From Watersipora subatra (lineage: Eukaryota > Bryozoa > Gymnolaemata > Cheilostomatida > Watersiporidae): DNA of 64,000 nt. Of the stretch, positions 1-64,000 are shown in pieces. The notes below the pieces were generated by a model. That model saw nothing but the letters and a program-made list of their open reading frames with translations. It was not told where the DNA came from and made no database searches. A program made the translations under genes and the position numbers. The stretch covers positions 47,463,772 to 47,527,771 of the forward strand of contig NC_088714.1 of assembly GCF_963576615.1 (NCBI RefSeq). Reading direction: 5' to 3'. Numbering within the stretch: the first letter of the stretch is position 1; each line of letters opens with the position of its first letter.

Positions 1-423
1 CAATTATTTGTGTGATAAATAATGTTCAACTTTCTTTCAGTTCAAAACTATTATTATAATTTCCTAAGATGGTTAATATAGCTGTTATGGTAACATCATG
101 AAGTCGAGCAAGAATGACATTTGCTTACAGAATTGAGCTTAAACCTACTAGAGCCTAAAATCAAAACTGCTCAAATGGCTGAATTATTACAGGCTACATT
201 ACAAAGAGGCTGCATTACATACTGTGTATTTAATTTCAACTTGAAACTAGTTTCTCACTGTTGCAGTATCTCAAGCTGAGGGTATGACACACCTTTGAGA
301 CAGACAAAGAGCTACACTTCACCATACTAACAGGCTTGCTGCAACTTGACTTAATTTGTACTAAAATTTGTTGTGATGAGTCAAGACTGTCTTTCCTACA
401 GAAACTTGAGTATATTCACTCAC
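1..423. other. No gene recognised; downstream side of TRIM paralogue
   Basis: AT-rich sequence with no coding segment I can support. It follows the donor site of the last visible exon of the partial TRIM paralogue on the minus strand, so it is most simply an intron of that gene running out of the window. Confidence 0.4.
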
Positions 424-1006
424 CAGTGTGTATAAGAGCTGGAGTCCTTGTAAGTGGACAGTCAATATTTACATCTGTGTTATTTACCAGCTCATCAGTC
501 ATCTGCTGCTTTCGCTCCACCTTCTCAGTCACATTACTCTTTCTCAACCACTTCCCTACTTCTGCGCGTGATTCCTCCAGTCTCTCTTTCTTAGCCATCA
601 ACTCTGTGTTGTATGACTCTACCTGATCTGTCAGCTCTCTCTGGTACTCATAGATCTGCTCCTTTAGTCTCTCACTTTCCTCTCTGATCATTTCAATCTG
701 CGAACGACAACAAATGGCCCAAGATTTGCTTTCACCTAGTAATCAAAACTATCAAAAATATGCGCAGGACATAATAGCAGAGACCATCACCACACTGAAC
801 TACCTGCTCATCACGGACTCTTTCTATCATCTGTATTCTCTTCGCACACTCAGCTTCTTCCTCATCTAGAACTTTCCATATCTGTTTATCAGCCTTACAA
901 TTCTCTGTCAACTTCTCACTAGCGGACTGGAATAAGCTAGTGAAATGTGCAGTTATCTCCTCTTTTAACCTGATCAACGAACTGAATGTGTGATCAGTCA
1001 GAGAAT
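424..1006 (-). CDS. Partial TRIM/RBCC paralogue: two coiled-coil exons
   Basis: Two exons are seen, 1006-804 (203 nt) and 697-424 (274 nt). Both have AG acceptors and GT donors (GTAGTT and GTGAGT) and join in phase, reading from ...VRDEQ into IEMIREE.... They encode the acidic, Glu/Lys-rich helical coil typical of TRIM proteins, which mediates antiparallel dimerisation. Both exon lengths and phases equal those of exons 4 and 5 of the complete TRIM gene at 12449-22903, and most residues match, so this is a tandem paralogue on the same strand. No RING or B-box exon was found upstream; the intron in front of the 203-nt exon carries the LTR retrotransposon at 1377-4867. The C-terminal propeller would lie beyond the left edge. 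It may be a live gene running off the window or a partial duplicate. Confidence 0.75.
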
Positions 1007-1371
1007 CTATAAAAGGCAAACCGTAAATGTTATCAATGTTTGTCTTAAGAAATTGTTAAAGCTTTCTCACTAAAACAGCTCAGCAACAATTATACCGTCT
1101 AACAGATTTCTCTCTTACAGTTAATATGAGAGTTAATTGGAGGAGTTTCTTTTATGATTTTTAAAGAGTAATACTTTTTTATTTTTGTATTGGTATGTAG
1201 TATATTAGAGAAGGTAAAGTAGCCACCATTGAAATTGAATTATGTTTTGACATTTCTAAAATTTTTATTTCGCCCCAAAACTATTCAAAGAAGCAATTTT
1301 ATTTTTACTTTTTACTGTGGAAAAATTAAACAAAACTTAACAGGACAAAGTGAATATTGGTATTACTACTG
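1007..1371. other. Intronic/intergenic DNA, nothing recognised
   Basis: AT-rich stretch between the TRIM paralogue exon and the LTR retrotransposon. I see no exon or repeat in it. Confidence 0.4.
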
Positions 1372-1376
1372 AAATA

Positions 1377-1607
1377 TGTTGTATAAATCAATGTACTCAC
1401 ATGTACTGATGTGAAGATGAAAGAGCCTCTGTCTTTCGTTACACTTCCTTGTATCCTCCCCATACTGCCTTACACTAGCTAATCTACTAGCTTTGCCCAC
1501 TAGCTTTATCCAGCTTTATGCACTCACCGTAATTACCAAGACCACCTGTACTGCCTTGAGCTTAGACACCAATATAGCCTGAGCCTAACAAATCCCATAA
1601 TACAACA
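1377..1607 (-). repeat. 3' LTR (minus-sense)
   Basis: A 231-bp direct repeat of 4634-4867 with short inverted ends TGTTGTAT/ATACAACA. The two LTRs differ by a few substitutions and small indels, so the insertion is fairly young. Confidence 0.92.
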
Positions 1608-1630
1608 TGCCCTTTCTTTTTGTCTTTTTG
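1608..1630 (-). promoter_or_regulatory. Polypurine tract
   Basis: Read on the minus strand, the 23 nt directly before the 3' LTR are nearly all A and G, ending in AAAGGGCA. That is the expected position and composition of the plus-strand priming tract of an LTR element. Confidence 0.7.
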
Positions 1631-1777
1631 TTTTGGGCCACTCCATCACTACCAACAAGCAGACGTAGTAACTTACCTTACTTGTGTTGCTCGTTACCTG
1701 ACTCCGTTAGGGCAGTCTCCATAGGCTATGCCTCTGGCTTCTCTGACCCTATGCCACCGTCTAAAGTACTCTTCTCG

Positions 1778-2512
1778 CTACTGCCAGCTCCATTGCCAGT
1801 CTGCACTGGCTTTTCCATCACCCTGACCTCCGCCGCTACCAATACTTTTACTGTGACCACTGTCACTACCAACACTACTTCCACCAACATCACCAACACT
1901 ACTTCCACCAACCCTGACTAGCCCGGAGTCTTTTGGTTGGGTCAGTAATGACTCTTCAACCTCATCTCCGTCTCTCCCGTCTTTACCTCGCTCTCCCCAG
2001 TAAGAGGCAGGCTCGACAGGCTTCCTGTGGGAGGTCTCCACCTGGGCCGTAACCGGCTGCACAGGGGATGGCACCACAGAGCTGGGAGTTGGCATAGGCC
2101 CAGACCTATCTAGCTCGACCTCACCTGCAACCAATGCAGGTCTGCTACCAGCAATTCTCCTCTGAACCTCGGCTAACTCCTGCACCACTACCCTGAATGC
2201 CTTGAAATTTTCCAACTCCATGACTGCTGCCTCCCGTTTGGCTTTCAGCTTAGCCAATTTCTTCTTCGACTTCCTTTGCACCTCCCTTTCCTCTCTTTCA
2301 ATCTCTGCTACCATTTTCTCATGACCTTCTCTGTCTAACATTCCATTGCTGGATACCTCGGCTAAAAAAGAGCAAATCTTTTCCATTACAGACACTGGTT
2401 CAGCTACTTTCTCAGCACCTTCCCTTACCTCATCATGACTGTGTTCTCTATCACACCCCATAGACACTTGCACATCTCTGGTGCTTTGGGCTGTCCCCCC
2501 GTTGACTACCAA
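1778..2512 (-). CDS. LTR element third ORF (244 aa, unknown function)
   Basis: A 244-residue ORF that overlaps the protease ORF by about 60 nt in another frame and ends before the polypurine tract. It contains a charged Glu/Lys/Arg-rich helix near residues 50-115 that could form a coiled coil, then a Pro/Val/Thr-rich linker and a Gly/Ser-rich tail near the C-terminus. No zinc, RT, RNase H or integrase motif is visible. In complete gypsy-like elements this position would hold the pol C-terminus or an additional ORF, so it could be the surviving tail after deletion of RT and integrase, or an accessory protein. I do not recognise a family. Confidence 0.55.
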   Translation of the reverse strand: MVVNGGTAQSTRDVQVSMGCDREHSHDEVREGAEKVAEPVSVMEKICSFLAEVSSNGMLDREGHEKMVAEIEREEREVQRKSKKKLAKLKAKREAAVMELENFKAFRVVVQELAEVQRRIAGSRPALVAGEVELDRSGPMPTPSSVVPSPVQPVTAQVETSHRKPVEPASYWGERGKDGRDGDEVEESLLTQPKDSGLVRVGGSSVGDVGGSSVGSDSGHSKSIGSGGGQGDGKASADWQWSWQ

Positions 2513-3041
2513 TTTCTACGTATTCGCTACTCTTGACTCCCTTGGTATTACAAGTCCACCAATCTTGACCTGTATGACCTTTCTTAACTTCGCTCTCTCT
2601 GTCAGACTTATTTGTCAGGTTTTGCAACTCGACATCATCTGAAACATAACTTGACCCAGCAATAACAATTCTCGACGACAACGGCTTAACTGGCTTAATA
2701 CTTCTACACTCCTTAACAGGCTCAAACTTTCTTTTGCATAACGCGTTTACAACAGCAAATAGTTTTAGCAGCTTCAACTCAGTTATGTCCAAAAAGTTTG
2801 TTCTCAATCCTTTCACCACATGAACTTCAGCATCCATATGCCTGTTTTTACTTTCCAAATGAACTATTACACTTCCAACCACTTTTAACTCACTACCATC
2901 AGCAGTTTCTAAAACTGTCGACGGTTTCTTTAACCGTAGGTTCAACTTGTTGGCTGTTGCTTCGGTTAATATTGACAGCTCAGCCCCAGTATCAAACGTA
3001 AACTCTACATTTACTCCATTAACTTCTAAATACTGCACCAT
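2451..3041 (-). CDS. Retropepsin-like aspartic protease ORF
   Basis: A 196-residue ORF following gag. The aspartic protease signature FDTGAELS is at residues 16-23, with the catalytic Asp at 17, followed by beta-strand-rich sequence with a hydrophobic VVGSVIVHL segment, as in retroviral and gypsy pepsins. In complete elements RT would follow; here the reading frame runs through a Ser/Lys-rich stretch and stops with no RT motif. Known retropepsins cut the Gag(-Pol) polyprotein in the particle. Its initiation is unclear: the gag ORF stops at 3200, so translation would need a frameshift, suppression, or the Met at 3041. Confidence 0.8.
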   Translation of the reverse strand: MVQYLEVNGVNVEFTFDTGAELSILTEATANKLNLRLKKPSTVLETADGSELKVVGSVIVHLESKNRHMDAEVHVVKGLRTNFLDITELKLLKLFAVVNALCKRKFEPVKECRSIKPVKPLSSRIVIAGSSYVSDDVELQNLTNKSDRESEVKKGHTGQDWWTCNTKGVKSSEYVEIGSQRGDSPKHQRCASVYGV

Positions 3042-3199
3042 TCTCTGGCCTGGTCAACTGTCATCGTCATATTTATCCCTCGAACCAGAGAATCTAACAC
3101 TTCTGCCCTTACTATTATCCCGGTACCTTTCATCATACCAACTCGTCTCGTGCCTCTTCTTGTACCGGTCCCCCTCAAGCCTATCTATACTATTGTCCC

Positions 3200-4357
3200 T
3201 TATCTACTCAACTTGTCTCTTGTCTCGCGGGGGCTTTCTCGGCCCCTGTACCTCCCCCTACTAATATCCCTGCTGCCATATCGCTCATAGCTACTATCAC
3301 GGCTACCTCCTGACCTCCTGCTACTACCTCGTCTATCGTAACCTACATCTCCTCCCTTATCCCTACAATAACGTGATACATGTCCTCGCCGTCCACAAGA
3401 AAAACATTTAATGTGGGGACAACTCCGCATCTCATGGCCACTACCTCTGCAATTATAGCAAACTCTATCTATATTTTCTCTACTGTTTTCTCCATGTCTA
3501 GAGACATACATTTTCCTGCTATTGTCTCTATACTTCCTACTGCCACTGTCCTTGTTATACTCCCGGCCTCTTGTCCCATATCTACTAGTATCATGTTCCT
3601 CACTACCATAATACCCTCTACTACTCCTAGGGCTACCTCTAGGGGAAGATCTACCCACTGAATCGTAGCTTCTATCTCTATCATTACTCCTGTACTGCGC
3701 TCGGCTATCAAACTCTGATATCTTTGATACTTCTCTCTTAACCTCACTTTTTAAATCAGTACTTCTACCCTCATTTTTCTGAAATCTATCCGAGTTGTTG
3801 GCCATTTCACGAGCCCTCAATGCCTCATGCAATAACGCCCAAGTAAGATTGGCATTCTTCATTAAATCTCTGCTTACTTCTCCATCTCTCAACCCGTTAA
3901 CCGCCACTATAAGGGCAAACCTTACCCTATCATTATTGTTAGCCACCTCTGCATATCTGCTCAAACTCTCTACCCGTTGTAAATATTCTCTATCACTTTC
4001 TCCAAGTGCCTGCTTAGCCATCAGAAACTTATGCCCCTTTACGAACATACTCTCTTGTTTACCATAATAGTCCTGCAAAACTTCCATTGCCCCTTCATAA
4101 GTAGAATTTACACCATCTACATTAAATCCTGCACCCCTCAATACTTCTCTACCACTGTGCCCAATAGCTCTCAACAGTGGCACTAACCTAGCTCTACCTC
4201 TCATAATAGGTACCCTATTGCCATTTTCATCATTTACATAACCTCTTCTCTCGACAGCACTTTCTATACATAAATTCATCTCCTCTATAAATCTCTCCCA
4301 CGAACCATCACCGTGCTCACCGAACACCAGCTTCGGCAAACCACTCTCCATCTTCAC
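3200..4357 (-). CDS. Gag-like nucleocapsid protein with two CCHC zinc knuckles
   Basis: A 385-residue ORF, the first after the 5' LTR and primer site. Residues 1-190 are mainly helical with a conserved-looking YLQRVESLSRYAEVA segment, as in the capsid-like gag domain of LTR retrotransposons. Residues 215-300 are rich in Arg/Ser/Tyr. Two CX2CX4HX4C knuckles lie at about 300-313 and 318-331, followed by an RG/RS-rich tail, all typical of nucleocapsids that bind and package RNA. The ORF is open throughout, unlike the missing pol region, which suggests selection for gag or recent insertion. Confidence 0.88.
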   Translation of the reverse strand: MKMESGLPKLVFGEHGDGSWERFIEEMNLCIESAVERRGYVNDENGNRVPIMRGRARLVPLLRAIGHSGREVLRGAGFNVDGVNSTYEGAMEVLQDYYGKQESMFVKGHKFLMAKQALGESDREYLQRVESLSRYAEVANNNDRVRFALIVAVNGLRDGEVSRDLMKNANLTWALLHEALRAREMANNSDRFQKNEGRSTDLKSEVKREVSKISEFDSRAQYRSNDRDRSYDSVGRSSPRGSPRSSRGYYGSEEHDTSRYGTRGREYNKDSGSRKYRDNSRKMYVSRHGENSRENIDRVCYNCRGSGHEMRSCPHIKCFSCGRRGHVSRYCRDKGGDVGYDRRGSSRRSGGSRDSSYERYGSRDISRGRYRGRESPRETRDKLSR

Positions 4358-4615
4358 TCAACACAATATATCTCTCGCCACAAATCTACTCTACCCCACT
4401 CGTATAAGTTTAATGTAATTGTCACTTCCAAACACGTAATAAATATTTACACCTCACCAACACCAATGCTTCACCGCTACAACACCTCACAATACCACCC
4501 TACCTCACGTCACCTCACCTGCACGCCCGTAAAAAGGTCTAATCAACTGTTTAAACTTAACCCTGTAGCCAGAAAAATGTTCGCTAATGATAACACAAAA
4601 AGAAAAAAAATCAGA

Positions 4616-4633
4616 ATTTTGTCAACTGTGCCA
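4616..4633 (-). promoter_or_regulatory. Primer binding site
   Basis: On the minus strand the sequence next to the inner end of the 4634-4867 LTR begins TGGCACAGTTGAC. TGG is complementary to the CCA end of a tRNA, as in LTR-element primer sites. I cannot name the tRNA. Confidence 0.6.
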
Positions 4634-4867
4634 TGTTGTATAGATCGATGTACTCACATGTACTGATGTGAAGATCAAGAAGAGCCTCTGTCTTTCGTTA
4701 CACTTCCTTATATCCTCCCCCATACTGCCTTACACTAGCTAATCTACTAGCTTTACCCACTAGCTTTATCCAGCTTTATGCACTCACCGTAATTACCAAG
4801 ACCACCTGTACTGCCTTGAGCTCAGACACCAATATAGCCTGAGCCTAACAAATCCCATAATACAACA
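4634..4867 (-). repeat. 5' LTR (minus-sense)
   Basis: A 234-bp LTR matching 1377-1607 along its length and ending in the same TG..CA inverted termini. It is followed by the AAATA target duplication at 4868-4872. Confidence 0.92.
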
Positions 4868-4872
4868 AAATA

Positions 4873-6063
4873 CATATGACTTCTGTTTTTGTTCTTACCC
4901 AAAAATAGTCATTGTATGAACTGCTATAACCTTTTTTTTCTAACGTCACTTTTAAAATTGAAGAGTATGAAGCGGTTATTTATATTACCAATAAAACATA
5001 GATTAATAAACTCATTCTTATTATTCACCCCAACTTATCAATGAATAAACATCAAACATGTTTTCTTATATGGCCACTGTTTGTGGATCTCAGTTAGTTG
5101 AGCAGTTGACCAGTAGTTTACTCTCAACTAACAGTCTATCAGCACTTTTAATTTATACTATCTATAAATTCTTTTTAATTTATGTGCCAAATTTCAGAGT
5201 AAAATTATTTAAAATTACTATATTTTTGGTATATAAATATATATCGTATATCTATATATATAAATCTCAAAGTTCCTTTGCCTGTGTGTACTTCGGGTTG
5301 CCCAACTATAGCTATTAAAACTTGGGTATGAAGTATCTATCATGCCATATTTGAACTCACAAAGATTGCAACCACAAGTCACAAACGACGCATTTAACCA
5401 TCGGGCTATTATACAGTCCTTACCATTCTATTGCTCTTATCAAATACCTTATGCACGCACTATATGTATACTTTTGATTATTAATTAATATTACCTTTTG
5501 CATTTGTTATTTTATGACATTGTTTAGAATCTAATTTTTGCTACCATTACCTATTTTTTTAATTGGTAATTTTTAAATGTGTTGAAGGACAATGTAAGCA
5601 AAGTACCGGACAAAAACAGTCTGATATCTCACTTTTTAAGTGGTACCAGTATCGAGAGGTACCAGTATCGTCGTATTCAAAGTTTTCATGGAACAGTAAA
5701 CTTTTTATACACACACTTCCATGCATGAATTGCTTTTATTAATTCAACGTATACATGATTTAATTTTGTTTTCTCAGTTCGTTTTAATTGTATCACTATC
5801 AAATCATATTTTATTGTAATCGTAGCAAAACAGACTTAATTTAGCTCTTAATCACTATTTATTTCACATTTACATTTAAACACTTTAATAGTTGTTTTAT
5901 TTTGTCTATCAATTTATTTGACCTGCACAAAACGTTTCCTCATGATATGACGTTTAAAAAATAGAATGATAATGGTTGTTACCTGGCAAATACAAATGAA
6001 ATATGCCCAAAGAATTTTATTCCCCAAAGCAACGCCAGGCATTCACCTAGTAATATATACACA
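4873..6063. other. Gene-free AT-rich stretch with a possible SINE fragment
   Basis: I see no coding exon. Around 5340-5440, read on the minus strand, there are stretches resembling tRNA-like A and B boxes (GCCCGATGGTTAAATG and GAGTTCAAAT) next to a TA-rich tail at about 5220-5265, which suggests a decayed tRNA-derived SINE. The rest is unassigned. Confidence 0.35.
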
Positions 6064-6065
6064 TA

Positions 6066-6876
6066 TAGTGAAACTCGGATAACTCGCCCTCGGATAACTC
6101 AAAACACGGTTAACTCAACGTATTTGTTTGGTCTGTTCCCACGCAATGATAAATGGCTTTAGATAACTCGACTGAAATTCCGTTAATTCGAACAGTTTTT
6201 TGCCAAACGGCTACCAAGACGGTTGTTACTATCGCTTTAGAATATCACTTTATTCTAAGCCATAGAGATAAACATCGACTTTTAGTAGTTCTTAAGCCTC
6301 GTTATTACCAACATTGGCAAAATATTTTCATTAACGACTTTTCTAAAGGTTTGCGAAAATCAAATTTTACCAAACATTCCCTTAGCGATAACCCTCCGAA
6401 AGCAAGAAAAGCAAGGTAAAATTTAAAGCAACTTTAAAGTAATATCGACAAAATAAATAATGGGTTTTTAATAGTAAAGCAGTTTTGTAATAACTGATTT
6501 ACTGCAAAATTGATATTGGTTAAAACGCTCTGTAGAAAAATACGTATGTATTTTTTCTGAGCATTTTAAACTCGATCAAGCTTTGCCGAATTCAATCTGA
6601 GAACATCCTAGCAGTTACATCACCTAAAACAACAAACAAATCTCAAATGATAGAAAAATATCTATACTTTCTGATTAAAAATATTTAAAACTTCACACGA
6701 GAGACCCTTTAACTTGCAACAAGCAATCTATGCTTTTTATTTATATATAGTTTGTATATGTACATGTATCTACTGATAAATACGTGCACTTATGACTGTC
6801 ACGATAACTTGAATGCTCTAATAACTTGAACACTTTTGCTCGGTCCTTTGAAGTTTGAGTTATCCGAGTTTCACTG
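6066..6876. mobile_element. pogo/Tigger-like MITE with TA target site
   Basis: An 811-bp element with inverted ends of about 20 bp (YAGTGAAACTCGGATAACTC) flanked by TA at 6064-6065 and 6877-6878. Subterminal GATAACTC-type motifs recur, as in pogo/Tigger elements that duplicate TA. The short ORF inside (6153-6419) shows no transposase motif, so it is non-autonomous. A diverged inverted relative lies at 32377-32957. Confidence 0.75.
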
Positions 6877-6878
6877 TA

Positions 6879-7350
6879 TGTACTAGATGAACGGCCTGCA
6901 TTTCTCAGGTTATAAAAAAGTTTTTGTACAAAAATTTATTTTTATTTAACATATAGCAACAGTTACTATTCTAACTTTCAAGCTTCATATCATGAGACAA
7001 GTGTTTTGTGCAAAGTTAATGAAAAGTGTCAAAATGGCTGAGCAGATAACTCCTAGCACGCCTGCATGATGATAAAAATTTATTTCTTTTATTTGATGTG
7101 CATTGGTCTGGCTTGCATATAATAATGAACTTTTTAAAAAGACAAAAGTCACATTTTCTGCTTGTGTTTGAGTAGGCTTTAAATTGCTTATCATTTGTTC
7201 ATATAACAGTGTAGCATATGCTATCATTTGGTCTGTTAGTCAAGAAATATACTGTACTTGCTAGGTTCAGTCTGGTTTTTTTCACTTGCATGGTTGAATG
7301 AAGCTTTGTGGTTGTTGTACCTAGCTATAAATTCGGTTTCACAAAGTCTT
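6879..7350. other. No gene recognised
   Basis: Unique-looking AT-rich DNA between the MITE and the TA microsatellite. I see no exon or repeat. Confidence 0.4.
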
Positions 7351-7516
7351 ATATATATATATATATGTATATAAATATATATATGTATATATATATATAT
7401 GTATGTATATATGTATGTATATATGTACAGTATGTATATATGTATATACATGTACATGTATGTACATATATATGTATATATATTATATATATATATAATA
7501 TTTGATATATTATATA
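7351..7516. repeat. (TA)n / (TATG)n microsatellite
   Basis: Near-continuous alternating TA with interspersed TATG and TACA units. ORFs on both strands here are Tyr/Ile repeats caused by the microsatellite. Confidence 0.95.
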
Positions 7517-8355
7517 GCACTCATGTTGTTGTTAGTCTTTATGGCTAGTCTTTTTGGAACCTTTTGAATAGCTGGGTTTACATCCAGCTAGTAAAGCTAA
7601 AATTGGCCTGCCTGCAACCAATAATCTACAATGTTGCTGTACTACTATGCAATTGGTTCATCACAATCATCAGTAACCTAACAGATTGTCAAGCACATGA
7701 CTGACTTGTAAATGTACTACGGTTAAAGGTTGACTTGCAACAAAATTCACATTACAGTTATTTGGTATCAAAAAATTCGCCATGTCTTACTCTATTGTGT
7801 TGTAAGTGCCAAATATGTGGGAATGTGATTAAAAGCTCGTAAAAGCTAAAAAACGAACAGAAAATCGCAGCCACACGAGACCGCCCTAGTTTGGATTCGT
7901 TTTCCAGAACGGCTAAAATGTGACGTATGTGTGCTAAAACGGCTAAAATGTGTGCGAGATAGTTTATGTTTACACTTTCATGCATCCTTATTCGTCGAAC
8001 TATTTTCACAAATATACTTCACGCTTGCGATAAAAACCATGTCTATTGTTCTTACGCGTCTATTTTATCGGCATCGTAATGCTGCAACTTTGAGCACTGA
8101 TATCTCAAAACATAGCATAAAAATATGTTTAATTTTTTAAGCTTAGCTTGAACGATTGCATATCATTCTCTGATAAAAATGATGAGCCTTTTGGTCCGCT
8201 ATGATGGTTGAAAAATGCTGTAGAAATTTTTCGCGCCATATAGCGGGAATTGTAAGTCACATGATCAGATAATGTTAGTTTCAGTTCAAGTTTGATCTAT
8301 CGCAAATAGCAAACACGCTATCTCGTATTAAACTTGTTTATTTCAATTCGTCATA

Positions 8356-10318
8356 ATGTCTAACGCGCCACATAGTGTTTGTGCAGCTGCCAAGCTGAGA
8401 AGCACCTTTTTTTGTCCAATAGCTGAGAAAAGACTAGACCTTCACCGGGCGTGGAGCAACTGGGTGAAGCTGGATGTGACAAACTTTATTTATTCGCCTG
8501 CTTACTCTTACCTTTGTTTTCGCCAGTTCAAAGACGACATGTTTTCTAACCTGTTTGCATACTCCACATATCACCAAAGCACGTGAGTGATTTATTTTAT
8601 GAACTACTTGTATTAGTAGTTGTAACTCGGGTTATTATCTAGTATTCTCCTAATAGTACTGTATTAATCTATATTTAATATAACAATATTAATGTCATTT
8701 AATTGTAATATTATATTATTAGTATTTTATCTTTTTAATTACGTGTATTATTCTTATTATAATAACAAAACTAATTCACACTGCATATCTATCTGTAAAA
8801 CGTAATATATTAATATATAATTGATAAAATAATGTTGTTTCACGATTAATTTCGCCAAATTTCTTAACCCCACTCACTTATAGATATGTTATATAAAATA
8901 GTTATTGTCATTTTTTGGTATCATCGTTAATAGCGTATTAATATTATTAGTTGATTATTATTAGTATTAGATGAAGAGTTTGTGCCAACCACTGAAGACT
9001 GGGAAGAGTTTGAGCGCTATGTTGGCCAGCATCAAACGCTCTCCAATTACATGTAAGATAGAGCTGAACTAAACCAAACTTGACAAAATATAAAAAATAT
9101 CCATAGAGTTATTACTCACATTTTATGTTTACAATATCATGGATTCTGATAGGGTTTTGTAAAATCTGTGTCATGATTGCATGGCTATATATTTATTCTT
9201 TTTCTGATCAAGCAAATATGATATAATAACAGGAAATGATATTGTACAAATCTTATTGCAAGTCAACTATTGTGTTGTGATTTCAGAACCAAATCCTCCT
9301 TCAAAGAGGAGAAAATAATAGTAAGTGTGACAGCACTCCAGCGACTATTTCACTGTCACACCTGCGCCCTCCCCTGCTCATTCACGATGGTGCGAGAAGG
9401 CGGATGGGTAGAGTTCAAGGTTACATGTGCCTCCTGTCACCGATCGTACACTTGGGAAACAACTGCCAGGGTGAACAGAGCTCACGTCATCAACCCCCTG
9501 CTGGCAGCTGCATCACTCTTTTCTGGCGGATGCCTTACGCAGAACCTCCGTTTTCTGTCGCTCCTGAACATCGCAATACCAAGCCAAAGCGTTTGCCTCT
9601 ACCAACAAAGAGAATACTTACATGGTGTGAGTGTTAATATTTACTCATAAACTTGGAAAATGTGAGTAAAAGCTTGGCACACTAATTGAATAACAACATT
9701 TAGAAACAATTTTTTTTTGAAATGAAAATATGTCATCCTTCAAGCAAAATATATTATAATTCAAAATTCTGATTCTTCATCATAATATAGCACAAAAAGG
9801 GGGAAGAGGATTCTACATTCTTAGACTAATGATAATGATACAAATTAATCTTGTATAATGAAGTTTTACAATATATTACAGTGTATTGCTGAGCAGTGCA
9901 CCCTGCATAACGAGGGATTGATGGCAGCAATCGATTGGGAGCTTGATTTGGCAGGTGACGGTAGATGCGATAGTCAGGGGCATTGCGCACTATACAGAGC
10001 CTACACTATGATGGATCAGAGCTGCGGTTTAATAGTCAGCAGCCATCTTGTCAAGGTAAAACTTTGACAGTTTTTACTTCACAGCCTGACAAAAACCCAA
10101 ATTTTTTAGTAGTTATCAATACATAAACATGAAGTTGCTCATCTAGCTAAATAGTTCATTCAAATAATGTGAAAGTAATTGTTGGTCATAACTTTCTTTA
10201 CTTTGCAGTCAACAGAGACCACCAGCTCTAACACCATGGAACTGAAAGGCTTCAAGCGATGCCAGTCCGATCTAATTTCCCACGGCCTGAGAGTGAGGTC
10301 CATTACAACGGATGTTGT
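8356..10318 (+). pseudogene. Kolobok transposase with THAP-like N-terminus, 3'-truncated
   Basis: Five exons: 8356-8582, 8971-9052, 9287-9626, 9882-10055 and 10209-about 10318. Exon 1 from its ATG resembles a THAP DNA-binding finger (HRAW..WVK, then PAYSYLCFRQFKDDMF), but the final His of the C2CH set is Gln. Exon 3 has two CX2C pairs and the block LLAAASLFSGG with IPSQSVCLYQQREYL. Exon 4 carries LAGDGRCDSQGHCALY, the family's GDGR-D-SPGH catalytic block; exon 5 carries MELKGFKRC and SITTD, the expected second-Asp region. Exons 2-3-4-5 join in phase; exon 1 to 2 does not. The downstream catalytic part is absent, so this copy should be inactive. Family identity is from remembered motif patterns, not a search. 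Confidence 0.8.
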
Positions 10319-10321
10319 TAC

Positions 10322-10524
10322 AAAGGTTGTGTGCATACTGCAAGCTTGTGTTTTGGCTTATGCCGCAAATTTGTCGCCGTGAGCGACGGCCTCTACCTGC
10401 ATGCTTGGTGTCTAAGATTCGGGCTCTTTTCCCACCAACGGATGATGAAGAAGAGTTTGCAGACTTGCAAACAAGATTTGCGGCATAAACCAAAACACAA
10501 GATTGCGGTATGCACACAACCTTT
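10322..10524. repeat. 49-bp inverted repeat around a 105-bp spacer holding a gene segment
   Basis: Arms 10322-10370 and 10476-10524 are inverted copies differing at 3 of 49 positions. Each arm encodes the segment (K/Q)RLCAY.(N/K)LVFW on its own strand. The spacer (10371-10475) encodes, on the plus strand, the C-terminal half of the P2X7-type domain, opposite to the rest of that gene. No target-site duplication is evident at the arm edges. Confidence 0.85.
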
Positions 10525-11396
10525 TCCGAGCATTTGGCGATGGCTCTCCAAATGGGAATAGATTATCTACCAAAACAACTATTGAAAAACAATAATTGCT
10601 GATCATCAAAATAATCTCGATCTTTATATAATAAAATCATAAAACTAATACACTCTCTACTGTAGTAAGTGTACAAGCCAAATATACCAGTCCTCCTTGT
10701 GTTCCACGAGTTCAGAATATGTGTGTTCAAGTGATGCATTAAATGTGTAACACAAGAATTGTAGATAATGCTTGACACATTAGCATAGCCTTGGTGTTGT
10801 TGGCATTAAATGAATATCCAACTCACTATGATATCGCAGGTAATTATTCCACCTCAACTCAAGGGGTGCAGACGCCACAAATTCGTTTACATCAGGATGC
10901 ATACGCAGGCATTCATGCTCCCCTCGGTCAAGGAGACAATGTGCAAACTCAGCATAATGGCAGCACAAACATTCAGGAAGAGATGGCATGTCTTGACAAC
11001 GCTCGTAGGCACATCTGTAGCCGGTGGTATTAGCTCCTAAAGAAATGAACAGATATGACTATGCAACCATAGCTAATACATCAGGTCGATGTTATCCAAC
11101 AGTATATCAGTGCAGCACTAGATTTAAATATTAAAATTGTTAATGTTGTCATTCGAGAAAAATCTGTAATTATCTTTTCGCAATATTGAAGCGATAATTA
11201 TCATCATTAAAATCATATATAATAATATTCGTTCTATCACTCTCAAGCTAAAACTATTACTACTAGCTAGCTTGGCACATAAGAGCTGGCTAGTGGCGGT
11301 GCTTACTTGCTGGGAGGTTTGATTCTGTTGAGGATCTTCTTCAGATAGAGCGTCAGGCTCGAAACGCCAGGGTCTTAACTCTTCAGAATTTGACAT
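10476..11396 (-). pseudogene. P2X7 intracellular (ballast)-domain protein carried by Kolobok
   Basis: Exon 1, 11396-11307, reads MSNSEELRPWRFEPDALSEE and ends at GTAAGC. Exon 2, 11036-10827, has Cys-rich CAYERC...ECLCC and then HECLRMHPDVNEF. Exon 3 starts at 10566 and has NARKRLCAYRNLVFW before the frame leaves the domain at 10476. Exons 2 and 3 join in phase; exons 1 and 2 are off by one, so a small exon or an indel is missing. The cysteine spacing, CAYR and the later PLPACLVSKIRALFP match the C-terminal cytosolic domain of vertebrate P2X7 (ILPSCCRWRIRKEFP), which occurs alone in many invertebrate proteins. The last part is found inverted at 10371-10475. There is no channel domain. Function in the element is unknown. 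Confidence 0.75.
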
Positions 11397-11786
11397 TTTT
11401 TATGATAGCAACTCAGACATGAATAGTCGAACGGAATGGCCAAGCCGAAACTGTAAAGTAGCGAGCATCTATATTTGATACGGGGTCTTAGATAAAACCC
11501 GAAGTGATTATCATAAACTATTGCTACGATAAGTTTGATATTGAGCTTTTTATTGGCCTTTCAATTCACGCGAGAACATCACGTGACAAGACAATGACCA
11601 TACAGCGCGGATACGTCATCGAAGTCAAGAGATTCCAATCTACGGCGGCCTTTTGTTTTTGAGCTTTTAAGAGCTTTTAATCACATTTCCACATATTTGG
11701 CACCTACCACACAACAGAGTAAAACATGGCGAATCTTTTGATACCAAATAACTGTAATGTAAATTTTGTTGCAAGTCAACCTTTAA

Positions 11787-12448
11787 AGAAAGACTCTGTG
11801 CTGCAAAATTCTTAGAAGTAAGATGGTTGTTCGCACAAGCTGATTGGCACCTTTGGTATTTAGAAGTTGTTGTCTCATTATGTCTCTGGTAAACACCTAA
11901 TGCTGATAACAGAGCTGATTTATTGTTGATCTAAAACTTTTTGAAGGAAATTGCAACTAAACACAAACATTTATGACATTTATGACATTAATACCGGTGA
12001 GTTGTGTATTTTAAACATAAACAGTGCTATACAAGAAATATCAATACAGCGTGAATAGAAAACAAATGTATAGCAAGTATACTACCAATTATATTGAAGG
12101 CAAAATTGTGTAATTGGATATACACGTAATAATGAGTTCCTTGAATAGATTTGATATAGTTTTTTCCATATGCAACCAAACTGAATAAACTTGTGATGTC
12201 GTATGTTAATTGTGCTATGCATAACATCATTCAAAAATTCATATGCTTTGGACCACAACTGTTGAATTTGTTTCAAATCTCTCAGTATTGTTAGGCTGCA
12301 TGGTTTACCAAAATAACTGTAGCTCAAAGCCACATATGCAGTTGACTTCTTTACTTACAAGGAATCACTTGTTTGGGTATGTCAATAGCATAGCAAAATT
12401 GAACGCTGTCATAATCCCATAACATTATTCAGACCAATGTATGATGTG
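11787..12448. other. Downstream flank of the TRIM gene, no gene recognised
   Basis: Lies between the Kolobok element and the TRIM stop codon at 12449. It probably includes the TRIM 3' UTR. I found no other coding exon. Confidence 0.4.
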
Positions 12449-15400
12449 TTAATAGTGGTTAACCTTAAACAGACACACAGATTTGCCTCCCCATGTAGGA
12501 ACTGCCAGTTCTTTTCTTCCTCTAATACTTATTTGTCCACAGAAGTCTGGTAGATTATTATTACTAATCTCTTTCATCATATCACCTACCAACAAATATT
12601 ATGTATATTAGACTGTGTAATAAAGATAAGATATCGAGTTAGTTGTTAAACCTAATAGAGTTACTTTAACATCATTTTATACAGACTGAAGATCTATAGA
12701 TAAACAAACCTTCAGGAGAGATGATGTAGATAGTCTTTATTCTAGAGCTGACATAAATGAATCCATCAATGTCAGAGGTGACAGTACAGGCCTCATCCAG
12801 TCCTTCACAAGTCCAGATGGTGGTAAGTTGATCATCTTCAATTCTACATCTAATAAGATTATTTGAAGACACACTCAGTGTCAGCAGGTCTCCATCTGGT
12901 AAGAAGTGCAGATCGAATGGTCGTATACTAGGAGTTAAAATCATTGTTAATTTAGTAGTAAAATTGTAGAGTACTAGCTTTCCCTCATCAGGGTTAATAG
13001 CAACTATGTAGTCTTTACCAACAGCAGCTTCTGATGCCGCTTTGCCCAGATAGTTGAAGGAAAACAACTTCTCTCTCTTGCTAACTTCAGACAGGCACTG
13101 ATAAACAGTCCTCTCATTTCCATTATCATGCAAAATGTAAACGATGTTATTGTATACCCGAACAGATGTTACTAGTAAGTTTATTACTCTTGCTGTCAGC
13201 TTGATCTCTTCTGAAGCACCTTTATTCAGACATTTCACTCCATCACCGCATCCCAAAAAAAGTTTGTCATTTCCAGCATATGCAGCTGAGTAACATCCAC
13301 TGTTAGTAGAGTGTTCAGATATAAAAGTCAGTGATGTGGGGGTAGCAACTAACTTTGGCTGCTGTAGAAGTTGATTACCTATAAAAGTTAATCATAGTAG
13401 CAATGTAGCAATAATTCTTTGACATTTAATTTCATTTTTCAAACCTGTAGTTCAAACCTACAGCACACTTTATTTTTGCAAATGTCCAGTAAATTGAATG
13501 CACGGTAATACAGTGAGATTGAATAATCACACTTGGAGGCTAGAAAACATAATATAAAAGTATGATTGATCAGACTTCAGATACTTTATTCTAGCTTACG
13601 AACTTTATTTTATGAAATTTCATTTATTATCAATTGGCTGACACGTAACAGTCATACAACTTTAATACGATCATTTCCTTTTTCACGTGTGCACACGCTC
13701 GGGCGCACACACACAAGCGTGCACGCGTGCACACATATGTATGTGTGTGTAACAAATAACCACCATCTTGAACTATAGTTACTCCATTTAGTAACAGATT
13801 CAAATGACACTCTTGTGGTTATATTACTTGTACCTCCATATTTCCAGTGTTCTTGTATGTAATAAAAAGTTGAATTTCTGGGTTGCATCATATATAACAA
13901 TCTATACTTGTGTTGTAAATTTTCTGAAAACTATGGGACTTTTCATTACATTCTTCAATATATGCTGAGAAAATAAAATTCAATGCGCATTGTTTGTTTT
14001 ACTATTAAAAACATACTAAACCTAAGAACTGTTTTGCGGTTTACAACTTTTTGTATTTTTGTTCTTGTTTTTTATAAATTTTTGCTTGTGGTCTGCCTTT
14101 ACTATTAGCCATCACTACTTTTCTTTGACTTTTCTCTTTTTTCCACTTCTCTTCATATCTTTTATCTTTTTAGAACTCGTAAAATATAGTCACTACAAAG
14201 ATATTCAACTCTTCTCCAAAATTAAATTATTTTTATCTTTAATTTATTTGGTTATATTATAAACGCATGACGTTAGTACATCAATAAAATAACTTGGAAC
14301 TTACTTCACATACTTTTATTTATTTCAACATTCCTATTTATTTTTGTCATGAACTAAAAATAAAACGAAGATTTAGGTACAGACTCTCTCATAAAAGACT
14401 GTGCACAACCTTACAACTTTGGTGTAATCAATAGCAAATTGCAAAATGTAACCAAATCACATTGCTGACTGTCTATCTATAAGCACAAAAATTGAAGGAA
14501 TTTGTCAAGTTTTTACGATATGAATCATTCTTGAAACATCTAATCCATTCAAATTATATGAAAATGTATTTAAGAATGTTTAAAGGTTGACTTGAAACAA
14601 AATTCACATTACAGTTATTTGGTATCACAAGATTCACCATGTCTTACTCTGCTGTGTTGTAGGTGCAAAATATGTGGAAATGTGATTACAAGCTTTTAAA
14701 AGCTCAAAAACGAAAAGTTGGTCAGCCATTATGAAGAATCACGAAAATGGTCATAGATTGGAAGACGTAGTTGAACACGATGTGCTTCTGTTTACATTTT
14801 CATGCAGCCTCATTGGTCGAAATATTTTCACAAATAAATTCTGCTATTTCAAAGCCTAGCCTAAAAATCAGCTTAATCTTTTAACCTTAGCTCATGGGGG
14901 TACATATCATCCTCTGATAAACATGAGGACCGTGTCAGTCACTCGTGGTGGTCGAAAAAAGCTGCAGAAATCGTTTGCGTCATTTGGCAGAGAATATGGG
15001 TCACCTGATCAGATTATGTTAGTTTCAGTTTAAATTAATTGCAACTAACAAAAACAGTAAAGTAGCGAGCATCTATATTTGAAAAGGGCTTTCCTTTTAA
15101 GCCTGAAGTGTTTGTCATAAACTAGCGCTACGAGGCGCTTTATATTGCGCCTTTAATTGGCCTTCCATTTCACATGATAGCATCATGGGTCTAAACAATA
15201 ATCACGTCGAGTTGAATACGACATCAAAATGAGGGATTCAAACTTATGGCAGTTTTCGTAATGGCTTTGATTAACTGCTTGTTTTTGAGCTTTTAAGAGC
15301 TTTTAATCACATTCCCACATATTTTGCACCTGCAACATAGCAGAGTAAGGCATGGTGAACCTTTTGATACCAAACAACCATAACGTAATTTTTGTTTAAA

Positions 15401-16249
15401 ATCAACCTTTAAAGAGTATTCATGACACATGATGAAGACTCTTGTGTAAAACATTAGATGTAGAATAATGATCAGGATATTTCAAACCAAATTTTTTTTG
15501 CTTGTTTGAGCTCCAATTTAGTGGTAAAATTCAGTTTTACTTCTTATATAATTTGTTAAATTTTTCCTGAAACTAGAGCTGGGTTGCTAGAAATTAATAT
15601 TGTAATAAATCAGGTCTATATTCCCTGCCAAAACGTAACTAACTTTACTCACTGCTGTGTATGAGAGCTGGAGTCCTGGTAAGTGGGCAATCAACCTTTA
15701 CATCTGTGTTATTCACCAGCTCATCTGTCATCTGCTGCCTCTGCTCCACTTTCTCAGTCACATGACTCTCTCTCAACCACTTCCTTACTTCTGAACATGA
15801 CTCCTCCAGTCTCTCTTTCTTAGCCATTAACTCTGTGTTGTATAACTCTACTTGATCTGTCAGCCCTCTCTGGTACTCATAAATCTGCTCCTTTAGTTTC
15901 TCACTTTCCTCTCTGATCATTTCAATCTGTCAAACAATCACATTCAAGGTGGTTTTTATGATTTTAATCGAACTGCTAATAATAGAGAAAACAATCAGTA
16001 CATCAAACTACCTGTTCATCACGTATTCTTTCTATCATCTGTATTCTCTTAGCACACTCAACTTCCTCCTCATCTAGAACATTCCATATCTGTTTGTCTA
16101 ATATACATAACTCTGTTAACTTCTCACTTGCTTGTTCAAGTAAGTTGTCAAATTCAGCGTTTATTTTTTTCTTTAACGTGTTCAATGAAGTGAATGTGTG
16201 GCCACACGGAGACTCTGTAAGAAGCAAACATGAAATATATAATTAGTAG

Positions 16250-16309
<60 letters not shown>

Positions 16310-19300
16310 TATACCAAACTCCTATACGACATGCTGTCTTTTAATAAACACTTTATTTTGATGTAATTATAATTTATATATATATATATATATATAAATT
16401 ATAATTACATCAAAATAAAGTGTTTATTAAAAGACAGCATTTCGTATAGGAGTTTGGTAAGTACAGTTTGACATAAAAATTGCATCAAGTTATGAGTAGA
16501 TTCACATATTTGTAATGAGCTCAAGGAAAAATATAATATGGCAAATCTCTTGAATAGTAGCATAAAGCTTAGCTTGCAGGTACCCAACTTCCTCAAAATG
16601 ACAAAAATTTTGCTAACGCAGCTATGATTAACTCTTTCGCTACAGCAAGGCGATGTATCGGCTTTCGCGGTAATATAAGTACTGACCGTAACCTGATGTA
16701 TTGGCTTATCAATAGGGGTTCACTTTTCTTTTCATTAGGAAGCTCACACATTAGCTAGACTAAGGCTGGAAAAAACCACGTTTTTATGAAAAGCTGAAAA
16801 AACCAGGTTTTGTCGGTTTAAACCGGTTTTTATGGTTTAAACTGGTTTTTATAATTTAATCTAGGTTTTTGCAATTTTAAGCCTAATTAACTTGCTATAG
16901 CTGCATGATTGTGTATTAAACATACATTTGTGAAATCATCTGCTAATGATGGTACTGTGAGAGTTTTTATGGGAAAAAAGAGGGAAAACATATGGAAAAT
17001 TCGGAATGAGTCTTTAATCAAACATGGTCAATAAAATACAGAGCAGAAAGCTTATCACATAAAGAGAATATTTTACATACAGCTCTATGTATAAGTAGGA
17101 ATTTTAATCCAAGTGACTAGTCATGTGGTAGTGTAGAGCAAAGCATAATACAGATGTATTGCTAATGTTTGGAGCAGTGGCAAATGACTTAACTTCTATC
17201 ACCTGAATCCTAGCATCACTGTTTAATTTGGTGTTTTCAGCTTGACATTTTGCTACGTGAGCTTTAAGCCTATCTGCATGACCTCGCGTTACGACAGCAC
17301 ACCTATTACATTTTGCCTTGAAACCTTTGTCTTTTGCAGTTCGAGTGAAAAACTGCCAAACGGGATCCTGTTTGTGAGAATTGTTGGAAATTTGAGGCAC
17401 AGCTTTAACTTTTCAAAACACAACAAACTTGATAAACTGAATTCTAACAATCCAACTACTTTGGCTTGTGCCCAATAAATGAAATAGTAGTTTGCAAACT
17501 TGAAGCTTTAGCCCACAAGGACTTTATTGTTTTAATTTCTAATTATAAGTAATCTTTTCTCACTGGCCAGACTTGAGAAAGTAATTCATTCATTATTAGA
17601 GACGATGATTGGATTAGCATATTTCACATGGTTTTTATATTTCATCAGTAAAAAGATCATCCTATCACTTGATAAAACCAATTGAATATGAAAGTCACTA
17701 TTTCATTGTTGTGCTAGGATTTCATGTAGTTTCAATTTTAGCTCTGCTATCACTTTCAGGTTCCGCGCCTTGATTAGCCTTGCTATTGCGCACAGGGACC
17801 TCATCATCACCTTCCCTGTAGTGACATTTTTTTTTCTATTTCTCTTGTCCTATTATACTGTGAGAAACACTCTTCATATTATTTTTATGGTTATATTATA
17901 GATGAAAATAAACAAACAAACTTTACTACTGTGTCCTAAATAAACTTCCACAGCTGATAATCACATATAATTGCATTTCCATTGCACATGAACCACTAGG
18001 AGCTTAAAATATTATGTTTTTCACAAAAATTAATGAAAAACCCAAAAAACTCATAAAAACTGGTTTTTCCGGCTGGTTTAAACCAAGCCAACCCCAAGCT
18101 AGACCAATCAAATTTTGTCTGTAATGAAACAACCTTGTTGCCAATCACGTACAATCAATAGAAAATTCTTTGGCTCAGCAATTCCTTTTCTAATTATTTT
18201 TCAAAATGGGAAAACCAGATCATTATCATCATGGCAATAAGAAACAAACCGCATTCAATGAACGCAAACAAAGCGTCAGAAACTTGACGAGAGTGGAATT
18301 CACTAAGCAATTTTATACTTATTTTGTAGAAAGGTTTGTTCTGAATAAGATGCATCTTACAGTAAAACAATATGTTTTAATTCTTGAGATATTGCTTAAA
18401 TAATAACGGTATATCGGATTTTCAAAAATCTGTTTGAATTAATATGGGCAGAATAATCATTCGGTCAGAATTTAATGCAGTAGCAAAAGAGTTAACTCAT
18501 ATATTCCATAATTAAAGTGACCAATAACTATGATCCTTCAGCCACGACCTTTTTGTTATGGCTGCTACTACTATACAGTTGGTGAGTGGATTGGTCTCAC
18601 CTGTTTACACTGCGGATATTGTTCCTTACAAAAAAATCAAATACTCTGGGTTGTGCAAAATGCTACTAAAATAAATATAAAAAAAAGAAAAAAAGAAAGA
18701 AGCCATATACATTTATGTATTGAGAGCGCAACTGACAGGGGGAGTTTCTGGTGACAGTTATGTCCTATCATTCATTCTTGCCCTCTGCTCACTTTTCTGG
18801 CAAGCCCTAGACATGGCTAAAGCTAATAAAATATCTACGACCTACAATATGCGTGCAAAAACAATGTCATGGCAGCTCAGATGCCGCCCGTTCACAAATC
18901 AGTAAGAAATAGACCACTGGTTCAAAATAGACTAAATTGACTTAAAAAGATAACAAGAGCTCCAAGTATTGCTACATTAGCAGCAAGCTTCAGAAGTGGG
19001 GCTATTTGGGCAAGATGCAACAACTATGGATAGAAATGGCGCAATAAAGCAACTTTGCATGCTAAACAACGTGCTGGATAAAGAGGCAAAATAGTGAGAA
19101 AATATATAGTATCAGAACTTGAGGTAATGAAGTCAGACAATGAACGATCAAAGTGACTTGTTACTTCTAACCACACACACAACACACAAACACCCCCCCC
19201 CCCCTACACACAACCTCACACACTTACACGCACACTCCACACACGGCCCACCCCCTATACACGCACACACACAAACACGCCCACTACCAAACACGAACTC

Positions 19301-22300
19301 TCTCGTACTCTCCTAAAAAAAGAACAACTCTGAAGAGAAGATAAATTTCCTACAATTCATAATTTACCAGGAAGCGCTGTATGATTCCGTGCAACAGCTT
19401 GACCGTCGTATGAAGCCAGGTGTAAAACTAATTAACTTTATTTGAGCTTGAGAACTTCACCATCATCAGTTAACCAAGTTTATAGAAAATAACAACTCGG
19501 ATCACACAGACTTACTTTACGACTATAATGTTGGCTGATTACGTTTGGAAAAATTATGTCAATGTATGTGGGAACTCAGGAGATGATTTTATTTCAGAGT
19601 AGCTTGCGAAAACAGACAAATTTTCTGAGCTGAATGAAACAGTTTGGTTTTGTGATTTAACTTTTACTGCAGACATACTGACAACGGAACAGAAATAGCC
19701 GAATGTGAAGCTACAAGGGGCTAACCAGTTTGTGCGCAAATTGCAGGCAAACATCAGAGCCTTCGAAACCAAACTGATTTTATTTTCAAAGCGAATATCA
19801 GACAAGTCATTTACTCATTTTCCAACACTGGGTGCAGTAAAAGAAGTGCGAACAAGAGAGTGAACAAACTATTCATCAAAAATGCATTCCTAGTTCATAG
19901 ATGAACTGCAACGGTCAATTCTAGATCCTCCCAAATCCAGTACCTGAAAGCTCCACAAAAAAAACCATCTTAAACACAGAAGCTACTAATAACACCATTG
20001 CAGATTGACTAAGGATCGGCTCATAGAAAACCACCAATGCATTGGGGACCATCAAGAACTCATCATAGGAGTAATGTACATCAAGTGCGGAGTGCAGTGT
20101 GCGTGTGTGTATGTTTATTTTATCAACAAGCAAACAAAAAATATACACAGATTAAAGATATAATAATAAAGAGCAGAAAACATATAGTCAGGTGTGTAAA
20201 ATAAATACAACCCGAAGAGATGATGGGGCCCATTGCGAAATGGCAATGCCAGCAGCAAAAAGCAAGATAACGACGATCACCCAACAGAGTGAAGATAGAG
20301 CCTCAGCTCGACCTTAAATTTTTCTAGAGATTTTATTTGTCTGAAAACTGTCGGCAGTGTTTTCCACAGTGCAAGTGTAGCAAAATTATAGGATCTTTGA
20401 CCAGCAGACGTTAGATGTTTAGGAACAGGAAGTGATAGTAATTGATTACGAGTGTGGTAATGTGACAGTGATACAGAGTTACTAGAGTGAAACAATTTAT
20501 GAGCTTGAATGAGTAGTTTCCTAGTCCTTCAGTTTATGAAGGAGTAGGCAAAAATACGGGCTCAACATGACCCAAGCCTTCTGGTTAAAGAAATTGACAT
20601 CTCAGCTCATTGGAAGGGCAAAGTATGTAGAGTGCCTGATAGAAGGTAGCCATCCAGAATGGCTGACAAAAAGATATACTGGGTTCCTGGTACAAAACCC
20701 AAATCGCAGGCCAATTTCTAAGAACTACTGGTCAATAACATGCTTGCCCACCAACTGGAAACTACTCTCCGAAATAATTGCACTCAAGCTGCAGGAACTC
20801 ATGAGACAGCATATTTACAGTGCTCAAATAAAAATTGGACGCTAAACCTGAGGAGCCAAACACTAGTTGCTGACGGTTTGGAAGGTCTTTCAAGACTGCA
20901 TATCAATCTCGCTATCTACAAGTTAGATTGACTACAAGAAAACCTTACTCAATGCTCTAAAGTTGGATCATTGAGTGATGAAGGTTGTACAATGTCAACC
21001 CTTCGTGGTGTTAATCAAGATGTCAATGAACCACTAGAAAACCAAACTGGGGACTAATGGAATTTTATTGAACTCAAAGTTAACCACAGTACGCTTTAAT
21101 AGATGCCTACCTTCGCAGCTCTCTTCACTTCTGTCACATCTTAGACAAGCTGTACAACTACAATTATCACAGACTTCTAACACTTCCCCGCCATGTTGCT
21201 CACATAACGCCTTCTTATATATCCCAGGATGCAACTGGTATGTAGATATTGGTATGGTCTGATGTTTTTCACCAGCCAATAAGCTGTGAGCCTGTAACCA
21301 AGGTCATTTACCGTCTTCCAAATATAGATAAACTAAAATGTATGAAGTCAGAGTGACTGCTGTGCCACACAAGAATAGCAATAATCAACTATGTGTACAA
21401 AATTGTAAACCTTCAATATTTTTTTTTAAGATTAAGCTTTGAGGTGCAGTTTTACCGATACTGTATTTAAAATAAATGTTCAGACATAGCTTGAAACGCT
21501 GTCTTCCCCTTAGATCTGGTAAACTACTTTTGTCTACTATGGCTAATACTGCCTGTAGTATACCCGGTGTATAAGCTGAGGTCCAAGGTTTAGTTTAAAA
21601 ATTCTGGTTCTGACATGTACCTACCATATAACTTAGCCTCCTTCTCTGGCTCAAACCGTTTGATCGTTAATAATCAAATCGGGATCAGAGGTGGGGCAAT
21701 GCGTAGCTGAAGAAATGACATTCAAAAACACTATCAGTGAAAACATCTAAGTTTTTTGTGCTGTCGGAAATATGTACAACAACAAAAGAATTAGAGGCGA
21801 CATTTCTAGTGATGATCACAAGGCATAAAAAACTATACATAATAATCGTATTGGCCCACCTCGCCAATAGAACAAAACTGCCACCTTTGATAATATGTAT
21901 GTTGCTAACAGAAAAGCCATCCTACAAGACAGATTTTTGTCAGAAATTGTGATTCACGTAAAAGAAAAAGGATGGATAAACGATAGTGGATGTGTCAAAT
22001 GTGTCAGATTACCAGTGTGGGCTTGTAGGCAGATACTCCAACAAAAGTATTAAATCAAAAAAACACATTATTCCTGAACAGAATCCTAGCGATGACAATT
22101 TGAATGGTGAAGAATGGAACTTTGTGTTTGATACATCACATGTTGAGTAGGATTACTAGTATTTTACTATTTTATCAAATAAATCCTTATATATCATATC
22201 ATGTGATTTGGATATGCGATGGCTTTTAAAGTTGAATTTTACTAGAATGCGTGTCATGAAAAACATGACCACTGTATAAGTCGAGGAAAGAGTTTTAAAA

Positions 22301-22903
22301 TTGAAATTTGGTGTCAAAATGTTGCCTAAAATCTCGTAACTTAAGGCACACAATTTTAGCCGTACAAACTCACTTGCTGATGGGCGTCACACATTTTCAG
22401 AGCACAATCAACGCAGTAACAAACAGCCACTTGTTCATCACACTCATGGCAGTCGCATGGTAATGATGTTGAAGGTACAACATCTTCAGTTTTTATGTCA
22501 GCTTTTGGTAGCTCATCAAATTTTTCCATGTCATACTCAGTTCTAAAACAAAAGCTTCAAAGATTAACCTACATGTGTTGTAAAGGTAAAGCATTCCTAA
22601 TTACAAAAGAAAATCATAAAATAAAAACAATATTTATTTACCTGTTCTGGTATCTGTCTACCAAATGTAATGCTAAACAAGCAATTGTAGTATCGTGTAG
22701 TACTTGTAACCACATTTTAATCGAATATGTTCTACTCACAGACATGATCTACATCTGATAGTTCCATGTACTGAATAGTCTTCCTCTAAACATATCTTAC
22801 AGAAGACATGATGGCATGGGAGCTCTCTAGGATCATCCATGGAGTTTAACTGTTCATAGCAGTAACCACATCTGTAGTCCTCACTCAATTGTAGTTCAGC
22901 CAT
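12449..22903 (-). CDS. TRIM protein, complete: RING-Bbox1-Bbox2-coiled coil-propeller-like
   Basis: Seven exons: 22903-22740, 22542-22374, 21291-21111, 16214-16012, 15926-15653, 13378-12710 and 12585-12449. All boundaries are GT/AG and all phases agree, giving 598 aa and a TAA stop. Exon 1 begins MAELQLSEDYRCGYC and holds a RING (C12, C15, C30, H32, C35, C38, C51, C54), the E2-binding ubiquitin-ligase module. Exon 2 has B-box 1 (CDCHEC..CYCVDC..CDAH). Exon 3 has B-box 2 (CEQH..CDNC..CLRC), its last His probably supplied by CGHTF at the start of exon 4. Exons 4-5 are the coil. Exon 6 has repeated short beta-strand motifs, as in NHL/propeller substrate-binding domains, though I see no crisp NHL repeat. 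Introns 2, 3 and 5 are packed with transposon remnants. Substrate unknown. Confidence 0.92.
14584..15408. mobile_element. Kolobok MITE (TTAA), TRIM intron 5
   Basis: An 825-bp non-autonomous copy with AGGTTGACTTG-type TIRs and TTAA on both sides (14580-14583, 15409-15412). It shares TIRs and subterminal sequence with the 4.06-kb coding copy and has no ORF of its own. Confidence 0.88.
16243..16313. repeat. (TA)n microsatellite
   Basis: Alternating TA broken by a few TATG units, directly beside the palindromic element at 16314. Confidence 0.9.
16314..16457. mobile_element. Palindromic foldback MITE with TA site
   Basis: A 144-bp almost perfect palindrome beginning CCAAACTCC and ending GGAGTTTGG. 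It is flanked by TA (16312-16313, 16458-16459), with a (TA)n centre. The arms differ only at one or two positions. It lies in TRIM intron 3, immediately upstream of exon 4. Confidence 0.7.
16761..18096 (-). mobile_element. hAT-type element with 8-bp target duplication
   Basis: A 1336-bp element flanked by AGCTAGAC on both sides (16753-16760, 18097-18104), the 8-bp duplication typical of hAT. Its ends are imperfectly inverted (TAAGGCTGG / CCAACCCCA). The only transposase domain left is a BED zinc finger (see 17230-17400), so the copy is an internal deletion derivative. It is nested in the TTAA element 16632-18491. Confidence 0.75.
17230..17400 (-). pseudogene. BED zinc finger exon of a hAT transposase
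   Basis: The minus-strand ORF reads DPVWQFFTRTAKDKGFKAKC, followed by NRC and HADRLKAHVAKC, the C-x2-C...H-x4-C BED finger with the aromatic W/F spacing found at the N-terminus of hAT transposases, where it binds the element ends. The frame continues without any catalytic RNase H-like or dimerisation domain, so only the DNA-binding part survives. A charged segment upstream at about 17740-17830 may be a further remnant. Confidence 0.75.
18496..19169. other. TRIM intron 3, nothing recognised
   Basis: No exon or clear repeat seen; short ORFs here lack any family signature. Confidence 0.35.
19170..19292. repeat. CA/C-rich low-complexity tract
   Basis: ACAC-rich sequence with a run of C at about 19192-19204 and further CACACA tracts to 19290. 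Confidence 0.9.
19440..19930 (+). pseudogene. hAT (Charlie-like) transposase fragment
   Basis: Broken plus-strand reading frames give HHHQLTKFIE, then YDYNVGWLRLEKL, then VKLQGANQFVRKLQANIRAF and THFPTL. These follow in order the RNase H-like C-terminal half of hAT-Charlie/ZBED-type transposases (H.QF..FL..., VRWLSRG.VL..F, LNLKLQG...., FP.L). Several stops and frame changes show it is dead. It lies in TRIM intron 3. Confidence 0.6.
20277..20520 (-). pseudogene. Non-LTR retrotransposon RT C-terminal fragment
   Basis: The minus-strand ORF has PVPKHLTSAGQRSYNFATLA, then LWKTLP and SLEKFKVELRLYL. This is the conserved end of CR1/L2-like LINE ORF2 proteins (P..RT..G..SF...A..LWN.LP..........FK..LK..L). 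Only the terminus is present, as expected of a 5'-truncated LINE insertion. Confidence 0.65.
20567..20990 (+). pseudogene. Non-LTR retrotransposon RT fragment (fingers/palm)
   Basis: The plus-strand frame reads PEWLTKRYTGFLVQNPN, then NYWSITCLPTNWKLLSEIIA, the P.WL..G.T.LI.K/NYRPITCLPT.WKLLS.IIA block of RT. After a frame change it continues as TLVADGLEG and RLHINLAIYKLD. Trp replaces Arg in NYRPI. No catalytic FADD box is left. It is oriented against TRIM, in TRIM intron 3. Confidence 0.65.
21735..22147 (+). pseudogene. pogo/Tigger-type (DDE_1) transposase fragment
   Basis: Broken plus-strand frames read TRHKKLYIIIVLAHLANRTK and LPPLIICM, then IVIHVKEKGWINDSG. This matches the order T.HEK.H.TVVL...ADGTKLPP..IFK...VV.V.EKGWM of pogo/jerky-like DDE transposases. 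Frame shifts and stops show it is dead. It lies in TRIM intron 2 between the two B-box exons. Confidence 0.6.
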
Positions 22904-24588
22904 CTTGTTGGTAATTTGTAGTCAATAATACTCTTGATAAATGAAGCAATGGTCAGAGTGTTAACTTTAAGCAATGAGTGCTGCCTTTGCTGTGTTTTTC
23001 TGCAGACTGTTCAGAACAAAAGATAAAGGTTCAAGGAGACTGTAATAAAATGGATCAGCCATATTATTAATGACAGACGGTTTAGCAGATTTATTTACTT
23101 ATTCAAGGTTTCTTTCTTTTAACACATGTCGTATCATTTTAAACTTGTCTATTTTTAACAGTAAAGCAACCCGATTCTTACTATACAAGTTAACTTATGT
23201 TGTCTGTACAATTAATTAATTTGGAAATCTTTTAAAAGATTCAATGGCTTAGTTAAAAGTCAAATGTGCAAATTTGTGTATTATCATGTGCAAACTACCA
23301 CTTCATTCAGAGTACTGGCCGCTAGTGTATACAGTTGACCTATAACATACCCAACAGGATGAATTTATTCGCAAAGTTAAGTTTCGCGCAAATGGCCTTT
23401 TTCATGCATATTCGCGGACTAATTTATTCGCGGGTGAACACAATTACTCTCTATTAAGAGCTAACTCTTGAGACCCTAACAATAGAGTGCAGATAGTTTG
23501 TGAAGATAGTTTGTGCAGTTAACCCCTCACATGCGCACACCGCGTGTTTAGGTTTCTATTTAGCTTACAACTACAAGTCGATCATGCTAAGCTATAAATT
23601 TCTTGCTGCGTTCAAAGGTTTGCACAAATATTCATCGATTTGGAGGCCTTTGATGAACCAACAACTTGTGGTAAGTAACGAATTTTTTTCAAAACCATTT
23701 ACTAATTTAATAATTGAATTTTTCTTTGGTTCTTTGGTAAAACGCAATATATATTTTTTCCATGCCTACCACTTCGTTATTTGTTTTAATGATAGAGAGC
23801 ATAATAATCTGCACAACCTATTTGCACTATAGCTAATAAACGCAGACTGCGCAAAGATGGATTTTAACGAGACTCCAACTCATGACATTTAGCTTGGTAG
23901 AACAACACTTTAAGACTTGCACCAATCTACCGCCTTTGGGTTTTTCTGAATAACTGCGCAGCTACTTATTATCAGCGCTTAAGTGACACACCTAACAATC
24001 TCTTATGGCATACTAGACTACCATGGTACAAGTATCTATAAAATAAAGATACCCCTATACATCATTTTCTCTCCCGAGTGCGGCAAGAGCAAATGATATT
24101 TTTAGAGCTAACAAGTAGATTAGTGCTACTCAAATTGGATTTAAGAACTTGATTAAAAGATTATGTTAATTGAAATTTACATTCTAAAAGGCTTATGCTA
24201 TAGGAGCATCTACTGTTTCTACAGTAAAAACTTGAATACTTTAACGTTCAGAACTAAATGGTGTTATACACAGTAATCCATGTTTTACCAAAACAACTTA
24301 ATATTTATGTACTCAGTCAGGATTGAAATTTGATGTTAATATTAATCATTGGCCTGTTATATGTATCACCAGAGCGTAAAGTTGTCTGTATGTTTAAAAA
24401 TGTTTGGGCAAACTTCTCCTCGCCACACAAGAGACAACAACTAATAACATGTATTTTAAGCTATGAGTACAACATGAGATGAGATGCCTATTCATTATGG
24501 CCAAAAGAAGTACTAGCTCCGCTAAAAATTAACCTTTGACTGATATTGACTGGTGCAGAAATGGAAAAGATTTTAAATTAGGTGACAG
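22904..24588. other. Upstream region of the TRIM gene
   Basis: 5' flank of the TRIM start codon at 22903. Transcription presumably starts in here, but I see no convincing promoter motif. A CG-containing stretch with ATTCGCGG motifs (23355-23445) looks repeat-derived. No other gene recognised. Confidence 0.4.
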
Positions 24589-24592
24589 TTAA

Positions 24593-25313
24593 CCCTTCCG
24601 CAAGTATATTAATTAAACCTTTGTGTACAGAGTGAATATAGTTGCTAAACGACTAACAATTTGTACATAGGGATACATAAAACGTCACAACTTTTTTATT
24701 TGCAGAAATAACTACATGAAAGTTAAAATACATGTAACTCACACACATAGAAGTCACTACATGTAATATTTCTTAAAGCAGGCATCTTTGCATGATCCCA
24801 CCGTCGTCGTGGATCACGACCGTCGGCACGTTCAGATTCATCACTATTGATACCGGTTTCTGGCTCTACATCGAAATCATTGGCATCAATATTGTTTCCA
24901 CTAGAACAATATTCATCAGTTCCAACCACATAATCAGCAATATCTTCCTCGTAGTTGGTTCTAGTAGCAATTTTTCGACGTGGTCGTTTCGTTTGACTTG
25001 CCATTGTTTCGTTTCGATAGCAGTTTTAGGCGTAGTAGTAGTTCGCGATAGAAGATGTTTCGGTGGTAGTTGATCGCCGTAGTGGTAACCATAAGAACTT
25101 TGTTCGTGTTGTTAGGTTTGACTGACTATTATAGCAAACAAAATAAGATTATGTTTAATAATATAAAGCTAAAAGAATATTTGATGAACTAAACAGAAAG
25201 AGCCAATAACAAAACGGTTGATGAATAACGGCTTTTGGGATTTGCCGAAGGACATAAATGTCTCTATGCTCAAAACTCCGGGGGAAATTAATGTCGCATC
25301 GCTTACAAAAGGG
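24593..25313 (-). mobile_element. piggyBac-like element, internally deleted
   Basis: A 721-bp element with TTAA on both sides (24589-24592, 25314-25317) and inverted ends CCCTTCCGCAAG / CTTACAAAAGGG, the CCC..GGG plus TTAA form of piggyBac. It carries only a transposase-N-terminus-like ORF. Confidence 0.75.
24723..25004 (-). pseudogene. Putative piggyBac transposase N-terminal exon
   Basis: A 93-aa ORF beginning MASQTKRPRRKIATRTNYEE, then acidic Asp/Glu/Asn-rich sequence. A basic start followed by an acidic, disordered stretch is usual at piggyBac transposase N-termini. No DDD catalytic block follows before the stop, so only the first part remains. The assignment rests mainly on its position inside a TTAA element. 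Confidence 0.5.
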
Positions 25314-25317
25314 TTAA

Positions 25318-26541
25318 TATAAATTTGGAAACCGAAAAAAAGAGATTTGAGTGAAAGCAATAGTAAGACTAAAACATGTAGCGGCAGCGCAGAAGCTAAG
25401 ATGCCTAATAAATATTTTCGAGTGTTTTTATTTTGGTTCCTGCAATTATTATAAATCTTGATTGTATATATCACTTGCCTTCTAATAATTCTTTTCATTA
25501 TGTGATATATTATTATTGTTTTTTAGTTTATAAATTTGCCAATTTATAACATACTGCTTGATAACCCCAAAGCCGTTATTTAAACCAAGCTAGCAATGAA
25601 TAGATGCTTACAACTCAATTTGTATTATATGTGAAAAACACAGTTTTTGCTGCAAATTGTAGCAAACCTGGATTAGTTCAACGAACATCAAATTAACATT
25701 AAATCTATGTATCATTTTATAAAACTTTGAGAATCTTAAAATTGTTAACTCAAGAACAAATATGGGCAACAAAAAAGTGCTTCATAAAAGGTTGTTTCCA
25801 ATGAATCTGAAACTACGTATGTTGGTAGGCCGACATTGCACTACTCCTCCACTCAACCCCATCAGCAAGTTAAATAATAATTTATAGCATCATTGGAGTG
25901 CAGTTCTGTGACGTTAACAGATTCTCAATGACTTCTTGCTTCTGAGTTTTTGGTATATATGTGTATTTCCTTGTTGTTTATCCTGATATAAACTCTACTA
26001 TGTTTTATATATCACTGTCATAATGAATGCCCTTAGTATTACTTAGTATACACTTGTATCATAAACCTTGGTAGATACATCCTTGCATCTAATTACATTT
26101 ATCTATGAGACTATTTATGTCGTGTAATTTTCTATGATTTACATGTAGTTTTATCATTTTAGGCTTGAAGATCTTACCTTCAAGTTCCAACAGACCTGGA
26201 ATCTATTGACTGACTGGTTTAGAGAGTTGGTGTTTAGTCCTGGTCCTGCTTATTATTTGTACAAAAATACATATCATTAAACAACAATCAAAAGCGAAGT
26301 ATATATTTATGTTTACATTATACCATTAGCATTTAGACAATAATTGTCTGCCTTGACTTTATGTATCAAGAGACGATGAAACTGGGATGTTCTAGCTCAG
26401 TGATGGTTGCTTGCAAATCTCGAACATTTAAATGATATAGGGATAAGTAATGTTATTAATCGCCATGCATGTTTTTTATTTGTAATACAGTTAGTAAAGT
26501 TCTTAATTCCAATTCTTATGTTGGCAAAAAAACTCCACACT
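25318..26541. other. Intergenic, nothing recognised
   Basis: AT-rich sequence with no supportable exon, TIR or tandem repeat. Confidence 0.35.
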
Positions 26542-26583
26542 CAAGAAATATGGCGCCTTACAGTGCCTCGCGTTGCGTGTTCG

Positions 26584-26624
26584 CAACTCGAGTTGATCAA
26601 CTCGAGTTGCACAACTCGAGTTGT
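26584..26624. repeat. CAACTCGAGTTG palindrome array, left TIR
   Basis: Three tandem 12-14 bp palindromes centred on CTCGAG, themselves flanked by inverted GTTGCG/CGCAAC sequence. Mirrored at 30376-30420. Confidence 0.9.
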
Positions 26625-27200
26625 GAACGCGCAACACGACTTTTCAAAAGTAAGGTGCAATATACTGGTATTACGGTAGAATAACCGTAGATCTGGTTAT
26701 ATTAACAATGGTATATCAATAGGCACCCGTTAGCTAATAGAAATTAAACTATTAGTCTGGTGGCCACAGGGCATTATCGTGTCAACAAGTGGCAGAAGAT
26801 GGGGGTCTATGGTAACTTGACACTTTTAACATGTTTCTAATTTATTCATTACTAATTTAGTTTCCTACCGCTATTTTAGTTGATAAGCTAAGAGTAATTT
26901 GCCATTAAATGATGAGTAGTTATACAAAAATAAATTTTTTCTTACGCCGTGTGCAGTCAGTCGGACCAGCTAATCAGAGCCGTAGACCAACATTTACCTC
27001 ATGTTGTAGTACGGGGGTATTAAATTACCCCGATATCAATTAGGTTTGTTGTCAGTTTCCTGTCTCATCGAGCGACCGCAGGCGTTTGGAGTAATGATCG
27101 AAAACTTTAATTTAGTAATTATACCGATTTCCAAAGCTAGCTGTCATGGATTACATAATTCAATATAATCAACTACTACATTATATTAGATAAAAGGTTG

Positions 27201-27626
27201 TTCAATGCACTAACACGTTCAACACTGCATCTTTATGGCAAGTCTGATTCTACAAGTGAAGCCGACGTCAGATACAGGTTGTTCTCATCAAGGACATCTT
27301 ATGAAAAAATCTTCCACCAAGAGGGTTCTCTCCGTCGGCATTTAATGAGGGTCAATTACTAAGCAGCAATACAGCAGTGGAAAATTCAACCATTAATGGT
27401 GCCCCCAGATCCCACAAACCATGTCTGGAGTAAAGATGATGATGAGATTTCTGGGCAATGCTTTCCTGATGAGCAAAGAGCTATTCCTAGGCAGCTTGTC
27501 CAATGGACCAGTTGCTCATGCAAAAAAAAAGAGATTGCAAGTCTATGCGGCTGTGTAGAGTGCAGTAATGAAATGACTGACGAGATTGAGGACGGTAATC
27601 AATTAGACGGTGATGATGAGCTTTAA
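27201..27626 (+). pseudogene. Fragment of a Cys-rich repeat-associated protein family
   Basis: Probable exon after an AAAAG acceptor. The frame reads LHLYGKSDSTSEADVRYRLF, later LRRHLMRVNY, a TAA stop, AAIQQW, then PPDPTNHVWSKDDDEISGQC, LVQWTSCSCKK and CGCVECSNE. This follows the order LHALYGK..S...R...F, L..HL.RVNYQA.IW, P.P..HGW...DG..., L....CSCK..C....C.C....C...C.N of an uncharacterised protein type that I recall as very abundant in invertebrate genomes and often repeat-associated. One TAA replaces the expected Gln codon. Its position inside the 26549-30451 TIRs suggests that it is element cargo. Confidence 0.6.
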
Positions 27627-28549
27627 GATTATAATTATGTAATAGTTTTATTAAATACTTTGCAATATGCTTTCTAGAAACAATTAACAGTTTTTGATGT
27701 ATCATGATAAACAGACTATGTACTGTGGTAAACATGCTATATAATAATCATACTAGTCTTCATAAGTCTTCATAGTCTTCATACTAGTCATCATAACTAC
27801 TAAGATACCCATACAAAGACATGATATTAATTAATCATCCAGAAAGTTGGTTGTCATCGAACATACTGCACCACACATTCCATCATACTGGTTACATTCA
27901 ACATTTCAACCATACATGGTTTCAAAATACTGCATGGTTTTAACATGCTACCAGTACAATAAATCTAAAGTTAAGCCATAAATTTCGCATATTGATGTCA
28001 GTTAAATAAAAAAGAAATAATTTTAATAATAATAATTTCATTTAAAAGATTAAGTTTACATTAGATTTGTTAGTTAGTCTGCGTCACAACCAGTGTACCC
28101 AATGAGGTATACAGTATAGCCTGTCAATCAGTAGTTGTACAGGTATCAATGTAACGAGTATGAAGAGGGTTTCTGGCAGATCAGTGGCTAAGGTGATGGC
28201 GAGAAATGTTTGTCATATCAAGTCCCTGGCGGCCGACTACAATGTAAAGAATCGCATCCATTAGAGACAATGAGTTCAAAATACAAAATGATCATATAGA
28301 CATATAAGAGCTGACATACATTTATGGTGCAATATTTATCGATCATAACCTACCCGAAAAACGATCTATCAAAACATGTAGCAATAAATTTAAAACTTGA
28401 AAATAGGAAGAGCTACAATACTGATTTGAACGTGTACGCAATGTGCATAGCCCTACATAAAAGTAATAGATGTACCCCCTTTAGCTTTAACCACAACAAT
28501 AATTAGTTAACTCATACATCGCATACTTCTGTAAGGTAATAATTGATAT

Positions 28550-28760
28550 GTGAGTGCTATAACAATACAATATAATACAATTGATTAAAATACAACAAAA
28601 TATGTATTAATATATATAATATGACACAACATAATGCAACATATCAGTCCTATGGCACAATTCAAATCAGTTCAATACAACATAATACAGCTATTATAAT
28701 ACAATACAATAGAATATAGTGTAATAACACAATAATACAGTACTGATAAGTTCTGCGTGA
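28550..28760. repeat. Degenerate AATACAA/TAATACA-rich tract
   Basis: Loosely repeated ACAATATAATAC-like words inside the long-TIR element; low complexity without a strict period. Apart from this tract and the exon at 27201-27626, the interior 27627-29970 shows nothing I can name. Confidence 0.5.
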
Positions 28761-30011
28761 CACAATATAGTAACTAAAAACTAACCAAACCATCAGTTAA
28801 ATAACAATCATACATTTGCATAAAGGTACTACACCTTGTGTTGATATTGGTTTGACGTTTCAAAGAGCAATACAGTCTCCAATTTTGTAAATAGGCGAGC
28901 TAAGTCTTAATAAAAATCAGCAGAGGCATTCTATATTACAAATAGTCCAGTATTACTGGTTTATTAAAAAAATACCCAATCTAGGTATTCTAGTATAAGT
29001 AAGTATAAGTAATATAAGTAGCTTATAATGTTATGTAGTGCTACCGTTTTAGCCTAAAAATTAAACAAATTGAGTTAAGCTATTGAGTGTATGAAACAGT
29101 GAGTGTCTGAAGACACAGCAACAATACCTACGACAGAGATTAGTTTATTGTATAGTTTGTAACCAATATGTAAAATCTGGACTGAGAAGTTTGACTTGAG
29201 AGTTTGATTCATTATAATCAACACCTATCACACATTGATCCAACTGACTACAGTACACAGTGAAGGAAACGCAAGATTTTCAATAAAGCAATGCATTTAA
29301 TCTTTGATTAATTATTCATAAATATTAAGTAAATGAGTTTGCTATCATCTCACCTTATTTTTTTCAGGGGTTTGAGATTCTTTGCAACTTGAGAAGCTCT
29401 TTGTTATTTCGACTCACTAGCAATCTTCCTCAAGCATTCAGTGTGGCATTTACATACGACTAACACTGCGAGCTGCGATCTGACTGTTTGTAGATGGTGC
29501 TCTACATCTCATAAAAACTTTGGAGTATCGCTTTTCTCCGTTAGTAAAACTTTGTTGACTTCTTAGCATGTAAAACTTGATTATAATGAATTATGTAACT
29601 GATAATAGCTAGCTGTGGTAATCAATTTAGATAGAAGATACTAAATTTGCGCTACTACTAACCGACGTATACGGCAGTTTTAGTTACGGAACAGCGGAAA
29701 CAGACTAAGGGCACAAATGTTATCAGTAAATGCAAATACGCCCCGTATTAAACAAATGCATAGATTTATGTTTACCTAGCTGATTGGCTGATTTGGCTAA
29801 TTGCGCATGGCGCAAGGGAAATCTCATTTATGCATTTCTACCCATCTTTTAATGGCAAATAATCACTGCTTGACAAGAATAATTCCGGTAGGTATAATAA
29901 AAAAGTTAGGAGATGTTTTATTCTATCCATTAAATCTAAGATTCGTTATACCCCATTGTCGTGCCACCTTGGCAAAAAACGACACAAAAATGCCCTGTGG
30001 CCACCAGACTA

Positions 30012-30258
30012 TATGTATGTACCGTAAAACTAAAGCTAATAGCGAATTATTAGAATTATACTGCGCCGAGTTTGCAACTCGAGTTGTACAACTCGAGTTG
30101 CACAACTCGAGTTGTACAACTCGAGTTTGTAAATATAACTCGAGTTGTACAACTCGAGTTGCACAACTCGAGTTGTACAACTCGAGTTGCAAACTCGGCA
30201 CAGTATAATTCTAATAATTCGCTATTAGCTCTAGTTTTACAGTACATACAGTTTAGTT
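30012..30258. mobile_element. Nested foldback MITE within the right TIR
   Basis: Compared with the left TIR, the right TIR has about 250 extra bp bounded by inverted TGTATGTACYGTAAAAC. The centre is a tandem run of CAACTCGAGTTG palindromes (30074-30192), the same motif as in the host element TIRs. Confidence 0.65.
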
Positions 30259-30375
30259 TCTATTAGTTAACGGGTGCCTATTGATGTACCCTTGTTAATA
30301 TAACTAGATCTACGGTTATGCTACCGTAATACCAATATATTGCACCTTACTTTTGAAAAGTCGCGTTGCGTGTTC

Positions 30376-30420
30376 ACAACTCGAGTTGTGCAACTCGAGT
30401 TGTACAACTCGAGTTGTGAA
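30376..30420. repeat. CAACTCGAGTTG palindrome array, right TIR
   Basis: Mirror of the left-TIR array: three CTCGAG-centred palindromes between GCGTGTTCA and TGAACGCGC. Confidence 0.9.
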
Positions 30421-30458
30421 CGCGCAAGGCGAGGCACTGTAAGGCGCCATACAAGAAA

Positions 30459-31819
30459 AGAATTCATTGATAAATGTCAGACTGCTAAGCAACGCAATAA
30501 AAAATTAACATCAATTGCTTTGGAATTACTACTAGTTCTTCAGCAAGTAACTTTTGTATTCACATTCAAGTGCACACATAGGCTACCTGGTAGCAAAAAT
30601 GTAGGTAATCAAAAGCAACTCAGTTAAGTTGTGACACAGCTAAGACTTGTAGCATCAGAAAAAATGTGAATTGAATCTGGTTTCACAAACAAGTATAATG
30701 ACTTTGTTGAACTTCTGAGCATATTCTTCCCTATGGTTTAAACTTGATAGGCATATTTATTTTGCTAATTGTACCGACTTGTACGCGGTTAGATTTAAAA
30801 CAACAACACGAGCAGCAGCCGCTTAAAACAATTTTTTCACATGTAAATTTAAATATTTTTGCTCTATTATTTTTGTATTTTGGCTAGAAAATTCTATAAA
30901 AAAAATTGCAAATCAATAAAGGCCTTCATAAGACATTTTCTCTGAACATCGCGCTAACAGTTTCGAAATTATTCAGATTGTTGGTTAGCTATAATCTATG
31001 ATAATTGATCTACAAGCCCCACAATGTTTTAATAATCTTAAATTATGCAATATTTACTTAACAGCTAAAAAATGATTCGAAATATCAAAGCGCAATGATT
31101 GAACCTCCTAGAATTACCCGTTTGCACAGTTCCTCACATTCCAATAAAAACATATATAGCGAAACTGAATGGACTTTCCAGTTGGTCAAGCCTGAAATCC
31201 AAACTGTCCAGTATACTTTCTGTTAAGGCAATTATGAAAAGACGAATTCAGTAGCAAACTCAGGCTCAGTCAAGAAAAGGTATGCCTGTTGTCGTAAAAA
31301 CACAGCCATCCTATTGCCTACATTACGTTCCAACTGACTACAGGATCCCGTTCTATTCGAGGTTCGAGGTGATTATTACCAAACAGTGAAGCCAATTATT
31401 GCATTATTGTTGTTGTTAGAGAGCGAAATGTTACTTTATAAGCGTGCGCCGCGCGAATACCCTTCTTACTGTGAAAGTAGGATGCAAAGCGCTTTGAGAG
31501 AAACGCTTGTCGTTATTTTTACCGAGTAAAACTTAAGCACAGCTTGATATAACTGTTAGAGCTAACTTGAAAATACTTAAACCGAACTACAACAGATTTT
31601 ACTTTGCTACACTGTATTCAGCGACTTAGTTTTTCTGGCGGTTTTATAATCATACCAGAAGAACGAGTTACAGAATGCAGTTGTATATTATAGCATAATT
31701 TTATATTGAACAAGCTCCACAGTTAGAAGAAGCAACCTAACCATCAGCTCAAGCTGTGTTTTACTTTGTTTTCTCTTTTGCTGTGTCTAGTCATTCATTT
31801 ACTTACATGTTGTCCAGTC
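30459..31819. other. Intergenic, nothing recognised
   Basis: No supportable exon, RNA gene or repeat seen between the long-TIR element and the hAT-like nest. Confidence 0.35.
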
Positions 31820-31973
31820 ATATCAGGCAGGCCTGTATTCCTGGTTGCAAGTTGGGACGGCTAAGCAAGTTGGGGTGGCTAATGTTAGGCGACGAGTTAT
31901 GAGCATCTGGGGGTTTGGAGGGGCCGTGTCAGCCCCCTCAACAGTTTATTTTATGTAGGGCCTCAACCGGGCA

Positions 31974-32367
31974 GCGAAATTTTTTTTTCTCAAACAGGTT
32001 TACATACGGCAGTAAAATCTTGGCTCCTGATAGGTTTAAGTAAATGAGTTTTAGTAACCAAAACCTACATCATTATGTTAGAAATCAATAGTTATAATTA
32101 GAAAGGAACACGAAATTCTAAATAACGTGGTAAAAATTATGTTATCATTCAAAAAGTGCTGTTTAAACGTAAGAGGCGCTCACTTGAAACTCATTAATTT
32201 AAACCATTTTGAATGAAATTTTGGAATTTTGTGTTCCTCTCTAATTTTAACTATTGACTTTTAATGTAATGATGTGGGATTTGATTACTAAAACTCAATT
32301 ACTAAAACCAATCAGGAGCCAAAATTTTACTGCCATATGTAAACCTGTTTTGGAAAAAGAAATTCGC
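31974..32367. mobile_element. 394-bp long-TIR MITE with 9-bp duplication
   Basis: The ends GCGAAATTT... / ...AAATTCGC continue into long inverted arms (ACAGGTTTACATA, TTGGCTCCTGATTGG). It is flanked by AACCGGGCA on both sides (31965-31973, 32368-32376). A 9-bp duplication with long TIRs suggests a Mutator-like element. Confidence 0.8.
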
Positions 32368-32376
32368 AACCGGGCA

Positions 32377-32957
32377 TCTCATCTAAAGTTTTAAAAAATT
32401 TTATTGGAAAGTATAACCATCTTTTCTATTATTTGAGCTTTGTTTGTTTTAGGTGATGTGACTGCCAGGATGTTTTCTGATTAAAATAGGCTAAACTTGA
32501 CCACAGTTGAAATGCTCAGAAAAAATACATCTTTTTCTTTTGAGCGTTTCAACAAGGATCAATTTTGCCGATTTTATTTTAAGTTCATCCTAAGGTTTTT
32601 ACGCTTTCGCGGGGCTATTGCCAAGCGGATGTTTGTTAAAACTTGACCTTTTGCAAACCTTTATAAAAGTCATTAACAAGAATATTTTGCCGATGATGAT
32701 AATAATGACGCCCAATAACTATTAAAAGTTGACGTTTATCTATATGGCTTGGAATAAAGTGATACTCTACAGTGATAAAAATGGTTCCCGTAGCCGTTGG
32801 GCAAATAACTGTTCGAGTTAATGCTGTTGAGGTCGAGTTATCTAAAGCAATTTATCATTGCATGGGAACTGATCAAACAAATCCGTTCGAGTTAACCAAG
32901 TGTTCGTGATAAAATTTTACATTTAATCCGAGGGCGAGTTATCCTAGTTTGACTGTA
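32377..32957. mobile_element. Truncated inverted relative of the pogo-like MITE
   Basis: Aligns along its length, in reverse, with 6066-6700 of the pogo-like MITE, including the subterminal GAGTTATCTAAAGC and the terminal GGGCGAGTTATCC. The opposite end is missing. Confidence 0.75.
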
Positions 32958-33026
32958 AGGCCGCCAAAAATTCCTAAAAAGTTGGGGCCGGCCAGCCGCC
33001 CCAGAGAATACGGGCCTGATATCAGG

Positions 33027-33637
33027 TGATTGTAAGTGTAAAAAGTTATACGGCGTTGAGCATGTTTTTTAAACATTTCTTAATTCTTGCAAGTTCTATT
33101 TAGAGTGTTTGTAACTAAGCACCAGTAACTACTTTCTTTATAATTGTAAGGCTACCTTTCATACCATGCAGAGAGCAAATCACATAACATTTCTCATACT
33201 CAACTCCAACAGCTCCTTAGATTGTTGCTCTGGTACAGTTGGAATGATGTCATACATTTAATATCTGCGGATAGTTGTAGTTCTAACTAGTCACAGCCTT
33301 GAAAGTTCTAAAAGGTAATCATTTACTGAAGAAGTAGTCTTCAAGTGTCAGCTTTTTCTTTTCATTTAATAAGAATAAGATTAAGTTTTTGATATCGCTG
33401 GGTTCAAGAATAGAATAATAGTTTCATTATGTACATAAGGTAGCCTTCTATAGGCTGCATTTTCAGATCTACCTCATAGGTTATGGAATTGCTGAAGGCC
33501 TCGCAATCTGCTTGGAAATATTACGAATCAATTTTTGCTGATAATAAACCAGTTGCAGACATTTGTTGAATGTTTGACAACAACAGTGTTAATATTACTC
33601 CAGATAGTAGCTTTCCGTTGTCAAATAAATTCTGCTG
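33027..33637. other. Intergenic, nothing recognised
   Basis: Short unassigned stretch between two transposon clusters. Confidence 0.35.
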
Positions 33638-33646
33638 GGTTCAAGG

Positions 33647-36037
33647 TAGCCTGTCTTGACAAACTGTTGTTTTTGCAGAGTTCTCCCCCGTTGAGCGGGC
33701 GGGCGAGCAACAACAGCTTGTCACAAGACGTACTGCAGCTGGTGCATCAGCTGCACTTATAGGGAGTTGTTCTCTTCCGTCTATGCGGCGAAGTTGCGAT
33801 GTTATGTCGGTCGCTCCATTGGTAATCATAACGGATTTCGTGCAAAGATTTATGTAGAAAAAATAAGATAAGAACGTTTAACTAGCGACCCGTCTCAGCA
33901 GTAAACTTTAGTAGAATTTGAGAACCTAGGCAACAACAGCGACTAAACATGTTGTTATTTGTGCGCTCAGTCAAGTCAAACCAATTAATGGCATTCGCCC
34001 CATAATGGGGCATTAGAGCGATATCTTTATTAGGTAACGAGTAGATTACTCTTAGTCTGAGCTTCTTCCTTCCTATTCTTTCTTTCTATTTTATCTCAAC
34101 TTTCTCCTCTTTTTTCTTTTTTTTATTGTGTTTTTTCAAGTTTGGTTGGGGCAATGTTGTTGTTAAAGTGGAGGGTAGGGATTAAGGGGGGCAAGAACTT
34201 TTAATAAATATTGAAGGCTCTTAGTAGGGTTGCGCAAAAAAAGAAAAGGAAAAAAGGGGGCTAGCTGTTAAGGGTTCACACAAAAAGGAGTGTTTTTAAC
34301 ATTGGTGTTGATTGCACCTTTAGTGCTTTTGTGACATGCATTGTGTAAGTGGGCATTTAAGAAAAAATGGTTTGGTATTGCAATTTCTTCCCTTGTTATT
34401 CGGTTTTTTAGATTTTGGTCGGCCGTTTTCCGACGCTCTGCAAGTGTGGCCCATGACCACTCAGACATGATGTCAGAAATCCTCTCATTTTTTTAAACTT
34501 AAACACACACCTAAAAGCTTTTCTGTTCACAAACTCGAGGGAGTCTATGTGCTTGGATAAATTTGGAGACCAGACGGTGGATGAATATTCAAGAACTGGG
34601 CGGCAGATGCTTTTGAAAGAAAGGGTTTTTGTTTTGGGTGAGCAACTTTTGAGGGACCTCATGAGCATGTAGAGTGTGGATAAAGATTTGGTTATAGTCT
34701 TTTCTATGTGAAGGTTAAAGTTGAGTTTATTGTCTATAATGACTCTGAGGTATTTAAAGTGATTGACATAAGTTAGTTGTTGGTCTTTTGTGAGATATTT
34801 GTGAAAAAAGGGGATCTCACGACACCTAAAAAAAGAAGTTGTCTCACATTTTGTGATGTTAAACTCCATCTACCATTTATCAGCCCAGTCTATGAGCAAG
34901 TTAAGATCCGCTTGAAGATTTGCACAGTCGCTGGCTGACTCAATCTGGGAATACAAGAGAGCATCATCCGTTTCCTGTGGGACACTTTGTCAAAGGCCTT
35001 AGAAAAATCAAGGATAATGGCATCAGTTTGGATTCCAGTATCAAATGATTCAATGAGTTCATGAGTTGTGAGTATTAACTGACTTTCGCAGCTTCTCCTC
35101 GAACGGAAACCATGTTGGCAGTCATGGCAAAAATCAATGGAGTCTAAAAAGTTGTGGATGGAGTGTGCGACTATGTGTTCTGTGGTTTTTAAAAGTACAC
35201 ATGTCAGAGAGATTGGACGATAGTTAGTTGGCAGGAGCCTGCTTGCTACCTTTATTTTTAAAAATGGGTATGACAGTAGCCGTTTTCCAATCCTTAGGGA
35301 CAGTATGGCTGGATAAAGAGTGTTGCATTATCTTGGTAAAAGTGGGTGCAATATAGGAGGCTAGGTGTTTCAGCAACGAGGTGCTCAGTTCATCTGGGCC
35401 AGCGGCCTTAGAAGGGCTAAGTTGTTTTAAAAGTTTTAAGACACCATCGTTGGAAACAGTTATTGCCTTGGTCTTCTTTTTGGTAGAGTTTGCTACAGTT
35501 TCGTTTGTTGGGGGAATGGGATAAGCACTATTATCAACTGTGAAAATGGAAGAAAAAGTGTCAGCAAAAGTATTGGCTATGTTATCAGACGGCTTGCCAG
35601 TGTTGTCGTGCAAGGTTTTGACTGGGTTACGGGATCCTCTTTTTGAATATATGAATTTAAAAAGTGGTTTATTGTTGCCTTCCGTCAGTTTCAGTCAGTT
35701 TTATTTCTATTTTTGTATCATTCAGTTTTTTGTTCTTATTGATTTTATTTCCAATTTATTTCATTCTTAAGTTTAAATAAAGTTTACAACAGAGACTGGT
35801 CTTTGGTTAAACGTTGTAATCTTATTTTTTCTACATAAATTCTTGCGTGAAATCCGTTATGATTACCAATGGAGCGACCGACATAACATCGCAGCCAAGC
35901 CGCGTAGACCGACGAGAACAACTCCCTATAAGTGCAGCTGATGCATCAGGTGCAGTACGTCTTGTGACAAGCTGTTGTTGCTCGCCGCTCGACGGGGGAA
36001 CAACTACGCAAAAACAACAGCTTGTCAAGACAGGCTA
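33647..36037. mobile_element. 2.4-kb element with 230-bp TIRs and 9-bp duplication, holding a LINE RT
   Basis: Long inverted repeats (33647-about 33880 and 35808-36037) start TAGCCTGTCTTGACAA. A 9-bp duplication GGTTCAAGG flanks them (33638-33646, 36038-36046). The interior contains a minus-strand LINE RT pseudogene and no DNA transposase. Long TIRs with 9-bp duplications resemble Mutator-type elements; the LINE may have inserted into the element or been captured. Confidence 0.8.
34268..35690 (-). pseudogene. Non-LTR retrotransposon reverse transcriptase, degraded
   Basis: Minus-strand blocks in order: LSPSKAAGPDELSTSLLKHL and VPKDWKTATVIPIFKNKGSK, then NYRPISLTCVLLK, QHGFRSRRSC, ILDFSKAFDKVSHR, a gap, DDALLYSQIESA, MEFNITKCE, FKYLRVIIDNKLNFNLHI and RPVLEYSSTVWSP. 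These are the RT fingers, palm and thumb of a LINE ORF2. A short insertion breaks NYRPI, and a deletion removes the sequence between FDKV and the DD of the catalytic FADD box. The 5' endonuclease is missing. Confidence 0.85.
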
Positions 36038-36046
36038 GGTTCAAGG

Positions 36047-37635
36047 CAACCGGTATTCAGATAAGTAACACATTGTCAGATGCCTGTAAGCTATTCATTA
36101 GTTGTTTATACATGTTAACTATAGTTGCAGATCTGCTCCTTCTGAGTAAGATACATGTGAAAGTTCTGGGTCAGACAAATATTATCTATCCTCCAAAATG
36201 AAAAGGAATTCCTGAGGCACAATAATGCTACATATGCCAAATACTGGTTTTATTTCCTAAGTTATCAAAAAACATCAGATAAGCTAGTCATTAACTAATT
36301 AAGCCTTGCACAGATTCCTATGTTCCTAGAAACCTGTGCAACGTTTGATTAGTTTATGGCTAGCATTGGCTCTGACTGTTGTGTGCTAATTAATTTTCTT
36401 TTTGAAGACAACATTTATTTGAGTCACTACAACATTTATAGACCTTTATAATCAGTAATATAAAAATTCACTACATGCTGTACCGTTAGCTATGTCTACT
36501 ACTTTTACATATATGGATAGCCAGGTTGACATTTAGTGATTTCTAATCGTGTCTCAATAGTTGCAAAGCCTGCAATTTGTTTTAGGGTTCAAAACAAAAT
36601 TTTTGAGACATGTTCCTTTTAACAAGCAAGTTTTACAGGCAACAAAGCTCAGAGGAAGGTATTAGTCTATAAACTTGACGCAAACTAGTGATGTAATTAG
36701 TTTGGTTGAAATAGCAGTTTTATGTATACCCCTGTGGTTGTCCTTGCTAAAGCAATTTAGTTGTTATTATCTTGTACCAATCTTACCTGTTAGTCTTCCA
36801 TCTCTAGCTTCCACTCAATATAGCCGTAAGTTCGTTTGCACTTGATGTTTTTAGTTTTGTTCCAGTTTACTTCTGAGAATATTCTGAACAATACTTTTGG
36901 CTTTGTCAAGTTTTGGTTACATGTATTATGTTTCAGCCATTTTTAATAGTTCCTCCTCTCTATCATCTACTCAACATAGTTGTAAGTATTTTAATATTTC
37001 ATTGTCTACTTTAAGTAAATTGAGAGTATGTTAGCTAAAAACAAATGAATTTGTCAATACCCATGCATGAAAAAAATTATAAAAAAGTTGCGGGTTTCAC
37101 TTGACTTGATTTGCAATTTTGTTTCACTGATAGTAAAGTGCAGACAGCAAGAATGTTGTTCCAAATAGTATACGTGAAGCCCTACAGTGATACCTGCCAC
37201 CATAACTGTTGTAGACACCAAAAGTGAGGATACCGAGTTCGCTACTGCTATTTATAGATTGTGCCCAACGTGGCTGACTTATGTACAAAGGGACTAATAA
37301 GAAAGTCAGCGTACGATTTTGACCAAAATTAGAACTTCTTTTCTACATGTTATCCATGTTCGATTCATTTCTGAGTAGATCCGTCTTTCATTCATTTCTG
37401 AGTAGAAGTGCGCCACAATATCACCATGGTCAGTAAGCTCATCATTTCAGCTGCAGTGATAAAAAGTGTATAAAAAGTAAGTGATAAGAAGCATATACTA
37501 CATATGTTATATCAGCATATGTCTAGGATCTAATCAAGCTTTATCCATGTGTTGATCATTCTATGTCTGACCTGGCCATGATTTATATGAATATTAATAT
37601 GTTAATATATTAATATGAACTCTAATATGTACTCT
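36047..37635. other. Intergenic, nothing recognised
   Basis: No supportable exon or repeat. Confidence 0.35.
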
Positions 37636-38000
37636 ATGAATATTTTAAACTAAACATTCTAATCTGAGCATTGGACAGTTAATGCTTGTGGTTTTTAACA
37701 CTTGATTTGTGTTTATGTTAAAATAATTAAATTATTTCTATTAATAACTTAAGGTACTATATAAATATGAATATTTTAAACTAATCATTTTAATCTGAAC
37801 AGTGGACAGTTGATGCTTGTGGTTTTTAACACTTACATTTTAATTTTGGTTTTATGCTCAAATAATTAAATGATTTCTATTAATAGTTTAAGGTACTATA
37901 TAATTATGAATATTTTAAATTAAACATTCTAATCTGAGCAGTGACAGTTAATGTTTGTGGTTTTTAACATTTGATTTACATTTTATACTCATATAATAGA
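37636..38000. repeat. Tandem repeat, about 131-139 bp unit, 2.7 copies
   Basis: The marker GAATATTTTAAA recurs at about 37638, 37769 and 37908, each followed by CATT.TAATCTGA.CAGT and TGTGGTTTTTAACA. Confidence 0.85.
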
Positions 38001-38545
38001 ATCAACTGAATCAAAGTAAACACAGTGCTTTAAGATTTTGTTGTACTGAATCAGGCGTTAGGAACCTTTTTGACTGAGAGCCAAAAACCCACATTTCAAA
38101 ATTTACTTCTAGTATAGCCACATGTATATTTTGAATCTTGAAAACATAAAAGGGAAAAAAGACCAAGTATGTTTGAGCAATTTTAGTGTAAGCCTAAACG
38201 TATAAAAAAACTATGTATTTTGAACAACACTGTTATAACAAAGATATTATGAAAAATAATTCTTACTATTAATGCAACTTTTTATGCTGCATGCTTTTGC
38301 TGATAGCTCTGTAGTCCGATTAATATGCAGTGAGGTTCAGCTTTATGCAGGCATTTAGGTTTCCATCTGTTAAACGTGCCTGCAGGTTCGTCTTAATGTT
38401 CTTCACGTGTTAGAATGACTGCTCGCATGCATATGTACAGCCAATCAAGATCAAAACGGCAAGACTCCTATGCTGCAGTGTTTTGTATGTTACAGGTAGC
38501 GTATTCCATGTTTCGACAATCAGCTGGTCTGCGTGGGGAGGTTTT

Positions 38546-39248
38546 TCATGTCTGTCCATTTGTGTTCACTTGCCAGCTCTGCTTGAATATATATGCAAGT
38601 CTTTCCAAATCTTCATTCAGTGACTTGAGCTTATTTACTACCCACATGTCTGAGGCCTTGAGATCTGCAACTTCTATTTCAAAATCTCTGACGGAGACAG
38701 CTGGTATGAGACTCAGGTTTACTTTTTTCACTGTTCACTCCTGTCGATGAGTTATGATTTTGCAAAGATTAGTTTGCTCACAAGTTTCCAATGGGTGCTT
38801 TGAATGGCTGCAGAAGGCTAGATGTGAAATTAGCGAGCTGCTGAAGATCATGATGTGGAGCAGAGGAATTGACCGTGTATGCATCTTTAAATTATTTAAC
38901 TTTTCCAAATTTCAGTAAATGGTTAGTCTCAATATTCACAATGAACGTTTCTAGCTTACTTTCAATTTCAAAAATGACTTGTTGAAGAGATGAAAACGTA
39001 TTTCCAATGCCTTGCATTTTTGCATTGAGTTGGTTCAGGTGTCTCGTCATTGCTATGAAATAATAAAACTTAAGGAGCCATTCGGTGTTCGCTAGCTCAG
39101 GATGTTTGATGTCTTTCATTTTAAGAAAAGTCCGGATTTCACCTAGGCAAAATGCAGAATGGCTAAACACCTTTTCTCTTGATAGCCAACGAACATTAGT
39201 GTGCATAACCAGACCGGGATAATTAAACTCTATTTCATTCAACAGCAC
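38546..39248 (-). pseudogene. hAT transposase, C-terminal half
   Basis: Reads LLNEIEFNYPGLVMHTNVRW, then LSREKVFS, LGEIRTFLKMK and LNQLNAKMQGIGN. After a break (38731-38546) it reads FEIEVADLKASDMW and SLNEDLERL. These are the RNase H-like insertion and dimerisation segments of GTF2IRD2/ZBED-type hAT transposases. It should follow the 39457-40400 segment on the same strand but is inverted in front of it. Confidence 0.75.
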
Positions 39249-39456
39249 TTTAACATAATAAAAAAATCGCTGAAATTACAGTAACAATAAATAAAAATAC
39301 CATCTATTTAACAAAAACATATTTTCATTTGCAACTTTTTGATGGGGCGCGGGCAGCAAAGAGTTTCTAGTGCTTTCTGTACTCCGCTCTGTGCAGGCCG
39401 CACAGAAACTGCACAATCCATTTTTAGATCAAAAAGTAAACCCTTCAAACAAAAAG

Positions 39457-40400
39457 ATGGCTAAAAGCAAAAAAGCACGAAGATTATAGGACATTTCAAC
39501 AAGAATGGACAGAAGAATTTGGTTTTATGAACAGAGCAAGTTCTGCAGTGTGTCTAATATGCAATGATAAAATTGCGTCAATAAAATGGGCAACTATGAA
39601 GTGACACTTCGATTCGTGCCATGCCACATTTGCAGCAAAATATCCAACGGGAGACAGTAAAAAGGCTTGCCAAAAGCTTCTGTCTAGATTACAAGCTAGC
39701 CAGCAGCAGCTCCTTGGATGGGCTAAATGAGGTGACTTTAATTCCTCTAGCTTTGCCGGTTCTTTAGCAATTGTGAGGAGTGGGAAGCCACTTACGGATG
39801 GCAAATATGCCAAATCATTCAATTCATGCAAGGCTCATGAACTTTTTGACAACTTTAAAGATAAAGACATATTAATAAAGCAGACTAAAGACATGCTTGT
39901 GTCAGCAAGAACTGTACAAGACCGTGCCATTATGATGGAAAACAGGTGGAGAAACAACAAATGAACGACATAAATGCAGCAAAATATTTGTCCCTCGCTT
40001 TTGATGAATCAACAGATGTCAGTCATTTATCTCAGTTCAGCATTAAGGCGCAGTACGTTGCAGATGACACACTGTGCAAAGAAAGTTTGTCTGTCCTGCC
40101 TCTAAAAAACAACGAAAGAAGAAGATTTATTCAAGTCTTTCATGGAGTTTGCAAAAGAAAAAACCTATTAATGGGAAAACTTGTTTCTGTATTACCGATG
40201 GTGTTCCTTGCATGGTGAGGAAAAACGGAGGATTAATAGTCCTTCTTTGTGAGCAAGACAACAGACCCATTCTCAGCTTCCTCTACATTCCCCACTAGGA
40301 AGCACTTTGTGCACAGGCGTATGACAATCAGCTCGATGAAGTTATGTCGCTTATCATTGGGGTGGTCAACTTTATTGATGCCCACCCGAATGAAAATATT
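39457..40400 (+). pseudogene. hAT transposase, N-terminal half
   Basis: The ATG at 39457 gives MAKSKKARR, then after a frameshift TFQQEWTEEFGF, SAVCLICND (BED-like CX2C) and HFDSCHATFAAKYP. It continues through stops to YLSLAFDESTDVSHLSQFSI, KNLLMGKLV, and CMV.KN and LCAQAYDNQLDEVMSLII remnants. This is the N-terminal zinc finger and first catalytic Asp region (DESTD) of a Charlie-type hAT transposase. Several stops and frameshifts show it is dead. Confidence 0.8.
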
Positions 40401-40546
40401 ATCGCCAGTTTTAAATTAACGCCAGTTTTAATTTAATTAACAGCAAAATTATGGATTTTCTACTGGTTTATCAAAGATCCAGATACAATCATCAAAAGAG
40501 CCACACATGGCTCAAGAGCCATAAGTTCATGACCCTATTACTAAAT

Positions 40547-42393
40547 ATTTAATAAATATGCATTAGTAAACTATTTTTCTTTCTTCAGTGAATGCTTGGG
40601 AAGTAGCCATTTGATGTGGAGTTGTCTCGTAATGCATGTAGAGAAAATGATATTGGTTGCACAAATTACTTGATTTTTTTATTAGGCTAAATGGTTGCCG
40701 AGTTTGAGCCTGAAAAGATGTAAGTAAATGTGTTGCTCACGATTTGAGTATTTCAGTTGATCAGTTAGCGTCAATTGTAATAAAACCTTGAAACATGATT
40801 TATAATTTTTTTATGTAGGCCTATATGCTACTTTATTGGCAATAAGCTTTATTCAAATAGAAATCTTTTGGAAATTATGGCATACAAGAATCATAAAACC
40901 AAGCAAAAAAATAAATAATTCCAGCAGCCAATATAATCAAGCAAATGGTTTGACAAATAGCATTTAAAATACCCTTCTCTGCTTAGAGAACGGATATTAG
41001 GTAAAAAATTGTTTATGCAGGTAGCAATGATATCAATATAAATAATTGTTATAGAAGGTATAAAAATTGTTCATATCATGTAAGCTGAAATTAGTGGAAA
41101 ACTTGTATCATGTAAAAAAGGACACAAACCTAATACTAACGAGATTATCATCAGCTAATCTATGCCCACAGAACAAAATCTAGTCATGATAGTTTCCCAA
41201 TCAATTGAATAAATAGAAGATGAAAAAAAATTTAATATTTCAGAGGCCATTTTAATTTTACTAAATTATAAGTTGTCCTTACAGCCATAGATAATTAGTT
41301 GGAGTCAAACCACATCCATACTAAATGTGACTACACAGACATTCTATTAACATTGATAGTTAGTAATCAGGCTTAAAAATAGGCATAAAATAAGTAAGAA
41401 AAATACCATGATTTAAAGATAAGAATTTATAGAGATAAGAAAAATAAGATGAATAAAAATTAAAAGAATGCCCACGACAGAAACTCTGTTTCTTTTGATG
41501 TTTAAGCGTGTGGTGCAAGATGAATGTAGAAATATATATACATGGGTAAGATAACTTACAATGAACTTTTAACCTAATTATTCAAGTTTAAACAATCACT
41601 ACTATAATGAAAATAAACATAGCCAGTGACTATATATTGACCAATTTCACCCCATTATAGCATTTTATCAGTTAGTTGTCTACTCCTTACAAAGTGGGCA
41701 TCTTGGGTAATTTTAAAATGACTAGCAGCTTTGCTATCACATAGTAAAAGTGACTGAGGCATTTTCATCAATAATGAAGAAGAGCAGCATTGCCTGTTTG
41801 GTTGATGGTAATAATATACATTTATAATTTGCTAGTTCGCTTTTGTTGAAATAATTCTACACTAACTCATAAAGAATATATTTGTAATGATTAGTGTTGA
41901 AAGAGCGAGCAATGCATTTATGCGTGAGGAGCAAAACATGCATTTCTTATTTTATCTAGTTTGACCTAGTTGGTCGCTTTAATGGAACGATTCTATGCAG
42001 AGCGCAGTCAGTCCAAAATGCAAATTGAGGCACTTTTCAGTTATTGACAAAGTTTCTGCCTAAACTGGTTGTTCTGTTATAGGAATTCTATATAAATCCA
42101 AAGCAAAAAGATTTTTTATCGAAAATGAACTATGTTTCAATTATAAAACACCAGCAACATAACCCCTATTATATTGGTTATGCATATGTGTAAACTTGCT
42201 GTAAGTACCAATGACAAAGGAGCAACTCAGTTGTGTGAGCATATACTTTATTTCTATGAGGAACCTCACTTACCCAAGTTGTGTACAGACCAAACTAAAG
42301 ATATGAACTGCTTCTAACAGAATTGAGCTGGTTATTTATTAAAGCGTATCAAGACGATTCCAGAAATAAGGAGCCTGTTTCTATAGAGCTCAT
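40547..42393. other. Intergenic, nothing recognised
   Basis: AT-rich, no supportable exon or repeat family. Confidence 0.35.
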
Positions 42394-42850
42394 CGTGTAG
42401 CTTGTTATGTATCTTATCGTCAAACTGTCATGTAGCTTATCAGCAAGCTGTCATGTAGCTTTTCAGCAAGCTGTCATGTAGCTTATCAGCAAGCTGTCAT
42501 GTAGCTTATCAGAAAGCTGTCATGTAGCTTATCAGAGAGCTGGCATGTAGCTTATCAGCAAGCTGTCATGTAGCTTATCAGCAAGCTGTCATGTAGCTTA
42601 TCAGCAAGCTGTCATGTAGCTTATCAGCAAGCTGTCACATAGCTTATCAGCAAGCTGTCACGTAGCTTATCAGCAAGCTGCCACGTAGCTTATCAGCAAG
42701 CTGTCACGTAGCTTATCAGCAAGCTGCCACGTAGCTTATCAGCAAGCTGTCACGTAGCTTATCAGCAAGCTGTCTGGTAGCTTATCAGCAAGCTGTCATG
42801 TAGCTTACCAGCAAGCTGTCATGTAGCTTATCAGCAAGCTGTCATGTAGC
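42394..42850. repeat. 23-bp minisatellite, about 20 copies
   Basis: Tandem unit AGCTTATCAGCAAGCTGTCATGT with few variants (CATGT/CACGT/CACAT). The unit contains the inverted pair AGCTT...AAGCT, so each copy could form a small hairpin. There is no spacer between units. Confidence 0.95.
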
Positions 42851-44143
42851 CAGCCAAGTGGTGTGTTGCATAATTTATATACATGTATATGAGGAGACTG
42901 GTAAATATGTTCAATATATAGATAATATACAGGCAAATATTTCAAAACATATAATATATGTTTTAATTTTGCTGATTGGAAAACGTTTCCAAAATTAGTG
43001 CGCAAGTGGTTATGCATATAAAGCATACATCACCTTATAATACTCTAACCTCCCACTAGTAATAATTACTTATTTATGTTCTATATTCTCAAAGTACCAT
43101 TCGTAGGTGATAAATCCAAACTTGCATAATAATATATTTTATTCATTTTAGGTCATCACCAAGACATGACACAGAGTCACTAACAAAATTTACATACAGA
43201 AGCAGCATTGGAGAGATCTTCGCTTCTTATTTTTCTGTTTTTTTCATATGGGACAACTACAGTTTCGACTTCAGTCTCTTAGAGCCATTTTGTGACTGTG
43301 AACACAACTGCCTTCTTAGGGCTCAGTCTTTACAATGATGAGCACATATAGTTTTTTATTTATACAGTTATACAATTTCTACTCTACATAACCCATATTT
43401 ATATATTCTTACAATTTCTACTCTACATGACCCATATTTATATATTATTACAATTTCTACTCTACATGACCCATTTTTCTCAAACCACTTCCTGACATTC
43501 AACTAAAGTGTTTTTGCGCATAATCTAATAAAGGATGAACACTTAAGCTTTAAAACTTTAGATGAACGCTAAACATCAAAGTTTTACACACTTTGTACAC
43601 GAGCGAACCCTAATAGTGTATAGTTAGGAAGATTAGAATCAGGGTTTGCTAGATAAATAGATAATAGAGCTTTTTAGTAGAACAGTGAATAGATGCTCTT
43701 AAGTTAATTGCAAAGCTCAGTGCAGAAAACTTGTGCTTCATGTGCCATTTTCTTTCTCAGCATAACATGAGAGTAATAAAATAAATTTAAAGACAATAAA
43801 ATCTAAATTTTTTTGGAAAACATAAGTTTTTAGTATAAAAACAATGTTAAAAGCAAACATAAACACGTGTATCAACTACATGTATATAATAAAGTTAGAG
43901 CTTGTATATGTTTTTGTGTCACAGTTGTCAGCCTGGCTTTATCTGAAGTCAAACCGGAAGCTAGGTTATAGTTGTCAGTCATTTTTGCATGGGCACTTAT
44001 CGATATTTTTCTATTACAACAATTATGGTGATGGGTCTTGGTGTTCGTCATAAATTCTAATATCATCGATCTTCAGTCTTGTAAAGGATAGGCCAGAACA
44101 AATTTGCAGATTCTAACTATTGACCAACTTGGCTTGACCATTT
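42851..44143. other. Intergenic with a short tandem repeat
   Basis: No gene recognised. It contains the 39-bp tandem repeat listed at 43372-43477; the rest is unassigned. Confidence 0.35.
43372..43477. repeat. 39-bp tandem repeat, 2.7 copies
   Basis: ACAATTTCTACTCTACAT begins at 43372, 43411 and 43450, an exact 39-bp period. Confidence 0.9.
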
Positions 44144-44275
44144 GTACATGAGGAGACAATTGACAAGGTTGTCTCCTCATGTGCAAGAGGAATTGTCTCC
44201 TCATGTACGCAAGGAGACAACTTGTGTGGCTCACCCTTCTTGCTCGAGTCTTGCAACAAGGGTGAGCCATACAAG
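44144..44275. repeat. Cluster of long hairpins
   Basis: GTACATGAGGAGACAA (44145-44160) can pair with either TTGTCTCCTCATGTGC (44169-44184) or TTGTCTCCTCATGTAC (44193-44208). AAGGAGACAA follows at 44211. A second stem GGCTCACCCTT / AAGGGTGAGCC spans 44228-44268. Confidence 0.85.
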
Positions 44276-44509
44276 TTTTAATTGGGTTTTTGGCTGTAAA
44301 GCGACCAACATTAATTTATTCCATAAATTTATTATTAACTCAATTTTAAGAACAATGCTGAAGTTAATTTTTTCTGTCATTGCACGGTTTTGAAATGCAA
44401 TGTAGCTGATATACTTAATAATACCACTCATTCAACCAACTTTCATACACCATCTTGCAAGTGTATGAATCCATGAATACAGAATCTGCAAAAGCATATC
44501 ATTCCTTTC

Positions 44510-45270
44510 TGGTCAGCTTTGCTATTTTCTTACCAATCTCATCAAACCAGTCTGCATGACATCTGCTTATCCGCTTGAGAATCTGATCTCATGGGCTCGA
44601 TATCGCTGTATCTGTTTATAAGTTCCAGACATCAGATTTGTCTTTAGTTAAATCCATCAAGGAGCCAATGAGCTTACTCCAGCTATTCCCAAAGCTATTT
44701 TAATTGTTCAGATTGCTGAGTTCATAATTGACTGTAGAGCTATGCTTACTTTGTCAGCTTTTGGGCTTTGGACCGAAGATGGTGTGAGAAGAGATCGCTC
44801 TGTGATCAGCCCACCTATTGTCTAACAGTTAGATAGCTTTCGTGATTGCAACTCTCACTTCTTCCGTTTGCTAAAAATCACAAAGGCTATTATGTGCCAG
44901 CGACCTGAGTGAAGATAAGACAAGGTTCTTCAGCTGTTTTTTGTCAGAAAACCCATAGAGGAGCACATAACGACTTACATGTACATCGCTGTTACCTACT
45001 CCATCATTGTTGAGGACATCTTTTTATTTGTCAGCATATCTGCTCATTTGGAATGAGTGCAATCACATCATCGATTTCTGGGTAAAATTTCTCCACATCT
45101 CAGACAAGACATGAGTGTTGGAGCTCATGCTGATATAAGGGTGACTTTTAGATCCTATCCCATTTTGGTTGTAAGGTCAAGGGTCTCTCATTGGTTCACA
45201 CTAGTATTCAAACTTCATGCACCCTGAGATCAAAGACATTTAGTCTGTCTCAAAAAAAGCTTATTTCTCA
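44510..45270 (-). pseudogene. RTE/craniofacial-like LINE endonuclease pseudogene
   Basis: Broken minus-strand frames read ETLDLTTKMG..LKVTLISA.APT, VEKFYPEIDDVIALIPNEQI, NNDGVGNSDVHVSRYVLLYG, then WADHRAISSHTIFGPKPKS, WSKLIGSLMDLT..KSDVWN and RCHADWFDEIGKKIAKL. The order matches the exonuclease/endonuclease domain of LINE ORF2 proteins often annotated as craniofacial development protein 2-like (SAYAPT, DFNAR-region, NG..LL, DHRLV, WFDEN). Many stops; no RT follows. Confidence 0.65.
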
Positions 45271-45340
45271 GTTTTTGCCAGTTGCCTCTTTTCTACGAAC
45301 TTTGTTGTTTACAGAGCAGCAATGTCGGTACATGTATTGG

Positions 45341-45655
45341 GCCCAGGGGGTTCACTCTCTTTTATTCATTCCCACGGGCCTTGCCTGAGATGTTATAAAA
45401 TTCATCCTTTCCACTGACTTGCACATTAATAAAAAAACTACCCCATATCATTTCATCACCACAGACTAATCACGCCTCTTTTGCTCATGAATACCCTTTT
45501 CCACTGTGTGGAAAGGGGTATTCGAGTACCAAGCTAAAAACATACCCTTTTTTTATGAAAACCCTCTAGAGTGTAAGGCCACCAAAAAGCACCCCTAAAA
45601 GGGGCTTTTTTTCGTCGAGCCCTTGGGGGCGAAAGTTGAGAGTGAACCCCCTGGA
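45341..45655. mobile_element. 315-bp MITE with 7-bp duplication
   Basis: The ends CCCAGGGGGTTCACTCTC and GAGAGTGAACCCCCTGGA are inverted, flanked by GTATTGG (45334-45340, 45656-45662). No ORF. Confidence 0.75.
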
Positions 45656-45893
45656 GTATTGGTTTGCTTCAAGTCTGAACACAAATAGAGAGTATCTCCT
45701 AGGTCAATCAGTTTGGTTATCATCCAAATAATAAATAATATTTAACAATAATAATAATGCAAATAACATGCCAAGTGCTTATTTTTGTCAGTATTTTTTA
45801 TAACTGTTTTATGGAACCACTAGATGAGATTTTTCAGATTGGTCAGTTGCAGAACAAGTTATTTTCACAACCGTTTGTATAGAGCCTCTTTAA

Positions 45894-46831
45894 AGCACAT
45901 AAATTACATAATTTTTTTATTATATATTTCAATACATTAGTCTTGGCTTTCGAATGAGCCTATATTCAATACACAAAGAATAATAGAACTATGAAAAACA
46001 GTGTCAAAAGTATGTCCTGCAAAAACAAAACACACTTGGTTCAGGTTCTCAAAATGTGATGTCACAATTATTATTTAGACTTAGGTAGTCGATCCCTTTC
46101 GCTGCCATTGAGGCTGCGCTTTTCTGTAACAATCGGTGCTGTTAAACCCAGAGAGTGCTAATAATAAACTAGGATTCCAGATAATCAACAATGCCCGGGA
46201 TCGTGCTACCACCCGACCAATACAAACACATGTTCTGGGTTAATTAATTATGCTTCAATAAATGTACTGTCGTTGATAAAGGTAATGAAATCACATCGAT
46301 TAAATTGTGACCTGCGGGTTGCGTGGCCCTAGGACTACATATCAATCGCACTTTCGCGAGATCATGCAATGCTTGAAACTCATTAGTCTCAGTCCGCGAC
46401 CATCAACATCACAATAAAATGATAGGGCTAGTGCATAATATCATCGGGAAAACATAGTAGGTGCTTGGAATCTGAGTTATTTATCATAGCAATAATCTGT
46501 ACACGGAGAACTAATGACACTGATTCTTTTATCATCTTCATTGGTTCTCTGGAGTTCTCCTATCTTTGCCTGACGCTAGCGTCATTATCGTAGTTGATAA
46601 ATATAAACGGTAAGCAAAAAATAGGCAGTAAGAGCACACAACACCGCTTAAGAAAATTGTAACGTCACAATTCCGAGCCTATGCCAGTAAACATTTCTGC
46701 GGTAAAGCTGTGGGGAAATCCTATAAACACCAACCAATATCTGTCTCACCATGGCAAACAATAGCTCGTTCGAAAGCCAAGACGCTGATGTATTGAAACA
46801 TACAATAAAAAAATTATGTAATTTATGTGCT
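45894..46831. mobile_element. 938-bp TTAA element with AGCACATAAATTAC ends
   Basis: TIRs of about 75 bp (AGCACATAAATTACATAA..., including TTTCAATACAT and CTTGGCTTTCGAA) are flanked by TTAA on both sides (45890-45893, 46832-46835). The AG start and TTAA site suit a Kolobok-like or piggyBac-like family. No transposase seen. Confidence 0.8.
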
Positions 46832-46835
46832 TTAA

Positions 46836-47190
46836 ATTGAAGTGATCACAGTTAATCTTATGTAACACTATTCAATCATGAGGGCAAGTTACCAGATGAT
46901 TTCTTTGTTCCAAAACTCCAAAGCAAAGTGACATAGGCCCTTATCGACTAAGCGATGCATTGTGAACAGAGACTTCCAGGCACCATAACCCTGCTTCCTT
47001 CAGTCACTTGAACATCACTTCAGGGTCTGGTCGAGGTGCAAGTAACTGCTCTGTGTAGATTGAATGATGGAGCAAATACGGTGTTGGCCTTTGAAGTTAA
47101 AGAGGTGAACAAATTGAATTGAGGATGAGAAGAGATGATGGAAAATAGAAGAAATAAAGAGACACAAAGACAGAGAAAGGGAGACTAAAG
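46836..47190. other. Short intergenic stretch
   Basis: Ends in GACA/GAAAGGGAGAC-rich sequence that continues beyond the next element; no gene recognised. Confidence 0.35.
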
Positions 47191-47191
47191 G

Positions 47192-47965
47192 TCTAAACAC
47201 ACTAGGCGATTTTATCACAAGCGTCATGAGGGCGGAGATATCGCTGGCGTGTGCATAAGCACACTTGAGCGATTCACTAGCAAACGATATAATAGGAACG
47301 CCCACAAACTGCCAATAAAATTCCGTATCATCAGTTTCTTCGGGAGTTGTTAATAAATTTAGGTTAGTCAATATGGCGCCGTCTAGGCGACAACGTAAAC
47401 AACTTACGCACTTGTTATTAAACCTATCTCACTTTCACGGATTGTACACTGCCTACACTACAAGAAGACATAAGAACAAACGATTATGGTATTTTTCACT
47501 GTAATATTTTTTCATATTTTTATACATATTTTATTTTGTAGTGGTTTTTTATACTTAACATATTAAATATTTACCGTTCTCAAGATGGTCAACCTGCGCA
47601 ACGATTGACTCCAAAAGTTGGTTTTCAATTCGAATTTTTTGTAATTTTTGATTTTTATGGTGCACAGGACTGGGAGTGCTATTATTAAATTCATGGACAC
47701 TTCAGTGTTCGTTCTGAAGATGTTTCAATCGTAACAAAATAGCCAATTGTCGCTGCTGTACGTTGATGAACATTGATAAGAAATAATTACCCGCCATAAA
47801 ATTGCATTACGGTAAAAACCAACCAATTGAAATGCATCTCGCTAGCGATAAAGTTGTGTAGAGAAAGTCTAACATTATCGCTCTGCATGAGCACGCTGAG
47901 TGAATTCTAGCGCAGATTAGCGCCGCGCGATATCGGTCTATATATCGCCTAGTGTGTTTGCACAC
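47192..47965. mobile_element. MITE with AAACACACTAGGCGAT ends (PIF/Harbinger-like?)
   Basis: Inverted ends AAACACACTAGGCGAT / ATCGCCTAGTGTGTTT. The interior has ATGGCGCCGTCTAGGCGACA (from 47373), giving MAPSRRQRKQLTHL and an Arg-rich RRHKNKRLW, which resembles the basic start of Harbinger transposases, but nothing else is coding. The target duplication is unclear. It is inserted in a GAGACA-rich tandem repeat. Confidence 0.5.
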
Positions 47966-48122
47966 AGGCGGAGACAGGGAGGCATAATGACAGAGGGAGA
48001 CACCAAGACATAGAAAGGGAGACTGGAAGATGGAGGAAGGGAGGCATAATGACAGAGGAAGGGAGACACCAAGACAGAGAAAGGGAGACTTGAAGATGGA
48101 GGAAGGGGAGGCATAATGACGG
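47966..48122. repeat. About 62-67 bp GA-rich tandem repeat
   Basis: AGGCATAATGACAGAGG recurs at 47980, 48042 and 48109 with AGACACCAAGACA.AGAAAGGGAGACT between. Similar sequence resumes left of the MITE at 47159-47186, so the MITE split the array. Confidence 0.8.
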
Positions 48123-48339
48123 AGAAAATGAAGCCAAACCTTTTGTTATCTGTTTGCGTTGTTAATGTACATTAACAGTTTGTTAAGTGATTGCTTGACA
48201 GAACTACCCAAAAGTTTGCTATTACACTAAAACCTGTCATGATAATGACATCATTTAGCACATTCAAATACAGTCATACCTCGGAATACGGCATATTCCG
48301 GTACTGAGCTTGTATGGCAATTTACTCGCACCTCAAATA

Positions 48340-48655
48340 ATATTTCTTATATGAAATAGCTAAATGCAAATGAATCCGTTCCCATACACTGAAAAACGAC
48401 GCAACAGGGCATCACAATGTGAAAAAAGTTTTTTGAGCTGTTGAATTCACTACCTATGCTCACAAAGTAACAAATACCTATGTGATGGTTATGATCCACA
48501 ATAAATGTAACATCACTATGAACAGTACTACATTATATGGAGCTCTTAGCTTAGAGACAAACGTAGTGGCTAAGAGAGGTGTGAAAAAACTTGTCAGCAT
48601 TACATCCGGTATATTTGTATTACACTTCTGTTACGCTACGTATCATACGTGTAGC
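48340..48655. repeat. Direct repeat, copy 1 (with 49575-49885)
   Basis: Shares runs such as ACAAATACCTAT, AACAGTACTAC and TTACATCCGGTA with 49575-49885 in the same order and orientation. Confidence 0.8.
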
Positions 48656-48666
48656 ATAAACTTTAA

Positions 48667-49564
48667 AGGTTGACTTGTAACAAAGTTCACATTACAGTTA
48701 TTTAGTATCAAAAGATTCACCGTGTCTTACTCTGTTATGTTGTAGGTGCAAAATATGTGGAAATGTGATTACAAGCTCTTAAAGCTAAAAAACGAACAGG
48801 TAATCGCCACCATCACAAAACTGCCATAGATTAGAATCCCTTTCCAAAATGGCTCAAATGGGACTTAACTGAACAAGATGGCTTCTGTTTACACTTTCAT
48901 GCAACCTCATTCACCGAAATATTTTCACAAATATACTACACGCATTCAATAAAACCATGTACATTGTCCTTAGGTGTCTATTTCATCATCAATGTAATGC
49001 TGTCACTTTGAGCAGTGATATCTCAAAACTTACCATAAAAACCCGTTTCATTTTTTAACCTTAGCTCAAAGGAGTGCATATCATCATCTGATGAACATGA
49101 TGAGACAGTTCATCACCTGTGATAGTGGAGAAATGCTGCAGAAATTATTCGCGCTGTTTTGCAGGAAGTATGGGTCACCTGATCAGATTACGACTAGACG
49201 ATTAGACCAAGCTAAAACAAAACTGTGAACTGGCAAGCATCTATATTTGGTAAGGGCTCTTCGGTAAAACACGAAGTGTTTGTCATAAACTAGTGCTATG
49301 AGAAGTTTTATATTGAGCCTTTTATTGGCCTTTCAATTCACGTGAGAACATCATAGTCAAAACAATAATCAAATGGATTAACTACGTCAGAAAAATAGAC
49401 TGATTCCGATCTACGGCGGTTTTGTGATGGCGGCAATCAACTGTTCGTTTTTGAGCTTGTAATCACATTTCCACCTATTTGGCGCTTACAACACAGTGGA
49501 GTAAAACATGGTGAATCTTTTAATACCAAATAACTTTAATGTGAATTTTGTTACAAGTCAACCT
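48667..49564. mobile_element. Kolobok MITE (TTAA) inside the Tigger-like element
   Basis: An 898-bp copy, TTAA both sides (48663-48666, 49565-49568), AGGTTGACTTG-type TIRs. It sits between the two direct repeats 48340-48655 and 49575-49885. Confidence 0.88.
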
Positions 49565-49574
49565 TTAAAGCAAT

Positions 49575-49885
49575 GTATCTTACATGAAATAACTAAATAA
49601 AAAAATGAATTCATTCCCATACTATGAAAAGCTACATAACATAATAATGCAAAAATGTGTTTTAGTTGTTGTATTTTACTACTTAAGCTCACAAACAAAT
49701 ACCTATTTGATGGTAATGATCCGCAATAAATATAACATCACGATGAACAGTACTACAGTATATGGACTCTTGCCTTAGAGACAGATGTAGCGGCTAACGG
49801 CGATATGAAAAAATTTGTCAGTATTACATCCGGTACACATGTATCACACTTTTGTAACGCTACGTAACATAACATAAACTTAACC
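49575..49885. repeat. Direct repeat, copy 2
   Basis: Second, diverged copy of 48340-48655, just beyond the Kolobok MITE. Confidence 0.8.
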
Positions 49886-50499
49886 TAAATGAATTTAGCT
49901 TACTAAACACACAACTTAAGGATAAAGTTGCCATCTTACACTAAACTTAATTCTATTTTTTTTCTCTGTTTTCAATTTAATACTGTCTTCCATTGACTTT
50001 TTTCATGCTTTCACTATCACTTTTAGCTAGCCTTTTTAAAACTTCTTCAAACTGATCTAACCAGAAAGACCATGGGATACTGTGCTCGAAAGCGGCCTCT
50101 TGCATACTTTGCCACTTAGGGACCACATCGACTCGTATGTTCATTTGTGTAACTGTAACTTGTAACCGGCTCGTACACTCGTATCTCTAAGGTCTCTAAT
50201 ATCTCAAAGCAGAAACTTGCTCAAACTTTTGCTTGTACAGTAGAGGCTCCTATAACATATACCTCCTAAAACGTAAATTTCAGATCAGATAAACAATTAT
50301 GTGAAGTTTTTGCTTTTTCCTACATAAAAATGTTTATATGACATCAAGTGCCAAGTCGGGCAAAATCTCCAATTTGAATTGTACGTTAATTTATTTCGTC
50401 GCACTTGGGAAAGAAAAACCGACGTGTCTGTTGCAGGAGCGCGTTCTGCATCTCAGAGTCCTCATACGTTGGGCAATTATGTGTTGAGGTATGACTGTA

Positions 50500-51070
50500 T
50501 GTATTAGATTTTATAGGGTAGACGCGATTGTGTTTATCCTCGTGCATCCTACATGCACCAACCAATCTACTAAGTGAAAAGACAAGATTATGCATGTAGA
50601 CTTTATTGTGAACAGGTTAAAGAAGTCAAAGGCATGATAAATGTCACCATCTTATTAGCCATATCACAGCTGCTTCGCATGGCAATGAACCTAACTGAAT
50701 ATTGATGGCATTTGATTACCTGCTGGCACTATTGCGTAGAGGAAGAAAATAGGTTTATTTGTAAGATTTGGAAACGGAATACAAACATCCTGACAACGTT
50801 GATATATACAGCCAAAATAACTTTCTTTGTACAAAGAACTAATGAATTTTTTTATATTTTTACTCTTGATGGCCTTTTCAATAAGCACCTTAGAAAGAAC
50901 AAATAATTTATCTATTCTAAACTGTACTTGTTGGCGCTATATATACATGAATAGAAACTGTTACAAATGTACGAACATTGAACTATTACTGTTAGTGACG
51001 CGCTCCTAGTTAGCATCGGTTACAAAGCAGGTCTGAAGAGGAAATAAAAGCCATTGAAAAAAGAGAGATA
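50500..51070 (-). other. Probable 3' UTR/flank of poly(A) polymerase gene
   Basis: Follows the stop codon at 51071 on the minus strand. A minus-strand AATAAA (TTTATT at about 50754) lies roughly 315 nt downstream of the stop and could be the polyadenylation signal. No other gene recognised. Confidence 0.45.
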
Positions 51071-54000
51071 TTAGCGACTGGTTAATTTTAAGTTAATTTG
51101 TTTGGCCTTCTGTATGACTGGAAGAGCAAGTGTCTGAGAGGATGAGTCCAGTTCGAGCTCTACGCTCCCACTAGAGGAGGCCGATGCCGACACCTACAAA
51201 CAGCAAACATCAGGAATGCCACACTAATCACTTGAACAATCATTCCTAGCTGTATTTTAGCACAGGCTACTTAGCTGTACTAACTCTAAAAACCTCTAGT
51301 TGCTATTACATTTCAACAATTGTTTGGCTCACTTCCAATAACCACTATTGTGATCTTTTTGAATATGCCAAAAACTCCCAATCAAAAGATTTTTTCACAC
51401 AGTTTGTTTGATAGCATAAACACGTTAACTCCTTTGCAACCGACTAACATTCATGTGATTTACTTTAAATATACAGTCATTCTCAAAGAATTCCTATAAT
51501 TGAAGTTATTACTATAAGAGAGAGTGTTGAGGTAAATTAACAATTCAATTTTCACAATAACCATCCGAGTCTCCGCTTTCAGATGGTATTAAATTCAAAT
51601 CAAAAACTCATATTAATTACATGTGGACTTGTGTCTCAAAGGAGGTAGTTTTAGAAAACTTCCAATTTTCAATTACTTGTTGAAACAAAGTTGGACTTGC
51701 ACCATAAAATTAGTATAATATAATAAATTAGGAAAAATAATTGTTTTATTACATCAAATACAAAGATATGAATATTATCCAAGTATGTAGCAATTAGTCA
51801 TGAAAATCATGGAACTCTAATCTAGGACTTTTCCTCGCTAGTATCATCCTTACAACCAAAACATGAAATCCACATGCCAGTATGTCTCAAATAAACTGTG
51901 ATAAACATTTAAATTAGTAAAAGTATGTTCAATAAACTCTGCTCTTGACTTTTCGCACATTATAGGCAGCTCTAAGAATCAATATGATTCTATCGAAGGT
52001 GAATGATAATTTTAGACAGACTATGACTCACTACCTAGAAAGTGCATTTTTTTACCATGCATTTGCATAACAATTCAAATCGTCAGAATGAAAAGTTAAT
52101 AATAACTTTGAAATATTGCAAAAAGATTCTCTTTGCTATTCACCATGCCTTACCCTTGCACAGAGTAAGACATGGTGAATCTTTTGATGCGAAATAACTG
52201 TAATGTGAATTTTGTTGCAAGTCAACCTTTAACCTTTAGACTGCGACATTATTCCTTGCTCCAAGGTCTACAGTGCCACTTTTTTTTCAATTCAAAAACA
52301 AAGCATTTTGTTTTGGCTCTTGCTCTGTTATTACTTGGCCTGTCTAGCCTAAATTAATAATATATATTATTAGAACCTTTTAAACACTAAAATAAGACCA
52401 ATAGCACTCGTTTTGGTGACTTTATAGCGAACCAGATGATGTTGAATACAAAAAGCTTAATCAAGCTTTTCACAAGAAAAAACAACCATCTGGGCTCGAG
52501 TTTATATTTCATGAATGCTAGCCATTTCATTTTACCGCTAGATGTGTTAAGATAACAACATGAAAGCAATTTGATCAAATTAGAATAAATTAATGCAGAG
52601 TTATATAATGTAATATAAATATAATACCAACCGGAAATGGTCTCTGAAAAAACCAGAGAGATCGACTAATATATAAATTTGTATCATTAAACTTTGATTA
52701 TCGATAGCAGAAACTTTCTAAAATTGAAGTCAATGAGTGCTGCCACACAAAAGGTTTCGGATTCAAACTAAAAAACATTGTAACAAAAACATAAAACACT
52801 GGATAAAAATGTATGTCTTTTTATAAAAGCGAATGGTTTTGGATAACGGACTTGCAAAACATCGTTTTTCTACTGATGAATAAAGCAATTACCAAGCAAT
52901 ATAGCAGCTTTCTTTTAATTTTTATAGATGGACACAAGTTTAACCTGTGTAAGAATTTGGGGTAATGGGCTGTCATAAAGTTTTCAAAGTGTTGATAATA
53001 TTCAACCCTTTCGTGGGCGGATTTTCAGGACTATATCAGAACCCCTGGGCGAATTAATTTTTCGGAAAATCAATTTCTTTTAAAAGGTTTATACACTCTT
53101 TTGTATGTTATTGTATGCATATATCTATGTATAAACATGCATATGTATACATGTATATGTCCAGATGGATATATATCAATATATTACAAATGAATAAAAA
53201 TGTATAACATGAAAATATTTATATATGTAGATCTACCAAGATAAATATACATGTATATATTGTATATCTTTTTATAATACAAGTGTACACTTTAATAAGC
53301 ACAATTTCTGTATAATATATCCAAAAGCATTCTCCTTTGCAAAGGCCTACATCACAGTATTTGCACCATGTGCTTATTTTTGTCTTTTTGTACCAATCAC
53401 ACAGCATCTACTGGAGTAAATACTGGACCTGTCACTACTACAAACTGATGAATGGTAGGAGATTTATCTCTTTTTATATTATTAATATTCTTTCAGGCAC
53501 TGGCATCACCCCACCCACATCATCATGATTACTGCTACCAGCTTTTTCATCAATACCACTTCCAGATGTAAAATAATTACAATCACAATTTGAACCTGAT
53601 TCATTGTCATCTCTGGCTACTAAATCTAAAAAGTCACAGTCAGTTGTGATTCTCTTAGTAACTCCGGTACTAGTACTTGCTGTATTAGAATAATCACAGA
53701 GAGTTCTCTTAGAAGTCGTCATGACGATAAACTAAAATAAAACTCTCGAAGCTTTCAGTAAATAGCGGCTAAAAATAAAATTAAAATAATTAAAAAATTA
53801 CTCAAAAGAGTTTTCTAATTTTTTTCACAATTTTTATTCATTTATTAGTGCTAAAAACAATCGTTTTGTGCAAATCAAAAATTTTTTTTAGGCTAACCAA
53901 AGCCAATATATCGTAGCTTGCTATCGATTAAAAAAGTAAACCAAAAACGGCATTTAGCTAACCAAAAGCCGCAATAAAAAAAATATGTTTCTATGGTGAC

Positions 54001-57000
54001 AAAAATGTCGCTCTGCCCATCTGAAGGAGTATCGCGAAGCGACAAAAATGTCGCTTTGCCCGTGAAAGGGTTAAAAAAGCGTTTGCAACATGGTGATTAA
54101 ATAGGTGTTATTCTGCAGTTATTCATTACATTTCCCAGCATTAACTAAATACTCATTCAAAATGTGTAAAACTTCTTCATAGGTCCAAATATGTTTCTAC
54201 TGTGAATATATACAATTTGTAGATATATTGTGAACATACCCTAGGACACTTATATTTCACTAGTATTTAGTTTCGTGAGTGGCATACAGAGTAAAATGTC
54301 GCTGCAACTTAATTTCGCAGCTCTGATGAGTGCGAAAATATAGTGATGTGAAAATAAATGCAGTGGAACAAACATAATTAGATTCCTCAGGTTCAGTTCA
54401 CCGGTAAGAAAATTTTTTTTTAATTTGGGACTAGTTTGTATTTGTGAACCGCAGGTAGAATTGTGTGGCATAGATCGATAATGCGATTTGATCGCTTGCT
54501 GCCATTTGTTTCTTAGATTATCAATGAACAAAGCTATTTAATTCCGCGTTTTCGCTCGTTCGTCATGATAGTTTAGTTTCGCTAATGAAATTTTCACGAG
54601 AGGATGACTCCGCGATAACGCGAAAGTTAAGAAAGAAATACATAAGTGTTCTAGGGTATTATACTCATTCACCAGTAGTTAAGCTTCATCAATTTTGAGC
54701 CATTGCAGATTCACTAAAAGGTGAAATTGGCACTCGGGTCATTAAAGCGTTTGTGCCGGAATGCGAAGATAGCTCTCTCTCTCCCTCTCTTCCTCTCTCC
54801 CTCCCTCCCTCCCTCCCTCCCTCCCTCTCTCTCTCTCTCTCAGCCAACATGGTATTCAATAGACAGAACAATGAATAAACTCACCTGACTGCTCTCATCC
54901 CCTGTCGGTGAGTCCGGTGAAGCACTGACTGAGTCTCTCTCTTCTTCAACCTAAAATAACTTCACATTATAAAGAACCAGGGCAAGTAATGTGAACACCA
55001 TGTAGGAGTTATCTACTTTTGCTACTAAAGGCACACTCATGCCATAGAATTACCAACCCTTTGCTTTTTGGCATCAATGTCTTCTCCTGTGTTAATTCCA
55101 CGTTTCATGGCATCATCCTTTGCGGGCAGCAATCCCTCACTGTCACCATTCGCATTTTCTGACTAGAAAATATGGAGACTTGAAGGGTTAAATCAATCAG
55201 TCACTATAACAACTCCGTAACCCTTCCGTAACTGGAACACAAACTATGTGACAAAAGCAGAAAGTCTTTGGCTCCGCAAGCAGACAAATCTGTTTAGGCT
55301 GTTTGGGGTAAAGCTAACCTGAATGAGTTCGTGGGATTCGGAGCTATCAAGGTCAATAGAAAGTGGAAGCCCGCTGTCTTGACTAGATGTCTTGAGATCG
55401 GCGTCTATATTGGTAGAAGGTGATTTGCTCACCACTGTTGGAGGAGATCTCATGTTGGCGAGGTTAGAACTACTGGAACTCTGCATAAACGATCCCTCTT
55501 AATTATTCATTTTTATAGCATGCTTTGAAAGGCCTTATTTAAGATGTTGCTCTATGTGTACCACATGTAGTCTCTAGAGACAAAGACTAACTGTTCTATC
55601 TGCGAATGTTGCAGCACAGGGATCATCTATAGACTCGATAATGTTTAAACACATCCATAGTTTGATGTCAAATATATAGCTGCTATATTCATAGACTAAT
55701 ATCTCATGAATTTAAGAAAGCTTAGACATGTTAAATGGCATGATAACGATTGTCTGCTGTGTGAACTGTCATGCACTCAGTTTACACAAGGACGAACCTT
55801 CAACAAAACTTAAGGACCCTGGTAATACAATTAGTTTGGGTCAATACGAAGGACCTATTAGGGTTTTATAAAACCTTAATAGGTCCTCTTTAATAGATAC
55901 TCTTTCTTTAAGGTTTTATAAAACCTTAAAGAAAGATGATCAACACAGTATGATTATGAATATGATTACACAGTCAATCATGTTGATCCTCTCCTAAAGA
56001 TTTTATGAAACCTCAATAGGTCTTATAGCTAGGTCCTATCCTATTTAGCTTAAGAGTTTCAGCCCAAAACAATTGTGTTATAAAGTTCCACCCTATTGCT
56101 CATTTGTCTAATTTTTAGGAAAGAATATCAATATGATTAGATAGTTAACACCCTTTTGTCACCTCCTGATTGGATGAAGCTATGTCAATGCTTTTGGGCT
56201 AAAGTTCACGGGAAAGTAAGACATTTTTCTGCTATTCCAGTAATTACATTGAATAATAAATTGATATCATCGAAAAATAACACAGATTCTAAATGGAAAT
56301 ACAGTAAAATAGCAACTGTGTGGTTTCAAAAGGAAATGATGTGCAGAATATAGCTCTAGTTATCATTGACTTAATCAGTGAGTCAGACAAAATGGCCACA
56401 GAAGTCTTGATGAAATGTGACTGCCGAGACAAAGTGAATGTTTCGTTATCGGTTTCATTATAGGTTATGCCTTTTTGTGAACTAGGCATAAAGTCTATTA
56501 GAAATCTAAATATGCCAATAAAGCCTGTTCCAACAAACTGCCAATTCATTAGGTAAAAAGAGGATAATTCATAGAACATCGTGCAGCTGTACATAGCCTG
56601 TAAAGCTGTACACTGATTATTAATACCTTGTCTGATACTCACCTTTTTGTTGAACAGTCGAACCTGTTCAGCCAGATCTTCTGGAAGAAATGATGGAAGG
56701 CTTTTTCTCTTCACGTGCTTCACGTCAAGAACCATATCGGGTCGTATGATTTGTTGTCGCTGTGACTGGTTGTATACTAACAAATAGAAATAGCATAGAG
56801 ACTGTTTGAGCAAATTGAGCTGACAACAACAAATCAAATCAAAAGTTATTAAGAAGTTATCATTGGTCTGTCAAAGATCAGCTGTAAGCATGTGCCAAAC
56901 AGAAAAAAGGGGGTGCTTAAATTGTTTCCCTTGGGTAAATAATTCATTCACTAAAGGAAAAAAACTATGCGATATTAGTTTTCATCAAGCTACTGGTTTA

Positions 57001-60000
57001 TACATTAAAGATGTAGTTGCGTCAAATTTAAGTTGATCTTAAAAGAAAGCTTTTTTTTCTCTATCAGTTGATATGTTGTTTGTTGTGTTACGCGATCGCA
57101 TTGCCAAGATATTTGAAGATTAAAACCGAAAAAATCTGATCGCCGTAAAAACGCTCAGGCCACCAAAACGTGCCCAGACTTGCCCAAAATGGTGTCACAC
57201 GTTTGGCAACCTGTCTCTATCTCTCGTATTCACATCGGGTATTTGCGATAAAAGTCTAGTCTTACGCGGTTCTATTGGCATATATCTTATTTTGTATTTG
57301 CTCATGTTGGCTAGAATAAAATTTTAAATCCTGCTACAGATGCATTATTATGAATGTTTCAAAGGCCTCAAATAACGAAAATTGAAAATTTGTTCTACTC
57401 ACTTTCTCCAAATGTTGTGTAAACATTTGGGTACCGACTACCAATTCTACCGGTCTACGGTAATTCTGTCAAGTCACTTAATGTAGAACGCGGTCTTTGT
57501 ATCAGCACAGTTCTGCAGCTACCCATACAAACGATATACAGCCTCCCATAAGCCCCGCCCACATTATGTCGCCTATTACCTATTGCCTATGTACTAGTTT
57601 CTTACTAGTAGTATTCTTACCGAATACTAAATAAGTGAAATAAGCAAGCCACCTCTTTAAAAAGAATATAGACAGGGATAGAGTTTTAAGGATGAGAAGT
57701 CTGCTGCAAACTGGATTTGAACTCACATTCTCCAGTTCTGCGGACACCCATATACCATATCCGATTCACTACAATATTCTGCAAATCATGTTTTGCATTA
57801 TCTTCAACAATATTATTTTATTATATAATTTTTACAAGCAAAAATATTTTCATCTCGGTATAAAGCTTTTGTTAAAAATATTCATCAAGTTGTGGCCACT
57901 CACATGGTATTAGCTGATACAATAAGACAAATTCATCTACTGCAACAAACTCAAACAAAACATCATGGCTTATCCAGCACACATTCAAGTCTCGCTTTCT
58001 CCTTTATGGCAGTTTCCACACTGACAAAGCTGCTTCGGTTGGTGGGACGACATAAACATTCTGTAACCAGTAAAACAAGTAAATGTAAACAAAGTAGATG
58101 CAATAAATATGTCATTCATAGATATGTCATTCTAAAGCGTATCTATTGACAGCTTCCAAATTGGGAGTTAAATAGATTACGAGTGTAATTTTAAAAACGA
58201 ATAAACATTTAATAAAGGCACAAGTACGCCAAGCCAACGATTCGAAGCTTTGGTTCTGGAAATTAAAGATTTGCAATGATCAATCAATTTTACCCACTTC
58301 CTACGAGTGAAAATAATTTGTAATCATGACTCTAATTTACCAAAGAAAATTCGAAAAAAATATTATAGCTATGTAAAACGGCAGATAAGCTCTGAAACGA
58401 TGATTGGAGATAGCAAAGAATTATCATTTTATTAATTAGTATATGTATTTATGACTATAAAAAATTTTACATGTACTCAAGTATAGAAGACTCTAAGTTA
58501 ATTTACCTCCATTCTGTCTTCTTCTGCAGCAAAACGCTGCTGACGCCTGTCAGCTTTGGCCATAGGCTGTCTACTCTAATCTTTTACTAACAGTTGCTCA
58601 GATAACTCTGATTAGCGGTCGCTCAAACTTGAAGCCATTTTAAAACTATGTATAACTTAGTAATTGTTGAAACGCGTTGAATCAGTAATGAGTAATAAGA
58701 ATGAATTCTCTAATTAGGAGAATCTTCGAGATCACAGACAACGCGTTTTACGAGTGATAACATTTATTACAGCCTATATAAAAATTTCGCACGCATGATT
58801 GGCTAACGAATCGACCTCATATTTATTGCTCGTGGTTTCGTTTCAGATACCTTGCTTGTGACGTCACGAAATAGGCACCCGCTGGAACGTGAGCTTTTTA
58901 AAAGAGGGCCTCATTCAAACGCATATATCTCTGGACAGGGTTGGTCTACAAAGACAAAAATGGCATCAAATTGTAGCTGATGTTTTAGCCTTTTATGGGT
59001 CCTAATTTCATTAAATTGACTTTTTTGACGCAACTACATCTTTAAGGAGGTCAAAGTCTTTTCATGTTAGGCTTTAACTTTGAGTGACACCAAAGCCTAC
59101 ACTTACAGCTGGGAGTACTAATTAATCTCCTGAGGTTCTGTAGTCATGGAGTTGAATGATCAAACAAAATCACTAGTCAAAAATTTACCTTATCAACTCC
59201 AACGACTCACTTCGACTTTCTGATGAAACTTTCAATCAGTTAATCGTTTAAAAACACGACTGGAAACATAAAACCTTAGGTTTATGGCTTGCTATCTGTA
59301 TAATTCTTAAAACCGACTGACCTAGATACAAAATTATGATACTGAGAGTACATCCTTCAGATATTTCTCTGGCAATAGAATGCTATCTATTCAGTCACCA
59401 CGGCAACAACAACAAAACAGTTTCTGAAGACTGCAATTAAACACATGACCAACCTTGATTGGAGAAACCTTGAATATCCTGGGTGAGATTAATACTCTGG
59501 TTTTTACCTCCAGCAAACGTGAGGCCAATGAACCATTTGGTTACATACCTGCCTTCCCTGCAATAGTCAGCGCTCTGAGTTAGCATTCTAAATTAGTACC
59601 ATAGTATATATAACCTTATTATTGTGCAAAGCAACTAAAGTTAATAATAAACAGATTTTCATGTCATGATATCAATGCTTTCTACGAGACACATGCCAAC
59701 TTTGGCATTAAGTACATACCTTTCTACAGCTCCTATCATAACAGACAGAAACATGACAAATTTGAACACAATTTGGTGAAGAGAATTCACAGTTTACTGA
59801 GTATAACAAAACAACTTACTCAGGAGTGAGAGGACCAAAGGATTTAGGATAAACATGAGCTCTTGAAGCTCGAATCTCTAGAGCCTGTATAAGCATCCTG
59901 ATCTTTGACTCCACCAAGCCTTGCCTGCCAAGTCATAGCATGCATTTGTCAACTAACCAGTTCAAAAGAACATAAACCAAGTTTTGATGTGTATGTCTAG

Positions 60001-60316
60001 TATTCATAGACATACACAGCATATCGGGGTTCCTTTGTGAAAATTTCCTTCCAGCATAAGATGGGCTGATACGGAGAATACTACACGTGAGTGCCCATGG
60101 TGGTCAAAAAATTCAACTTTTATCACAGAACCATTTGAAAGATCTCAGACTAGAAAAATAATTAAAGGACTACAATAGTATTGCCAATAACTTAAACAAA
60201 GCGACAATAAGACAACGCAAGTAGAGAATATACAAACATTTTGTGAGAATCCAGCAACATACCATTTTATATAACTTTCTTCTGTGTCTGCTTTGGCTAT
60301 TAATATCACATAGTGC
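51071..60316 (-). CDS. PAPOLA: Canonical poly(A) polymerase, C-terminal part
   Basis: Eight exons with matching phases: 60316-60263, 59924-59820, 59557 (or 59548)-59454, 56776-56643, 55480-55319, 55162-55058, 54950-54885 and 51193-51071 (TAA). They encode HYVILIAKADTEE, WQGLVESKIRMLI, AHVYPKSFG, WFIGLTFAGG, LTQDIQGFSNQVYNQ and LDVKHVKRKSLP, the RNA-binding domain of nuclear poly(A) polymerase, which adds 3' poly(A) tails to mRNA. A Ser/Thr-rich tail follows, with a bipartite nuclear signal (KR...DAKKQR) and a C-terminus ALPVIQKAKQINLKLTSR resembling that of vertebrate PAP. The gene predates or parallels the vertebrate A/B/G split, so the symbol is only a family label. The nucleotidyltransferase exons are not visible in 60317-64000 and must lie further upstream. 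Introns hold transposons, but the frame is intact. Confidence 0.93.
52139..52227. mobile_element. Kolobok TIR fragment
   Basis: Right-end TIR of the AGGTTGACTTG family ending at TTAA (52228-52231), with a short inverted copy of its inner edge at 52139-52155. In the last intron of the poly(A) polymerase gene. Confidence 0.75.
53300..53440 (-). pseudogene. piggyBac transposase C-terminal Cys-rich domain
   Basis: The minus-strand frame includes STWCKYCDVGLCKGECFWIY, the W/C..C.VGLC...CF..YH cysteine-rich finger that ends piggyBac transposases and binds the TIRs. One expected His is Tyr. Only this finger remains; the catalytic core upstream is missing. Confidence 0.75.
53474..53722 (-). pseudogene. 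piggyBac transposase N-terminal exon
   Basis: An 82-aa ORF beginning MTTSKRTLCDYSNTAS, Ser/Thr- and Asp/Asn-rich, in the position of the acidic N-terminal region of piggyBac transposases. It ends about 35 nt before the sequence that gives the C-terminal Cys-rich finger, so roughly the whole catalytic part has been deleted. Confidence 0.5.
54239..54656. mobile_element. 418-bp MITE, CCCTAGRACACTTAT ends, TA site
   Basis: Inverted ends CCCTAGGACACTTAT / ATAAGTGTTCTAGGG between TA dinucleotides (54237-54238, 54657-54658); mariner-type size and target. Last intron of the poly(A) polymerase gene. Confidence 0.7.
54770..54841. repeat. (CT)n/(CCCT)n microsatellite
   Basis: Pure pyrimidine tract on the plus strand, purine on the transcribed-sense strand of the poly(A) polymerase gene, about 45 bp past the donor of the 54950-54885 exon. 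Confidence 0.95.
55851..55936. repeat. Twin 36-bp palindromes sharing one core
   Basis: 55851-55886 and 55901-55936 are each 36-bp palindromes built on the core AAGGTTTTATAAAACCTT but with different outer arms (GGACCTATT and TCTTTCTTT). The second is perfect; the first has one mismatch. Confidence 0.9.
57009..59041. mobile_element. 2.0-kb TTAA element in a poly(A) polymerase intron
   Basis: The ends AGATGTAGTTGCGTC / GACGCAACTACATCT are flanked by TTAA on both sides (57005-57008, 59042-59045). The AG start and TTAA target resemble the Kolobok family at 7727. It occupies most of the intron between the 59454 and 56776 splice sites. A short minus-strand exon-like ORF (58563-58507) lies inside. 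Confidence 0.75.
58507..58563 (-). CDS. Short candidate first exon inside the TTAA element
   Basis: ATG followed by AKADRRQQRFAAEEDRME and a GTAAAT donor. It is not part of the poly(A) polymerase, whose flanking exons join in phase without it. Further along the minus strand (about 58035-58010) a CQCGNC motif appears, reminiscent of the start of the P2X7 intracellular domain, but stops follow soon and the phases do not connect. It may be a decayed cargo gene of the element. Confidence 0.3.
59983..60020. repeat. Hairpin in poly(A) polymerase intron
   Basis: TGTGTATGTCTA(GTATTCA)TAGACATACACA: 12-bp stem with a 7-nt loop. Confidence 0.85.
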
Positions 60317-60423
60317 CTAAAACAGATAACAGTGTTGCTAGTATTATATTTTGGGATAGGCAAAGAAAAACATCGCCTCTAATAACGTAATAGTGACCCT
60401 ACTGATAGTGGTACAGTAGTGTC

Positions 60424-61720
60424 AGAAAGTTTTTGTCCGCCTGTTCAAATGAGTGTAATACTGCAATAAATTCAGCATAACTTGGAAAGATTTGGTAATG
60501 CATACATAAGACCACATATCAAAACAATCCTAATGGTCTGATGAATACAAATAACTTTTAAATTTGCTAAATATCTTTTACTGTACCAGCTGCTGCCTAA
60601 TCATTCACACTGCATACCAAAAAATAAGTCATCGCAAATTCTGTACAGTAAATACTGTTACAGTTTCCTCTTTAATTATGTTCTAAATTGAAAAGAAAAC
60701 ACTCTTGTACTGCTCTGGGGCGCTGAAAAGGGCGATTGGGGTTGTTTCACAGTTTAATATATTATCAGATAGCCTTTGCTGGCTATAACCATCCTGCAGC
60801 GTTTGGGCATGCTGTGAACAAGCCTCGCCAGCTCTTGAAGGTTGATAACATGAAACCAGCAACTGACAATGTTTTTCTTCAGCTCTCCTTTATTTCCTGA
60901 TGCCTTTTTTCTGCCAAAAGGTCTGTTAGTCTCTTCTACAGGTTCTCAATAAGGTTGACGTCAGGTGATTGGTGTGGCCATTCCGTTTTCTCAACATCGT
61001 TCTGACAGTATTCCTTCACTGTTTTTGCTCTGTGGCACGGTGCCTTATCGTCCTGAAACAGCCGATTTCCTTTTGGAGAAAAGACCGTTCAGAGGGAAGA
61101 TGTTTGTTGCTCAAGATTTCTTTGTAGGCAGCTGCATTCACAGTAACATCAATCAGATGTAGCCGTCTTGCAGCTGCAATGCAACCCAAGACCATCACGG
61201 ACGCTGGATGCTTGACAGCAGGTGAAAGGCACTCAGGTATAAATTCCTCACCCTGTCTTCTGCGCACAAAATTGTTTCCATGATGCTGTTGCAGAGTGAA
61301 TGTCGACTCATCGCTGAAGATCACTTGAGACTCCTGTTCCTCTGTCCAATCTTTGTGCGAGCGTGCCCAAGACAGCCGTAGCTTCCGCTGCCTCTCATTC
61401 ATTAGGAGTTTCTTGCAGGCTTTGCATCCACGGAGACCAGCATCCAAGAGCCACTTGTTTGACAGATGACCTTGCCATGTCAGCTCCACATGCCTGCTTG
61501 TAATCTGTCTTCAAATCCTTGCTTGTCAATCTTCAGTTTGCCAGGGACAGGCAAGCAAGTACGCAATCTTATCGGTCAGTTGTTTTTTTCGGACACCCTG
61601 ATTGTGGTAGATCTTTGGTGGTTTGATGCTGCTTCCACTTCTTTACCATATAATTTACTTTAGAGTATCTTTGTATTGCTATCTTTCTATTGCTCAGATT
61701 ATCCATAGTATGCAGGTGAA
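60424..61720 (-). pseudogene. Tc1-type transposase pseudogene with one TIR
   Basis: Minus-strand blocks in order: SGCPKKTTDR, LSWARSHKDWTEEQESQVIF, SDESTFTLQQHHGN, RRRQGEEFIPECLSPAVKHP and ASVMVLGCIAA. After a frameshift it continues KAPCHRAKTVKEYC and EWPHQSPDVNLIENL. This is a Tc1/mariner DD34E transposase with FSDES (first Asp), a D.APCH block where Lys replaces the usual Asn, and SPD.N.IEN (third residue). Frameshifts and stops inactivate it. A TIR-like end CAGAAAGTTTTTGTCCGCC lies at 60424; the opposite end is not found. Confidence 0.85.
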
Positions 61721-62163
61721 TGATGATGTCGTTGACACTTTTCCTATCAATGGTTGATGTTGACGTGGGAGTGACTTCCGGAATCTCTAGCTGTTCCTCT
61801 TATAGTGAGCAAGACTGAAACTCTGCTGCACATGCTGTCCAAAAGCCTCTCGGTCGTTGTAATAATAATTCACTTGAAATTGAAAATGTTGTATTTTATT
61901 TGAAAATGAGTTAATGCGCACTGATTGACATTGATTGGTTTAAAATTGATTATTGTTCTCTGATTGACACTAATTTCATCACTGATAGTGGCAACAAGAT
62001 CTACAGAAAATTTCCTCTTAAATGATGCATGATTTGTCAGGGTTTAACCCTACTGCATGACTACCACAACAAATTTCCCTAAAATGGCCAGCGAGGTTTG
62101 AGGCAGACAAAGACTTTCTGACATCACTGTGTATCTGAAGATAGGTAAAGAGTAACACTACTC
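61721..62163. other. Short intergenic/intronic stretch
   Basis: Nothing recognised between the Tc1 pseudogene and the last Kolobok MITE. Confidence 0.35.
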
Positions 62164-62167
62164 TTAA

Positions 62168-63074
62168 AGGTTGACTTGCAACAAAATTTCCATTACAGTT
62201 ATTTGGTATCAAAAGATTCACCATGTCTTACTCTGCTGTGTTGTACGTGCAAAACATGTGGAATTGTGATTACAAGCTCTTAAAAGCTCAAAAACGAACA
62301 GTTAATCACCGCCATCACGAAAAGGCCGTAGGTTGTAATCGATTTATTTCTCTGACGTAATCAAAGTTTAGTTATTGTTTTAACACGTGATGTTATCACG
62401 TGAATTAAAAGGCCAATAAAAGTCTCAATATAAAACGTTTCGTAGGGCTAGTTTATGACAGACACTTCGGGTTCTACCAAAAACCCGTGTAAAATATAGA
62501 TGCTCGCTACTGTACAGTTTTGTTTCGGCTTGGTCTAATAGTCTAGTCGTAATCTGATCATGTGACCAATACTTCCTGCCAAACAGCGCGAACAATTTCT
62601 GCAGCATTTTTCGACTATCATAGATAACCAACAGGCTCCTTATGTTTATCAGAGGATGATATGCACTCCTTCGAGCGAAGGTTAAAAGATTGAACAAATT
62701 TTCACGGTGTGTTTTGAGATATCAGTGCTCAAAATGACAGAATTACAATGATAATGAAATAGATGCTTAAGGACAATAGACATGGTTTTATTGAATGCGT
62801 GAAGTATATTTGTGAAAATATTTCGACAAATGAGGCTGCATGAAAGTGTAAACAGAAGCCATCTTGTTCAGCTACACCCCAGTTGAGCCGTTTTGCAAAG
62901 GGATTTTAATCTACAGCGTTTTCGTGATGGCTGCGATTAACTGTTCATTTTTGAGCTTTTAAGAGCTTGTAATCACATTTCCACATATTTTGCACCTACA
63001 ACACAGCAGAGTAAGACAATGTGAATCTTTTGATACCAAATAACTGTAATGTGAATTTTGTTGCAAGTAAACCT
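62168..63074. mobile_element. Kolobok MITE
   Basis: A 907-bp copy with AGGTTGACTTGCAAC TIRs; TTAA at 62164-62167 and a mutated TTAC at 63075-63078. Its interior matches the copies at 48667 and 14584. Confidence 0.88.
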
Positions 63075-63220
63075 TTACATAACTCGCTATAAATCTGCAT
63101 ATTTATAAGGTATACAACAATAATCTATCAAATGATACAAATATATATTCATGAAAAAGTGACATAACCGAACCCTACTTATATGACATGAAGAAACAAA
63201 ATATAACAACTTTAAAACAA

Positions 63221-63347
63221 CAGTATTTTCATCGTTTGCTCGGATAGCTACGTTCTGATTGTTGCTTTCGATGGAACGAACTTCTTCTAGTTGTTCAATA
63301 CGCTCCACAATATTTTCTGGCCTTAACTCTTCTTTTTCACTGCTCAA
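63221..63347 (-). CDS. Possible orphan exon (coiled-coil-like)
   Basis: After a TGACTAG that could serve as acceptor, the minus strand reads SSEKEELRPENIVERIEQLE, then EVRSIESNNQN before GTAGCT. It is charged and helical-looking and free of stops, but has no family signature and its codon phase cannot be tied to neighbours. It could be an exon of the upstream poly(A) polymerase region, of another gene, or chance. Confidence 0.3.
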
Positions 63348-63469
63348 CTAGTCAATACTGGCGTCCAAACAATGTTTAACAAAGCAAAAACCTTCACGCG
63401 CTGCATTTAACACTAATGCAACGCATAAAAGCTTTGCTCACAATAAATGTAACCTTTGGTCCAAAACTT

Positions 63470-63850
63470 ATGAACCGGTTTTTATATGCATGTCCTTTGA
63501 AGTATTAGGATCGCTTTAACCAAAAAATTATTATTAGCCTGAGACAGTTAGTGTTATTTCTATGGCGTTGCTTTCTAAGTTGCATCTACCATCGTAAATT
63601 CCAACCGTTTTCTATATATATACATGTACTTCGAAGTATCAAGACCGTGTTAAACAAGGAACTACTATTAGCCTGAGAACGTAATTATTTCTATGGTGTT
63701 GCTTTGAAAGTTCATCTACCATTGTAAATTTAAGCCATTTTTTCATACATGTAGGCTACTCTGAAGTAGAAAGACTGCGTTAAACGGAGAACTACTACTA
63801 GCCTGAGACCGTTATAGATTATTTCTATGGTGTTGCTTTCAAAGTTTTAA
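63470..63850. repeat. About 132-bp tandem repeat, 3 copies
   Basis: TTATTTCTATGG recurs at about 63554, 63685 and 63819, each with GAACTAC/AATTATTATTAGCCTGAGA before and GTTGCTTT after. Confidence 0.85.
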
Positions 63851-64000
63851 CAACAAAAAAAGTATTAGAAGAGTACAACAAGAGAATTAAGTGTTTTTGA
63901 TATAAATTATTCATTATTAATACGATTATGTGGACACGTTTGTAATGATCAGTTGATATTATGGGCTCGTAAAGATTAAATAATGTCCAATTGGCAGTCA

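Follow-up and report, generated by a model that had tools for sequence, protein, structure and literature searches.

The locus described here raises the question of whether a gene for a ballast domain, the domain known from the C-terminal end of P2X7, belongs to the DNA transposon in which it lies or to the host genome of the bryozoan Watersipora subatra. In the present study, a 64-kb stretch of the genome (the window, meaning the whole of the DNA analysed) was examined, and the element at 7727-11782 is very probably a Kol0-type Kolobok DNA transposon that once carried two genes and is now degraded. A preliminary description of this DNA had proposed that the ballast gene is the second gene of the transposon, and this proposal is supported herein, as both genes lie inside the terminal inverted repeats (TIRs) and the arrangement agrees with the report of Kojima & Bao 2022 (PMC9587614). 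In that report, Kolobok elements of the Kol0 lineage encode KolX, a ballast-domain protein, as their second protein; the gene in the window is therefore called KolX below. The GC content of the window is 36.0%, compared with 35.0-36.0% across the W. subatra chromosomes as given in PMC12902671, and nothing was found in the window with Rfam at gathering thresholds.

First, the element spans 4,056 bp, with TTAA read on either side at 7723-7726 and 11783-11786 as the target-site duplication and with 131-nt inverted ends around an interior of 3,794 nt. Repeat comparison places the left TIR, which starts with AGGTTGAC, at 7727-7857 on the plus strand and the right TIR at 11652-11782 on the minus strand. 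When TTAA is included, the two arms (7723-7857 and 11652-11786) are identical at 125 of 135 nt (93%), which is far above chance, and the long TIRs flanked by TTAA that the preliminary description had reported are thus borne out. The 4-bp TTAA duplication is that of Kolobok elements, and the termini AG...CT follow the rule 5'-RR...YY-3' given for Kolobok by Kojima & Bao 2022 (PMC9587614). Both sets of exons lie wholly inside the TIRs and are convergent, with the transposase on the plus strand and KolX on the minus strand.

Second, the plus-strand gene encodes the beginning of a transposase. The predicted W. subatra protein P0010 begins, at MFSN, inside the first coding exon (8356-8582), and the GT donor at 8583 fits a splice to the next exon, which is Cys-rich and lies at 9287-9626, with boundaries taken from the sequence and from P0010. 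Comparison with the same protein puts DGRCDSQG, the region of the first catalytic D, in an exon at 9882-10055, and the last exon as present (10209-10382) runs through SITTD into a foldback, where it is read through to a stop (VVTKV...NLSP stop). P0010 is identical to the window transposase at 237 of 243 residues, and its splicing agrees. A weak match to the Pfam 'Mutator-like transposase' family was obtained with the Cys-rich exon (23.3-23.7 bits, under the cut-off of 26.5) and was gone once the five transposase pieces were joined. The locus had been described at first as carrying a 'THAP/Kolobok-type transposase'; the transposase is upheld by P0010 and by the weak Pfam match, but the THAP domain is not, as the 76-aa first exon (8356-8583) had no Pfam match at E up to 10. 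The window copy and P0010 agree with a further relative, P0011, until the second catalytic D (ITTD), after which the foldback and a stop follow; the DxxH motif and the last E of the Kolobok DDD/E signature with C/DxxH are absent from the window. The remaining part of the transposase is held by P0011, the closest relative, in which CDSPG, ITTDRH, DAWH, and ELESFH at 16, 77, 101, and 193 give this signature by motif only. P0011 had no Pfam match, its structure model from one sequence was poor and gave no fold support (pLDDT 33.4), and a scan of viral contigs with it returned 1 pattern match, with 0 confirmed. Since the transposase ends after the second D, the truncated window copy cannot work as a transposase by itself, and because DxxH and the last E are lacking, the assignment to Kolobok leans on TTAA, the ends of the element, and one relative.

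Third, the minus-strand gene encodes a ballast domain. Exon 1 (MSNSEELRPWRFEPDALSEEDPQQNQTSQQ) was placed at 11307-11396 from exon reading and relatives, the cysteine-rich exon 2 lies at 10827-11036, and the 5' part of exon 3 (NLFPFGEPSPNARKRLCAYRNLVFWFMPQ) lies at 10476-10566, with the splice boundary read by eye; the C-terminal half of exon 3 (RRERRPLPACLVSKIRALFPPTDDEEEFAD) has the opposite orientation to all other KolX sequence and lies on the plus strand at 10371-10475. All five peptides listed in the preliminary description are present, with FEPDALSEED in exon 1, ECLCC and HECLRMHP in exon 2, and KRLCAYRNLVFW in exon 3 on the minus strand, and with PLPACLVSKIRALFP inverted on the plus strand. 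The proposed identity with the C-terminal domain of P2X7 also withstood a profile check, in which the joined exons passed Pfam P2RX7_C (PF20478) at 25.3 bits (E 1.6e-5, cut-off 23.5); the domain without the inverted piece failed (11.5 bits, E 0.29). Among the W. subatra relatives, P0001 scored 37.3 bits and P0002 scored 21.3 bits, just under the cut-off. A KolX profile built from 32 of the 33 listed relatives (P0013 was left out) matched four sequences in the PDB at E up to 1, every one of them P2X7, the best being 6u9v at 2.4e-5, which we take to be rat P2X7; a PDB search with a single sequence found no P2X7. By Pfam with the exons joined, and by profile, the element thus encodes a KolX with a ballast domain, as Kol0 elements do. 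In the P2RX7_C ballast domain, two zinc ions are surrounded by seven conserved Cys, and the pattern CxCxxC...CC...C...LPxC, present in 3 of the 3 long relatives checked (P0001, P0026, and P0031), would map to these seven residues; in exon 2 of the window, Tyr stands in place of the second Cys of CxCxxC. P0001, modelled with 32 sequences, gave a structure of moderate quality (pLDDT 66.5, pTM 0.56), with blocks of 85-89 at residues 111-150. Scans with the KolX alignment gave 13 pattern matches in viral contigs and 66 in bacterial and archaeal contigs, with 0 confirmed in each case. The splice pair that fits ELIPPAT... of the relatives consists of a good donor that follows 11307 and a good acceptor that precedes 11036, and in the window this pair puts exon 2 out of frame with exon 1 and breaks the cysteine-rich frame. 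Within the ranges tried, thirteen other GT-AG pairs keep the frame, two of them using the donor after 11307 with acceptors before 11058 and 11001, and therefore the frame break alone is no proof of a dead gene.

The ballast domain occurs in vertebrate host genes (P2X7 and nanor), and neighbours of ballast genes are reported by Rump et al. 2020 (PMC7016195) to be shared across invertebrates; the gene in the window might accordingly be viewed as a host gene into or around which a transposon jumped. However, the KolX exons found lie within a single pair of TTAA-flanked TIRs, published Kol0 families encode KolX (PMC9587614), and four close W. subatra relatives lie on contigs that match at least four tzWatSuba1.1 chromosomes in length, namely P0001 on chromosome 2, P0002 on 4, P0003 on 6 (it sits on two contigs, and the chromosome of the longest is given), and P0004 on 1, as matched to PMC12902671. 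This dispersal indicates a mobile gene and contradicts the single host gene that the preliminary description had itself named as evidence against its reading, and we consider a host gene here hardly credible. The transposase relatives were matched in the same way to chromosome 8 (P0010) and chromosome 2 (P0011), the latter shared by P0001, and the closest proteins to the genes of the element are from W. subatra. Another explanation is that a stray ballast gene was taken up once by one TIR family, with no connection to the published pairing of Kol0 and KolX, in keeping with the single copy, that in the window, in which KolX and transposase were seen within one TIR pair. Such a capture is very unlikely, since Kol0 elements with transposase and KolX have been published from several phyla (PMC9587614), and a second independent pairing is therefore the less simple reading. 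We retain the interpretation of the element as a degraded Kol0-type Kolobok copy. In an intact relative, the DDD/E transposase would cut at the TIRs and insert at TTAA, and KolX, presumably a small protein that binds zinc, would aid transposition or its regulation; the idea that a zinc-binding KolX assists the transposase is a guess based on the pairing of the two genes.

The connection between the ballast domain and Kolobok, which the preliminary description treated as apparently undescribed, had in fact been published by Kojima & Bao 2022 (PMC9587614). According to that report, KolX resembles human P2X7 residues 476-595, P2X7 originated when a P2X4-like gene was fused with KolX, nanor is a likely further domesticated KolX, and earlier work had not identified the ballast proteins found in a range of animals as belonging to Kolobok. 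The route suggested at first for the gain of the domain by a P2X receptor is the same as the conclusion of these authors; that the ballast domain of P2X7 came from a KolX gene of the kind carried by the window element is thus a published conclusion. Like the Kol0 elements with KolX in that report (Kolobok-1_XT), the window element has a TTAA target, 5'-RR...YY-3' ends, and both a transposase and a ballast-domain KolX, whereas its host is a bryozoan and the copy is broken. For KolobokP and Kolobok-1_CCri, the authors describe a second gene that is encoded on the complementary strand, and they name Bryozoa for the KolobokP lineage; the hosts named for Kol0 in the part of the report concerned are vertebrates, annelids, cnidarians, and sponges, with Bryozoa not among them. 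With the C-terminal domain of P2X7 (PF20478; 6u9v), as judged by Pfam and profile matches, the window gene shares the CAYR...W and LPxC...R..FP core and the Cys-rich part, but it is small, separate, and inside a transposon, and it lacks the P2X channel part. The Nanor and ZCD proteins of Rump et al. 2020 (PMC7016195) are likewise stand-alone ballast-domain proteins of many animals; unlike KolX in the window, they were described, across animals and with shared invertebrate neighbours, as genes without a transposon link, and the main text of that report has 0 occurrences of 'transpos'. The published Kolobok origin of the P2X7 ballast domain has therefore been recovered from raw sequence, which provides one more example and no discovery, and the list of hosts with KolX-bearing elements gains a bryozoan. 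The presence of KolX in Bryozoa is a new detail, which may already stand in Repbase.

The foldback that interrupts both genes spans 10322-10524 and consists of 49-nt arms, 94% identical, around the 105-bp centre at 10371-10475, and it splits KolX exon 3. The first arm (10322-10370, plus strand) is, by inverted-repeat match, a copy of the KRLCAY..FW..PQ part of this exon, and the second arm (10476-10524) belongs to the exon itself. Because the transposase stops at the second catalytic D, with its end absent, and the inversion splits exon 3, the last of KolX, neither protein can be made whole, and the window copy looks dead. The possibility that an intact exon simply flipped between repeats already in place was rejected, as each arm is itself a copy of KolX exon 3 sequence. 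The foldback would therefore have come first, through a reversed duplication of part of the exon, accompanied by loss of the end of the transposase. P0010 ends in the identical foldback junction, and either the foldback is present in at least one further record or P0010 represents the window locus in the reference. In P0013 (82 aa, on a 5.4-kb contig), KolX exon 3 continues without a break across the centre and reaches the same tail (LQTRFAA); as read from this protein, its centre therefore faces the opposite way to that of the window. Two isomers of one foldback are the simplest reading of these records, and the two apparent orientations of the centre are a new detail. We also suggest, as a rather doubtful possibility, that the 105-bp centre flips, facing one way in the window and P0010 and the other way in P0013, and that copies with a foldback where the two genes meet occur as two isomers, which, having spread although broken, would give both genes alternative 3' ends.

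Three smaller copies with the same TIRs, spanning 837-914 bp, are present elsewhere in the window at 14579-15415 (approximately 0.84 kb), 48661-49570 (approximately 0.91 kb), and 62164-63077 (approximately 0.91 kb), the last with TTAC instead of TTAA on its right flank, and a lone fragment of one terminal repeat was matched at 52160-52232. The small copies match only the non-coding end parts of the element; neither transposase nor KolX was found in the first of them, and seven peptide pieces, searched by tblastn at E up to 1, had no match in the three copies or in the fragment. They look like non-autonomous derivatives and would have been moved in trans by intact relatives. The preliminary description had looked to full-length copies without the domain as evidence against its proposal; the three copies do lack the domain, yet at 0.84-0.91 kb they also lack the transposase and are not full-length. 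As apparent derivatives without either gene, they count neither for nor against the link between KolX and the transposase. Three non-autonomous relatives of one TIR family within 64 kb represent a high copy density.

Two further features lie in the window. On the minus strand at 12672-13391, adjoining it, there is a 239-aa open frame that is propeller-repeat-like by eye and had no Pfam match at E 0.01. At 1458-4867, also on the minus strand, there is a probable short gag-protease retroelement; between its repeats, the only other listed open reading frame of at least 180 aa (1778-2515) had no Pfam match at E 0.01, and of the two remaining frames, one has a zinc knuckle (3200-4357) and the other a gag-type aspartyl protease (2451-3053). 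The 150-nt direct repeats of this retroelement, at 1458-1607 and 4718-4867, have 2 differences.
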